Assembly (NCBI GenBank): GCA_946406115.1
Contig: OX291557.1
Coordinates: forward strand, 14,416,501 to 14,480,500
Direction: 5' to 3'
From: Apoda limacodes
Lineage: Eukaryota; Arthropoda; Insecta; Lepidoptera; Limacodidae
DNA length: 64,000 bases
Numbering within the stretch: position 1 is the stretch's first letter; each line of letters starts with the position of its first letter. A program made the position numbers and the translations under genes. Below the pieces are notes generated by a model. That model saw only the letters and a program-made list of their open reading frames with translations. It did not search any database and was not told the DNA's origin. Shown here piece after piece: positions 1 through 64,000 of the stretch.

Positions 1-1356
1 ACACACATAGCCATTTATTTTTATGGTAAGAAATCGTGTAAAGTCATAACTTAGATGTGTTATAATTTTTCACCATATAAAAATGTTTCCTATTTGCTAT
101 CTAGATGGCGTTGGCGTCGAATTAGATCGCTTATGGTTTTGTTGACAAAAAGTGATGTTATAGTAAAGCAGCTAATACTGAATATTTTTTACAAGTTATA
201 TAAACTGAAGTTATCTGTAAACCGGAGCAAGCAATTTTTTTTTGTCTGTTTGAGAAATGATCGATTTGTTGGTTACATCAATGCATTTTTTTCCACATTT
301 TGGCCAATTATGGATGTTACCAACAACATTTTATGTGGAGGTTTTGTAAGAAAGGTTTTTTTGGATAGGAAAAAGGGTGTATCCTTTATTTTGTAAACAA
401 TAGCTGCTAAATTCTGTGATGTAAGTTATGTTGATTAAAATTTTAGGAATTCATGTTGACTTAAATACATTTTATAACAACATTAGATTTATTCATAGGG
501 CTATACTCTTAGATATTTTCCATAGTGTGCAAATATAAAATTCATCAGCAATGATCGCACTTAATGTGTTAATTTATTACATTTTGGCAGTATCCGACAG
601 TTAAAAATTTAACTGTAAAAATTAAATAAACAACGATTTTAAGTATATTGGCATGAGTTACGATTGTTAGTAGGATATTAAAATAACATATTATAAGATT
701 TAAAAAACTGTAAAATATAGCGTTTTCGTCGTAGAGGGACGTAACCTAGACAGATCGACGTAGTTTTTTATCTGAGTAGGGTAGCATTAAAAAGAAAAAA
801 AATACCTTAACTTGTTGGTTACGTCAATTAGCCTTTCTGCCATCGATATGTTGTATCTTATTCCAATTTTCAGCCAAATCGGTTTAGTTGTTATCGCGTA
901 AAGAAGAAAGAAACATGAAAACACACACCTTTTGTATTTATTACATAAGTAGGACTGATTAATGTCATAATGGTCTTATAAATTTCTTCTTATCATGTAT
1001 TTTGTGAATTTATATCGGGTTTTTAAAAGTCTAGTTTCTTACGCATTGTTTAAACACGGAAGTAGTATTCATAGAAGTCACAAACGGAGATTTGTCTCTT
1101 CAATTACTTTGGTTTCAAGGTTAGATTGTACATACGACAGTAAATATTTAGTACCAGTAGGTATGTGATTAAAATTTAAATTCACAAATAAGTGGGTTAC
1201 CTAATTTTTAATTCTTGGAATGCCACGGTGACTCATGGAAACATATCATGGGTCTGTGGTCCCATTTTCTTATACAAGTACATTACTTGGATAACACAAA
1301 TAGATAAATTACTTAAATAATAAGATATATATTGACTGACATAATATATTATATTA
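1..1356. other. AT-rich intergenic sequence
   Basis: No supportable gene is visible. Open frames here are short, Phe/Leu/Lys-rich and lack splice or promoter context. A stretch near 865-930 ('cagccaaatcggtttag' followed by 'cgcgtaaagaagaaagaaac') resembles the inner part of lepidopteran Helitron or LINE ends and is probably a decayed repeat fragment. Confidence 0.5.
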
Positions 1357-2055
1357 CTAGCTTTTGCCAGCGGCTTCGCCCACCCTAAATTTGGTTATCG
1401 GCATAGGATTCTTACGGCAACTCCTCAATTATAAAAAAAAACACAGAAGGTAAAATATTTTTAAATACGTACCGCCCTTCCCCCTCATGACTGCCCGCCG
1501 GCCTCGCACATCATAAATGCGCCCGCAATACTTGATAATTATTTTGCTGCCATGTTATTTTAAAACTGCGAAATCGAATGATGAACAGGGCAATTTTGTT
1601 TTAAATTAAATGCTTGTGATGAATAACGTATTTATTTGGATAAAGATTAATATCGTGTTTATAAAGACACCTTTACAAATAATGCATTATTTTAGAACAA
1701 ATATGGTAAGCATAAAAAAGATTATAGTGAGCCAACCTTAAAATATAGACATATGCTGTAGCGGACTTTTTTTTAAAACTTTTATAGGGGAACAATTCTG
1801 TCATACATGATTTTTGGGAAACTCTAACCGTTTACGCAACGCACGCAGCGGAAGCTCTCAAAAGGATAAAAACACCCCGATTTTGAAACGTTTTTCATTA
1901 GTGCTCCGCTCCTATTTGTGTAACCGTGATGATATACAGCCTATAACCTTCCTCGATAAATGGGCTATCCAACACTTTTTTTAAATCCGACCAGTAGTTC
2001 CTGAGATTAGCGCATTCAAACAAACAAACTCTTCAGCTTTATATATTAGTATAGA
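1357..2055 (-). mobile_element. Lep1-like non-autonomous Helitron
   Basis: Read on the minus strand, the element opens with TC followed by 'tatactaatatataaag' and a GTTT-rich run. It ends in 'ggcgaagccgctggcaaaag' followed by CTAG. These ends match the usual layout of lepidopteran Lep1-type Helitrons (5' TC, 3' CTAG, insertion next to A/T, no target duplication). No Rep/helicase coding sequence is present. The inner 430 bp recur at 36282-36715, so the two are copies of one subfamily. Confidence 0.65.
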
Positions 2056-2111
2056 TGAAGATTTTGTGTATTGGCAAGATTGATGTACTAGGACTTTAAT
2101 AGTCACTATGA

Positions 2112-2260
2112 GTTGCATATTATAAAGAGGTAGAATTTGTTTGTTTGTTTGTATGAAGGAGTAATCTCTACGGCTACTAAACCGATACAGAAACTTTATC
2201 ACTTACAGAAAGCTATACACTATTTCTGAGTTACCTGGACTATAATTGGTTTAAATTTAA
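2112..2260 (+). mobile_element. truncated Helitron 5' end
   Basis: The stretch starts 'gcatattataaagaggtag' and runs into three GTTT units. This is the 5' signature of the Lep1-like family. No 3' CTAG end follows, so it is a truncated fragment. It lies about 60 bp from the complete copy at 1357-2055 but in the opposite orientation. Confidence 0.5.
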
Positions 2261-2964
2261 ATAAGTTTTTAGTTGATATGATAACGGGTGGTAATACGCT
2301 GTACTGTGATTTAAATGAATTGTGTAGATATGTTTAAGTATGCTTTAACTTTAGCCAAAACTTTTGATTCTTAAATTCTCTAGATATATTATTACTATTC
2401 CCACCATTTCGATTGTGTTTTGGTGAGTTTGTTTTATTTATTTATCTTATATTTTTATTTATTTATTCGCAAATGTGATGAAAAACATTGTGGGTACAGA
2501 AATTACAAACTCGAGTCATTACAGCCTTCGGCCTTCGCCTTCTAAATAGCCTATAGATACTAATTTTCTACTTACCACCCTTAATATACAATGTAAAACG
2601 ACAATTGTTGTGACATTTAGACAAATTACGCAATTTTTTACAAATTGTCGACAGGGCCCAGGTACCTACTTTCATGTCACAAAAAGTGCGCCACAATAAA
2701 TAAAAACCGCTTGAGTAAATTCGGTATGTTAACGTTTATTTGAACTAAATATTACTATTTTCTTCAACCATTTGTTATTTATCGTTATTTAACAATGTTT
2801 TAAGGTTAGCCAAATTGTAAAAAAGAACCCACGTGATGAGACTTCGGTGTTCGAAAACAGCTGTGACATTATAATGCCACACCGACGTTTTTTGGCTTTT
2901 GCAGCCACTACTACTTCATCGAGCTTTTTCGGGCGAGACTCTGAAAGAGCCTCAGCCCATATAG
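2261..2964. other. intergenic, nothing recognised
   Basis: AT-rich sequence with no supportable reading frame. The 60-codon minus-strand frame at 2789-2971 runs into the GC-rich block at 2965-3265 and may belong to it, but has no recognisable domain. Confidence 0.4.
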
Positions 2965-3265
2965 CGCCCAACGCTTAAGGGCTCCCAGCGGGGGGAGCCT
3001 CGGCTTGGGTTGTCGCTCTCGGGGGCGTCCCTTTGACCGGCGTGAGCCTCGAACCCGAAGGGGAGTTCCCCGTTACGCCGGTGCGGTTGCGATTGAGTGG
3101 GGGCGATAAGTGCCCCGGCACTCTTTGACACCTCGTGTATCCTTGCGGGCGCCGAGGATCCCGGGGACTTCGGTGTCGTGTTAGAGGGGAGGCTCTATTA
3201 GGGGAGATCGTAGAATTAGCGGAGGTGGTAGAATTAGGGGAGGTCGCAGAGCACACCGACATAAA
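2965..3265 (-). other. GC-rich coding-like block, unidentified
   Basis: About 300 bp are strongly GC-rich inside otherwise AT-rich DNA, with sharp edges. The minus strand keeps a 95-codon open frame (2975-3262) rich in Pro, Ser, Arg and Thr. A second minus frame reads GELPFGFEAHAGQRDAPE-like text with few stops. The base composition and Arg/Pro/Ser-rich text resemble ORF1 or linker parts of non-LTR retrotransposons. No zinc knuckle or other diagnostic motif is visible, so this is only a suggestion. Confidence 0.3.
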
Positions 3266-3967
3266 TAGTTCCTTGCCTGGACCACGTAGTATGTCTTAGT
3301 TATAGTTTTATAAAGTATTTAATAAGACCAGTATTAATAACCTTTGGGCAGTTATTATAATACTCCAATTATATAAGTTATAAGCTAGGTAACTAACGTC
3401 TACTAGGTAGTTAACGTCTTACATATAGTAGGTGGCTACAATAACATGTAAAAATGAAATTTGACGAGCTTAAGGTATATCGCAACAATGGAATAATCGT
3501 TAAAAATGTACCAAAATTACAATTCCTATTCATTTAAAAAGATCTACCCAACAAGGCAGTGCGACAAAAAACACATTTCAAAGTCAAGTATGTGTAAAAC
3601 CTTATAAAGAAGGCATTATAATGGTTTTCACGTAGAGGGCGTTTAGGGCGTAAGGCTCTCTGTACTAACAAGCCACTTAAACACCGTGACGTTGTAAAAT
3701 GAAACAAATTAATATCTTGTTGCCGAAAAGACGAAAAGGTAACGAAGCGAAGGGTGTAAAGGTCGACAATCTTTTAAAGGTGTTATTTCAGCACAGTTTG
3801 TTGTTAATTATTTTAGCTGTCAACAAACTGTAAAGATTTATCTTAGTAGGTTGTTAACTTGCGAAGAAAAAGAACAATCGTTTTATGTTTCAATTGGATA
3901 TTACTTTTTGTGATTTTAAAGAGTAACTCTACCTTTTATTATTAAAACAGATAATAGTTTTCACGTT
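3266..3967. other. intergenic, nothing recognised
   Basis: AT-rich DNA with short duplications such as 'ctaggtaactaacg' and 'ctaggtagttaacg' near 3386-3420. No gene or clear element was found. Confidence 0.4.
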
Positions 3968-4341
3968 TTAAGAGGATAGGATTCGCAGCGTGTTTCATAC
4001 AAACGAATTTCCTACTCGTGTTAGACATTTACTGATTAAAAACTATAAAATTTTGTAGGCATGATCTCAAGCCGAATATCTATGTCTGTGGTTTTCCAAA
4101 ATCCTAAGTAAAGTTTTTATTTACTTTCAATCTTATTCCATACCATTTATATGGAAAAATAGAATCCTGTTAAGCTTTTAATCTTTATAATTTGATAGAA
4201 AACTGGCACACTGCAGACCTAGATATTTAATCCTAAAGCACGGTTTCAAACTTTCATGGTGTTTGATTTGTAAGTGTCAAAACTAAGTGGGAAATTCGTT
4301 TGTATGAAGCGCGCTGCGAGACGCCGCGAATCTTCTCTTAA
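3968..4341. mobile_element. MITE-like element with ~60-bp inverted ends
   Basis: The left end (3968-4030) reads 'ttaagaggataggattcgca' and continues through 'catacaaacgaatttcc'. Its reverse complement reappears at 4272-4341 as 'ggaaattcgtttgtatga' followed by 'cgcgaatcttctcttaa'. The arms are imperfect, about 60-70 bp, around a 240-bp AT-rich core with no reading frame. That is the form of a miniature inverted-repeat transposable element. No clear target duplication was seen, so the superfamily is unknown. Confidence 0.5.
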
Positions 4342-4395
4342 GGACATCTTTAATTTAGAATTATTTTTCTATTAAAATAAATTGTTTTGCTTGTT

Positions 4396-4865
4396 CTATA
4401 AGAGTACCTAGTCCGATATTTTAAAGAGGCTTATTGGTTTATAGCCTGCCTACAAAATCATGGCGCGCCACTATACTTCATGAGACCAAGTGTATAGTCT
4501 GTAAACAAACTGGATTGTATGTTTGTTAAATGTTCGCACAGTTTATTTGTTTAGTAACACATATATAATTTCTGTTAGTTAACAGTTTGTTTTGTACTTA
4601 CTTTCACACACATGTAAACATTTTGGTGTTCTATAAGAGTACCTAATCCGATATTTTAAAGAGGCTTATAGGTTCATAGCCTGCATACAAAATCATGGCA
4701 CGCCACTACACTTCATGAGACCAAGTGGAAAGTCTGTAAAAAAACTGGATTGTATGTTTGTTAAATGTTCGCACAGTTTATTTGTTTACTAACACATATG
4801 TAATTTCTGTTAGTTAACAGTTTGCTTTGTACTTACTTACACACACATGTAAACATTTTGGTGTT
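4396..4865 (+). repeat. 235-bp direct tandem duplication (2 copies)
   Basis: Unit 1 (4396-4630) and unit 2 (4631-4865) both begin 'ctataagagtaccta' and end 'aacattttggtgtt'. They differ by a few substitutions and have no large indel, so this is an old local duplication. No reading frame or transposon end is recognised in the unit. Confidence 0.85.
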
Positions 4866-5041
4866 TTGTAGGATGTGCCAAGATTAGTAGACGCACTTTA
4901 AAGTTTTTGAGTTCTAAAGAGTTGGTTACGTAAATAACGATAGTATAAAATAGATATCTTGCAACAATTAAGTTTTTATCGTACCAACTTTAATATTAGG
5001 TAAATCTCCTTTTATCCTCTTCTCTTTTTCAACTGTTAGTG

Positions 5042-5229
5042 TCCAGAGTGCTGAGTAAGTTTTTGCGTGTTTGTAACTCAACTATCGCGTTCGCGTATTC
5101 ATTAAAAGTCCTATAAGAAAAGAAATGTCGCAAAACGCGTCCGCTAGAGGCGCTCCTACATTTCAATACATTTATTTTGTTGACGCGAACGGGATAGTAG
5201 AGTTAAAAACTCACACGAGGCACTCAGGT
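5042..5229. repeat. inverted repeat, probable MITE
   Basis: A left arm at about 5042-5099 ('gtaactcaactatcgcg' then 'ttcgcg') pairs imperfectly with a right arm at about 5178-5227 ('cgcgaacgggatagtagagt'). Both outer edges carry a cagagtgc/gcactcagg-type motif. The 80-bp centre has no coding potential. This resembles a small palindromic MITE; I cannot assign a family. Confidence 0.45.
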
Positions 5230-5242
5230 TTCCGCGCCATAG

Positions 5243-5405
5243 GTCATGACAAGTAAATCAAATCAAATCAAATCAAAATCATTTATTCAATTTAGGCTAC
5301 AATAATTGAGCACTTATGAATGTCACTACGCCATCGGTTCGTAAGTCTATAGGGCGGGAGACCTTGTACTGAGAAGAACCGCCAAGAAACTCAGCAAGGG
5401 CATTT
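5243..5405 (-). mobile_element. LINE/SINE 3'-tail fragment
   Basis: Four 'atcaa' units lead into 'aatcatttattcaatttagg', then 'gtactgagaagaaccgcca'. The same family occurs in the opposite orientation at about 32838-32975, where it ends 'aaataaatgattttgat' plus T-rich repeats. The polarised tail is typical of the 3' end of a retroposed element; no coding part is present. Confidence 0.55.
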
Positions 5406-5639
5406 CTTTTCTCCCTTTCTCTTACAGCGTCCACTTAAAATATTGGAAAATCCCCTTCCTATCATAGATAAGTATAGTGAGTATGGAGTAGTTTAGTGAG
5501 TTGGTAGTTGAGAATGGAATATCCAGGAAAACAATATTGAACAATGAGGCTATATCTGTTTCTGAGTTAAAAATAGTCCCATCAACTTCTAGACAATAAT
5601 CAGTTTTATGAGATTTTGATTGATTTATTAGCAGCAGCA

Positions 5640-6290
5640 GTCGTTTCAATATGCAGTTCGTCCAAATCGCATTTCGCCGATAGTCTACTACGCAGTTCGT
5701 CCATAATATGTTTCGTCCATTTCGCGATTCGTCATTACGCTGTTAGGCAGAGGGGAAAGTCAAGTAAGGGGGGAAGTAAGGCCAGCCCTGTAGTATAAAT
5801 GGTCTAAAACTATTTTAAATTAAATATTTTTAAATGTTAGTTTAATTGTCTGATTAACAAACGTGTAAGCCATGTCGTTTGCAAATATATTTTTGCTCAA
5901 AAAAAGTATAATTTGTGAAACATGTCGAAAAATAGTAAGACCTACCTTAAAAGTTGATATAACCAGAAATAACGAAATCGAATCAATTAAGCAGAATATT
6001 TAATTAAATAAAAACCACAAACGTGCCTGTTGTTAATTATAATATTATTATTATAAAACCCTTCGTGTGCGAGTCTGACTCGCATTTGGGCGGTTTTTGG
6101 ACTTTCATTTGTAGGCAATAGTGTATCTATAGGTTATTTTATCTTAAATCGATAGTTCAACCAAATGCGTGTTAGATGAAATATATGTTTGACGAAACGC
6201 GTGTTAGACGAAACGCGTGTTGGACGAAATGAGGATTTATAAACCAATTGGACGAACTGCGTATTGGACCGACGGCTAATAAATCCATAA
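5640..6290. repeat. paired arrays of a degenerate 'ttCGTCcaa' motif
   Basis: On the left (about 5655-5745) the plus strand repeats 'gttcgtcc', 'tttcgcc', 'tttcgtccat' every 14-18 bp. On the right (about 6150-6280) the complementary words 'gacgaaacgcgtgttagacg' and 'tggacgaaatg' repeat with similar spacing. The two arrays are thus inverted, flanking about 400 bp of AT-rich DNA. A 'gtgcgagtctgactcgca' palindrome sits at about 6066-6085. This may be the ends of one decayed DNA transposon. Confidence 0.45.
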
Positions 6291-6505
6291 CGCGAATACT
6301 TTGTGTGCGCATTCTGTGTACTAGTACTTACAATCAATAATAGTACCTTATGCTCTAGTATTGTATTTATTAGTATAAATCGTATTTCGTATAGCAAAAT
6401 CACGTTTTATAAGTGAAAAAAATTAAAAATATTAATGATAAATAAAAACTACTTGGAGTATTATTAATGCTGAGACTGGAAAATCGCGTTATGTTATTAG
6501 AATTA

Positions 6506-7357
6506 CGAGGGCGGGATGATAAGTAACTAGCCTAATAATAAAACACTTAACTTTCCGTGATAAAATTAATTTTATTTTTCGACATAGTCTCCGTGAACCT
6601 CTACGCACTTACAGCCATGGCTTTTTTAGAGCCGGGCATCCCGATTGAGTCCACTGCTTTAATTGAATCTTTGATGCTGGCGTGTAATAATGAACCCTTT
6701 TTTCATCTGTTGTTAAAAATAGACCTAAAAAATTGGCCTTATTACTCTGAAAACGGGCCAGACATTCTTTTAAGTTTTGCACCCGAATCCTTTTTTGATC
6801 GTGCGTAAGCAATCGCAGCACCCAACGGGCCGATAACTTTTTCATATTTAATTCCTCACTTAGGATATGATGTACCCGTTCTTTCGAAATACCTGTGGTG
6901 TCAGCCATTTCAGATAACTTCAATCGTCGATCTGCTAAAACCATATCATGTACTTTCACGACCATTTCCGGACTCGTGACGCTTTTTGGACGTCCGGGGC
7001 GGGCTTCATCTTGGACACATGTACGACCGCATTTGAACTCAGTCACCCAGTTTTTTAATGTGGCATAAGAAGGGGCACATTTACCCAAAACATTCTTTAA
7101 CTCGTCATAGATATCTTTCCCCTTCATGCCCTTCATATGAAGAAACTTTATCACCGCTCTTTGTTCAATTTTATCCATTTTAAAAACAGTTGACGAAATA
7201 TATTTTCAAATGACAAAAAAACAATAAAATTTTCACGCCACCAAATTCAAATTTAGAACACAGGTGGCCAGAGATACGAATTTAAAAACGACATATATAT
7301 TTTTTTAATGTTAACTTTTTAAATAGCTGTGGCTAGTTACTTATCATCCCGCCCACG
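6506..7357 (-). mobile_element. mariner element with internal deletion, complete ends
   Basis: Terminal inverted repeats of 27 bp (6506-6532 and 7331-7357; 26 of 27 positions pair) are flanked by TA on both sides (6504-6505 and 7358-7359), the target duplication expected of the mariner/Tc1 superfamily. The element is 852 bp, against about 1.3 kb for intact mariners. The missing part removes the C-terminal catalytic half of the transposase. The intact ends suggest it could still be moved by a transposase supplied elsewhere. Confidence 0.9.
6609..7178 (-). pseudogene. truncated mariner transposase (N-terminal half)
   Basis: The 189-residue frame starts MDKIEQRAVIKFLHMKG, a typical mariner N-terminus. 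It keeps both helix-turn-helix segments of the DNA-binding region (about residues 1-115), including the linker ARPGRPKS at about 59-66. It then has the WVLRLL/HDQKR stretch and LTTDEKRVHYY at about residue 155, where the first catalytic Asp sits. After CPALKKPWL it stops, so the second and third acidic residues (full-length about 345 residues) are missing. No internal stop or frameshift interrupts the retained part. It cannot cut DNA but could in principle still bind its own terminal repeats. Confidence 0.88.
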
Positions 7358-7639
7358 TACTTACTTCTCCTTTACTATGCTACAAACTTGTTAAAAACAC
7401 CATTGTTTTTAATCATGCTGATAAATAATTTGCTAGAATAATTATTGAATGTGGTATATAGGTATACAAATAGAATAGCAAAACACCCAAATCTAAACTT
7501 TGTATTTGAGCGTTGTACGTGATATTCTGGGATCATTTTTCGAATAGGTCAGTAAATGTGGTTGTACAGTATTACACCTAATCAGCGGTCGGTTGGTGGA
7601 AATCATAATTATGCCGCATTTTAACTTTAAAACTTTCGC

Positions 7640-7900
7640 AGTTACTTTAATTTATAATTAATTTTCACAAGCTTTCTACGATTTGAATTTTTGTTCTATC
7701 GATATTTCGACAGTGGCTTGACCCTAAGAAAACCCGCCTAATAAACCCTAATAAAAATAAGACGTATACATATGTGGTGAAGTCCACAATCCGCACTGAG
7801 CCGGCGTAAGGACTATCGCAGAAATCGCTCTCGGTGTGAGTAGGCTGTGCCCCAACAGTGTAGACGTAAGGTAAGGTAAGGTAAGGCTGATAGGAAGAAG
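7640..7900 (-). repeat. repeat fragment with (aaggt)n run
   Basis: About 7770-7860 reads 'gtggtgaagtccacaatccg' and 'gtgagtaggctgtgcccc'. This matches a family also seen in the opposite direction at about 25510-25600 ('ggcacggcctactttt', 'agtgcggattgttgacttca'). A short aaggt microsatellite follows at about 7869-7888. The overlapping minus-strand frame at 7665-8033 crosses these repeats and is not a gene. Confidence 0.5.
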
Positions 7901-8103
7901 GAAGATAAAAAAGGAAAAGAAGAAAATAAGCGTATATAAAAATAATGTAAAGATAAAAAAACATATTTTTTATATTCATAAAATAAAGTAGACAACGAAA
8001 TTCGATTGTGTTATAATTTAATATTGCGTACAATTATATTATACTAAGAAAACTATGGAAAACTACATTCTAATATTGTAACTAAAAGTTTACCTTATAT
8101 AAT

Positions 8104-11100
8104 TTATCGTCGATAAAACGTTGCAAACGGATACGGCAACTCATAATAACCTAAAGATGCTGGTTGTGGATTCAAAAAAGCTAGGTCTTGTATGCTGTAG
8201 GATGAACCGTACGCATATGATGACATCGAAGATAAGACAGACGGACCATTACTAGGCACTGCAGCTTGTATTGCAGAGGAAGCAACCAGTGGAGCTAAGG
8301 TCGGAGACAAAACAGCCGCTGAAGTGTAGGCTGGAGCAGCAACGAGAAAGGGATCAGCAGTTACTGATAAAAAAAGTATCGTGGTTGTTATCTGTAAAAA
8401 ATTAAACACATTAGTATGCTAATATTGTTAGACTTTTTTGCACCATAATAAAGAAACGTACTTTCTGCTTTATATTAACTGATTAACGTCACGGATTTTA
8501 TTTTTCGAAGGGGTTAACCAGTGGTAACTGGAAACACAGCCACATCGTAATGTAATGGATTTTCACAAACCACTTTAGTCCTGCGTGACCAGTGGTGAGC
8601 CCATCGTAGCAACACTTCTAAGAACGAACTAAGGTGGCTTTATATATATCCCATTAATCCTAAATTCCAGATTCATAGTTATAAGCGGTTGAATGATAGA
8701 CTAAGGATAGAATAATATACCCCCTTGAAAATTTTAGGCGACTCTTAGAAATAAGCCAGGAATGAAAACGGGGACATTAACTGGAAAATAATCCATTATT
8801 GCATTGAAAAACAGGTGCCTCGAGATTGTTAAAGTCACAAATCAAATATTTAGGCTCCGTAGAGTAGAAATCAAAGTTTTCTTTATCTGTATGGAACTCT
8901 TGGGAAACTTTAGACTAGTAAATAGGTATGTGAATTGTTTCATGCCTACTCTATTCGGACGAAAAGTCTTACACATTATATTCGACATGAAATGCCTGCG
9001 TTTTACTTCATACTCCGAGTACATCGGTTAGAAGACAATTTCATTGCTTAGCAACATTTTTAAGCTTATGATAAATTGCAAACTACATATGCCTGTACAA
9101 TAGCCTGAATAGTATTATTAAGATTACTTACTCGTCACCAAAAATGTAATTGCTATGTATTTATTTTAAAGTGTTTGCTTTTATACGACATAATTAAGGA
9201 TTCTGCGGCAGAGCAAACATTCATGTGATGAACATTTGATTATGGGTGTTTTATATATGTATACTATGTATGTATTGACAGAAAAAATGTATTCGTATCC
9301 GTTGTCTGGTATTCATAATGATAGCGTTGGGACGTTGAGTGGTGTCCAAAACATTATTAACAAAAATAAACTGAAGTGCCTGAACATAGTACCTAACTAA
9401 AGTTCTTAAATAATATCTTTGATACAAAATAAATATATAAAGTCTAAATTCCCTTGTTATATCTCTTGTGCCAACTCTCACTTAAAACTTGAAATGCTAT
9501 TACACATACATTGTTTTGTTTACCTACTTCATTTTACATGCTAACTTCATATGAAATTCACATGCAAACCGGTTTCAGTGTTATCCGATTTGCGGTTAAT
9601 CTTTAGTTTTCACGGCTAATTGGCTGCAAATACTTTATTTATTTGCCTACTGAATTTTTTCTCATTTTACATGCTAACTTCATATGAAATTCGCATGCAA
9701 AGCGGTTTTAGGGTTATCCCATTTGCTGTTCTGTTTTGTGTTTTCACGGCTTATAGGCTAAATAAAGTATTTTTATTTATTTTTTATAATTAGTATTTAC
9801 TATATTACTAATTTTGAATGCTAACTTCATATGACATTCGCATGCAAACTGGTTTTAGGGTTATCCGATTTGCGGTAAATGTAAAGTTTTTACTGCTAAT
9901 TGGCTGCTAATACTTTATTTGTTTACCTGCTAAATATTTACTCGTTTGACATGCTAACTTTATTTGCAATTCGCATGCAAATCCGGTCTACGGTTATCCG
10001 ATTTGCGATTGATCTACAGTTTTCACGGCTAATTGGCTGCTAATAGTTTATTTGTTTATCTCCTTAATTTGCCTTGACAACTTAAAACAGATTACTCGAA
10101 ACCTGATAGATTGTTTTTTTGACATTTTTAACCTCCGTAGCCAAATGGTGAAAACGGAACGGTCTGACCGTCCCTTCGTATGTCACTAACAGGCTTATAA
10201 TTCTATTTAAATTCCATGGATTCTAATGAAACAGGCGGGTGTACTCTTGTAAACCCTTTATAAATGGATTTATAATGACATTAATATAAAATTAATTTTT
10301 AAGGGTAGTTTTTACGGTTGCGTTCCTAAGAAGGATATAGGACTTTGGTGTGCGTCTGTTTGTCTGTCGGTCAATACCCTTTTTCTCAGTGACACGTGAA
10401 GATATTAAGTTGAAATTAATTTCAAATACTAAGGTCTCCGGTCCCTTGAAGCTGTGAAATCAAGCTTACGACCATTTTTGTCGCATATTTTAGCATTCAC
10501 AAAAAAAGCAAAACCCATGGGGTACTTTCTTTGTCCTAGAATCATGAAATTTGATGGCATATATATGGATATGATGATAAGCAAGCTTACATCACAAACA
10601 TAGGAAAAAGTCTGAAATTCGTTAATTTGTAGTCATAAAACATTAAAAAATTTGTCTGTCTGTCTGTAAAGATTATATATATAAGGTTGATTTTTTAAAA
10701 TTTTGAAAAAATCAACCTTATAAATAAGTCATATGATAAGTTACGATACGGATATTTCTGTCGCATATTGTGACACAAGTAAATCAAAATCTATGGGGTT
10801 CTTCCCATTGACCTATTATCATGAAATTTTGCAACAAGCAAGATATTACATCCTACTAAAATTATTAATGTGAATGTTTGTATGTCTGGATGAATGTTTG
10901 TTTCTCAATCACGCTTCAACCACTGGACGGATCAGGATACAACTTGGCATACCAATAGGTTAGGTCCTGGAATAGCATATGAGCTACTGTTTATCCCTAA
11001 AAATACAAAATTTCCTGCGGGAATAACTATAACAGAGTTAAACAAACTATTGCTGCACCTATGGCATGGTATAGCAATTCATTGGTATAACTTATTAATT

Positions 11101-11800
11101 AATTAATTGGAGTTAATTTAGGAGTTCCACGCCGATAACCGAATTTACGGCGGGCGGAGCCGCTGGCAAAGTCTAGTATCAAATATAGGGAAGCATCAAA
11201 AAACAGGTCATAAACCTGTGAGATTTGATTTCACGATGGAAGAACTATCTACATATCATAAGTTTTTACAGAACTCTCGGTGCGCGAGCCGGGCACGCAC
11301 TTAGCTAGTTTTTTTATATTATACATATAACTTAGAGATTCTATTTATAGTAGAGTTTCATAGAACAAGTCTTGAGGTTTTTAAGTGACTGTTTTAGTAC
11401 ATTGAGTGACTATTGACTACGACTGACTATATGTTACTGACTTACTGGACTATTAGATTCTCAAAGGAAAAAAAATCTGCCATCAATCAGTAACGCGAGT
11501 ACCTCAACACATTAAACGTACAGTGCGGTGCCAGAAGACTTTCTACCACGAACGCTTAGGTTGTGAGCTCTCCCTGCCAAGGTTTTCTGTAAGGACCTCA
11601 ATATGGGATTCTTCCAGAAAGAAGTTATCAGATTTTTAAAAGGTCGACAACGCGCCAGTGATGCTCTTGGTGTTGCAAGTGTCCATAGGCTGCATTAGGC
11701 TTTTTGCCACCTCAGTGGTATAAAAAACAAGAAAGTGAAGTCGATGTGAATATTATTATGTTTTAATTATATTTTTACTTACCAAAAATAATTTCCTCAT
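8104..11800 (-). CDS. small secreted protein, two exons (gene A)
   Basis: Coding exons are 11783-11800 (MRKLFL) and 8104-8391 (95 residues plus stop), giving 101 residues. The intron (8392-11782) starts GTAAGT at 11782 and ends tttttacag at 8392; the junction is phase 0. Joined, residues 1-18 (MRKLFL plus ITTTILFLSVTA) form a signal peptide. The mature part is rich in Ala, Ser, Pro and Tyr, with 'LVAAPAYTSAAVLSP' early and an aromatic C-terminus (YYELPYPFATFYRR). The start was chosen for its splice donor and the TATA/initiator pair 40-70 bp upstream. An in-frame ATG before exon 2 (8409) lies in the intron and is rejected. It shares its exon plan with the genes at 25014 and 59576 and is probably a cuticle or other extracellular structural protein. 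The intron holds a minisatellite, a Helitron and a LINE tail. A weak ATTAAA polyA candidate is at 8017-8022. Function is inferred from composition only. Confidence 0.75.
9536..10075 (+). repeat. four-unit ~135-bp minisatellite
   Basis: Units begin near 9536, 9669, 9817 and 9949, each with 'atgctaacttcatatg' or a close variant. Each continues with 'attcgcatgcaaa', 'ggttatccgatttgcg' and 'ctaattggctgctaatac'. Units are 132-148 bp and differ by scattered changes and one AT-rich insertion in unit 2. The array lies wholly in the intron of gene A. Confidence 0.85.
10300..10850 (+). repeat. decayed repeat with perfect hairpin
   Basis: Two similar blocks ('cccatggggtactttctttg' at about 10515 and 'ctatggggttcttcccattg' at about 10792, each followed by 'atcatgaaatttt') suggest one repeat family in tandem. 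Between them, 10682-10720 forms a hairpin with a perfect 15-bp stem (taaggttgatttttt paired with its complement) and a 9-base loop. No coding frame. Confidence 0.5.
10851..11176 (+). mobile_element. Lep1-like non-autonomous Helitron, short form
   Basis: It starts 'tcctactaaaattattaatg', contains 'cgcttcaaccactggacgga' and ends 'ggagccgctggcaaagtcta' completed by G at 11176 (CTAG end). It is 326 bp and closely related to the copy at 35692-36001. The plus-strand frame at 10894-11106 is internal to it and not a gene. Confidence 0.65.
11459..11735 (+). mobile_element. Jockey-type LINE 3' end
   Basis: It contains the C-terminal coding remnant ('gactttctaccacgaacgct', 'agaaagaagttatcagattt') and the 3' tail 'gccacctcagtggtataaaa'. 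The same tail ends the LINE copies at 55078-55607 and 61905. Part of this segment (about 11410-11640) recurs at 12245-12462. Confidence 0.65.
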
Positions 11801-11842
11801 TTTTAAATACCAAAAAGCACTGCTCAGTTTACAAATTTAAAC

Positions 11843-11873
11843 TGAAATGAATATGATGTCTTTGCTTTATATA
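11843..11873 (-). promoter_or_regulatory. core promoter of gene A (TATA + initiator)
   Basis: On the minus strand TATATAAAG (11873-11865) lies 30 bp upstream of TCAGT, whose A is at 11843. This is the standard spacing for an arthropod TATA-initiator promoter. Transcription from 11843 gives a 43-nt leader before the ATG at 11800. Confidence 0.75.
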
Positions 11874-12091
11874 TTTAAAAGGACACAATGAAGCAAGAAT
11901 ATTACTGTCTGAAAGACGTCCATGTATTGTGTATTATAGCCAAGGTCTTCGCTTTAACCATTTGAGCTACATACAAAAGAATATATAATAATAACAGTGA
12001 CAAATATTTAGTAGAGACTTGTGTATTTCCAGTGACCTTACTTTGATGACATATAAACAATGAATGAAACGAAAATAAAAGCCTACTGGGG

Positions 12092-12617
12092 TTAGTTGAC
12101 TAATAAAAATCGTTTTTTTTTTTAGGTACTAAAATTTTTTTTTCTGGTAAATCTAATATAATAAATTTAAATTAAATAATAACTTTAATTCATTTTTTAT
12201 TTTAAATTCAATTAAAATTAAATAATTAAATAATTATCTTTGCGACTGACTATATGTTACTGACTTACTGGACTATTAGATTTTCAAAGGAAAAAAAATC
12301 TGCCATCAATCAGTAACGCGAGTACCTCAACACATTAAACGTACAGTGCGGTGCCAGAAGACTTTCTACCACGAACGCTTAGGTTGTGAGCTCTCCCTGC
12401 CAAGGTTTTCTGTAAGGACCTCAATATGGGATTCTTCCAGAAAGAAGTTATCAGATTTTTAAATTAGTTGACTAATAAAAATCGTTTATTTTTTAGGTAC
12501 TAAAATTTTTTTTTCTGGTAAATCTAATATAATAAATTTAAATTAAATAATAACTTTGATTAATTTTTTATTTAAAATTCAATTAAAATTAAATAATTAA
12601 ATAAGTATCTTTGCTTC
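12092..12617 (+). repeat. A-B-A' duplication of AT-rich block and LINE piece
   Basis: An AT-rich block (about 12092-12243, 'gttgactaataaaaatcg' to 'taattaaataattatctttg') is followed by a copy of the 11410-11640 LINE segment (12245-12462). The AT-rich block then recurs (12463-12615). The order suggests tandem duplication of a roughly 370-bp unit after the LINE fragment arrived. The array lies just upstream of the gene A promoter. Confidence 0.7.
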
Positions 12618-13159
12618 AGACTCGTCCTTGAACCATGAAGGCGCTTTACCTTCTAAATCTTAAGACAATTTCTATGACACAGCGGAAAATCGGATGCGAG
12701 TTGGTTTTCCACATGCCCACAAGAGTGGGCCCCACGGCCTACTGCATGACCAGCAGTGGCACCTCTTCACATTTCCCTACTACTGTAGCCAATTTCCAAT
12801 GACCGAAAACAGTGAAAAATCAGTCCCAACGCATTACTGGTTAATTCCTAATATATCTCTTTTCTCTACGGTGATGGAGAGTTTGATTAACAGGAAACTT
12901 TTGATAACTAGAAAAACACGCACTGTTCACCAATACAGCTACTTTGTTTTTTGACTTAAAATGCAATTTTTCTTCTTAAATTATAATTAAATTGACACAT
13001 ATAATTTGAATAATCTTTTACAACTGAATTTAATAAAATTTATTTATTTTTATCCTATTTGTACTGACATGTTGATGAAATATTATTGTATTTTGTTTTG
13101 TTATGTTTGAAGAATCGAACGGAATAGAAAGATCATGTTTAGGTAAATACTTACAATAT
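12618..13159. other. intergenic, nothing firmly recognised
   Basis: About 12640-12800 is less AT-rich and has one 86-codon plus frame (12694-12954) without recognisable domain, promoter or splice context. It is more likely repeat-derived than a gene. Confidence 0.35.
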
Positions 13160-13167
13160 AATCTAAC

Positions 13168-13807
13168 CAGAAGCGGCTCGTCCTAAGGAGCGCTGGTGAA
13201 GCGCACTCCCATAAATTATCTGCTTAAGAAACAAAATGTTTTCGATTTTACTTAAAATAAAGAATTATTATGCTTTGATTTCCCTTTATGTTAAAATAGA
13301 ATTTCACTAAAAACATTCTGTACACACACAGCTTACTCAAGATTTAGCATGGAATTGCACTGAAGGAACTGAGTCAGTAAGTGGAGCGCTAGAATTGCGC
13401 TCCTATGAAAAGAATTTCAGTACAAAGACTAGAGCTAATATCAACGAGTGTGAAAGAGAAAGTTCGACACAGTCTCAAACGTGAAACAGAAGATTTTGTA
13501 TGAAAAATTAGCAAAAAGTGGAGCGCCACTCCTAGGTTATGTTGCTAGCTTGACACCCGCCTTCGGTCCGACGGCGCCACGCTCTTATCACAACAATGTT
13601 TTTTTCGTGCGCGCGAGTTTATAGGCACTAACCTACCTACATAAACAGTTTGTTTATGGTCAAAAATGTGATTATTGTGATGTGATTTTATCTAAACATG
13701 TGAATGAATTTTATTTATAAATAAAATATTAAAAGGTTGGCATTTAAGCAATTCCTGTTTTGTTTTTTTGGTGCTCAGCCATTAAAAATTGTTACGAGCC
13801 GCCTCTG
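13168..13807. mobile_element. hAT-type non-autonomous element
   Basis: The ends are 'cagaagcggctcgt' (13168) and its near-complement 'acgagccgcctctg' (ending 13807). Flanking octamers aatctaac (13160-13167) and aatctcaa (13808-13815) agree at 6 of 8 positions, consistent with an aged 8-bp hAT target duplication. The 640-bp interior has no transposase but repeats 'gtggagcgc' words on both sides. Confidence 0.65.
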
Positions 13808-13895
13808 AATCTCAAAATGTATATTAATAAGATTTTTGTATGTTGACGTGGAATACTAAATATTATATACCAATAAATGATGTCTGTGTATGTCT

Positions 13896-14059
13896 ACCAC
13901 TACGGTTGGTCAACCGCTGAAGTACATCACACACATTCATGTATTCTAGTCATTGACAATCAAGGGACCAGCACATGCATAGTTGATCTCTGTTGCTTGG
14001 AAAACAAAAAGTATCATTTGTTGAAGAAAGTCGTGACAAAGTGTGTCTAAAATTAAGAC
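13896..14059 (+). repeat. repeat shared, inverted, with 22728-22893
   Basis: About 165 bp here ('caatcaagggaccagcacat', 'tgttgcttggaaaacaaaaa', 'gacaaagtgtgtctaaaatt') match the minus strand at 22728-22893 at high identity. The copies are inverted and bracket the 15.4-22.6 kb palindrome. Here the segment runs directly into the Crypton remnant; the origin of the repeat itself is unclear. Confidence 0.75.
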
Positions 14060-14064
14060 TAAAA

Positions 14065-14352
14065 TTAAGATCACTGTCCGAAAGTGTGTTTTTAACGTAT
14101 TTCAGTGAGATGTCCAAAAAAATAAAACAATATTCATTGAGGTCTATATAGTCAATGTTAAAAAGCATTGTTAATACCAAGCACAACGTGGATCCACCAA
14201 GAACATCGCCTCTAAAGCGGCTATCAGGTGAGTATATAAGTAAAAAGTCAAAAGTACTCACAGCTCAGGAAAATGAAATATTTTTAAATGAAGTATCTGA
14301 CAATAAATATTTAGCAAAAAAGGTAAGTCTTAAGTATATAACTATACGTTGA
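14065..14352 (+). pseudogene. Crypton tyrosine-recombinase exon fragment
   Basis: The plus strand reads SLSESVFLTYFSEMSKK followed by a stretch ending NKYLAKK at 14322, where the exon meets a consensus GTAAGT donor (14323-14328). The same text occurs in the Crypton pseudogene at 56859-58111 (SESVFLPYF...CRYLATK) with its intron at the same place. One in-frame stop lies just before the MLKS methionine. Only the region before the catalytic domain is present; the R, HxxR and Y residues are absent, so it is a 5'- and 3'-truncated copy. Confidence 0.75.
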
Positions 14353-15240
14353 CACATTATGACCGGTATAAACACTGTTCAGAGTAAGTGTTTAATAGAA
14401 GTACATTGCCGGATAAGTACAATAACTACTTGTGACATGTTTGAAGTTATTCTAATTACCCGGCAATGTATTTCTACAAAATACTTGCCCTTAACAATTA
14501 ATATAATTTTCATTAACTTGGGTTTTATTTTGAGTAGGTATATTTATCACGGTAGCGCCGCAGAAATCTCAAGCTGATAACTGAATTTGGCGAGGGCGGA
14601 GCTACAAGTATCACAATTAGAAGGAAAAAATGCTAGTCATACATAAAAGAACTGCCTAGCTATCTTTTTCATCTTGCTTTATATGACTTCAAGTAACGAT
14701 GTGTTAACGACTGTGCGCTCATTTTAAAAACAGAACAATTTCCTATGTATTAATCAATAAAAAAACAAATAAACAGACTTTTACAAATAATATGTTTGAA
14801 CTAGTTTCTTCTACGAGAACTCCTTGGTTATGTTATAACTTATACTTACTTATGTTATGTTCATAGGAAGAAAATTTGGTATATTAAGTTATAGCTATAG
14901 TTCTTTCACGTGGAATTCGGTTGTACCTAGTTATTACTGCAATAACTTTTGAATTTTTTAAGTTTAAACTCCAAAATCAATCTCAAACTTGTTTTATTCA
15001 AGTAGACTTTAAAACAGCACTTTTGAATCGACAGTTTAATTATTAATTTTATAAACCTTACAACCGGTTCGAAATGATTAAGTACCGAGAATAAGCGGCA
15101 AGAAACTCAGCATTTAATCTTTTTTAAGTTAGCTTATGTGCTTTCCGTCTCTTCAAATATCTCTGTGCCATCAGCTCAGTCGGTTGATCCGTAGCGACAC
15201 TAAGCAATAACGAACAGACTATCGCGAATATATATTAGTT
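14353..15240. other. intergenic with decayed repeat ends
   Basis: About 14568-14605 ('gctgataactgaatttggcg', 'ggcggagctacaag') looks like a decayed Helitron 3' end. About 14985-15115 ('ttttattcaagtagacttta' to 'ggcaagaaactcagca') resembles the LINE-tail family seen at 5243 and 32838. Nothing else recognised. Confidence 0.4.
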
Positions 15241-15373
15241 TTGATTTAGATTTGGATAGGTAATTTATGTTATTAAAAAATTTAGCAAACAAGGTTTTTG
15301 CGGTTTTTCTTTGCACCACTTTTACATCAAAAAATTCCTCTCTCTAAAAACGGTATAGAAGTAGAGGGGATTT

Positions 15374-15840
15374 GTTGGTTCTGGCGCACTTCCCTCCAAC
15401 CTCAACCCCTCGCCTAAAAAAAGCTCACCAACTTTTCTGCCCCCGCACGACTCGCGCTTGACCACTCTTAAAACATCGTTGGTTCTGGCTCACTACCCTC
15501 CAACCCCAACCCCTCGCCTAAAAACTTTTCTGCCCCCGCACGACTCGCGCTTGACCACTCTCAAAACCACCCCTGTGTCTGGGGTGTGGCGACTCGCGCT
15601 TGACCACTCTCAAAACATCGTTGGTTCTGGCTCACTACCCTCCAACCCCAACCCCTCTCCTAAAAACTTTTCTGCCCCGCACGACTCGCGCTTGGCCACT
15701 CTCAAAACCACCCCTGTGTCTGGGGTGTGGCGACTCGCGCTTGACCACTCTCAAAACCACCCCTGTGTCTGGGGCTATGTCGACTCACGCAACCAACCCC
15801 TGTGTCTGGGGCTATGTCGACTCACGCTTGACCAAAACTA
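15374..15840 (+). repeat. terminal minisatellite, left arm
   Basis: A ~95-bp unit ('ggttctggctcactaccctc' to 'cttttctgcccccgcacgac') occurs three times from 15374, 15478 and 15618. A ~48-bp unit ('cgcgcttgaccactctcaaa' plus 'cccctgtgtctggggtgtgg') is interspersed and ends in the variants 'ggggctatgtcgactcacgc'. The array is C-rich on this strand. The Pro/Thr/Leu-rich frames at 15458-15883 and 15600-15848 are translations of the repeat, not genes. Confidence 0.85.
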
Positions 15841-16372
15841 CTGCGTGACGTCACAGTGGCTCCTGTGTATAACTTGTCTCTAGTTTTGTTATGTAATTAC
15901 ATCATTATCGTAATGGGTTATCATGTTTTTCCCCGTTCATAATAAAGTTATTCCTATTTAATTACAATGATGTTGGTTGGTGGTGACATTCCAAAAACTA
16001 GTCCCCCGAGGGTGTATCTCAAGGTTTTAGGGGTGTGTCCACTCACGCTTTACAAAAACAACCTGGAGACGTGTCGGTTCACGCTTGATATGACTTGACA
16101 TGTTATACCTACAGAAAATCTTCAATTCAAGTCGGTCGAAGTTTAAAGAGAAAAGCTGATAATAGTGTTAAAGATTTACAACTAGCATTGACGTCATCAT
16201 GATGTGTCAAATATGTGATTTACAGGTTAAGCAAAGATTCTATGCTCAGCACTTACGATCTAAGAAACACAAATAGAAATGTCTTATTCTTAATCATAAT
16301 TTACTTTATGTGTCTGTTATATCACTCGTGAAGTATTTATAGCATCAATTGAAGAATCAATACTATTTTATT

Positions 16373-18450
16373 ATTCATGCAGATTTTGATCAGGAAACAA
16401 AAGATTTAAAAAATTCTTTTGAATTTTTAAATTTGACTATTAGGAATTGGATAAAAAATGGTGAATTAGAAAATTATTCAGAACCTTTAAGTGATGACAT
16501 TAAAAATAAAATGTGTAATGACACATAGTGATTTAGAAAAAAAAAGAAAATGTAGACCTTAAAAAAAAAAAAAAAACAGTTTTTAGAAATCCATGTTAAT
16601 AAGTTTAATCCCTCACGGGGATCTTCGTATATTCGTAAAAAAGAACGATCAACAATGTTTTAAGAGGACTATATCCTGCAAATACACATTCCGATAGGGT
16701 ATCATCATACTTGAGGCATTAAAATAAACTAACGTTTAATAATATTCAGTTCCCAATCAAATTATCTGATATACCCAAGGTAGAAAAACAAAATGACATT
16801 AGCATTAATATGTTTGAATTAGAGTTTAACAAAGAAAAAAAAACTTTACAAAATGTTCTAATTAATTACAAATTAACTTATTATTTTTAAACAACGGTTG
16901 AAATGGTCATTATTGTATTTAATAAACAAATAACAAATTGAAATGACACTATTCATATCTGGGCCGGTTGCCGTAACTATTTTTAATCTAAAGTTAATTT
17001 AATTAATCACCAGAAACATGAATGTGCTCAAATTTTTACTGAATAACTAGGAATTCATAAAAAAAAAAAATATTGGTTTAATAGGGAAACAAATAATGAT
17101 GAAATCTATTTTGATAAATTTCAAAGAATATTAAAATTACATTTTATAATATATGCAGACTTTGTAGCTCATTTAAAACCCTCCTATTGTCACCTATTGT
17201 GTCCCTGATCCATCGAAGTCATATACGTAAACAATACATGAACATGTAGTTTGTTCTTATGGATAATATATAAAATGTTCATATGATGATAAACTGTCTA
17301 TATACAGAACATACTCAGAGCCTAATTGTACAAAAATGTTTATGGAAAGCATTAACAAAGATATTAGCAATATACATAGGATAAATTGTTTTCAAAAATG
17401 TCCACTTTCTTTAACTAATGAAGAGAAGGAATCTATAAGAAAATCGCAATTATGTTATATTAGGTGATGAAATCACAGTAGACTATGACTGGAATACTAG
17501 TAATTTTAGAGGTGTTAGTCACGAATTATTTAGTAGCACAAAGTATCGTGTTCCATTTTTCATTCCTATTCTATTTCACAATCTAAACAATTATGATGCT
17601 CATTTTATTGTTCATGCTTTGAATTTTAAAGATTGAGAAATAAAAATAATTCCGCAAAATAAGTAAAAATATAATTCATTCTCATGTAAACCTAATATGT
17701 CGTATAGTTCATTTGCGGTTTTTAGATTATTTTTAATTTATGATCTACTAGAGTTTAGATATATAGAATATTATATAAAGACCAATTTGCAGAATTAAGA
17801 AATCAATTACAAACGAATTTTAATAAACTTATTAGGAAAGGTGTTTTTCTTCATGAATTTGTTAATTCTTATGAGTCCTTAAAAATTACATCTCTTCCAA
17901 ATCAAGACGCTTTCTTTAACTCTTAAATACCAGTGTATCAAATTATAATTACAAACATGCTCAAAACGATGTCAGCAACTTATGTAATGCTACTCACTGA
18001 TATTTCTGATAACTTAAGAATTTTTTTATCTAATGTGATATAATTGTAATTATTTATTTTCTTCTTTTTACACTAAGCTGTACACCTATCTATAATATAT
18101 TTTTGCCACGGAAAATGAGCTCTATTTTAAAATTAACCTGTAACCTTAAGTACCCTGAACATTTAGATGATCTTAATTCAGATTTACCTTTATGCCCTGA
18201 AAAACATTGTAAACGATTACAGTAAAGATAAGAAATTAGTATCAAAGTTTTATAATAAAACTAAAATATAATTTACTATAGAAATCTCAAACAATGTTTA
18301 CAACTTACTATGAAGTTAATTAGGGTTCATAGAGTTTTACAGTTTAAGCATAGTCCTTAGTTGAAATATATATAGATTTAAATACACAAGTAAGAACTAC
18401 AGCTAAAAGTGACTGAAAAAGATTTTTATAAATAATACATTCTTTGGTAA
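16373..18450 (+). pseudogene. decayed protein-primed DNA polymerase B, left arm
   Basis: Broken by many stops and frameshifts, the plus strand still reads polymerase landmarks in order. They are IIYADFVAHLKP (about 17149-17184, Exo I region, with Val where the catalytic Glu is expected), FHNLNNYDAHF (about 17575-17607, Exo II), LKYPEHLDDLNSDLPLCPE (about 18140-18200), KLIRVHRVLQF (about 18310-18345) and NTFFGK (about 18435-18452, the polymerase motif-B neighbourhood). The arm breaks at this last motif. About 60 bases around the segment encoding NMLEYSNLYL are deleted near 17960; the right arm and the centre keep them. The family replicates linear DNA from a terminal protein; this copy is dead. 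Confidence 0.75.
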
Positions 18451-19480
18451 AATATGGAAAATGTTGAAAAACGTGTATTTGTGAAAAAAAGATATTTATT
18501 TGGAGAATTATAAGTCGTGTCTATGTATCACAAATGTAAATAGTTCACGTGCAGAATTCGAAGTGTGAAACATACTATTTTACACAAAAAATTAAAAAAA
18601 ATTTGTTGTAGACTTTTAGTTCTCCAAATAAATCTCTTTTTTTGTCACACTTTTCTTGAAAACTTTAGATTCGGCAATTACTTTAAAGATTGAGAAATAA
18701 AAATAATTCCGCAAAATAAGTAAAAATATATTTCATTCTCAAATAAACCTAATATGTCGTATAGTTCATTTGCGGTTTTTAGATTATTTTTAATTTATGA
18801 TCTACTAGAGTTTAGATATATAGAATATTATATAAAGACCAATTTGCAGAAATAAGAAATCAATTACAAACGAATTTTAATAAACTTATTAGGAAAGGTG
18901 TTTTTCTTCATGAATTTGTTATGTCAGCTCAATTTAAATGTAAAAATATGTTGGAATATTCCAATCTATATTTAAGAACTTATGTAATGCTACTCACTGA
19001 TATTTCTGATAACTTTAGAATTTGTTATATCTAATGTGATATAATTGTTATTATTTAGTTCTCCAAATAAATCTCTTTTTTTTGTCTCACTTTTTTGAAA
19101 TCTTTAGATTCGGCAATTACTTCAAGCAATTATAAGTCTACAACAAGTTTTATTAATTTTTGAGAATTCTGTAGGACTCTCGAAATACTTGTTACGATTT
19201 TGTATATTGGAAATATAAAAATTTTGATGTATAACTTTCATTATTATACCATGCACAAAAAAATAAGATAATAGTGTCAAGTTATAATACCCTGATACGG
19301 GTAGCTTCGTTTAATATGTATTTACAGATAATTTTTATAATGATGTAAAATCTGACTTAGATTTTTTTTTCGATACTTCAGACTATCCTAATGATAACAT
19401 TTATGGTTACTTTATAATTAAACTTTAATAAAACGAAACTTGCGTATTACAATGGTGAAGTATTTCGAGAGTCTACAGAC
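18451..19480 (+). pseudogene. palindrome centre: third polymerase copy and motif C
   Basis: A 66-70 bp direct repeat ('ctccaaataaatctcttttt' to 'gattcggcaattactt', 18619-18684 and 19058-19124) flanks a plus-strand copy (18685-19055) of the arm segment at 17628-18053. This copy has an internal deletion but keeps NMLEYSNLYLR. Beyond it, 19288-19400 reads YPDTGSF and then DNFYNDVKSDLD and DTSDYPNDNIYG. This matches the region of polymerase motif C (DTDS in active enzymes), here DTGS with the second catalytic Asp lost. This part is single-copy, so the centre continues the left-arm gene. Confidence 0.65.
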
Positions 19481-21612
19481 TTACCAAAGAATGTATTATT
19501 TATAAAAATCTTTTTCAGTCACTTTTAGCTGTAGTTCTTACTTGTGTATTTAAATCTATATATATTTCAACTAAGGACTATGCTTAAACTGTAAAACTCT
19601 ATGAACCCTAATTAACTTCATAGTAAGTTGTAAACATTGTTTGAGATTTCTATAGTAAATTATATTTTAGTTTTATTATAAAACTTTGATACTAATTTCT
19701 TATCTTTACTGTAATCGTTTACAATGTTTTTCAGGGCATAAAGGTAAATCTGAATTAAGATCATCTAAATGTTCAGGGTACTTAAGGTTACAGGTTAATT
19801 TTAAAATAGAGCTCATTTTCCGTGGCAAAAATATATTATAGATAGGTGTACAGCTTAGTGTAAAAAGAAGAAAATAAATAATTACAATTATATCACATTA
19901 GATATAAAAATTCTAAAGTTATCAGAAATATCAGTGAGTAGCATTACATAAGTTCTTAAATATAGATTGGAATATTCCAACATATTTTTACATTTAAATT
20001 GGGCTGACATCGTTTTGAGCATGTTTGTAATTTGAATTTGATACACTGGTATTTAAGAGTTAAAGAAAGCGTCTTGATTTGGAAGAGATGTAATTTTTAA
20101 GGACTCATAAGAATTAACAAATTCATGAAGAAAAACACCTTTCCTAATAAGTTTATTAAAATTCGTTTGTAATTGATTTCTTAATTCTGCAAATTGGTCT
20201 TTATATAATATTCTATATATCTAAACTCTAGTAGATCATAAATTAAAAATAATCTAAAAACCGCAAATGAACTATACGACATATTAGGTTTACATGAGAA
20301 TGAATTATATTTTTACTTATTTTGCGGAATTATTTTTATTTCTCAATCTTTAAAATTCAAAGCATGAACAATAAAATGAGCATCATAATTGTTTAGATTG
20401 TGAAATAGAATAGGAATGAAAAATGGAACACGATACTTTGTGCTACTAAATAATTCGTGACTAACACCTCTAAAATTACTAGTATTCCAGTCATAGTCTA
20501 CTGTGATTTCATCACCTAATATAACATAATTGCGATTTTCTTATAGATTCCTTCTCTTCATTAGTTAAAGAAAGTGGACATTTTTGAAAACAATTTATCC
20601 TATGTATATTGCTAATATCTTTGTTAATGCTTTCCATAAACATTTTTGTACAATTAGGCTCTGAGTATGTTCTGTATATAGACAGTTTATCATCATATGA
20701 ACATTTTATATATTATCCATAAGAACAAACTACATGTTCATGTATTGTTTACGTATATGACTTCGATGGATCAGGGACACAATAGGTGACAATAGGAGGG
20801 TTTTAAATGAGCTACAAAGTCTGCATATATTATAAAATGTAATTTTAATATTCTTTGAAATTTATCAAAATAGATTTCATCATTATTTGTTTCCCTATTA
20901 AACCAATATTTTTCTTTTTTATGAATTCCTAGTTATTCAGTAAAAATTTGAGCACATTCATGTTTCTGGTGATTAATTAAATTAACTTTAGATTAAAAAT
21001 AGTTACGGCAACCGGCCCAGATATGAATAGTGTCATTTCAATTTGTTATTTGTTTATTTACCAAGCGTGATAAATACAATAATGACCATTTCAACCGTTG
21101 TTTAAAAATAATAAGTTAATTTGTAATTAATTAGAACATTTTGTAAAGTTTTTTTTTCTTTGTTAAACTCTAATTCAAACATATTAATGCTAATGTCATT
21201 TTGTTTTTCTACCTTGGGTATATCAGATAATTTGATTGGGAACTGAATATTATTAAACGTTAGTTTATTTTAATGCCTCAAGTATGATGATACCCTATCG
21301 GAATGTGTATTTGCAGGATATAGTCCTCTTAAAACATTGTTGATCGTTCTTTTTTACGAATATACGAAGATCCCCGTGAGGGATTAAACTTATTAACATG
21401 GATTTCTAAAAACTGTTTTTTTTTTTTTTTTAAGGTCTACATTTTCTTTTTTTTTCTAAATCACTATGTGTCATTACACATTTTATTTTTAATGTCATCA
21501 CTTAAAGGTTCTGAATAATTTTCTAATTCACCATTTTTTATCCAATTCCTAATAGTCAAATTTAAAAATTCAAAAGAATTTTTTAAATCTTTTGTTTCCT
21601 GATCAAAATCTG
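19481..21612 (-). pseudogene. decayed protein-primed DNA polymerase B, right arm
   Basis: Minus-strand mirror of the left-arm remnant. It carries the same Exo I, Exo II and downstream landmarks, plus the KNMLEYSNLYLR segment (about 19960-20010) that the left arm has lost. Homology to the left arm ends at 19481, within the same NTFFGK codons where the left arm ends, so the junction lies inside the polymerase gene. Confidence 0.72.
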
Positions 21613-22140
21613 CATGAATAATAAAATAGTATTGATTCTTCAATTGATGCTATAAATACTTCACGAGTGATATAACAGACACATAAAGTAAATTATGATT
21701 AAGAATAAGACATTTCTATTTGTGTTTCTTAGATCGTAAGTGCTGAGCATAGAATCTTTGCTTAACCTGTAAATCACATATTTGACACATCATGATGACG
21801 TCAATGCTAGTTGTAAATCTTTAACACTATTATCAGCTTTTCTCTTTAAACTTCGACCGACTTGAATTGAAGATTTTCTGTAGGTATAACATGTCAAGTC
21901 ATATCAAGCGTGAACCGACACGTCTCCAGGTTGTTTTTGTAAAGCGTGAGTGGACATACCCCTAAAACCTTGAGATACACCCTCGGGGGACTAGTTTTTG
22001 GAATGTCACCACCAACCAACATCATTGTAATTAAATAGGAATAACTTTATTATGAACGGGGAAAAACATGATAACCCATTACGATAATGATGTAATTACA
22101 TAACAAAACTAGAGACAAGTTATACACAGGAGCCACTGTG

Positions 22141-22607
22141 ACGTCACGCAGTAGTTTTGGTCAAGCGTGAGTCGACATAGCCCCAGACACAGGGGTTGGT
22201 TGCGTGAGTCGACATAGCCCCAGACACAGGGGTGGTTTTGAGAGTGGTCAAGCGCGAGTCGCCACACCCCAGACACAGGGGTGGTTTTGAGAGTGGCCAA
22301 GCGCGAGTCGTGCGGGGCAGAAAAGTTTTTAGGAGAGGGGTTGGGGTTGGAGGGTAGTGAGCCAGAACCAACGATGTTTTGAGAGTGGTCAAGCGCGAGT
22401 CGCCACACCCCAGACACAGGGGTGGTTTTGAGAGTGGTCAAGCGCGAGTCGTGCGGGGGCAGAAAAGTTTTTAGGCGAGGGGTTGGGGTTGGAGGGTAGT
22501 GAGCCAGAACCAACGATGTTTTAAGAGTGGTCAAGCGCGAGTCGTGCGGGGGCAGAAAAGTTTTTAGGCGAGGGGTTGAGGTTGGAGGGTAGTGCGCCAG
22601 AACCAAC
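22141..22607 (-). repeat. terminal minisatellite, right arm
   Basis: Inverted copy of the array at 15374-15840, with the same unit order. It lacks an 11-12 bp insertion ('aagctcaccaa') present near 15420 in the left arm. Frames at 22109-22606 and 22144-22392 (minus) are repeat translations. Confidence 0.85.
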
Positions 22608-22727
22608 GACTAACAACCTTTTACAGAGATGAAGTATCTACGCTTTTCTATGTTGTTTAAACCAAATTTCTTGGACCCAGAATCTCGTTAATCTCAGAAC
22701 TGAACGTCACTGGAGAAGTCGACACCT

Positions 22728-22893
22728 ACGTAGTTTTAATTTTAGACACACTTTGTCACGAATTTCTTCAACAAATTATACTTTTTGTTTTCCAAGCAAC
22801 AGACATCAAGTATGCATGTGCTGGTCCCTTGATTGTCAGTGACTATAATCCATGGGTGTGTGTAATGTACTTCAACGGTTGAGCAACCATGGA
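22728..22893 (-). repeat. inverted partner of 13896-14059
   Basis: The minus strand matches the repeat next to the 14-kb Crypton fragment, but here it continues into unrelated sequence ('ctacgtaggtgtcgacttct') with no Crypton coding. It lies 120 bp outside the right end of the palindrome. Confidence 0.7.
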
Positions 22894-22973
22894 ATTGTTT
22901 GCGTCGAGCACGTAACTGAACGTAAACGATAGTTAACTCATGCTAAGCGCTCCGGTCAACTCTGGATTACTTA

Positions 22974-24640
22974 GGCTGGGTTGCACCAACTTACTATAAC
23001 GATAACAAAAGACCGACGGCTTGTCAAATCCTCGGTTAAGGAAAAAATGGAGTGCACCATTTGACAATTGTTAAAATACGTCATAACTTTAACGTTAACA
23101 TTGTTAGGCTGGGTTGGTCCAACTAACTATAACGATAACAAAAGGCCGACGGCTTGTCAAATCCTCGGTTAAGCAAAAAACTGAGTGCACCATCTGACAA
23201 TTGTTGAAATACGTCATAACTTTAACGTTAACAATAACCAGCCGAAAATTACTGGTTATAGTTAAAGTTACAGTTGACAAGCCGCTAAATTATCATAAAA
23301 TGAGGTTATTTTTGTGAAATACAACCAATTTGAATTACCTGGTGTTTTTAATATTATGTAGGTAGCATTGCAGTAATTTTGTATTCCTCTGCACCACGTC
23401 ATTTTTGCGTAAAAAAATTTTTAATGGATGAAGATGCATCCCCTTATACCCAAATGGAATCGTTTTTGTAACCGTTACAATTCACCAATTTGGGTTGCAC
23501 CGTCCGACAAGTTGTCAATGCTATTGTTACGTGTTTTGCTAGGATAAAGGACTTGAATCCACGCCTTTCACAATGAATAAAAAAATATTGTGCGAAGCTG
23601 CCAAAGCATAGCCAGAACAGAACAGTCCTTAAATCTGTAAATTATGAATCAATGTAGATTGGCAGTAATCGTGAGAACAGACAAGGAAGGTGCCATATGT
23701 AACTAAGCGTGCATGATTAGTGCAGCTATATTGTACTATGTTGATATTTTCATTGGAAAACAAGAAATAAATCTATACTGAAATAGTAGTGCTATGTTAG
23801 GTTATGTTTTTCTCCTCCGAGTGGAGCGAGGGCAGCCCACAGAGGGGTGTGTTGAATACATACCAAGCAATTTTTTTAAAAAAATAATATATAAATTGTT
23901 AAAATACGTCATAACTTTAACGTTAACAATGTAAGGCTGGGTTGGTCCAACTAGCTATAACGATAACAAAAGGCCGACGGCTTGTCAAATCCTCGGTTAA
24001 GCAAAAAATGGAGTGCACCATCTGACAATTGTTGAAATACGTCATAACTTTAACGTTAACAATAACCAGCCTAAAATTACTGCTTATAGTTAAAGTTAAA
24101 AGAGCCTTACATTGTTAACGTTAAAGTTATGACGTATTTTAACAATTTATATATTATTTTTTTTAAAAAATTGCTTGGTATGTATTAAACACACCCCTCT
24201 GTGGGCTGCCCTCGCTCCACTCGGAGGAGAAAAACATAAACTAACATAGCACTAGTATTTCAGTATAGATTTATTTCTTGTTTTCCAATAAAAACATCAA
24301 CATAGTTACAATATAGCTGTACTAATCATGCACGCTTAGTTACATATGGCACCTTCCTTGTCTGTTCTCACGATGACTGCCAATCTACATTGATTTATAA
24401 TTAACAGATTTAAGGACTGTTCTGTTCTGGCTATGCTTTGGCAGCTTCGCACAATATTTTTTTATTCATTGTGAAAGGCGTGGCTTCAAGTCCTTTATCC
24501 TAGCAAAACACGTAACAATAGCATTGACAACTTGTCGGACGGTGCAACCCAAATTGGTGAATTGTAACGGTTAAAGTTAAAGTAATTGTTGAAGTTATTT
24601 TTGACAATAATTTTAACAGACGTTTTCGTGCAATCCAGCC
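22974..24640. mobile_element. composite element with GGCTGGGTTGCACC-type ends
   Basis: The left end GGCTGGGTTGCACC (22974) pairs with GTGCAATCCAGCC (ending 24640). Inside are three ~133-bp units starting at 22974, 23107 and 23935, each with 'actataacgataacaaaag', 'ccgacggcttgtcaaatcct' and 'catctgacaattgttg'. There is also a palindrome with 470-bp arms (23469-23938 and 24103-24573). No transposase was recognised. This looks like a DNA transposon or MITE that has grown by nested insertion and inversion. Confidence 0.6.
23469..24573. repeat. 470-bp-arm palindrome
   Basis: Arms 23469-23938 and 24103-24573 are inverted copies with scattered mismatches. Both outer ends carry 'ttcaccaatttgggttgcac' or its complement, and both inner ends carry 'ttaacgttaacaatgtaagg'. 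The 164-bp spacer is the third 133-bp unit. No open frame is shared by both arms; the minus frame at 24500-24697 is incidental. Confidence 0.85.
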
Positions 24641-25013
24641 TTTTACTGTAGAAAGTATAGTGTAACAAACTTTTCTGACCCGGCGGTAAAAATTCAAAAC
24701 ACAGTCGCCATATAGAAATGGTGTGAACTTACAACTATACTAGTGACCCAACACCCAAGGTCTAAGAGTTAGAAAAGTTTGTTGCATTGTACGGCCATTA
24801 GCGTATAAAAATAACTGAATTTGTTCAAAAATCTTATTCGCTTTCAGTATGGATAAGTTTCAATATGGATAATATTTGCAGATATTACACAATTTTCGTA
24901 TATTATTTTGAGGAAAATTAAGGAAATAATGCATAGATATCAATACATATATTACACAATAAATTTAAACAAGTTTTTAATTATTTACAAATCCAAAGAG
25001 GGGCAAATCCAGA

Positions 25014-26814
25014 TTACTTCTTCCATGGGAACGGAAAAACGACATTATTGTAGGCAGGAACGAAGTCAGTCCGGTAGTCATAGGAAACCACGTTCGGTGG
25101 GTACCACACTGGATTACCGGTGTACACAAGCTCCGAGGGTTTGGAAGCAACGAGGCCGAGGAGAGCCACGAAAACAACAAGGAACTGCAAAAAAAAGATG
25201 TTTTCACCACGAGTGTGTAGGTGTAGTATAGTTTTATCCTTTATTTTATCACAATGTACACTGACAGTTTTTTTTTATACCAGTAAGGTATCCTCTTCAA
25301 GCAGCCTATTAAATCTAAAGCATCTACAAAGAGGAAAAAAAATACTTTCTATATATAAATATTTGAACTAATATAAATCATTTCCTTAAGTTACATTTGC
25401 AGCCTTTTGGACCATACCACTGCAGAAAAATAGGCATTCTTATATGTATGTAAGTTTTTCATGTTTTCCTTTACCAAATGGGTCAGTCCTCATCAGCTTT
25501 ATATGCCCCACTATTGGGGCACGGCCTACTTTTAGCGAGGGTGATTTGAGCCGCTATCCACACGCGGCCCAAGTGCGGATTGTTGACTTCACTTATGTCT
25601 TTTTTTTCTGACGTTTGCAGGTTTCCTCAGAATGTTTTCCTTCACCAAAAGCCAGTGGTGTGAATAATTAACGTACTTGATAAATTAAGAATAAGTCGGT
25701 ACTTTTTCGTGTAAGAATACAAATCAGCAATAAAAGATTTATGGATCTAAAACTAAGGGTCATGTATTTTCAAAAAATCTTCCTGACTTTGTCAGCTCAG
25801 AAACATGATTAAATGATTTATTTAACCGCTCGATAGTTTTTTTTTTCGAAATTACCTCTTCAAAATCATAAAAATTTAGATTATTATTATAAATTAAAGG
25901 CTTAAAGTAGCGTTATTTTGTAGGTACCAAGAATACATAAAATAAAATCACTCGAAAGCTATGAAAAACCTTTTTTTTGCAGAATTAAAACCGTTTTTGT
26001 TAAAAACCACTAGAACCAAAATATATTAATAACTTTTTTGCGATTATTCTGGCTTTTTGACTATCCTCCAGCTAGTCCGCTATAAAAATCTATATAATTA
26101 TGGGAACCCAATAATGATTTAAAATACAACACATAATTCTCCGTTGCTCTTGGTTGTCGTGGGAACTATGTATGGACCCAGTGTACTTTGTGATTTTAGT
26201 TAATTTGATAGAAAACCTATTTGGTCTTCACTGTGCCAAATTACAACCACAACGGCTGCAAACAATAAACGTTACTCGAAAACAAACAAATAAATTATGC
26301 ACAGACAACATGGACACCGAGAAACTACTACTGTTAGGAAAAATGTATAAAAATTCGAATAGGGTTAATTAGAATTCATGAAATGCAGGATTTTGTGTAA
26401 TAATAATTATATACACTTTAATTTATAAACATAATAATTTTACAAATATATATTTAACTATAAGTACATATATGCGTTAATCATAGAATATATTACGTAT
26501 AAGTAAATATATATAAACAAATATATTAATAAGTGTTTTAGTAAACCTATCTAATAGGCCGTAAACGTCCAAAAAATTTAAGAAATCTAAGCTATTTGAA
26601 TTATTACGTAATTATATAACAATGTATACGGTAAAAGAACTATTCTGTATTTGATCCCAAAAATAATAAATGATTTGCCAGCTGAAATACAAAACATGTA
26701 TGTGATGAATGAGAAATCATTGAGAAGAAAATTAAAAATATATCTCACTAGTATTTTGTAAGATGTTTGGAATCGGAAGAATGTACTTTTATTGACATTA
26801 TGTAAGTATATAAG

Positions 26815-26850
<36 letters not shown>

Positions 26851-27873
26851 GTATATATGTGTATATGTATCTGTATAAATTTATTTAGAATAATGATGAA
26901 TTAAATTGTCATAAGTGGACTCTCACACCATAGAACCCATAGAGGTTTTTTTGATGTGAAATACTGTAAACATTGTATAATACTAGAAATATAATGGATA
27001 AATAAAAAAAATAAAAAAATCCTTTGTCGTACAAAATAGGTACAAAGTGTGACTGGTTTGCCTGTTTTAGAAGACCTTTTAGAATGTCTATACATAATTC
27101 TCATTATATGTCCTAGAAACATAAGATTTTGATTTGTTTTTTTACTATAGCGCCCTATGACGCCAGTAAAATTTAAGTACTTACCTTACTAATTAATGAA
27201 AAATTCTTAACTTCGTTAAATACTTTGCCTTTTGTGGGATAGTACTTCTTTTTACCTGACTGACCCAGAGGAGGTTACCTAATGTTTTTAGCCCGTATGT
27301 TTGTATGCATGTCGGTATATTTTGACCTCATCTAGCCTAAGATACTGGACCGGTTTCGATGAATGAGGTCTTATATGAAGGGTATTTATCTCCTGAATGT
27401 TAAAGGGTACATAAAAGACTCAAGCGAGAGTCGAAAAAAACAGTTGTAAATAAAAATAAATATTTAAATAAATTAAATGACCCCACTGCAAAAATATTAA
27501 AAATTAAAATGCAATAAAAAACCACCACCCAAATTATTTTACTATAAGAAGGCGGGACTCATTTTAATGCAAGTACAGACTACAGATTGCTCAAACTATA
27601 GTAGTTACCTTACAAAAAAGTTACCCTCCAAAAAATAACCTTGGTACGTTTTAGGTGCACTGTTTATTAATTTTAAATTCTTAATGTTTTGCAGTCGGGT
27701 TTTTTATTTATTATATATTCTTTAATAGACTTTTATGTTAATTTTTATAGAAATTACTTAAGCAAAATTGTACTAAATTATAAAAAAAAAAATTAGTTAA
27801 GAACGTAAAATAATATTTAACAAAAATATTTTTTTAGAAAATAATTATATAATTTACTTACCAGTTTAAACAT
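25014..27873 (-). CDS. small secreted protein, two exons (gene B)
   Basis: Coding exons are 27862-27873 (MFKL) and 25014-25184 (56 residues plus stop), giving 60 residues. The intron (25185-27861) starts GTAAGT and ends tttgcag; phase 0. The joined N-terminus MFKLFLVVFVALLGLVASKP is a clear signal peptide, cut probably after Ala or Ser near residue 18. The roughly 42-residue mature peptide is rich in aromatic residues, Pro and Val (VYTGNPVWYPPNVVSYDY) and ends FPFPWKK. No Cys is present, so it is not a disulfide peptide. The intron position and MFKL exon match gene D at 59576-63494. Probably an extracellular structural or cuticle-associated protein; no named family recognised. A strong TATA box lies 58-67 bp upstream of the ATG. 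Best polyA candidate is ATTAAA at 24976-24981. Confidence 0.8.
25480..25720 (-). repeat. lepidopteran interspersed repeat in intron of gene B
   Basis: It contains 'attggggcacggcctacttt', 'agtgcggattgttgacttca' and 'tttcctcagaatgttttcct'. Related fragments lie at about 7770-7860, 39690-39790 and 53125-53330. No coding frame. Confidence 0.55.
26570..27022 (+). mobile_element. LINE reverse-transcriptase C-terminus and 3' UTR
   Basis: The plus strand at 26650-26760 reads LIPKIINDLPAEIQN and then SLRRKLKIYLTS before a stop. This is the common C-terminal text of CR1/Jockey-group LINE polyproteins. About 260 bp of non-coding DNA follow, with a (TA)n microsatellite at about 26815-26862, ending in an A-rich tail near 27000-27022. 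It lies in the intron of gene B, opposite to the gene. Confidence 0.6.
27270..27720 (+). repeat. interspersed repeat ending 'gcagtcgggttttttattta'
   Basis: The left part ('tttgtatgcatgtcggtata', 'ctaagatactggaccggttt') and the right end ('tgttttgcagtcgggttttt') look like the two ends of a common lepidopteran SINE- or MITE-like repeat of about 450 bp. No coding frame. It lies within the intron of gene B. Confidence 0.45.
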
Positions 27874-27907
27874 GGTTGTTTAGTTTTCAATTCTTTGTAG
27901 ATGAATA

Positions 27908-27940
27908 TGATAAAACGATTGCAATTCCTCTATTTATATA
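27908..27940 (-). promoter_or_regulatory. core promoter of gene B (TATA box)
   Basis: TATATAAATA (27940-27931, minus) lies about 32 bp upstream of TCATA, a weak initiator with A at 27908. The predicted leader is about 35 nt. Confidence 0.7.
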
Positions 27941-28024
27941 ATAGTTCACCTCCTGATTGTAGATAATTTTAAAAACAAATTCACCTGAAGAAACTTGTTG
28001 ACATTTACATACATTTGAATATTA

Positions 28025-28680
28025 ATGTACAAGACCGGTTAAGTGCGGGTAGTGTTCATTTGCTTATGGTTCCGTAGCACATAAGATAACAGCCATTGTA
28101 ATTGTAAACGTTTGTTTTTTGACAGGACGCGCGCCGGACCGAAGTTGTCATATAGGTTGCAAAAATGTTGTACACGTGTCGGATGACGGACCGCTGAATA
28201 TTTGTAGGTATTGAAAGTTTTCTACCAATCGTTGTTAAAACGGACGTCTATAGACGTATTGTATATAGACTTTCAGGCGGGCCGCAAAATTGTTTGTTAA
28301 CTTAGGCTTATTAAAAAAAATGTTTGGTGTTTATCGTAAAATATAGAATAAAATACATGTAAAGTACGGCATATTTTGGGAAAAACAAAATCCTTAGCCT
28401 GTGATGCATAAACAGTGAAATATGCTGTCTTTAATTTTTAATGTTAAGGTGAAAAACAAATTATTATGCATTTTAGCTTCAAAAGGGGACATAATTATTT
28501 AAAATTTATTCATTTATGTTACACGTCCGTATTTGGTTCACAAATATCATTCATGGACTAAATTTCAACTTAATTGGTCCAGTTGATTTGGAGCAAATTT
28601 TCTGGGACAGACAGGCAGATGCACAAGTGATCCTATAAGGATTCCGTTTTGCATTGTCGGACGTACAGAACCCTAAAACT
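28025..28680 (+). repeat. 'accggttaagtgcgggt...gaaccctaaa' repeat
   Basis: The left end reads 'gaccggttaagtgcgggtag' then 'tatggttccgtagc'. The right end reads 'gatcctataaggattccgtt' then 'acgtacagaaccctaaaa'. The outer words ggttccgta and acagaaccct are roughly complementary. Fragments of the same family are at about 39365-39435, 51200-51272 and 56512-56700. No protein is encoded. Confidence 0.55.
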
Positions 28681-28689
28681 ATTAATTAT

Positions 28690-29400
28690 TGCACTGTTTT
28701 CCATTCCTTATATTTTTAACACGACATTTAACCGGTTTTGCATTGTGTTCTTCTTGCAATTTAAATATTTAGCTACAATTTTTTTACGTTACAAGTAAAA
28801 TTATTTAAAATTATTATAACCTCGAATCAAAAAAAATCATATCGATTGGACGGCCCCTTACCAATTTACCCTCCTTTCTCTTTCCTGCTTCATCATCAGA
28901 CCATGATTACTATCTGTCTATAATCTATTCATTGAGACCATTCCAATGATCCCGAACATAATATCTCCACTGTAAGTTTTTAAGAAGTTGAATATCCCGC
29001 AGGAACTAGGTGATACTGTAACAAGGTTATTTTGTTCTTGCAATATAAAATATAAATTAAGTAAAATAACACCAAATTTCGAGTCGATCTGACCCCAGAT
29101 AGTTACTTATATTCCTTCATCAACTAGAAAAGAGCTGATGATTCTCAATAAACAGCTGAACAGATTTTGTTGAATCGTATAGCCAAGAAAACTATCGATC
29201 AATTCGCCTTTCAAACAAAACTCAATAAATCAGTCTCGGTCCATCAGTCACAGACAGATACATAGATATTCACGTCAAACTTATAATACCCCTCTGTTTT
29301 CGTCGGTAGTTGGAATACAGACTTTTCGCGCTATGCCAAATAGAATTTTGACAAATATAGGTACATATTTGCCTATTTGTCAAGACAAATATGTACGTTT
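28690..29400. other. intergenic, nothing recognised
   Basis: AT-rich with short tracts of moderate complexity. No gene, splice pair or transposon end was identified. Confidence 0.4.
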
Positions 29401-29404
29401 TGTA

Positions 29405-29650
29405 GTGAAAACTTCTTTATCGGCGTTGTGCACTTTTTTGTGATGGGTAAAAAATGATAAACTCGCGTCAGGCTGATCGAAAATTCGTAAGACGGAAACC
29501 CTAATGCCACGCCATAAAAATTCGCAAGACAGAAACCATAATGTCACGCCATAATAGGATGATTGGCAAAATAAAAAGATTGATTATGAAGTGAAAACTT
29601 CTTTAGCGGCGTTGTGCACTTTTTTTGTGATGGGTAAAAAACCTCGGGCA
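29405..29650 (+). repeat. repeat with direct ~50-bp flanks
   Basis: The words 'agtgaaaacttctttatcgg' and 'gcgttgtgcactttttt' with 'gatgggtaaaaaa' occur at 29405-29453 and again at 29590-29642. Between them, 'ttcgtaagacggaaacccta' and 'ttcgcaagacagaaacc' form a second pair. This looks like a repeat element duplicated in part. Confidence 0.6.
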
Positions 29651-29857
29651 TGAATACAAACCTAATCAAAGTAAATAAAGATTATTAAATCGTACGCTAA
29701 CTACCAGACCATGCAGAAAGTTTTGCGAAAGTTTTAAGGTATAAGGCGCTGGCCACTTGTAATTATTTAAAAAAATTTGGTTATTTAAAAGTAAAAATAC
29801 CATTGTTCGAATTTCAAATTTCCCACCACATTTTTTTGAGAGCCAAATTAAATTATC

Positions 29858-30345
29858 GTGCCTCAATTAAAAATGGATCTACATCCAGAACATTTTCGTG
29901 CGATGATTTTCTACGATTTTAAATGTGGCCTAAAACCTGATGAGTCATTTGATCGACTTCCAATGGCTTTTATGGATGAAGGGTCTTCAATAGCAACCAT
30001 TAACCGTTGGCATAGCGAGTTCAAGCGCGGTCGCTCTTATTTTGGGCGATGAACAAAGGAGTGGTCGTCCTACGACGGCTGACACGGAAGAAAGTGTGCT
30101 GGCAGTACAAAATTTAATTCAAGAAAACAGGCGAATTACATAGGAAGAGATTCAGCATACATTGCAGATTGGTTCGGAAAGCGTTCACAAGATTCAACGC
30201 GAGCGCCTTCGCGTGAGGAGGAGAGTTTCGCGCTAGGTTTCGCACAACCTCACCGAAGCTCAGAAGCAGGCCGTTTTTTCTCGTTTTGAAAAAACGCATG
30301 AAACTTTGTATACAGGCTGGTGGAGAGTTCTTTCAAAAGAATTAA
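29858..30345 (+). pseudogene. second mariner-like transposase, N-terminal fragment
   Basis: From ATG at 29873 the plus strand reads MDLHPEHFRAMIFYDFKCG, then SIATINRWHSEFKRGR. This is the double helix-turn-helix of a mariner-type transposase. A one-base shift near 30045 moves the next part, RSGRPTTADTEESVLAVQN, into another frame, and two stops follow (about 30140 and 30236). The text ends near LTEAQKQAVFSRFEKTHE, before the first catalytic Asp. It is a different mariner lineage from the one at 6506. No terminal repeats were found. Confidence 0.75.
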
Positions 30346-30631
30346 TTTAAATATTTTACCCATAGATGATAGTTTTTTAGTTTCTCAAAACTTTCTGAGT
30401 GTCCCACGTATATTGGCATTAAGACCACATCTGGCCATTAGGATTTACTTGGTGTCTAAAAATATGTAGACGTCTTTGTTTTTTTTGTATTCAAGATGCA
30501 GTTTGTTCTCTAATAAAATTGAGTGTTTTGCTGCCGTAATTGAGGTTGAATTTTGGCAAAAACAAGACAACCTTTTATTTTGCTAAGCTACTGACAAAAC
30601 TGGCATTTTTTTAATACTTCAAAGCTGCGGT

Positions 30632-30810
30632 AGTTAAGTTAAGTACTAACACTTAAGCACATAATCTAGGTCATAACTTCTGCACACTTAACATAGTTTT
30701 ACTATATAAGAACATGAATGTACTTTAGTATTTTTTGATATATCTGTGTAGCTAGGTTTATTAATAAATAACTTTAATTTTATTTAAAATCTCTGTGTCC
30801 GTAACTTAAT
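30632..30810 (+). mobile_element. LTR of a Ty3/gypsy-like retroelement
   Basis: The segment begins AGTTAAGTTA and ends GTAACTTAAT, so TTAAGTTA is inverted at its ends. It holds a TATA box (tatataag, about 30703) and an AATAAA site near 30762. Immediately after it comes TGGCGCAGCCGGAACGAT (30811-30828), which fits a tRNA primer-binding site of the gypsy group. Only one LTR was found. Confidence 0.5.
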
Positions 30811-31110
30811 TGGCGCAGCCGGAACGATCCCTGTATTTGGAGTGCTGAGCCGATTGTAGATCGAATTTTCTCCAATAAAGTCGAAGGTCGGAAACAGCTC
30901 TAATAGGCCAAACCTTGAGGCTAGTTTTATATTTGTGCCGTTTGGGGTCAAAACCCTGGTGCCATAGGTAGCAAAGCACCTTGTTTGTGACCTCTCCGCA
31001 CGTCTGGTCGAGGCGTCGGGTGACCGGAGGTCTGGCAGCTTCCTATACCAAAGGATCAGTTTGGCGATCCAAAGACACTGCCAGCATTCTGGGCACCGCT
31101 GTGCCACATG
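30811..31110 (+). mobile_element. leader/internal remnant after the LTR
   Basis: About 300 bp of GC-richer sequence follow the putative primer-binding site and break off into AT-rich DNA near 31110. No gag or pol motif is readable on the plus strand. The 107-codon minus-strand frame at 30784-31107 crosses the LTR boundary and is therefore unlikely to be a gene. Confidence 0.35.
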
Positions 31111-33190
31111 ATTTTTCAGAAGACATTTTTTATTTTTAGTCAGGTTATAGCTTTAAATTTTAGTGTTTTTGTGTTCTTTAACATTTTATATTTAAAGGTA
31201 CATATTTGGATTTGCCTTGCCAATCCATACCACGAGTTGGCCTTGAACAATTCATTTTTTATCTCACTGGCTCGGAAAGGCTCACTTTGTCGTTTAAAAT
31301 CTGCGTGGAAAAGGCTACTTTATCCGCTTGCGCGCAAAACGTTTTTTTTTAATTCTACAAAAACAATGATAATAAAACCGTCCGAATTTAGTAAAAAAAC
31401 ATTTTATTTTAGTTATTGCTCGACGCCATAAAATAACAAAACTAAATAATTTAGAAAAATGATTTTTAATTAATAAGAAGTTTAAACAAAAAATATCACA
31501 TGAATCTACATAAAAAATGAAGATGGTAACCAAGACAGATTTGTGACTAAAATTAAATAAATAAATTATAAATTGATTATTATATATAAATTTTGTCATT
31601 GCACCAGATAAACGGTGCGCGTCGCGCTGTCAGAGAGGTCAAGTCCGTTTTCAGTGGTGGTCGCCAACGTAACGCATTAGGCTGGTCGCTCTACAGATAC
31701 GCCTGTCAGGATAGTTCAGCCTTATATGGCCGTTTGAGCAGCTTGCCAGCTGAGAAGACCTAAACGTGTTATGCTCAAAATTATCTAAGCGCTCGTAAGA
31801 TATAAGTTTAATTCTAAGAATTTTAAAATTGGAATGGTGCAAATTCGGAACGCATCTTAAAAAAAAGAAAAAAGAAAAGAAACATTTGTTTGGAATAACG
31901 TAGTAGGTACATCATTTTGGTGTTTTAACTATAAGCATATTACTTTTACTAAATAAACTTAAGTTAATAATTAAAAAACATGAGTAACTCCACCTGTGAC
32001 GTTAAATACCTAAGTTTATCCGCTAAGTACTACGAGTGTGCGATTTGTTAACTACATGCAGACAAACAATAGATACTTAACCTATTTCAGAGACCTATAA
32101 TGTTGTTATCATGTTATCAATACTTATTAAACTATATAAAATAAGTATCTATACTTGTTCCAATTATAAGTAATCAAACACTATTTTTTTTTTTCTGTAT
32201 TTTTTGTATATTTTCCTCGCTGTAATAAGATGAAAAATGTTTGTTTCGCACGGCTGGATTTTTTTTTTGGTTTCGTGCCTTAGAATCCCTCGCCTTGCTT
32301 AGGATTAAATTGTTGAACCATTCGCTTCGTTTATGGGTTCAATCTTTGACTCCTATGTTTACTTGGTATTTAATATAGACATTTACGCCAAAAAGCAGTT
32401 GTCCAGTCTTGCATAACAAACCGCTTACCATCAGGCAGACTGTTAGCTTTTTTGCTACCTTAGTGGTATAAAAAAAAATCTATTATTTTCAATTTTTTTT
32501 TAATAAAATTTTTTGGACATTACTTAACTAAGCAAAGCTATGGATACCAGATAATTTATACATATACACATATAAATATATATTTTTTTTTGTAAGTACA
32601 TACATATTATACATAGAAAACACCTAGCCTCAAGACATACACAAATATTAAATGTTTATCGATTCAGCAATAAGATTACCCACGGAGCCAACGTTATAAG
32701 TTAATATTGCGCATATTTTTTTTTGTATACTACGGTATTATTTTATCTTATTTTGTCTTCAAAAAATGAAATGATATTTCTAAAAAATAATTTAAAAGCT
32801 TTTTCTAAATTCTTGAATGAGTAAGTGAGGTTACTACCTTACCTTACTGAGTTTCTTGCCGGTTCTTCTCAGTACAAGGTCTTCCGCCCTATAGACTTAC
32901 GAACCGATGGCGTAGTGACATTCATAAGTGCTCAGTTAATGTAGCCTGAAAATAAATGATTTTGATATTTTTTTGATTTTACTCTTATATCAAAATTATA
33001 AAAGTGTTTTTAACACAACTATATAGATACGGAGCTCGGAAGCAAACACCAATCATTAAGCGGTTTCAGGGAAAGGTCACCGTAGAAAAGGGAAGTCTTA
33101 CATAGGCCCACGTGATGAAAACGCAATACCGGCAGGTGTATACACGTGTAACCGTGCATTGCAAACATTGCACATGTCCATTGCTCCTTT
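31111..33190. other. intergenic with repeat fragments
   Basis: No gene seen. About 31595-31860 is a mixed-composition block bounded by 'cattgcaccag' and 'aatggtgcaaat', possibly a repeat. About 32425-32475 is a Jockey-LINE tail ('accatcaggcagactgttag', 'ctaccttagtggtataaaaa'). About 32838-32975 is the other LINE-tail family ('gagtttcttgccggttcttc' to 'aaataaatgattttgat'). Confidence 0.45.
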
Positions 33191-33200
33191 TGCTACCCTT

Positions 33201-33233
33201 TATAAAGCCTGACTCCAAGTGTTACAAATCAGT
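33201..33233 (+). promoter_or_regulatory. core promoter of gene C (TATA + initiator)
   Basis: TATAAAG (33201-33207) is followed 30 bp later by ATCAGTTTG, with the initiator A at 33231. Spacing and both motifs are canonical for arthropod focused promoters. Confidence 0.8.
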
Positions 33234-33274
33234 TTGTTACTTGCTTTACCCTATCTTGGTTTAAAAATTAAATA

Positions 33275-33303
33275 ATGCAGATATCTTAATGTTAAAAGTT
33301 TAA
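33275..33303 (+). promoter_or_regulatory. two overlapping micro upstream ORFs
   Basis: Within the predicted leader of gene C, ATG at 33275 opens MQIS-stop (TAA 33287-33289). The last base of that stop is the A of a second ATG (33289-33291) opening MLKV-stop (TAA 33301-33303). Such uORFs usually lower translation of the main frame or make it conditional. Both lie about 120-150 bp before the chosen main start. Confidence 0.55.
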
Positions 33304-33422
33304 GTTATAGATTGCAATCAGCTAACAAGCTGTTAAACAGTGAGCAACACAGCGAAAAAATTGCAATCACCAGTCACGAACTGTCAACTGAGCTACAAAA
33401 GAAAATAAAAAGAAAATTCATC

Positions 33423-33902
33423 ATGAATCATGGAATAGAAACTGTGGCTCATACGATGCCAACACGAAAAAGGGTCTCCAGTGTTTCTAACCTAGAAAGT
33501 TTTAAGAATACAGACTCCATAACCAGCACAAGGAGTGACGAGTGTATTGCCTGTCAAACGGAGCCTTTAGATCCTTCTTCAGGATCCCGTAGTGACTCCA
33601 GCAATAACAATTCCGAACGTAGCCGTCATCGATTGAAGTCTATTTTGACCTTTAACAAGGTTTTTCAGCTATTTAACATCACTAAACGTTCGCAATCATG
33701 TTCCGCTGCAGAGCGTCGCAAACCCAAAGAAAAGAAACAGCCGAAGAGTATACTCCGACCTCCAGTCACATACATCTATCTGAAAGGACCATCTGGTCTA
33801 CCGACTTACCGAGTACCTCGATCCGCAATCAATCAACCATATTCGATTTCAACCAGAAATGTTATTACGGGAAGAAATCGATACGCGGTAAGATTTTACT
33901 AG
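33423..33902 (+). CDS. basic, Ser-rich protein of unknown function (gene C)
   Basis: A 159-residue frame starts at ATG 33423, the third ATG after the promoter. The frame is open upstream to 33312 but without an ATG. The protein has no signal peptide or membrane segment. It is Ser/Asn-rich in the middle (PSSGSRSDSSNNNSERSRH, about 53-71) and basic at about 95-118 (KRSQSCSAAERRKPKEKKQ). Then comes a more conserved-looking tail: KSILRPPVTYIYLKGPSGLP (about 117-136), TYRVPRSAI and NVITGRNRYAVRFY. An AATAAA at 33913-33918, only 11 bp after the stop, is unusually close. A GTAAGA donor lies at 33888, exactly between codons after ...NRYA, so the mRNA may be spliced there instead and continue elsewhere. 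The tail and promoter make it a real gene; I do not recognise the family. Confidence 0.7.
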   Translation: MNHGIETVAHTMPTRKRVSSVSNLESFKNTDSITSTRSDECIACQTEPLDPSSGSRSDSSNNNSERSRHRLKSILTFNKVFQLFNITKRSQSCSAAERRKPKEKKQPKSILRPPVTYIYLKGPSGLPTYRVPRSAINQPYSISTRNVITGRNRYAVRFY

Positions 33903-33922
33903 CGATCTTTAAAATAAAATAG

Positions 33923-35218
33923 GAACTAGTGTTCCCCTTTTGTCGTGTCATTGTAAAAGAAAATTACAACGTGTGAATGCAGTGGCAACCTTGAGGTGAA
34001 ATCGGAGACGCAGCTGCATTAGGGACGAACAAACTATAACTACTTACTACAAAAAATCACGCAATTAGTAAGTAGTACACAGCAAGAGCAATTGCCGTAT
34101 GCATACGCGGAAACATGTTCTAAACAATTTGGTACCACAATTGTAACAGCTGCGTTCGACCACTTGCTTTGACAGGACACTTGCTACGACTTTGTGCTGT
34201 CTCCTTCTTTACTGCAGAAAAATGTATTTACTATCCTGCTGTCAGTGTTACCCATGTAGCCAGCGCTGAGTTCCAGTACACGCCCAGAAAAGTGGTGAAG
34301 TTGACTTTGATTTGAACAGTATATACATGTTTGGATTCATAATATAAGTCGTTGCAAATGATGACATAATTCAATTGGATTAAATTTTCATATAAAATTG
34401 TAAGGGTGATTACAAAGTCAAAGACAAAGTCAATTTTTTTTATTCAAATTAGGTTTTTACCAACACTTTTGAATTGTCAAAGTTATGAAAGGGCCGTCAC
34501 TGCATAAGTATAAGTCAATTTTGTATTGTATAAAATAAAATAGATAACTTGTTAGTTATATTCATATAGAGCGTTACTTACTTAAAAAGAAATATAAATT
34601 ATGCATGAGTACTTAACTAAATATCTAGTACCTTAGTACCTAAACACCTTAGAATAAGTAATGATTCTTGGCCAAACTGAAAATTTATTCTAACGCTTAA
34701 ATATATCCAATGTTTCAATTTTAATATAAGTGAGCGCTATAATGTTAATAATTTAGGTATATTTACTTACATAAATATCGAAATTATTTTGTCGTATACA
34801 ATAAAAGTATTGAACATTTTTAGTTTCTAAATTTATTTCTGAATTAATGTAAGTTTATTCCTCATTCTTAATTTGTAGTAAATTTATCATTGTTTCAAAG
34901 TCTTTGCCCAATATAATTTTTTAAATCAGAAAAAGTAAAAAAAAATATTTAATGACCAGCTTTCGACCTTTAAACGTCAAAACAATATTTTTTTCCAGTA
35001 ATAAATAGCTAGAGTTTTTGTTTAATTTAAACACATATTTAAAGAATTGTTAAATGGATTATTAATTATTAATTCAAAAAAAAATTATTAATTGGATATT
35101 ATTAATTCACTGGCAAATCATGGATGCCTTTAAGCTTTAAGGCCGGAAGGTCCAATAATAGAGCCACTGAAGACAGCTATTGTTTTTTCTAACTTTTGTC
35201 TACTGTTGTTCGCCGCAG
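33923..35218. other. intergenic or intronic, nothing firm
   Basis: Nothing coding was recognised. About 34425-34490 ('caatttttttt' and 'attcaaattaggtttttacc') resembles a LINE-tail family. If gene C is spliced at 33888, this stretch would be intron. Confidence 0.35.
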
Positions 35219-35362
35219 ATGGCTGTAACAACTACACGCAGACTAACTTTTGCTGCGGTGCTGCTTGCACTCTGTTGCAAAAATTTGTGGCAGTTTGCAC
35301 AAGGGTGTCCTAGACACGAAACTCGGCTTAGGCAAACGCTCTTAAAAAGTAAATCTAACTAA
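35219..35362 (+). CDS. putative exon encoding a signal peptide
   Basis: A pyrimidine-rich tract ending ttcgccgcag (35209-35218) directly precedes ATGGCTGTA. The frame reads MAVTTTRRLTFAAVLLALCC, then KNLWQFAQGCPRHETRLRQ, before a stop at 35360. Residues 1-29 resemble a signal peptide. GTAAATC at about 35349 (after ...TLLKS) could be a donor, so the mature protein would continue in a distant exon. Alternatively it joins gene C in frame (both junctions are phase 0). No partner exon was found and the family is unknown. Confidence 0.35.
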   Translation: MAVTTTRRLTFAAVLLALCCKNLWQFAQGCPRHETRLRQTLLKSKSN

Positions 35363-35691
35363 ATTTACCACCCGTTTCGGAAAGCAAAGGCGTTCTGAAG
35401 AGAAGCGTAATATTTATTATATAGCACAGCCTAAACATTCATTCCATTCATACAGTTAGTCATCGCCTTTGATAATAGTCGGGGAGCCCACCGACAAAAA
35501 ATTGCAAGTACTTTCTAAACGCTGATTTTTTATATTTCGTCACATTGGTAGAGTAAAGAAATAGCTTGCCGTTAGTCATCTGATTACACTAGCGTTTGAA
35601 GCAGGGGCAACTTGAATTTTGTAACTAAACTATAAACTTTGTAAGTTGCAACTACTTTCTAAAACCTAAAAAAATATTTGAGAGCAGTATA

Positions 35692-36001
35692 TCCTACTTA
35701 TATTATAAATGTGAAAGTTTGTTTGGATGTTTGTTACTCTTTCACGCTTCAACCACTGGACGGATCGGGATGAAACTTACACTATAGGCACACCTATAGG
35801 TTAAGTCCTGGAATAGCACATTGGCTACTTATTATTCCGAAAAATTCAAAAGTTCCCGCGGGAATAACTATAACCGACCTTAAAAGAACTATAGCTATAG
35901 GTACAGCTTGCTATAGCAAACGTCATAAGTATTATAATTAATAACTTAATTAAGGAGTTCCACGCCTATTTAGGGCGGGTGAAGCAGCTGGCAAAATCTA
36001 G
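35692..36001 (+). mobile_element. Lep1-like non-autonomous Helitron, short form
   Basis: It starts 'tcctacttatattataaatg' and holds 'cgcttcaaccactggacgga'. It ends 'gggtgaagcagctggcaaaa' followed by tCTAG at 36001. It is 310 bp and a sister of 10851-11176, with no coding capacity. Confidence 0.7.
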
Positions 36002-36281
36002 TTAATTATAAATAAGTTTTACGATCGTCAGTTATACAAAACTTGTACCTAACAGAGCGCGTCAGTCACACGTTTAAGTTGTAAAAAATCGATACTTCAT
36101 GTAAGTACTTTCTAAAATCAAAATTTAGTATGCAGATGAAGAATATTATTGTAATCACAAAAAATAAAGTCAGTCAGTATATTTCTGTAATGAAAAGTTG
36201 CACTCCGCTTCGTGTATAAAATTTTGTGTGAAGTATGTAGATACTTATATGCACTTATACTAAACAGTACTTATATGCTTT

Positions 36282-37121
36282 CAATGCGTGCGCTGCGTAA
36301 ACGGTTAGAGTTTCGTAAAAATCATGTATCACAGAATTGTTCCCCTTTAAAAGTTCTAAGAAAAAAGTCCGCTACAGCATATGTCTATCTTTTAAGGTTG
36401 GCTTACTATAACCTTTTTTATGCTAACCAAATTTGTTCCAAAATAATGCATTATTTGCGAATGTGTTTTTATAAACATGATATTAATCCTAATCCAAATA
36501 AATACGTTATTCATCACAAGTATTTGATTTAAAACAAAATTGGCCTTACATCTTTCGATTTCAATTAATATCTTAGGAGATATCGCAGTTGTAAAATAAA
36601 ATCGCAGCAAAATAATATCAAGTGCTGCGCGCGCATTTATGATATGCAAGGCCGGCGAGCAGTCATGAGGGGGAAGGGCGGTACGTATTATTTAAAAATA
36701 TTTTCACCTTCTACATAAACAAAGTCGCGGGTAAAGTTAGCGTAAGCCCAAAGTAACTATTACTGACTGACTGACTGAACTATCTATCAACGCACAGTTC
36801 CAACCACTGGACCGATCGAGCTGAAATTTAGCACACATATAGCTATTATGATGTAGGTGTGCGCTAAGAAAAGATTTTCCAAAACTCACCCCCTAAACGG
36901 GGGGTTTAAAGTTTGTATGGAGCACCAAGATCGCGAGGTTAATCTATTAGTTAATTAATTTTTAGTAGTTAATTATTTAATATTTTTGGGAAAGAGAAAG
37001 AGAGAGAGAGAGAGAAAACGTCAAGTGTGAGTAGGTTTTTTTTCTATAATTGAGAAGTTGCCGTAAGAATCCTACGCCGATAACCAAATTTAGGGCGGGC
37101 GAAGCCGCTGGCAAAAGCTAG
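36282..37121 (+). mobile_element. Helitron copy with nested insertion, 5' truncated
   Basis: Bases 36282-36715 and 37040-37121 match the element at 1357-2055 in order. The copy ends 'gcgaagccgctggcaaaagc' with CTAG at 37118-37121. Between them, about 36716-37040 is an insertion holding 'tgactgactgactgaac', 'ccaaccactggaccgatcga' and a (GA)n run at about 36988-37016; it resembles another Helitron-type repeat. The usual 5' TC end is missing. The frames at 36212-36532 and 36392-36649 are incidental. Confidence 0.65.
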
Positions 37122-38780
37122 TATATATATCTAGCTAGCATATTTAAGAGATTGAAGAAATTTGAATTCGAAAGGGCTGTATATAATAGATGCATTTTTT
37201 TTTATCAATATTTTCGTATTGTCATTTCTATGAAAATTAGCTAAACTAGATGGAAGTTCACATCCTTTATTCCTTTTTTAAAACAGAGAGAGAACCTTTT
37301 TGCATTTTTTTTTTAACTGACTTGTTAAGTACATGCAAAAACTTACCTCAATATCACGATTGCTCTGTCAAGACGCCATCGATCGGCCCATGAATGAAAT
37401 GATTGCTTCGACTGTGGTATCCACATGGTAGTTATTAACTATATTAACAGTTTTAATAAGGATAACTCAAGAAGAATAAAACAGTTTTTAAAGACCTCTT
37501 TTTTACTTTAAACCAAAATTATTATCACATTCTTAATCATCACATATTCACTTTTTCCATATGTAGTTAGGGCACAGATTATATAATACTATACTAGTAC
37601 AGATGCCTCATTCCATACAATGAGATGGGACCGCCGTAACTCGGGCTATTTTGTTTAGCCGCTAGATGCCATAAGTAGCAGCGGGTCGAAAATATTAGCA
37701 AACGATATCTAGTGATTCTTGTTAAATACTTACTGTTATACTTGTAACTGGTTCTTTGAAGTCAATAGATGGCGGTCTAATACCTAGCTACATATCGAGC
37801 CATACGACAAAACATCGCGTCTCGCGATCCTACATATTTTTATCATAAAGTAGGAAGACGAGGAAGTTTATTGCGAAAAAGTCTCGAGTACTCGGATCTT
37901 GCTTTTTTCCGGGGAATGTAAATGTAAATGGAAGTACATCTTACCTCTCAAGATTAAGAAAAAAAGGTCTTAAGAGGAGAGTTGCATTTCCAAAAATACT
38001 ACGAGTATGGACAACCAATAATGTCAACCAACCCTGAAACCTCAGCTAGGTTCTATGATTAAATGTTCGATCGACCACAGACAATTTCTCTTTGCCGAAT
38101 AGTCGCCAACTTGTCGCCGACTACGAAAGTGGCCGGATGGTCAGCTTTACCGACTAGTCGGAACATCCCTACTTTTAAGTGACCTATTGGCTTAGAGCAA
38201 AAACAATTATCACATTAGACTCGAAGCAAAGCTCAATTGGAAATGATTGGAATTAAAATAAATACTTCTTTTTATAGTCCATTTGGCACGTGCCTACTAC
38301 AAAATACAAAAGCACCGCAATCCTTCATGTTTAGCGCGCCGGCCGACTCAAAGAAGCCGCCTTTAGGCTGACCGCAGCCGAAAGAAGCCGCCGCACAGTG
38401 GTCCCGCCATAGGTCATAGGGTTGAAATATCGATGGTCGAATTATGATGTTATTTATCGATTTCAGGGTAGTCAAATAACCAAACTAACCCCCATTATAA
38501 AAGAAATTGCAATAACAAACATGGAACAAATCATTTTTTGTATCCAAAGTGGTAACATTTCCTCAGTGCTTATTAGCGTTATCTTTTCTCCGAAATTTCT
38601 ATTGTTTCCAAAGTGTCGTTTTTCTTAGAAATAGATTGTTTGTGATATTGTTATGCCATGGATATTCAAGTAGAAGGTATGAACGACATTTTTAATCCTA
38701 ATTTATTTACTTTGACCCTATCATTATTGATAACCAGCCCCTTCAATCAGAGACTTCCGACATCTTTGATTTTTGCCGCT
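37122..38780. other. intergenic with unassigned repeats
   Basis: No gene supported. A minus-strand frame near 37350-37430 ends at a GTAAGT-type donor but has no promoter or partner. About 38085-38175 ('gaatagtcgccaacttgtcg', 'ccgactagtcggaacatccc') resembles a DNA-transposon end. About 38320-38415 is a GC-rich patch repeating 'aagaagccgcc'. Confidence 0.4.
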
Positions 38781-38990
38781 TTCCCATTTTCAACTAGACT
38801 TTTACTTAGGATAATTGCAAGACGCAAGAATCTCGCAGGCTTGGTCTTGTTCTTGCTTAAATCTTGCACAGTCAGTCTTGGTCTTGGTCTTGCTAAAATT
38901 AGGCGGTCTTGGTCTTGGTCTTGGTCTTGCAAAAATGCAAGAACAAGACCAAGACTGCAAGACCAAGACCGATTTTGGGCAACACTAATT
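38780..38990. repeat. palindromic (tcttgg)n / (ccaaga)n element
   Basis: The plus strand carries 'cttgg' hexamers in runs at about 38870-38930, then switches at 'tgcaaaaatgca' (38927-38939) to the complementary 'caagaccaagac' runs to about 38972. It ends 'gattttgggcaacacta'. This is a hexamer microsatellite folded on itself, probably inside a small MITE. Frames at 38658-39005 and 38747-38932 are translations of it. Confidence 0.75.
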
Positions 38991-39479
38991 TATTTAGAAC
39001 TATGAAATTAGTAAATTCTCTTGGTCATATTAATATATATTTTATTAAATAATAAGGTATAGAATATCACTCTTGGTTTTTTTAAATAATATCAATTAAA
39101 TCCCAAAAATACAGTGTCGGATATTTTTTTTTCTAAATGTTTTAAGAGGCAAATTATTATAACATTAACTAATTCAATGATTAAGGTTTGAACTATATTA
39201 ATTTTTATTTACTTCAAAAAGTTTACTTAGGACAGTAATTAAATTTATTAAATTATAATTTTTTTTCCTAATTTCGTAATTTTTTTCTAAATTTATTAAA
39301 GTTTATTTTCTTCATCGGCCTTAGTTCATTGGAATAACATAATGCAGAGATGGTGAAATTTTAAGGATGTGACATACAGCTGGAGGGACAAAACACAATT
39401 AAAAGGGTTCCGATTTTGCTATTTGGATGTGGAACCCTAATAAAGTCAGTTTGAGCTTAATTTATATCCTCTAGTATAC
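38991..39479. other. AT-rich; one fragment of the 'gaaccctaa' repeat
   Basis: About 39365-39435 ('gggttccgattttgctattt' then 'gtggaaccctaataaagtc') is a fragment of the repeat family at 28025-28680. Otherwise nothing recognised. Confidence 0.4.
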
Positions 39480-40350
39480 TAGTGGATAAACTGGTTTTTA
39501 ATCATTTAATTAGTAAGTTTTATTTCAAACATGGCCCAGTGATACTCGTCTATCGGAAAAGATATGCAACGCCGCGCGTGGTTACTACTTGGATGGATGA
39601 CTACTTAGTGGCACATTATCTAAGTTCCTTCGTGTTCCGGATTGCACGTAAAACGTTGGTTCTGGTTGTTTGACATATAACAGCAGGACCAAGGGCGGCT
39701 TGAAAACTCTGAGCCTTGAATGGCCAAGAGCTCGACAACGTCCGCCAACCCATATTAGGCCAGAGTAGTGGACTTTGGCCTAAGTCTCATTCTTTAAGGA
39801 ATGGCCTGTTTACTGCGATTTCGACCAAGAATTTTCAAAAATCCTTGTTGCGTCCTTGAATTTCCTTTACAAATAATGTATTTTTGGATTAGTTTGTTTT
39901 GTTATTTATTAATCAATACTAAGGTACAGGTAATTCGATTTTATTTAATAAATGTTTCTCGTTTGATCGAGGATCTCGTAACTTTATCACATCGATCAAA
40001 TCAACTTCAAGCGTGGTCAGCTTTAGTAGCACATTTTCTTTAGTTCTTTCATGTTTCAGAGGGCAATGACAGTAGATAGTTTTTCGGCCAGTAATTTTTT
40101 TAGTCTATAGAATTTCTGAATTCAAAAGTTTCGGCTGAAGTTAAAACTTGTCATTGCTTGCTTGGCGCGTAGTGTTTATCTTGAACCATACATGAAGCTT
40201 TCATACATAGTTGATGTAAAAGACAAAGTACGTAGAGCGCGCGCGGTGTGCGCAGGACTGGTTTCATATGTGCTTATAGTCCGTGGGGTCTATGAACGCC
40301 CGCTGTGCCTAAAACATTGGTTTGTAACACTTTTAAAATTTCTTTGGTAG
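39480..40350 (+). repeat. related repeat fragments
   Basis: Three stretches share words. About 39540-39670 has 'gtggcacattatctaagttc', 'gtgttccggattgcacgtaa' and 'acgttggttctggttgtttg'. About 39975-40060 has 'tcgatcaaatc' and 'agtagcacattttctttagt'. About 40190-40320 has 'gtgcctaaaacattggttt'. They look like truncated copies of one interspersed repeat. About 39690-39800 is a fragment of the 25480 family. The short open frames here are not genes. Confidence 0.4.
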
Positions 40351-42380
40351 AAAGAGGACTAAAGTAAAGGAAATAAAGTATATCTTTTGGCGGCGCCATT
40401 TCGGTAGTCTAGTCACTGCGCCTTGTTGGAGCAATCAAGGTCTTAGCACCTGACTTGCCTGCGCGTAATTACACTGTTTACAACTAAGTATGACGAAAAA
40501 ATATTTACGAAACGTGGAAAATGTTATGTACACCTCACGCTTGTAACAATTTAGGCGGTCTTATCGCTGTTTAGCAATTTCTGCCAGACAACCCTGTTCT
40601 TACAGAAAATAAATAAATTTCTTGCTTGTTATGTGGTAATTGCATGCACAGCAAATAATATCCATGTATATTATTTATTATATATAAATTACATATACAT
40701 ATAATATGTATTGTCTTATGTTGGTTAAGTGGGTGTGTTGATGTACCAACAAAATTATTTATTATTTAAAAACATTTCTTTATTTGACACCTTTGTATAG
40801 CTGTATTTTTGGACGTAATCTAAATTTAACGTACCTACCGGTATTGCATTATTGAAAAAGATATTTTAGACTATTAACATAAATATTATAATTCCATGAA
40901 TAGTGATGAGATATTCTTATTTGCAGTACATAAAAGTAACCTTTGACGCAGCGTTCATCATTCAAAATAGACGCAGCGTTCTATAAAATCTGCTCGTAAA
41001 TGTAAAAAGCGCATATGTTGTGGATGGCGTCCAAACAGATGGAAACAAATGGAAATCCACTTCCGTGAATGTGCAAAACTACACCAATTTTTGTTTCATT
41101 TTGCTCTAAACCGATGTTTTGTATCGTGTTCGGTTGACACTATCGAGTTTCGTTGACTTACATTGGAATAGTCCATGTTTATGGCAAGTTAAGTTAAGTT
41201 AAGGATTATAACGACAGGATCTTCGAATCTCAATGGACAAAAATATAAAGGTGATTTATAAATGACCTCTCCTTTAAAAGTGGTACCGCAAATGAAACAT
41301 CCATTAAGATTAATCCATCGTGGATTAGTCCAATGGAAGCCTCATCTGTGGTTAGCTTTTTCTGTTGATACAAAGTAAATTCATGCATTTTATTAAATAA
41401 ATATGCCATTTTCATATTCATTGGCTAGTGGAACAGCAAATTTTCTAAATAATATCTCAGTCGAACAATATTGAACCTTGACCACTGGAGGTCAATTTCA
41501 AATTTTGAAAACGATGAACAAGATAGATTGTGACTCTTATCAGGTGTTTTGTAATGTTTATGCTGTGTTATACAGCTAAAACCAAACATTTTATTCATGC
41601 ACCTATCGAAAGTCCGCGGCAAGACGGGGGACGAGCAAAGCAGATTAGGAACCGATAAATGTCTTCGCTTAAATTTTCCGTTTTTTTATTTTTATTTTAG
41701 AAATCTGCCATAATAACACATTTTCTCTGAAAATTTCAGGCTTTTGCCTGCTTCAATATTCAATAGGGCTGCGTTAAGATGCTGGGTGCGGTACCCAAAA
41801 AATACTAGCCATACGTTCAAAGATTCTACTGAAATGAAAATATGATTGTGTTACAAAATTACAGATAAACTACCTATGATTAATTACAAAATTATTTCTA
41901 AAGTTGATGAACTTTTTAATGAACAAAAATATGCCAAAAGTTTATGGATGTAAGCTGCCATTTCCAACACAATTGTTACTAATATAATCTATTTTAAAAA
42001 AGTCTTTAGTTCCAAAGCATTCGTGTTCATTTATGTTTTACTAAAAAATGTTTTATTGTTTTAGACTTTTATTGAGATTAATTAAGAACATATTATGATT
42101 AAATAGTTCCATAAGACACCAGTCAATTGCCATAATGAAAAGACCAAATCTTATACTTCTACTTCTAACGAACTTTGTACATAAACAGTTTTTTGTGAAT
42201 AACTTGGAAATGTAATGCACTTTAGAACTTAGCAACTCAGTTATCAACATCAATGGTAGAAATAATAAGTAAATATATTTAAATATTTCAAATATAATTT
42301 TTGACATTAAAAGTTTAATCAACAAGCCGGAAGCTCAAGAATAGGTAGATTCCTGTTAAATTTTATTGTTGATTTACTAT
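40351..42380. other. intergenic, nothing recognised
   Basis: AT-rich DNA with an (AT)-rich microsatellite-like stretch at about 40665-40710. Several short minus-strand frames (41230-41421, 41425-41622, 42053-42325) lack start context, splice sites and recognisable domains. Confidence 0.4.
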
Positions 42381-42479
42381 AGGAGTAAATTTTGTTATTG
42401 TTTTTACTTCAGGAGTAAATTTTGTTATTATTTTACTTTAGGAGTAAATTTTGTTATTGTTTTTAGCATAGGAGTAACA
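42381..42479 (+). repeat. four-unit 29-30 bp tandem repeat
   Basis: Units start at 42381, 42411, 42440 and 42470 with 'aggagtaa', the first three continuing 'attttgttatt'. The last unit merges into the Copia reading text (GVTIVFAEDGEV), so the array appears to be a local expansion of Copia coding sequence at the decayed 5' edge. Confidence 0.75.
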
Positions 42480-44849
42480 ATTGTTTTCGCTGAAGATGGC
42501 GAAGTAAAGATATTTAACGAGGGTGGTAAGATGGTAACAGAGGGTGAGTCATTAAACAATTTAATTAGTATATAATTTATGTTTAAAAAATGTTCTTTAA
42601 ATACTGTGGGCTTATCAAATAGGGTCGAAAAGAAAAGTTATGATTTATGGCATCAAAGATTAGGCCACATTGGCAAGTTTAAGTTTTTGCAAATAAAAAG
42701 CAAACAAATGTTTTCTGATATAGAGAAAATAAATCATGTTGCACCAAAATATAATTTGTGTGAAGCTTGCATAAATGTATAACAATCATGTTTATCATTT
42801 AATAAGTTAAAGTCAAAATTTATAAAACGACCTCTATTTAATGTGCATACAGATATGTGTGGTCCTATTACCCCTTCAACACTTGACTGCACAAACTACT
42901 TTGTGATTTTTGTAGATGAATACACTCACTACATATTTAATAGCCCATAAATCAGACGTTTTTGCTATGTTTAAAGATTATGTTTCTAAGTGTGAAATTA
43001 GTCAATTAATATTGTGACAATGGTGGTGAATATTTATCAAATGAAATGAAAGAGTACTGTTTGCAAAAAGGTATTTCCTACCATTTGACAGTGCCTCATA
43101 CCCCTGTTTTTGAATGGTATGGCTGAAGAATGATTATAACGATAACAGAACGCAGTCGCGCCATGGTGTCTGGTGCTAAGTTAGACAAGACGTTCTGGGG
43201 GGAAGCTGTGCTAACAGCTACGTATTTAATAAATATAAGCCCCACTAAGGCACTGAAATAAGATAACACACCATTTGAATTGTGGCACAGTAAAAAGCCG
43301 CAACTGTTTAATTGTTTATTTTGTAAATAAAACTATAAAAACAAAATTTCCTTAAAAGGTATTATGGTCGGTTATAAACCGAATGGTTATAAGGTGTGGG
43401 AAATGGAAAATGGAAAGTTTGTAAAAGTTAGAGATATGATTGATGACGAAATTAATTTTTTGACAAGTAGGTTTAAAGTCTACAGAAACAGAGTCTGAAA
43501 ACTCTGGGATCACAAAAGAATTTGTAAACCTAACTAGTTGTTGTCTTACAACAAAATACCTGTGTAATTAGTTCCACAGTCTAATAAATCTGTATGTGAA
43601 ACAGATGTGCATTCAGACTGCTGTTCATTTCAGAATAAATTGACTACTTCGTCTGTAACCGAAACGACTTCCTATGATTTAAATGGATGGAGCGAATTAA
43701 AAACTTGCCCACTGTATCGTATAGTAAAAACAATGATGATATTTCTGTTAATTATTTGATGTATGCGAAATCTCTGGTATGTAAAATACCTACTTCATAT
43801 AAAGAGATTGAATCCATGGTTGGAAACCGAAACGACTTCCTATGATTTAAGAAGGAGTGAGCGAATTAAAAACTTGCCCACTGTATCGTATATTGAAAAC
43901 AATGATGATATTTCTGTTAATTATTTGATGTATGCAAAATCTCTGGTATGTAAAATACCTACTTCATATAAATAGATTGAATCCATGGATGATTAATTTT
44001 TGTGGGAAAATGCTATTACAGAGGAAATTAAATCACTTATTAAAAATGGAACCTGGACATTTGTACCAAAACCTTCAAACAAAAATATTGTCGATTGTAA
44101 ATGGGTATTTACAGTTAAAAATGATGAATTTGGAAAACCCCTTAAATATTAAGCTCGTCTAGTTGCTCGCGGTTTTAGTCAAAAATATTTAATTGATTAC
44201 AATGAATCTTTCGCACCACGCAAGTTTTAGACTCATTTTAGCTACTGCAAATCAATTCAATTTGCTTGTTCTCCATATGGATGTTAAAACGATATTTTTA
44301 AATGGAAATTTAAAGGAATAGATTCACATGAAAATTCCTGAAGGAATTCACAAAATTGATAATCAGGTTAGTAAACTTAACAAGTCGTTATATGGATTGA
44401 AACAATCAGCACGATGCTGGTTTCAATTATTCGAACAAGCTGTAATTGAAAAGGGTTTTCAATACTGATCAGCTGACCATTGTATATATATTCTAAATGC
44501 AGGTGACATTCAGAAAAACATTTATGTATATGACCTTATAATTCCAACTGCAAATATAAATACCATGAATAGTTTCAAAAACTACTTAATGCATAAATTT
44601 AAAATGGTAGATTTAAAAGAGGTTAAATGTTTCTTAGGAATTAAAGGTACCAAAATAAAGTCACTTTAGATCAGAGTATATATATAGCACTTAAATAAAT
44701 TTAATATGAGTGATTGTAAATCGACAAGTACACCCTTTGAAAGTAAAGTGAATTACGACACTTTAAGTTCCAATGATGAAACAAAGGCCCCTTGTAAAAG
44801 TGTTATCGGGTGTTAAATGGTATAATGGTCTGCACTCGTCCTGAAGGTG
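42470..44849 (+). pseudogene. Copia-type retrotransposon remnant (pol)
   Basis: The plus strand reads, with frequent stops and shifts, Copia pol domains in order. GAG-pre-integrase reads LWHQRLGHIGKFKFLQ at about 42645-42700 and CEACI at about 42760. The integrase start is HTDMCGPITPSTLD and FVIFVDEYTHY (about 42845-42930), with AVLTATYLINISPTKALK at about 43205. Reverse transcriptase follows from about 44000: KNGTWTFVPKP, ARLVARGFSQ, LYGLKQSARCWFQLFEQA, KFKMVDLKEVKCFLGIKG and CKSTSTPFE. Gag, protease and RNase H are missing. A 168-bp direct duplication lies at 43661-43994. The text breaks at CTRPE, a few bases before the LTR, so the 3' coding end is deleted. Long inactive. Confidence 0.85.
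43661..43994 (+). repeat. 168-bp tandem duplication inside Copia
   Basis: The unit 'gaaacgacttcctatgattt' to 'gagattgaatccatgg' occurs at 43661-43828 and 43829-43994. The copies differ at a few bases, so the duplication followed or accompanied decay of the element. Confidence 0.85.
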
Positions 44850-45078
44850 TGTTGGAATATAACAAAAATAAATCTGTCCCTCTTTAATTAATAGTATGAG
44901 AGCCTTTCTCGTTCATACGCAATAGGTCAGACAATGAACAATGGCTTATTTGTTATAAGCAAAAAATTTGATTTTATTTTATTCTGTAGTTAGTCTTAGT
45001 TGTGCTCTATAAGAAAGACCACGTATACACACCTTCTAAAAGACGATAATAAATACCAAATTAAATAAATCGTCAACA
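44850..45078 (+). mobile_element. Copia LTR
   Basis: A 229-bp segment opens TGTTGGAATATAAC and closes TCGTCAACA, so the ends TGTTG/CAACA are inverted, as in Copia LTRs. It contains 'ctctataagaaag' as a TATA candidate and 'aataaatacc' as a polyA site. It directly follows the broken reverse transcriptase text; no second LTR was found. Confidence 0.65.
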
Positions 45079-45113
45079 AGTGTTTCTTTTGGCTTCCAAA
45101 CCTCCCTGAATGT

Positions 45114-45314
45114 ATGAATGAAGAAAAGTTTATGCTAGAAGCTTCAGATGACGCTCTGGCTGTAGCAGTAGACAATCTGATACAAAGTTATGGTGAATTT
45201 GACAAGGAGCAAGTTTCCCAAGAAATAAAAAGGGTACCGCTGGCATGTAAAAGCCACCGATATGAGTACGCGTTGCTGCCAAATGGAGAGCCCAAGAAAT
45301 CCTTCAATTTATAA
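45114..45314 (+). other. 66-codon frame, unidentified
   Basis: The frame reads MNEEKFMLEASDDALAVAVD and ends PNGEPKKSFNL. Its composition is protein-like (acidic N-terminus, balanced hydrophobics), unlike the AT-rich frames nearby. No promoter, splice site or known domain is seen. It lies between the Copia LTR and a hAT transposase C-terminus and could be a piece of either element or of a captured gene. Confidence 0.3.
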
Positions 45315-45399
45315 TAAAATGGGACTTCAGTGAATCGTTACCCTGTATATCGCTTATACTTCAATACTTCTAGACCATTTGCATCTCGGTTGCATTATG

Positions 45400-45562
45400 C
45401 AAGAGGAGTTTTTCGAAACTTAACCTAATTAAAAATTATCTTCGAGCTACAATGGGTCAAGACCGACTAGTTAATCTAGCTGTGCTTTCAATAGAAAGAA
45501 AAATTTCCAAGGAAATTGATTTCACAGAAGTTATTGAGGAGTTTAGTAAATTGAAGGCATGA
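45400..45562 (+). pseudogene. hAT transposase C-terminal dimerisation segment
   Basis: The plus strand reads NLIKNYLRATMGQDRLVNLA, then LSIERKISKEIDFTEVIEEF and a stop after SKLKA. This is the typical C-terminal hAT dimerisation text (LR.TM.Q.RL..LA.LSIE) of MYM/TTF-type zinc-finger hAT proteins. The upstream transposase core is missing, so it is a terminal fragment. No element ends were identified. Confidence 0.75.
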
Positions 45563-46113
45563 AAAGACATGTAACATGCTACAAAAAATAAATAAACTAT
45601 GACGGGCTTAGTCCGCCACTGCCTGCAGGTCTACTATGAACTCTTATAGCGATCTTGTTTAAGCCTTAAACAACATTGCACTGCTTATTCGTACCATGAG
45701 CCTACATAAAAATTGCCCTGATTAAGCCTTGCTCAACAAACCGTTGACCTTAATAATTCACTCTAATTTGTGCGTGATTTGTACCATAAGGTGTCAACAA
45801 AACCTAAATTGGCGCGGCTTATCTGCCAGATTTGGCTATTCTTAAATAGTTATTAATTTGCAACGTAAACTGAATTGTTTGTGTTATTTTTGCACATATA
45901 AAATGTTTATTAAGTTAGTGGCGGTTTAAAACCGTGTTTTTATTAATTCAGCATACAATTAAGATTACCAAACTGTTTAAATGCGGCTTACTGATCTAGA
46001 GGTTTGGGATAATTTTCTAACGTAGACAGCCCCATTATGTAAGCACTCAGTCTTCTTAAATAATATTGCTGCCTACGTAAAATACGTAGTCGGTGCCTTG
46101 GCACACACGTATC
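45563..46113. other. intergenic, unassigned repeat candidate
   Basis: About 45603-45640 ('cgggcttagtccgccactgc') and about 45912-45940 ('aagttagtggcggtttaaaa') carry partly complementary words (tccgccact and agtggcggt). They may be the ends of a decayed DNA element. No coding sequence. Confidence 0.35.
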
Positions 46114-47641
46114 CCTATCTGTTGTAAGTGTGCTACCTACTGCCTCATTAAATGAAACTCATACATATTTTACAAATGTTGGCAAAGATCTTGTTGGTCT
46201 AATACTTAATAAGCTAGGAGTTAGTAATGAAGATTTGGTGCGTAACGCAAAAGCAGTAAGAACTCCCACAAATTCGATGATGTTCACCCCTACTGATGCC
46301 ACAGAAATACGAAATGTTATTCTAACCCTAAGAACTGCTAGTGCCCCAGGTTGTGACAAAATAACGGCGAACTTTTTAAAATCTTTCGGTAATTACTTGG
46401 CTGAACCCATAGCGTATCTTTATAACTTGAGTTTGAGTTCTGGAATTTTCCCAGACCAATTCAAAACTGCTGTTGTCTGCCCAATCTACAAAGCGGGTGA
46501 TAGGGGCCAGCCAAGCAATTACAGACCTATTTCGCTACTCCTAACCATTTCCAAAGTGCTCGAGAGAAAATAACAAACTACCTAGAGAAGTCCAAGTTTA
46601 TTAACAACAATCAGTATGGTTTTAGGCAAGGAAGGTCTACAGAAGATGCTGTACTTCAACTCACCTCTATGATCACAAAGTATCAAGATGATGGAGTAAG
46701 ATCTGTTGGTGTTTTTTTGGACCTTCAAAAAGCATTCGATACGGTCTCCATTCCCATACTGCTCAAACGTCTGGAAAATATTGTTGTTAGGGGTACGGTA
46801 CACTCTTGGATTGAAAACTATTTAACAAACAGATACCAGATTGTGAAGGTGGAGAACAACTATAGTCAGAAAGTAATATGTAGTTATGGAGTCCCACAAG
46901 GAAGCACGCTTGGACCCACTCTGTTTTTGATTTATACAACAGTATTTGTGACATAAAAATCAGTGGATCTAACATGCTGATGTTTGCAGACGACAGTGTG
47001 GTAGTTTTTCACGCCAAGACATGGAACGAAGTTAAGCGGCTTACTGAAGAAGGACGCTCTAACATAACCTCGTGGCTTGAAGATGATCTCTTAACTCTAA
47101 ACACCATGAAAACAAACTACCTATGCTTCATCAAAACTGCTGTCACCAACCCTAAGAACTTCAGCATAATAATACACGCGTACCCTTGCAACAGGCATCC
47201 ACACTGCAATACATGCAAATGTGTAACACTCAGTAGGACCACGGTAACTAAATATCTTAGAGTTACTGTTGATGATAAACTACAATGGAGTAATCACATC
47301 ACTACCCTCGCGGTCAGAACGCGTAAACTGATACACGTTTTTAAAAATCTTAGTAATCTCTCATTCTTACATATTATGCTACTTCATGGGGTGGAGCTGC
47401 AAAATCTTATACCATAGAAATTGGTTTACCAATTCGTCATCCCACTGTGTCACTCTACAAAGTGGCAGAAGTTTTGTCTTTATGCAAGTTGTATATCATA
47501 CAAACTCTGTGTAAATATCACAGAGTAACTACACCCACTTTAAAAAATACCTCCAAACGTATAAAACGGTGCCCGGTTCCAAATACTAAAACTGAATTTG
47601 CTCGCAGGCAATATGAACATCTCGCTCCGACAATACAATAA
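46114..47641 (+). pseudogene. LINE reverse transcriptase (CR1/Jockey group)
   Basis: Three successive frames carry a nearly continuous reverse transcriptase. 46130-46573 holds LRTASAPGCDKI, FPDQFKTAVVCPIYKAGD and NYRPISLLLTISKVLE. 46580-46956 holds YGFRQGRSTEDAV, VFLDLQKAFDTV and GVPQGSTLGPTLFLIY. 46974-47417 holds FADDSVVVF, with both catalytic Asp retained, and the thumb region LTLNTMKTNYLCF. Frameshifts lie near 46570, 46945 and 47420, and the C-terminal text continues at 47447-47641. The endonuclease part is absent, so the copy is 5' truncated as usual for LINEs. The KAFDTVS/VPQGS wording recalls Daphne-like Jockey-superfamily elements, but the clade is not certain. Confidence 0.85.
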
Positions 47642-47915
47642 TATTTTACAAAAAGACACAAATATTCGTACGCTTGACAACCACTCATTTAGGGCATTTT
47701 TAATAAAATAGCTACAGCCATACTACTAAAAAACATTCAAAAAATAATAAATAGCACATGCTGATTAGATATATATTCAAATCACAAAACATTTTCCTAT
47801 TCGACACACACAACTGCTTACACACACACACACACACTTACAACCTCATTATTAAATTTCCAAATGTTCACCAAATATGTTACTAATTTAATTAATTATT
47901 AAATTAATTTAATAG
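47642..47915. other. LINE 3' flank with (CA)n
   Basis: Non-coding stretch after the LINE stop, including a short (CA)n run at about 47822-47837. It is probably the LINE 3' untranslated region. Confidence 0.4.
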
Positions 47916-48504
47916 GCAATTGAAATATTACATAAATATTGATTGTTTTTTTTTTAAATCAAACTATTTACATTGTAAATCTTATTTATTTAATGTTTCA
48001 ATACAAAACATGTATTTATTAGTTGATACACTATAATTTTATGTTTCGTTTGTGATTTTACAAAGAGGACCTCCTATTGGCCGCACGCAATAAAACAGTA
48101 TTGTAATTAGTTTGTAAAGCTAGTTGTAGTTAATTTACTTGACGATTCGAAAGTGTTCTTAGTAACCCATTTGAACTAAAAGATTTTTGATTTTGATTTT
48201 TGAAAAAAAACATATGTTGAAGTTCTTAACACATTTTTACTAGCTTAGCCTATAAAAATGTATGTATTTAAATATCGTCAAGTAAATTAACTGCAACTAG
48301 CTTTACAAACTAATCACAATACTGTTTAATTGCGTGCGTCCAATAGGTAATCTTTGTAAAATCACAAACGAAACATAATATTATAGTGTATCAACCAATA
48401 AATACATGTTTTGTATTGGAACACTTAATAAAGAAGATTTACAATGTAAATAGTTTGATTTTAAAAAAAAAAAACAATCAATATTTAGGTAATATTTCAA
48501 TTGC
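47916..48504. repeat. inverted repeat, 231-bp arms
   Basis: The left arm (47916-48146) and right arm (48273-48504) are inverted copies from 'gcaattgaaatatta' inward to 'aatttacttgacgat', with about 10% differences. The 126-bp spacer contains 'tttgaactaaaagatttttg' and 'attttgattttt', a LINE-tail-like end. No coding sequence. The fold-back form suggests a MITE or an inverted duplication around a retroposon tail. Confidence 0.85.
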
Positions 48505-50174
48505 TTATTGTTTTTCAGATTGCATAGGGGGTGGCACCATGTGATACGTTAAAGGTCAAAGAGCAATTAACACATTTGCAATACTGTTACCGTAAACAAC
48601 CGCAGTTCATGACTCGTGATAAGAACTTGTCACGTTGTGACCGCGCCCGCCCCGTAGTAATGACGTCCTACGTCGTTTCTATAAGCGAATTTTCTATACT
48701 TGACTGACTTGTATGGCTTTATGCGACCTCTTACCGACTGTGACATAAATAAAACACCGCAAAAAGCATGTCGAGCCATGCTTACTGTACAATTAATTAA
48801 TTGTTGAGAGGAAATATCCCAACCTAGCCAATGCAGATATAGGTATTTGAAAAACACTTGCTGTCGCACTAGGACCCGGTCCAATATACGGATGTGCGAT
48901 AGGGACAACAGCGCCTCGGGCTGTTTTGCGTAGTCGTAATCATCAAAATCGGGGTATCGTATTCCCCACTTTCCCTTTCCAAATCTTAACCAAATTTAAT
49001 AAAAATTACTTCACCTTAAAGGTTATGAATTATTCCGTGTCTGTATGTTTTGTTTTTTTTTTTAATTAGTGGTCATATTTGTATAGCACACGTCTAAAAA
49101 TGTCATAAAAAAAAAAAATTTTTTTTGGACTTTAGCAGTGCCCCAATTTTTTATAGGAATGGCATCTAAAAAAAAACAAAACGTACAGATATAGTGATTG
49201 TGTATATCTATCATACATAAAAAAATAACAGAAACAGGGGAATACGTTTGTATGGGGGAAAACAGCGGGGTATTTCCTCTTAAGAAGCTATACTGGCAAA
49301 GGTTTCTCTGGATCCGCTGAGCAGATCCGACTTAAACTTAATGACTTTGGTTTATGTTTCGAGTTATGGTTCTACTTTAATCATTTTTTTTTTAATAAAT
49401 ATAATTCTATATTAATTTACTTTTGTTCGATAAAAACTCAAGTGAGTTGAGATGTAGCTGCACTACTCACGCACGCTCAGTTACATATCCCGTCATCCTT
49501 GTGTTTACCTTCTCAAGTTTTATCTCACGGAGTACTGCCGCTTAATCGGCCATAAAGTATTTTACTTTGGTACTTGATCGCGTTAATTAGTGTTACTTCT
49601 CAAAGTAGTTTCTAGTAGTAAGTACTTAGATAAAAGTACGGCTGCACGTTTCAGTTTGCGTGTTGCACAATCATTGCGCGGGTTTTTATTTTTAGATTAG
49701 ACAATGGCTACTGTTAACGCGCAATGAACATCATTGCTGTAGCTGATGCTGCAGGACGGCTTGTTGACCTTCTTGCACGTACCTAAATACAGTGTTCTGT
49801 TTCTTTTACACAAAAATAGTCAATATAATTCCAATACTTTACTTTACTTATTTATTTATGAATAGAATGTGATTGTATGTGCTATATTTTAGTCTTTTAA
49901 ACCATTTTTATTACACTTGTAAATCACTGAAGCAAGCATTTCTGCATCAATATATGTAACACAATAACTTAAATAAAACTAGTTTCTATATATACGCCAC
50001 TCCACAAATTCCATTCACCGAATGACAGTACCGAATCTCTAATGAGCTTTGTGATTGTTTTGCCACGGTTACTAAGATAGCGCAAGACCGTATCTATATT
50101 TTTATTATTTTAATCTATTTGAAAACATAAAAAGTTTTTAATAAATAGTTTACATAAAAAGAAAAAAAAAATTC
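48505..50174. other. intergenic, nothing firm
   Basis: No gene supported. About 49445-49520 ('gcacgctcagttacatat') is distantly similar to part of the palindrome arm at about 24335. The minus frame at 48630-48908 has no recognisable domain. Confidence 0.4.
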
Positions 50175-50820
50175 AGACTGGAGTGGTAGATCCCAAGACT
50201 AGCCAGGAACCACCAGACCAATTTGGTTTTGGAAGATATAGTCCACTGGAATTAATAGGTTTTGAGTTGCCGAACATGTTCACTTTTTTTATGTGCTACG
50301 TGGATGACATACAAGTACGTATATCTTTCATTTGATCCTCAGGGCACTGACAGTGCACTTGCCAAAATTAACCAATATCTACATAGCACTGCATTATGGT
50401 CAGAGGCAAATATACTTAATCTTATTCCATTTAAATCTAAATATATGGTGCTGGGGTCCAAATAGCAGATAGACTATATATGTAACAAAAGCCTTGACGT
50501 AAGTATTCTTGGAAAACAGGTTGAGCGTGTAACGGAGGTCCCTAATCTGGGCGTACTGATGGATAACAGGCTTCGTATTGATTGCCACATTCTCGAGATC
50601 GCACGAAACTGCTTTTACAGATTCAAATTCTTTACCGAGTACTTGATTATCTGAGTGAGGCACTACGCACACTGCTGTGTGACTCACTTATTCTATTAAA
50701 GCTGAGCTATGCAAAAGTCGTAGATTGTCCCAGTCTGCTGGCAAAAACCGAACTTACAGTGCAAAGGGTACAAAATGCGTGTGCAAGGTTCATTTTTAAC
50801 ATTACCCCCGTACTTATATA
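50175..50820 (+). pseudogene. LINE reverse transcriptase fragment
   Basis: The plus strand carries the second half of a LINE reverse transcriptase. YVDDIQ (about 50299-50316) replaces YADD at the catalytic site. It is followed by DSALAKINQYLHSTALWSEA, NLIPFKSKYMVLGSK, and later YRVLDYLSEALRTLLCDSL and VQRVQNACARFIFNI (to about 50808). Frameshifts separate these parts. It belongs to a different LINE from the one at 46114. It is cut off at 50820, exactly where the 463-bp duplicated unit starts. Confidence 0.75.
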
Positions 50821-51746
50821 AGCCTTTATTTAAATAGCTCAAATATTTGGAAAATGTCACTTTGTAGAGAATTACACTTAGCTGCGCTGACATACCTCAC
50901 ATTATGACCTCTCTGCATAATTTGAGCGACGTGTTTTGCAGCATAAGCTGAGTCGGCGACCATATCAGGATCTATACAATATATTACACGCGTATATATT
51001 ACAAATCTGACATTATTTAGCAAAGCAAAAAGCCAATATCGATCGGATTTTTTTTTAAATCAAAAATAAATTTTGCAAATCACATGGTAGTTCCTAAATA
51101 TTTTGCGATCAAAGTTAAAAGTAAAAATACATAGTGTCACACTACGGTGGTTTGCATAAGAGAGCTGTAAAATTTTGCCAGAATCAATGCAATGTGACAT
51201 GACGTACAGATCGACGGAATGATAAAACTATAAGGATTCCGCATTTGTCATTTGGCTAAAGAACCCTAAAACGATTTTAAAAAAGCCTTTATTTAAATAG
51301 CTCAAATATTTGGAAAATGTCACTTTGTAGAGAATTACACTTAGCTGCGCTGACATACCTCACATTATGACCTCTCTGCATAATTTGAGCGACGTGTTTT
51401 GCAGCATAAGCTGAGTCGGCGACCATATCAGGATCTATACAATATATTACACGCGTATATATTACAAATCTGACATTATTTAGCAAAGCAAAAAGCCAAT
51501 ATCGATCGGATTTTTTTTTAAATCAAAAATAAATTTTGCAAATCACATGGTAGTTCCTAAATATTTTGCGATCAAAGTTAAAAGTAAAAATACATAGTGT
51601 CACACTACGGTGGTTTGCATAAGAGAGCTGTAAAATTTTGCCAGAATCAATGCAATGTGACATGACGTACAGATCGACGGAATGATAAAACTATAAGGAT
51701 TCCGCATTTGTCATTTGGCTAAAGAACCCTAAAACGATTTTAAAAA
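50821..51746 (+). repeat. perfect 463-bp tandem duplication
   Basis: Units 50821-51283 and 51284-51746 appear identical base for base. Each ends with 'tataaggattccgcatttgt' and 'aagaaccctaaaac', the 3' end of the repeat family at 28025-28680. Each unit holds the same 65-codon minus frame (MLNNVRFVIYTRVIYC...), which is not a recognised gene. The lack of any difference contrasts with all other duplications in the window. Confidence 0.9.
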
Positions 51747-53599
51747 ATCTTACAAACCACACCTCACCGTGAATTAAACTTTCCTTTTTAATGATATTTT
51801 TTACCCCCATATTTTTTATTAAAACGAAAAATCTGTGTCAACATTTTTGGGTACAAAATTATGTACACATTTACGAAATAAATTTAATAAATACCAGCGA
51901 TGCTGCCTTATTTAAAAAGAAATAAAACTAATTAAGTATTTTTCATTGCTGAAAACACAATATTTTTCTCAAAGTATTTCCATTTATATAAAACCGGAAA
52001 ATAGGAATTTTATAAACTACTTAAAATATTTTGACACTTCGTTTATCAATTTCACAGATTTCAGATAACTACTGGTATTTATAAGTAGCATACGGTAGTA
52101 GACGGTATGAATTAAAATATAAATTAGTTTAACATTTACTTCAAACATATATTATGTATTAAACAAGACGGTACCTATTTATAATATTTTTTACTTCAAT
52201 TTTAATATCGTAGCTGTCTTTAAAACATGAATAGATGACTCATTCCCTTAACATTTTATTGTGTTTGATAACCGAAATGCAAAAAACTTAGTACTGAAGA
52301 GCCACCCATTAAAAAAACTTATTTTACTAGTAGGTACTAGTGAATGGACTTTTCCAATTTAATATGAGTATACGTACAAAAACTAGTAATTATATAATCG
52401 CAATTAACACTTTTATTATGCTTCAAATCATATTATCTGCATAAACGCTGAATTAAGGAGTTATTAAGGTTTTTGAAATATAAGAAGGAGAAAACTCGTC
52501 GCTAATAAATTACAGTGCCAGAAACTTTTGTGACCTTCTGATCTATGCTGTTTGGTCACTAGTGTCTGCGTAAGTTCACACCATTTCAATATGGTGGATT
52601 TTCTATTATAAGTACTTTTTCAAACATACAAAAACTGTAACGGGTCTTTGCCCTGGTACCTAAAGAATTTTAAGCCGTATCGTTTAATAAATTATCATGC
52701 ATATACTTATGCCTAACCGCTGCTGATTTTTTTCCATGTCTAATTGATAATTGACAAAATATATAAAATAACGCAAAATTCATGCAAATAGTAGATACAA
52801 AGGGGTTATGGTGTTTGTTTTCGTGTACAAAAATATACACTTTTAAATTACTAATGTTTGTCCTTTATTATTATTTTTTCTTTTCTAGCCTTCTTCTTGA
52901 AGAAAGAGGTGAATCGAAGAATGCAACTTGGCTAGACATAGTATTTTGGAAATCTTTACGTCCAATTAAAAGTATACAATTAGTGTTTGTTGTCAGCAAT
53001 GACTTACGTAGAGAAACGTTTTAAAAACCTGCCAAATTTTACTTACATGTATTATACCGTCTCGGTTGTGTTTTTAAATAATTTTTATTCCTGACAGGAT
53101 GGCTAACGTTGTAAGACATTTTTAATGCCACCCTCCTCATTGGCTTGTTGGGGTAAAGCCTAGGGTGATTTGGGCCACAGTCCACAAGCGAGCAGAGTGC
53201 ATATTTGAGGTGTGAATAAACAATGTACTTGTAAATTAAGAAAAATAGTCACTGCTACCTACACGCCAGGTTTGAACCTCCGCCACTCAGCAAACAAGGT
53301 GAAATCGGAACCCCTGAGCCACCACCAGCATCAGCCATGTCACCTATAACTACAAAACTAAAAAAGTTTAGGGAGAAGAGAGGAAGCTTTGACAGTTACA
53401 TCCTAACTAGTCAGTCGGTTACAGTATGACCTAATCTAAATCATTGGTCTCTCGTACTATTAACGAACTATGGAAAAAACTATGCTAGGCGTTGCTTAAC
53501 GCGATGAATGAACCGAAGTCAGAGAACCACACAGAGATTCAATTGTTAAAAATAATATTATAGAGGAAATTACTTGTCAGTGACGACCACGATCTAGGG
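51747..53599. other. intergenic with repeat fragment
   Basis: AT-rich, no gene supported. About 53125-53330 ('ttgggccacagtccacaagc', 'gccaggtttgaacctccgcc') is a fragment of the family at 25480. The 80-codon frame at 52782-53024 lacks context. Confidence 0.45.
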
Positions 53600-53860
53600 C
53601 AGTGGTGGGCAAACTTTCCTTATGAGGGTCCAGAAAGTTTGAGGGCCCTGCTATAGTCGGTGTGTGAGACATATGAAATTATTTTTGTTTTGCCAAGATA
53701 TCGTCTGATACAGGTTCGAGTTGCGAAGAAGTAACTTTCAAAGTCAAAATATAATTATCGCAGGCCATATACTAATTATTTCGAAGGACCGGGCGTCGGG
53801 CCGGATAATATCCTATCGGGGGCCGGAGCTGGCCCGCAGGCCGTACTTTGCCCACCACTG
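53600..53860. mobile_element. hAT MITE with intact 8-bp target duplication
   Basis: The 261-bp element begins cagtggtgggcaaa and ends tttgcccaccactg (14-bp perfect inverted ends). It is flanked by ATCTAGGG on both sides (53592-53599 and 53861-53868). An 8-bp duplication with CAG-type ends is diagnostic of the hAT superfamily. It has no coding capacity. The right part holds the GC-rich 'gccggagctggcccgcaggc' common in this MITE type. The perfect duplication implies a fairly recent insertion. Confidence 0.92.
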
Positions 53861-54376
53861 ATCTAGGGAGACGTAGTTTGGAACGGGCCAGATGGACACA
53901 GACGGTCTAATTCCAGATGCTGGAAGCTAGCGAATAGTAAGTAATAGTACAACTTAACATTTTTTTTTCATCCATACAGTTTTATCAAATTTAGAAATCT
54001 TAATGATACCGCAAGGTTTAAATACGCACGATAAGTATTTTTGATGACAGTTTTTTTAAGTATATCTTTTATGCAACTCGTAGAGACGAATGCGCAGTAT
54101 GTGACGACAGGGTCATTCGTATGTTTTTGATACAAATTAGTTGCCATATTTTATGTAAACACATCGGTATATTAAGCGGATATGTTAATCTGTATACAGA
54201 TATTTATGATCTGTGATTATATTTCATTCTATGTAGAGTTTGTATTATCTTAATACTGTAACCCTACTGTTCTATTTGAGTTTAAATGATCCAAAACGTT
54301 TAACGACAGTTGTTCTCAGGAGCTTTTAAGAGATTCTCAAAAGTGAAACTGAATGCCATTCGTCCAATATATTACG

Positions 54377-54526
54377 GTTCCGTAGCTCAGTGGGTAATAC
54401 TGATAAATTGAGGGGCGTGGGTTCGCTTCCCTCACAAGACCAAACATTCATACATAGGCTATGGTGACCGCTTATCATCAGGCGGACCGTTAGCTTGTTT
54501 GCCACCTTAGTGGAATAAAAAAAATA
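54377..54526 (+). mobile_element. tRNA-derived SINE with LINE-like tail
   Basis: The head has an RNA polymerase III A box (tagctcagtgg, 54383-54393) and a B box (ggttcgcttcc, 54420-54430), 26 bp apart. The tail, 'ggtgaccgcttatcatcagg' through 'gccaccttagtggaataaaa', is nearly identical to the 3' end of the Jockey-type LINE at 55540-55607. It is about 150 bp, ending in an A-run. It is a SINE, not a tRNA gene: no cloverleaf acceptor stem is formed. Confidence 0.85.
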
Positions 54527-55077
54527 TTATTGGTGTTTGTCTTGAGACTGGGTATTTTCTATGTATAATATGTAGATATATAGTAACGAAAAAAAAGTAT
54601 ATGTATTGGTATCCGTTGTCTGGTATCCATAGCACAAGCTTTGCTTAGTTTGGAACTGTGAGTCCTAATTTACAAAAATATTTATTTATTGATTATATAC
54701 AAGGTAATTTTTAAGTGGGTCTGCATGGCCAAATCTAACGAATATGAGGAATAGCTCAAAAGAGTCTCGGGCTCGATTTTAATGAATATTAAAATTGCAT
54801 TAGATTTTTGCAAAATTAATAATAGCCCGGAATCGAACCCGTTGATTTTGGAAAAAAAACACACCTTGTATAGTTGGGTCATTCCAGTATTGAGACTAAA
54901 ATTTTCTGAGTTTTCGAATAACGCAATAATAACTGGTTTCATAGTTATCACAAAAAACAACCACAGTAACAAATAAAACAATTTAACAATTGTTCCATAT
55001 TCAAAAATTTTATTCAGTAGTAAGTAAAAGTGAGTTTTAGTCACTGTTATGTTTCTATTCTCTAGTAAGTCAAAGTG
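54527..55077. other. intergenic, unassigned
   Basis: No gene supported. The 120-codon minus frame at 54682-55044 is Leu/Ile/Phe-rich, lacks context and is AT-driven. About 54830-54845 contains 'ggaatcgaaccc', a reverse B-box-like word, without other SINE parts. Confidence 0.35.
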
Positions 55078-55607
55078 ATCCCATATGGAGTACTGCTGCC
55101 ATCTCTGGGCAGGTGCACCCGGATACCAGGTTGGACCTTTTGACTCGGTTTAACGACGGGCTGTGAGAATTGTCGACGATCCCAAACTCACTTGCCGTAT
55201 CGAACCCTTAAGTCTGACTTTGCCTCCCTGTGTGTATTCTACCGCTTGTACAATGGGATGTGTTCTGAGGAATTTTTCGAAATGATGCCCACGGCTACTT
55301 TCTACCATCGCACCGCTCGCAATCGGCAGGGAATTCAATCTCACACTTTAGAACCGGAATGGTCGCGTACGGTGCGGTTTCAGAGAAACTTCCTCCCGCG
55401 AACGCTTGGGTTGTGAAATGAGCTCCCTGCCAAGGTTTTCTCTAAGGACTACAGTATGACGTTCCTAAAGAAAGAAGTTATTGGATTTTTGAAGGGTCGG
55501 CAACGCGCGAGTGATACTTCTGGTGTTGCAAGCGTCTATAGGCCACGGTGACCGCTTGCTATCAGGCGGACTGTGTGGTTGTTTGCCACCTTAGTGGTAT
55601 AAAAAAA
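55078..55607 (+). pseudogene. Jockey-type LINE, C-terminus and 3' tail
   Basis: The plus strand reads YCCHLWAGAPGYQV at about 55093. The last part of the polyprotein follows in the frame from 55192: ASLCVFYRLYNGMCSEEFF, FYHRTARNRQGIQ, then VRFQRNFLPRTLGL. Non-coding text follows with the shared tail 'ccaccttagtggtataaaaa' ending at about 55607. The same C-terminal words occur at 60190-61905 and, without coding capacity, at 11459-11735. Confidence 0.8.
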
Positions 55608-55870
55608 GTGAGTTTTTTTCACTTTTATCGATTACTAAAATGCCCTTTTTCGAGGAGCAACGGTAAAAAAGATTTACATAAAAGAAAGGTCAATCATGCA
55701 TCTAAAAGGGGCTTGCTATAAAAAGTTTTATATCGTTTGACAGTCTCACGCCATGGAAATACGTTCATCCGTAGAAAATACCGTGGTGCACAGGTCAAAA
55801 TAATGTAATTATAATATTTTATATAATTATATATATTTATATTATATATATATATTTAAATATATATTTA
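55608..55870. other. AT-rich spacer with (TA)n
   Basis: Contains a TA-rich microsatellite at about 55805-55870. No gene. Confidence 0.5.
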
Positions 55871-56157
55871 TAATTGCGAAAGTGACTTTGTTTATTTGTT
55901 TGTCAATTTATCCGTTCCTCACGTCGCAACAGAGCATCCAATTGAGCAGAAAAAAGAAGAGAGAAAGGACATAGGCTATCTTACTCCAGACAATTCAAAA
56001 GATTTTGCAGGAATTGTAATAACCAAATTCCACGTGGTAACAACAGCTATGGCAAACTTCCTTACTGTAATCAAGTTCCTTCAAGGAGTTGCCGTAGTAA
56101 TCCCACAGATTAACGATTACTGAATTCAGCGCGGACAGAGTTGCGGGCTAAAGCTAT
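55871..56157 (+). mobile_element. Helitron-type repeat, decayed
   Basis: It opens with 'gcgaaagtgactttg' and GTTT-like words, as in Lep1-like 5' ends. It contains 'aattccacgtggtaacaaca' and ends 'gttgcgggctaaagctat', a decayed relative of the GCCGC...CTAG end. The 75-codon frame (55896-56123) is internal to it and not a gene. Confidence 0.5.
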
Positions 56158-56509
56158 GTTCAGCAAAGTGAATTGCCGTCCTTATTCTTATTTATTTAAA
56201 AAATACCTAAAACAATTTGGAGAAAAAATTACATGATGGTTATCCTGTTAAGTATTTATTCAGATAATATAATATTTTTACCCTTCATGTGATCTTTTGT
56301 CATTGACAATTCAAGAACGTTTGAAGAACACATAATTTCTGTCAATTAATGAACATAATTAAAACGTAATAGAATCAGCGAAAAAAATTGTTTTATATCT
56401 GAACAGAATTTCATAAATAATCATGGTTAAGGCTGCGCCCTACTTGAATGTGCAGTTTCTGCTAGTTTTTAAAAACGGTTTTACTGTTCCTTTGCAAGTT
56501 TAAGACAGG

Positions 56510-56800
56510 AAAAAAAACCGGCCAAGTGTGAGTCTGGCTCGCGCACCGAGGGTTCTGTGCAAACTTATTATATGTTGTTGTATATTATTAAAAATATTTT
56601 TATTATATGATGTAACAAAAAATTTACGGTTTTCGCAATTTTTCCTTTATCTGTGCTATAGGACGTTGCTTCGTACCAAATTTCAAGATTCTAAGTTCAC
56701 GGGAAGTACCCTGTAGGTTTTGATTCCCTTGCGTGTTTCGAAAATTTGCGGTAAAAACGGCTGTATCTTTTGATTGCGTTGGCTTAGAAGTTTGATTTTT
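56510..56800 (+). repeat. 'accggccaagtgtgagtctgg' repeat fragment
   Basis: The opening 'aaccggccaagtgtgagtct' then 'gcaccgagggttctgtgc' is the 5' end of the family seen at 28025 and, more decayed, at about 6060. It runs into AT-rich text ending shortly before the Crypton start codon at 56859. Confidence 0.5.
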
Positions 56801-56858
56801 TCACAGCTCCAAGGGAGAGCAGACGTGAGTATTTGATTTGTATTGTTTTTATTTGAAA

Positions 56859-58111
56859 ATGTCGTCAAGTAATGATGGATTTATTAATTCTACACAGCCA
56901 GAAGTTTTAGAAGCATTCGAAAAAGGCTACTCTAAGCCTCTTGCCCGAAAAATCGACCGATAGATACTAACAAGAGTATTAAAATTTCATGTTATGGAAA
57001 ACAAGCAAAGATGCAAATTTATTTTCAGAAAGTGTGTTTTTACCCTATTTCATGGAACATTCTCAAAAATATAAGTCAAGCTCATTGTGGTGCTACTAGT
57101 CAATGCTAAGAAATACTGTGAAAACAAAACATGGTATTGATATCAAGTCATACTCCAACTTCCTGGCATTCCTAAAAAGACGTTCAAGTGGCCATGTGAG
57201 TAAAAAGGCGAATGTATTTTCGGCTGACAATGTCAAGAAGTTCCTAAAAGAAGCTCCGGATTGCCGATATTTGGCAACAAAGGTCAGTTGAAACTAAATT
57301 ATTGTTATTAAATTCTTTCACTAGTTTTGTACGCTGTTTTTATCTCTTTTCAGGTTGTTATAATATTCGGCATAAATGGTGCATCAAGACGTCAAGAGTT
57401 GGCAAACATCACAACTAATAATGTCGAGAACCGTGGGCGGGTTTTTCTTGTCCAGGTCAAAAACACAAAAAATAAAATTCCAAGATCGTTCACAATACAC
57501 GGGCCTTTTCATGACATAGTGAAGAAATACGAAGCGCTTCGTTCAACAAAAGCGATGTCTAACAGATTTTTTCAAAATTGCTAAAATGGAAAATGCACTA
57601 CCCAACCCATTGGCATAAGTAAATTTGGTGCAATGCCGAAACAAAATGCCACTTTCTTAAATTTGGATGATCCACATGAATACACAGGGCACAGTTTCAG
57701 AAGGTTCTCGGCTACTTGGTCGCCGATTCAGGTGCGAACTTATTGACACTAAAACGCCACGGAGGGTGGCGGTCGAACAGTGTAGCCGAGGGGTACATAG
57801 TTGACTCGATGAAAAATAAAGAAGAAATTAGCTCTTGCATTACAAGGAATATAAATTTGGAGCCAAGTGTTGACTCTCGACCATCTACGAGCACACACGC
57901 GTACATTCCACCATCGTCGCCGCCGCCACAGCCGCCTCCGTCACCGCTACCGACTGCAGAACTCTGTGGTCTCATTTCTCCTACTTTCATTCAAGAGAGT
58001 AAGGGAGAGACTGGTGAAATTGTAACTAATAATAATAACTTGACAACATTAAAAATACTAACTGGCAACGTAATAATCAATTTTACAAATTGTTCAAATT
58101 TAACAAACTGA
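56859..58111 (+). pseudogene. Crypton tyrosine recombinase with intron
   Basis: Exon 1 runs 56859-57282, a 71-bp GT-AG intron 57283-57353 (ends ttttcag), exon 2 57354-58111. The start MSSSNDGFINSTQPEVLEAF is followed by FSESVFLPYF, LKRRSSGHVSKKANVFS and CRYLATK. After the intron come VVIIFGINGASRRQEL (first catalytic Arg), HEYTGHSFRRF (the HxxR motif) and GGWRSNSVAEGYIVDS (catalytic Tyr). The tail is low-complexity (PPSSPPPQPPPSPLP) and ends with GNVIINFTNCSNLTN. R, H, R and Y are all recognisable, as expected for Crypton DNA transposons, which integrate as circles. Stops and frameshifts in exon 1 (about 56955-57090), near 57585 and near 57715 make it inactive. The short exon at 14065 is a second copy with the same splice donor position. 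Confidence 0.87.
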
Positions 58112-59450
58112 TTTAACAAGTGATTAAAGGTTTATTCGTTTAGAAAGTCCGAGTTTTATTATTGCTTACGGCTCGGGCTAGCAATATCGCCTCGGCTGTA
58201 ATTTTAAACTAACCGCACTTATACCATAATGTACTATACAATGATCTTAAAGTAAATTTATATTTAAATATTTACTATATAAAAATCAAATTAACTTGCT
58301 TCGCAACTAAACACGAGACTAAAACACTGTGATATTTACTTAATTTTTCTACCTACCTAGCTACTTACGTCAACAATGCATCGGTATAAAGTAAAATCCT
58401 GTTGTATGGAGCGAGCTGCGAATCCAATACTCATATACCTCATTTACATACAGCCACTTCCATTGCTCCTCGCGCTTCCGGCTATAATTCCCTAGATATT
58501 GTCGCGGCAGGATCGACAGACGGTGTGTGTTTACATCCCTGCCCTGCCTACCAATACACTTACTTCGCTTCCGACTTTCGGCAATGGCGGACGTCGACAT
58601 AATTACAGGGTCTGTGCTGTGTCTTCTTGCAATATGCAATTGTGTTAATTCTTTATAAAGGTATAAAATTAAAAATTGAAAATTCGGCTTTTATTTTAAT
58701 TTGTGGTTTTTGTCCTCAAAATCCCATTTTGGCAGTAAAAATACAAGGCAGCACGTACATCAGGTGCTCAGCGGGAAAAAGTGAGAGATGGAGTTGAATG
58801 TAAATACACAATGCCGCTCGCGCTGCCCGGCCTTTGACTTCCGCACTAAAAACCGCTCATTTGGGCAGCCTCGGGCAGCGCGAGTAGCAGTGGTAGGAGC
58901 ATGAGAAGTATCGTGTTTACATACTCGTCCTGTCCACTTCTGTATGGGGTAATAGATATTAGAGAAGGGGTTACCCATTTAAATTTAAAAGTATAGGGGT
59001 TCAACCACAAACGCTATTTACAACTCACAGGTATATTCTAGAAACAATACAGAACGTTCTAAAAATAGCAAAAAAGGGATTTTTTAAAATAGTTTTTTTA
59101 ATATTTTTTTACGGGGAAGAAATTAAGTATAGCTGTTGGAGGTGCTGTTTAGGTGATTATGCGAACGAATTTCTTATTTGTTTTTTACATTTACTGAAAA
59201 CTTAAAACATTGTGAAATATTGTAGATTTCGATCCGATTTTCCGTGGTTTTTCAAAATTCTAAAAATGGTTTTTATTAATTTTTAATCTTATTTGTAAGC
59301 ATTAGTTTGAAAAACTAGAATCCTGTTTACCACCACCGAGTGATCGTTACCACAGGGCATTGGATCAACCCAAATATCCTTACAAAGAGATCGTTGAAAG
59401 GACGAAGAGAGGATAACATAAAAAAATACGCTGTATTATTTAAGTATTTC
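58112..59450. other. intergenic; two GC-richer patches
   Basis: About 58395-58640 and 58740-58980 are less AT-rich. In the first, the minus strand has ATG at 58600 (MSTSAIAESRKR) running into a GTAAGT donor at 58563, a possible first exon without a found partner. The second ('gctcgcgctgcccggccttt', 'gggcagcgcgagtagcag') has imperfect internal inverted words. No gene is assigned. Confidence 0.35.
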
Positions 59451-59451
59451 A

Positions 59452-59457
59452 TTTATT
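59452..59457 (-). terminator. polyA signal of gene D
   Basis: AATAAA on the minus strand, about 120 bp downstream of the stop codon at 59576. Confidence 0.55.
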
Positions 59458-59575
59458 ACATAATGGATAATACTTAACGAATAAATAGATACATTTTTCC
59501 GTATGAGATTTTGGTATCAATAAGTTATTCTTGAGATGGTTTAAATAAATAATAGTCCGTGTAGATAGTCTTCAA

Positions 59576-62500
59576 TCAAATGTAGTAAGAGTATGGTGAT
59601 GCGTAGGTATATGCGGAGTAGGCCAGGGGTGAGTAGGCAGAGTAAGCGGAGTACGCCACGGGAGCGGTGTAGGCTGCTGCTACTGGGGCTGTGTAGGCTG
59701 CGTATGGAGTTGAATATGTATACACCAGAGGCTTGGCTGTAGCCAAGGCTAGGAGAGCAACGAAGATAAGCTGTGAAAAAAAAAGTCAATTTTTACGAAT
59801 GGATATATTGACTATGGGCGCTTGAACCAGCCCCGACTCATCTTCTTCTTTTGTTCCATATACTGTTGTCCCTATAAAACCGCACTGTGCAATATTCTTG
59901 TTTCACCCGCCCTCAATTCGGTTATCGGTGTATAATTTCAGAGTAAACTATATTGTAAGTGAAAGGTACTGACAAAGACATTGAAAGAACAAAACTTTAT
60001 TGAAACTTTTAAAACACCAACTACCAAAAATAGAATTATTAATAACCTACAAATTATATATTTATTTTCATTCCGATCATATGAGATTAAATATTCATTT
60101 TATACAGCCTGATTTTAAAATGTTTATGCGATGCTAAATTATTAGTTATGAAAACATAAATAAATGTTAGCTTTGTGAAATTTTAAACTCGGTGCCAGAT
60201 TTGGTCGCCCGCAGTTTGAACGGATTCACGAACCCAGGGATTACTTAATATCCGCCCTAGGAGGCGCCCTACTTTATGGTCGCTTGCCGAAGGTAACTTT
60301 TGCCAGTCGTCGCATCCACCACTGTAAAAGACTGTTGGTGATTTGACCTATAGTGCTAAAGAGAAAGCCAATCTACTGGGGAGTCTCTTTGTATCAAATT
60401 CGAATATGAACGACGAAAGCGCTGTATGTACCACCTATTATACCGTGGTGCGGTAAGATCTTGCCGGAAATCTTCATAACCGGCGGGCGTTAACACAGCG
60501 GGAGGTCCGGCGGGCGTTGCTTTCACAAGACGTCCATAAGACGAGTGGGCCAGACGTAGTCAATCATTGGTGCTTAACAGTGTGCTCCTTAGTTGTGTCC
60601 TGTACTCACGCGCCTTTTCTACATACTACACATGGCAATTTTTTGACTTCATGGCAGACTGCGAATGTGCACCCGGTGCCCAATAATAGATCAGAGCCTA
60701 TTGCGAGTTATAGGCCTTTCGCTATTTCCTCCATATCTAAGGTAATGGAGCGTGTAATCAACAAACAGCTTCCAAGATACTTAAAAAAACACGACCTGGT
60801 CAGCGACCGTCAATATGGCTTTTGCCACAATCACTCGACTGGTGACATTCTAGCTAGTGCATCGCACACACTGATGGGCACCAGCTATTAAGAGTCAAGG
60901 GGAGGCATTGACATGTAGCCTGGACAAAGTAAAGGCATTGGACCGGGTCCGGCACCAGTGTCCTCTATCGAAGTTGCCATCTTACGGAATTGGTTTGTGC
61001 AAATGCGTGGCTTACTTTTTGTCCGGTAGCAGCATACGAGCCTTAGGTAACGGTAGTTGCTCTGTGCTGTTTCTACTGCATATCAATTACATGTTGGACA
61101 TCAACAACAACATTGCTATGCAGATGACCGTACTGAAGACGCTTACTACACGGGTCGTGCAAACATCCCACGTTCCGTTGTGGAGGAAAAGCACGGAAAA
61201 CTTGTGTCTCAAATCGAGACCACTCTCGAAAACTTTGTCTGATTCAAGCCTACGAAGACACAAGTCTGCGCGTCCACCGCTTAGAAAACCTCATTCACTG
61301 AAGTCTCAGAATTCCAGAACGGACACCGCTCACCACCTCCATGAGCATTGGGATCCTTGGTGTTGACATCTACAGCGATGTGGAGTTCCGAGATAAAACT
61401 TGGAGTACTCAACAGAGCGAGGCAGTACGTCACCTCGGGCCAAAGGTTGCTGCTTTACAAGTCGCAAGTCCGGCCCCATATGCAGTACTCCTGCCATCTC
61501 TGGGCGGATGCACCTGAATTGGCTTGCTTGGCTTGGCTTGGCCTCTTTGACTTGGCTGTGAGAATCATCGAAAATCCCAAACTCGCAAGGCTTATCGGAC
61601 CACTAAAGTCTGAGGAGAGATTTAGCTTGGCTGTGTGTGTTCTAAAGGTTGTATAATGAAATTTAGTGAAAATCCTCATAGCTTAAAACCTAAATGGTCA
61701 CGTACACAGCTGTTTTAGATAAGCTTCCTCCCGCGAACGTTTAGATTGACTAGGTTGTCTGCACAGTATGGGGTTCTTCAAGAAAGAAATTATTAGATTG
61801 AAGGTTCGGCAACGCACGAGTGATGCCCCAAGTGTTGCAAGCGTGCACAGGCTGCGCTTACCATCAGGCTGACTGCCAGCTAGTTTGTCACCTTTCTTGC
61901 CCTAGGTTGCTGTATAAACTGTGTCTTAGAATTCAGTGCCCTAGTCAGGTGCCTATAAAAACAAACTTCCACCGGTAGCCCTTCACTAAATATGATTCTA
62001 TAATTTAAACAACACTCTTCATTGTAAAAATCAATATAATACAGTAGGTACCAAATACTGCTTAGTAGCACCTTAACCCAGGTGTGTACTTTGAAGTGAA
62101 ATATGCATGCCTTTTTAATAAATCAGTAGAAACACTCATTTCTATATATATGTATGCTGTCACTGCGAGTCATCTGGGCTCCACTGAAAATCAGCGCTCC
62201 GGTAGTTATTCTACCAAAGCAAATGCTGAGTGGGTCCAATTTGACACCTAATACAAAGCAAGCTGATTATATTATTGACATTATTATTTTAATAAGATGA
62301 TTTTAATCAATATTTATTTATTTATTTTTATTTATGTATTACATTTTTTTGTTATTGTTTTTTTTTAATATTATTTAACTGTTTGTGTAATCTATGTGTA
62401 ACATTTTTCATGTTTTTGCTTGTGTTGTATTTGTGTGTCAAATAAAGAAATGGCTATGTCTATTATAATTAAGGTTCTATTTCTTTTTTAATATCTGTTT

Positions 62501-63494
62501 GCATAAATAAATTTCAAATCTCATTTCCAATTCAACTGATCATAATTATATTTTATTCATTAGGTAACGGCGAAAGATTAATTTTAAGTTAATTGACTAG
62601 CAACATGATATTTTTCCAAAAAATACCCTACAAAATACCTTCTCGTGGTGATGCCCAAAGTCGATATCTAGTTCCTAACTATGTCTTATTATAAATGCAA
62701 CTGATCAAACCTACTGTTAAACACAGTATTTGGCTTATTATTACAAATTGTGAACACACTGTTATGAATTTGATAAGAGTTCCGTAATTCTGTATACAAC
62801 TGAAAATAAATGTTGGAATTGCACCAGATATAATAACATCGAAGATACCCAGAGGTAATTTGACCGATTCATTTTAAAACTTAAAGCAAAAAGATTATTT
62901 AATATTATACGGGCTCTATATGATATCGTAAGAAAAATTATACTATAAATTCGGGAACATTGTTTTCAACCCCTTACTTAGAATTTTGCGTCGGTTATAT
63001 AGATGTTTTATTACTGTGTATCTGAACAAAAAAAGTAAAAAGTCATAAATTTAAAAATATGTTATAGCCTTTCCAATTCGAAAAACATAAAAAACAATGT
63101 AAAAGTTACTAGACACGGAGTTCAGAACGCGAACAGTAATATTCATTTTATACTGTTGTTAGTAGAACAAATTATTAAAAATAAAAAACCTAATGAATAA
63201 CCGACACAAAATCATAACGCCAAGGAGTTTGAATCATGAACTGAAGGCGCCTGTTAATTCTAACTAGCCATTCTCATTTTTTTTTAATGTTTACATGAAA
63301 CAAGCTTTGCACAAAGGGAAAATAGAAAATATCTGGGGGCATCGCTAGTTAATATTAATAGACGCCTGAATCTATGGTATCAATTTTAATTACGTTATCA
63401 CATTCACTCGGTATATTAAATAACACTTCTTAATAATTATCACTTGAAACTTTCACTTTTATAATGTAAGCAAAATACTTACAAGCTTGAACAT
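59576..63494 (-). CDS. cuticle-type Ala/Tyr/Pro-rich protein, two exons (gene D)
   Basis: Coding exons are 63483-63494 (MFKL) and 59576-59770 (64 residues plus stop), giving 68 residues. The intron (59771-63482) starts GTAAGT and ends ttttcacag; phase 0. The N-terminus MFKLLIFVALLALATAKP is a signal peptide, cut probably after Ala 16. The mature chain is low-complexity: PLVYTYSTPYAAYTAP, repeated TAPVA and SAYSAYS/LAYSAY words, then YASPYSYYI. Such short Ala/Tyr/Pro repeats are typical of insect low-complexity cuticular proteins, which are secreted by epidermis into the exoskeleton. There is no Rebers-Riddiford chitin-binding consensus. The intron carries a LINE (60190-61905) in the opposite orientation and another repeat end near 62130-62480. 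It shares the MFKL exon and intron phase with gene B. Confidence 0.85.
60190..61905 (+). pseudogene. Jockey-type LINE, 5' truncated, in intron of gene D
   Basis: The plus strand carries a decayed reverse transcriptase over several frames. LWSLAEGNFCQSS is near 60275. 60517-60891 holds ASYRPFAISSISKVMERVIN and DRQYGFCHNHSTGD. KALDRVRHQC is at about 60930 and LPSYGIGLCKCVAYFLSG at about 60975. CYADDRTEDAYYTGRANI is at about 61114-61167, keeping both Asp of the catalytic box. LNRARQYVTSGQRLLLYKSQ and YSCHLWADAPE (61348-61656) form the C-terminal region. The 3' tail 'accatcaggctgactgccag' to 'ttgtcacctttcttg' matches the 55607 copy. Frameshifts and stops make it inactive. Confidence 0.83.
62130..62480 (+). 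repeat. interspersed repeat 3' end in intron of gene D
   Basis: 'ctgtcactgcgagtcatctg', 'ggctccactgaaaatcagcg' and 'ctccggtagttattctacc' lead into AT-rich text ending 'caaataaagaaatggctatg'. It looks like the 3' untranslated end of a retroposed or co-opted transcript; the family is not certain. Confidence 0.45.
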
Positions 63495-63532
63495 TTTGAT
63501 CGTTGGTTTGGGATGTTCAGTTAGACACTAAC

Positions 63533-63561
63533 TGGTACCAGTATTCGGGTTGGTTTTTATG
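63533..63561 (-). promoter_or_regulatory. core promoter of gene D
   Basis: CATAAAAA (63561-63554, minus) lies about 28 bp upstream of CCAGTTAG, with its A at 63533, an initiator-like motif. The predicted leader before the ATG at 63494 is about 39 nt. Confidence 0.6.
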
Positions 63562-64000
63562 GGGCCGATGGTGACCCTCATCGTATAGGCATCTGAGTAG
63601 TGCCTGCGCACTGCGGCAAGGACGTGCGCGTTGGGTCGCCTGGACTGCGTCAACGCGCATGACTTGAATACGTTTGGTACTCATTGAGTTTCTTGACAGG
63701 ATGATTTTTAAAATACACTGTTTTACTTTTTTGGTGTTCTAGCAGATTTTAAAATTTATCTTGATTTTGTAATTTATGGTGTCGCTATTACAGGTCCCAT
63801 AGTTTTGTTTAAAAAAAATCTTAAGTTTTGCAGATTTTATGAAAAAATTCAAAGCTTTAATGAGCAGGAAGGCAAGGTACTCTAATGGTTTTATTACCAT
63901 TGCTGCATGCGTAGGTATTGTGTACCATTCATTATTATATTTTGAGCCGTGTGGTAGCAGAAAATTTGAATCGCACGACCTATGGACATAATACTTTCGA
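63562..64000. other. upstream region of gene D
   Basis: A GC-richer patch at about 63590-63660 ('gtgcctgcgcactgcggcaa', 'cgcgttgggtcgcctggact') lies 50-130 bp upstream of the promoter and could hold control sites; none is identifiable by eye. The rest is AT-rich. Confidence 0.35.

Follow-up and report, generated by a model that had tools for sequence, protein, structure and literature searches.

In the window, that is, the whole 64,000-nucleotide stretch of Apoda limacodes DNA analysed here, there lies a palindrome with two inverted arms of 3,077 and 3,127 nt, which a global alignment sets apart by 7 substitutions and three indels of 13, 48 and 11 nt, against 3,059 matches. This bears out the original prediction of a 7.2-kb palindrome with two arms of about 3.1 kb that differ by substitutions and at least three indels and are unlikely to be a read artefact. 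Compared in inverted orientation, 15374-18450 and 19481-22607 share 98.9% identity across 2,616 nt and 99.6% across 474 nt. The minisatellites foreseen at both ends were recovered as tandem repeats, with periods of 37, 49 and 142 on the left and of 37, 48, 49, 93 and 142 on the right. A plain two-arm structure was rejected: the centre of 1,030 nt is asymmetric and contains part of the arm for a third time, flanked by direct repeats of about 70 bp. The features are as follows.

15354-15359, no strand: left 6-bp target-site duplication TATAGA, placed by comparison of family termini
15360-15373, + strand: true left terminus, AGTAGAGGGGATTT, the outer end common to other copies
15360-18450, + strand: left palindrome arm, from inverted-repeat comparison and arm alignment
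15374-15827, + strand: left terminal tandem repeats, from repeat detection and self-comparison
16203-18513, + strand: broken polymerase-B-like remnant of the left arm, from reading frames, named by motif order only
17047-17205, 17267-17464, 17439-17633, 17759-17923 and 18274-18357, + strand: pieces of this remnant, from reading frames
18451-19480, no strand: asymmetric centre (loop), from the arm limits
18615-18683, + strand: direct repeat left of the third copy, 93-94% against 19054-19122
18682-19060, + strand: third copy of arm segment 17625-18059, internally deleted, from self-comparison
19054-19122, + strand: direct repeat right of the third copy, from self-comparison
19282-19416, + strand: remnant piece past the arm end in left-arm direction, DTGS then FDTSDYP, from translation and a motif only
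19481-22609, - strand: right palindrome arm with mirrored remnant and tandem repeats, from inverted-repeat comparison and arm alignment
22610-22621, - strand: right terminus in altered form, 12 nt that do not resemble the family end, from the sequence; no right terminus was located for the window copy
22622-22627, no strand: TACAGA, a 5/6 match to the left TATAGA, read by eye, which could be chance

By eye and by motif, we take the plus-strand pieces of the centre (19282-19416) to continue the gene of the left arm.

Comparison with other copies placed the left terminus of the window copy at 15360 (AGTAGAGGGG...), not at 15374; the family end reads AGTAGAGGGGATTC... and lies 14 bp outside the start first drawn. 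Consequently, of the outer limits initially set at 15374 and 22607, the palindrome arms do lie there, but the left terminus is 15360 and the right one is altered, and a target-site duplication at 15374/22607 was rejected. Among 26 loci examined, both ends were located at 12, and 11 of these carry an exact 6-bp target-site duplication (the left end of L071 was positioned by hand because its first base is altered), against 0 of 132 crossed end pairs; L051 has both ends and no duplication. For the window copy, in which only the left end was located, TACAGA occupies the place of the right duplication if the length of the terminus is unchanged. From the duplications at the copy ends it follows that the palindrome inserts into chromosomes as a whole unit. 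The terminal arrays differ in length between copies and between arms, with a median difference of 98 nt within copies (n=11) versus 154.5 nt for crossed pairs.

The window palindrome is not a one-off: it is one copy of a young, many-copy, gene-dead Polinton-like family. In the 800-Mb genome to which the window belongs, the arm query gave at least 85 matches (40 of 1511 candidates scored), the loop query at least 40 full-length matches at 99-100% identity (40 of 561 candidates scored), and a 65-aa piece at least 150 identical matches (150 of 1291 scored), the last corresponding to 91 loci on 25 of 31 contigs as tallied by hand. The proposed search of the genome for other palindromes that share these outer ends thus yielded many, and head-to-head fold-backs account for 28 of the 29 loci read (the window, L048-L072, L076, L077, and L078 with L079); 13 of the read loci were chosen because the arm query already showed both arms, and among the 12 chosen with one arm showing, 11 are also fold-backs. 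Across the 91 sampled loci, adjacent copies of one piece face inward in 54 cases ('+-') and outward in none ('-+'), and point the same way in 5 (2 '++', 3 '--'). The matched spans of the copies run from 4.2 to 9.1 kb. By our own count, the junction 18450|19480 was found in 17 of 26 loci including the window, and the centre varies among L050, L062 and L068, each of them flanked by an exact duplication. Because span and palindrome filters lose palindromes that are continuous through their own centre, L058, L062, L063 and L068 were judged by mapping to the window.

The gene in the arms is broken throughout. The three longest open frames of the segment 15860-17620 measure 66, 61 and 60 aa in either window arm, the window element has no frame above 72 aa outside the tandem repeats, and none of 41 arm sequences (0.40% mean difference) has an open frame above 83 aa, so that a helper must mobilise the copies. 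The proposal of a non-autonomous palindromic element of Polinton type agrees well with these dead frames, the 6-bp duplications and the AGT-type ends. By motif order, the dead gene is presumably polymerase-B-like. Its further assignment to a protein-primed polymerase B is a matter of motif recognition that profile searches did not confirm, and this part of the original prediction found no significant match in Pfam, PDB, phage or viral-contig searches. With Pfam, ten pieces at E up to 1 returned only two chance-level matches to unrelated families, five pieces at E up to 10 returned none, and 16202-16264 gave weak zinc-finger-type matches (best E 0.041); one remnant piece against PDB reached E 0.98 with an unrelated enzyme; remnant pieces matched phages at E 2 or worse and viral contigs not at all. 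PHROG paired 17469-17633 with a polymerase (E 0.073) and 18816-19031 with a 'polymerase' (E 0.13), matches that we place at noise level, because lengthening the first piece by 10 residues (17439-17633) removed its match at E up to 1, and a head protein was hit by another piece at E 0.084. Viral contigs scanned by pattern gave, among the matches listed, no examined frame that is a credible relative, the best (E 0.0004) being a match to tandem repeat, and a PF03175 search of the own genome returned 0 matches and recovered 0 of 14 controls either.

Likeness to Polintons and Mavericks can nevertheless be traced at several levels. At the motif level, we take a polymerase-B-like gene to adjoin one end. 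The terminal inverted repeats, present in the window copy and at other loci, the 6-bp duplication and the AG/AGT-type terminal motif (AGTAGA, from the AGTAGAGGGG ends, which is of AGT type and not (AGT)2 letter for letter) are Polinton/Maverick features, PMC8097293 giving a 6-bp target-site duplication for these elements and (AG)3 and (AGT)2 motifs for vertebrate Mavericks. Unlike Polintons, which measure 15-20 kb (PMC4046053), the family spans 4.2-9.1 kb, it consists almost entirely of its inverted repeats, its gene is broken in all arms read, and the window copy has no integrase, capsid, protease or ATPase frame; lacking the Polinton gene set and falling short in span, it is therefore a derivative and not a complete Polinton. 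Among the open-access titles and abstract starts listed, a scope outside which most subscription journals lie, none dealt with palindromic or fold-back Polintons. Besides polymerase B, Bidnaviridae carry a helicase and a capsid gene of parvovirus type, whereas the window copy has no long frame able to be either. Their polymerase B is Polinton-derived and accompanied by terminal inverted repeats (PMC4061559).

The arms of one copy are more alike than arms of different copies. At 21 loci (the window and L048-L067, giving 20 pairs, as L062 contributes one arm; L068-L072 and L076-L079 stood outside this test), mean arm divergence is 0.16% within copies versus 0.40% between copies, a low within-copy value that 0 of 10,000 random re-pairings of arms reached, and the arms of one copy are sisters in 17 of 20 pairs, the exceptions being L057, L061 and L063. 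In columns where 36 or more of the 40 letters are present, both arms carry 27 of the 74 private variants and a single arm the other 47; L077 has an identical insertion and deletion in both arms. The lower divergence within copies, the sister pairs and the private variants in both arms together show that one arm is overwritten time and again with the sequence of the other. The unequal end arrays within copies do not fit copying of the complete arm, unless array length changes rapidly by slippage.

On balance, we regard the family as probably consisting of recently amplified, non-autonomous palindromic Polinton derivatives that descend from a fold-back founder, are moved by a helper and have their arms rewritten via a hairpin; the original observation is confirmed and its interpretation partly supported. 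The founder may have been a Polinton whose middle and far end disappeared when inward synthesis from one terminus changed template and returned, by copying, to that terminus, which would leave a terminus and a gene fragment, then a loop, then the gene fragment and the terminus again in inverted form. At each end this molecule would have an origin of replication and a site for integrase, yet not one working gene, and a helper Polinton would provide polymerase, terminal protein and integrase in trans, upon which the palindrome would integrate as the unit seen at the loci with 6-bp duplications. The rewriting would most simply proceed through a displaced single strand that forms a hairpin, in which one arm is copied against the other, and new fold-back points might arise continually, leading to the centres that do differ between copies. 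Polinton replication is mostly known as a model, and we infer from the structure both the origin by snap-back and the rewriting during protein-primed replication, with chromosomal gene conversion as a live rival to the latter.

That rival keeps the same Polinton-mobilised palindromic family and has the arms formed and kept alike by chromosomal repair instead of protein-primed folding, be it gene conversion between the inverted arms or gap repair primed terminal repeat on terminal repeat. It draws on the unequal end arrays within copies, on the third copy and repeated segments, which resemble recombination products, and on L054, where the palindrome extends into the flanking satellite and the palindromic flanks therefore indicate a chromosomal event. 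Nevertheless, the copies are young at 0.40% between them, so that conversion had little time to act at each locus, the variants common to several copies usually occupy both arms (21 occurrences, against 6 in one), and the centres differ among the exact-duplication copies L050, L062 and L068; we consider repair an unlikely, if serious, account of the family.

An ordinary cut-and-paste transposon with long inverted repeats, of Foldback, Galileo or Mutator type, with a chance polymerase-like fragment, is improbable; in its favour, profile searches did not confirm the polymerase. P-superfamily and Mutator/Foldback elements make target-site duplications longer than 6 bp, and the family shows the 6-bp type, while the window copy has no frame of transposase length. 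Galileo, which belongs to the P-element superfamily (PMC3573991), does resemble the family, like Foldback and Tetris of Drosophila, in being multi-copy with very long, internally repetitive inverted repeats, but differs from its exact 6-bp duplications and AGTAG ends, which fit Polinton/Maverick (PMC8097293). Against this rival also stands a 17.4-kb Polinton-type element on C16 with AGTAG ends, a 6-bp duplication and a Pox_A32-type ATPase frame, which shows that Polinton-type elements have integrated in this genome and which shares with the family the AGTAG start and TTCTGGCxCACT at the same 19-nt offset, a modest likeness that 50 of 5,000 shuffles equal. It sits inside one palindromic family copy and splits it into two sites 21 kb apart, so that these sites were rejected as a full-length parent. 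Neither a full-length parent nor a helper carrying the ends of the family was found. A search with its ATPase frame gave no match, and a 0.9-kb piece from its interior held no frame of 60 aa or more.

An assembly artefact, long palindromes being known to cause false inversions, or one inverted duplication formed in place at the window locus is extremely improbable, and a read artefact, like in-place duplication for the whole family, was rejected, given the arm differences in the window and the numerous loci, spread over several contigs, that have target-site duplications and private arm variants of their own.

Returning to the Polinton-derived reading, snap-back or copy-back defective genomes of linear viruses have a mirrored end around a unique loop and are multiplied by a helper. 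In the family, too, a unique loop separates one end from its mirror image, but such genomes are infection products, whereas the family occupies many chromosomal loci with integrase-type duplications; nothing on them was found in open-access titles and abstract starts. We tentatively suggest, as a possibility still open to considerable doubt, that the copies are lasting, Polinton-derived 'endogenous defective genomes' which form a hairpin in each replication cycle, are rebuilt from a single arm, live as parasites of a helper and give rise to new fold-back variants. If so, they would be an integrated counterpart of snap-back defective virus genomes, giving these a heritable form. With its many young palindromic copies, which can be dated and whose junctions, end arrays and paired arms are legible, the family is a natural record of Polinton replication. 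The family could also serve to test the hairpin intermediate and the amount of terminal sequence that a helper needs, as in L062, where one side retains the outermost 10-14 bp only, yet the duplication is exact, unless the remainder was lost later.

The window palindrome consists of two inverted arms (15374-18450 and 19481-22607; 3,077 and 3,127 nt) whose alignment gives 3,059 matches, seven substitutions and three gaps (13, 48 and 11 nt), in agreement with the original prediction of inverted arms of about 3.1 kb differing by substitutions and at least three indels. Tandem repeats form the outermost ~450 nt of the arms, and inward of these a broken gene is left as short open pieces, mirrored left and right. 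Rather than being a neutral spacer, the 1,030-nt centre contains the two features listed here, the second lying between a pair of similar ~70-bp repeats.

19282-19416, + strand, piece read as the continuation of the left arm's gene (translation read by eye)
18682-19060, third copy of arm 17625-18059, internally deleted (sequence comparison)

The left end of this copy is intact and the right end is altered across 12 nt; at the expected duplication site, TACAGA was read by eye on the right versus TATAGA on the left. Further out, a 158-nt inverted repeat (13904-14061 and 22731-22888, 92%) flanks the element on both sides, perhaps as two copies of one dispersed host repeat.

The element is a family member, not a single locus. 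In the window's own genome (800,300,627 bases, 31 contigs; its repeat motifs suggest a moth or butterfly), a 1.5-kb arm query gave at least 85 matches (40 of 1511 candidates scored), the loop at least 40 full-length matches at 99-100% plus one shorter (40 of 561), and a 65-aa piece at least 150 identical matches (150 of 1291), these 150 sites falling, among the matches listed, into 91 loci on 25 of the 31 contigs. Where neighbouring sites are separated by under 10 kb, their orientation, again among the listed matches, was '+-' in 54 cases, '++' in two, '--' in three and '-+' in none; only identical sites were counted, so a second arm is possible at the 36 listed loci with a single site. Other palindromic copies, which had been proposed as a check, were indeed found: 28 of the 29 loci read (the window and the extracted loci L048-L072, L076, L077, and L078 with L079 as one) are fold-backs, the exception being L069, whose second arm is reduced to ~0.3 kb, and no non-palindromic parent was found among the 29. 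Thirteen of the first 25 loci had been picked because both arms were already visible in the arm-query matches; the other 12, picked without this, contained 11 fold-backs, and L076 and L077, picked from single 65-aa sites, are fold-backs as well, with arms measuring ~0.9 and ~1.8 kb.

These palindromes integrate as units. In 12 of 26 loci the element could be traced to both of its ends (the left end of L071, whose first base is changed, was placed by hand), and an exact 6-bp duplication lies outside the ends in 11 of the 12, against 0 of 132 crossed-pair controls; L051 has both ends without the duplication. In other copies the element starts with AGTAGAGGGGATTC or ..ATTT, and comparison with them corrects the start originally drawn at 15374, the true end being 14 bp further out. 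A study of vertebrate Mavericks (PMC8097293) relied on comparable marks, 6-bp duplications and (AG)3 or (AGT)2 ends. The ends and duplications of the present family are a line to Polintons independent of any polymerase label. Since none of 41 arm sequences (1.5-1.8 kb compared) has an open frame above 83 aa, though copies differ by just 0.40% on average, the gene was dead before the family spread, and mobility would have required a helper. The original view of a non-autonomous, hairpin-derived Polinton-like class is supported as regards a non-autonomous element of Polinton type; the hairpin origin is kept here as a proposal.

A Polinton-type element is present in the same genome. On contig C16 (21683801-21701179; L078:4502-6001 plus L079:1-2180), a 17,379-bp insertion splits a palindromic copy and arrived after that copy was in place. 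It starts with AGTAGG and ends with CCTACT, with the 6-bp duplication TCAGAT on either side; the sequence read (the ends and 0.9 kb of interior) contains inverted repeats at least 258 bp long (~98%) with tandem units of their own, and a 241-aa frame matching Pox_A32 (ATPase type; 27.4 bits, cut-off 22.8). The motif TTCTGGCxCACT stands 19 nt from the end in both this insertion and the palindromic family, and 50 of 5,000 shuffles reached the local score of the two termini anywhere in the 60 nt.

The gene remnant is likely a polymerase B, judged by its motif order: read in sequence, the pieces display what we take to be protein-primed polymerase B features, i.e., a zinc-finger-like start, HNLNNYDAHFI at ~17577, and DTGS at ~19294 followed by FDTSDYP. 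The motif order would fit the protein-primed polymerase originally proposed; remnant pieces gave no significant match to Pfam, PDB (one piece), phages or viral contigs. Two PHROG matches, 'DNA polymerase' for 17469-17633 (E 0.073, lost once the piece was lengthened by 10 residues) and 'polymerase' for 18816-19031 (E 0.13), were rejected as noise, a different piece having matched a head protein at E 0.084.

Within copies, one arm has been rewritten from the other. Single-copy arm sequence, compared over 1.76 kb, differs on average by 0.16% within a copy versus 0.40% between copies (20 pairs, 21 loci, 800 between-copy comparisons, gaps uncounted); 0 of 10,000 re-pairings reached the within-copy mean, and in 17 of 20 pairs the two arms of a copy are sisters, contrary to the two old arm lineages that always-faithful linear copying of the palindrome would leave. 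Of the variants restricted to one copy (74 in all), 27 occur in both arms and 47 in a single arm; the eight variants common to several copies are in both arms in 21 of 27 occurrences, and L077 has an identical insertion and deletion in its two arms. The butterfly mutation rate is about 2.9e-9 per site and generation, which would place the last match of the arms ~0.3 million generations ago and the family at ~0.7 million.

The centres vary. Junction 18450|19480 is present in 17 of 26 loci (window, L048-L072) and absent from the other nine, including L050 (3.8-kb arms) and L051 (a centre itself palindromic); L057, L058, L068 and L069 have a junction near 18755-18770 instead. The first arm of L076 is long and the second only ~0.9 kb, and on one side of L062 all but the outer 10-14 bp of the terminus is missing and internal sequence follows directly, with the duplication still exact. 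Such varied centres imply that fold-back or recombination continued during the family's spread.

The palindrome may have originated when protein-primed synthesis switched template and ran back towards its starting end, and copying of the hairpin at each replication cycle could then have rewritten the arms. The main rival keeps the same Polinton-type movement and ascribes the rewriting to chromosomal gene conversion or gap repair. It is favoured by end arrays that are unequal within copies (median length difference 98 nt in 11 copies, versus 154.5 in crossed pairs), which reflect either fast array slippage or rewriting that often spares the ends, and by L054, whose palindrome continues into the adjoining satellite (1-607 and 8131-8701; period ~63 bp, inverted on either side, 98.9% identity across 1 kb) and whose two ends were searched for the family terminus with no hit at either; the youth of the copies argues against it. 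Hairpin copying is our preferred reading.

Foldback and Galileo are known long inverted-repeat families (PMC3573991); no title or abstract opening on palindromic Polintons was found in the open-access literature searched. Beside the element, a second fold-back repeat (23066-24573) has arms of ~471 nt (23469-23938 and 24103-24573, 97% identity) with 133-bp tandem units outside them. Elsewhere in the window lie a near-perfect tandem duplication with a 463-bp unit (50820-51747), a helix-turn-helix frame (6609-7205) whose sub-cut-off matches include the Mos1 (mariner) HTH model, a reverse transcriptase (RVT_1) frame (46504-46953) and a DUF4797 frame (33276-33899).
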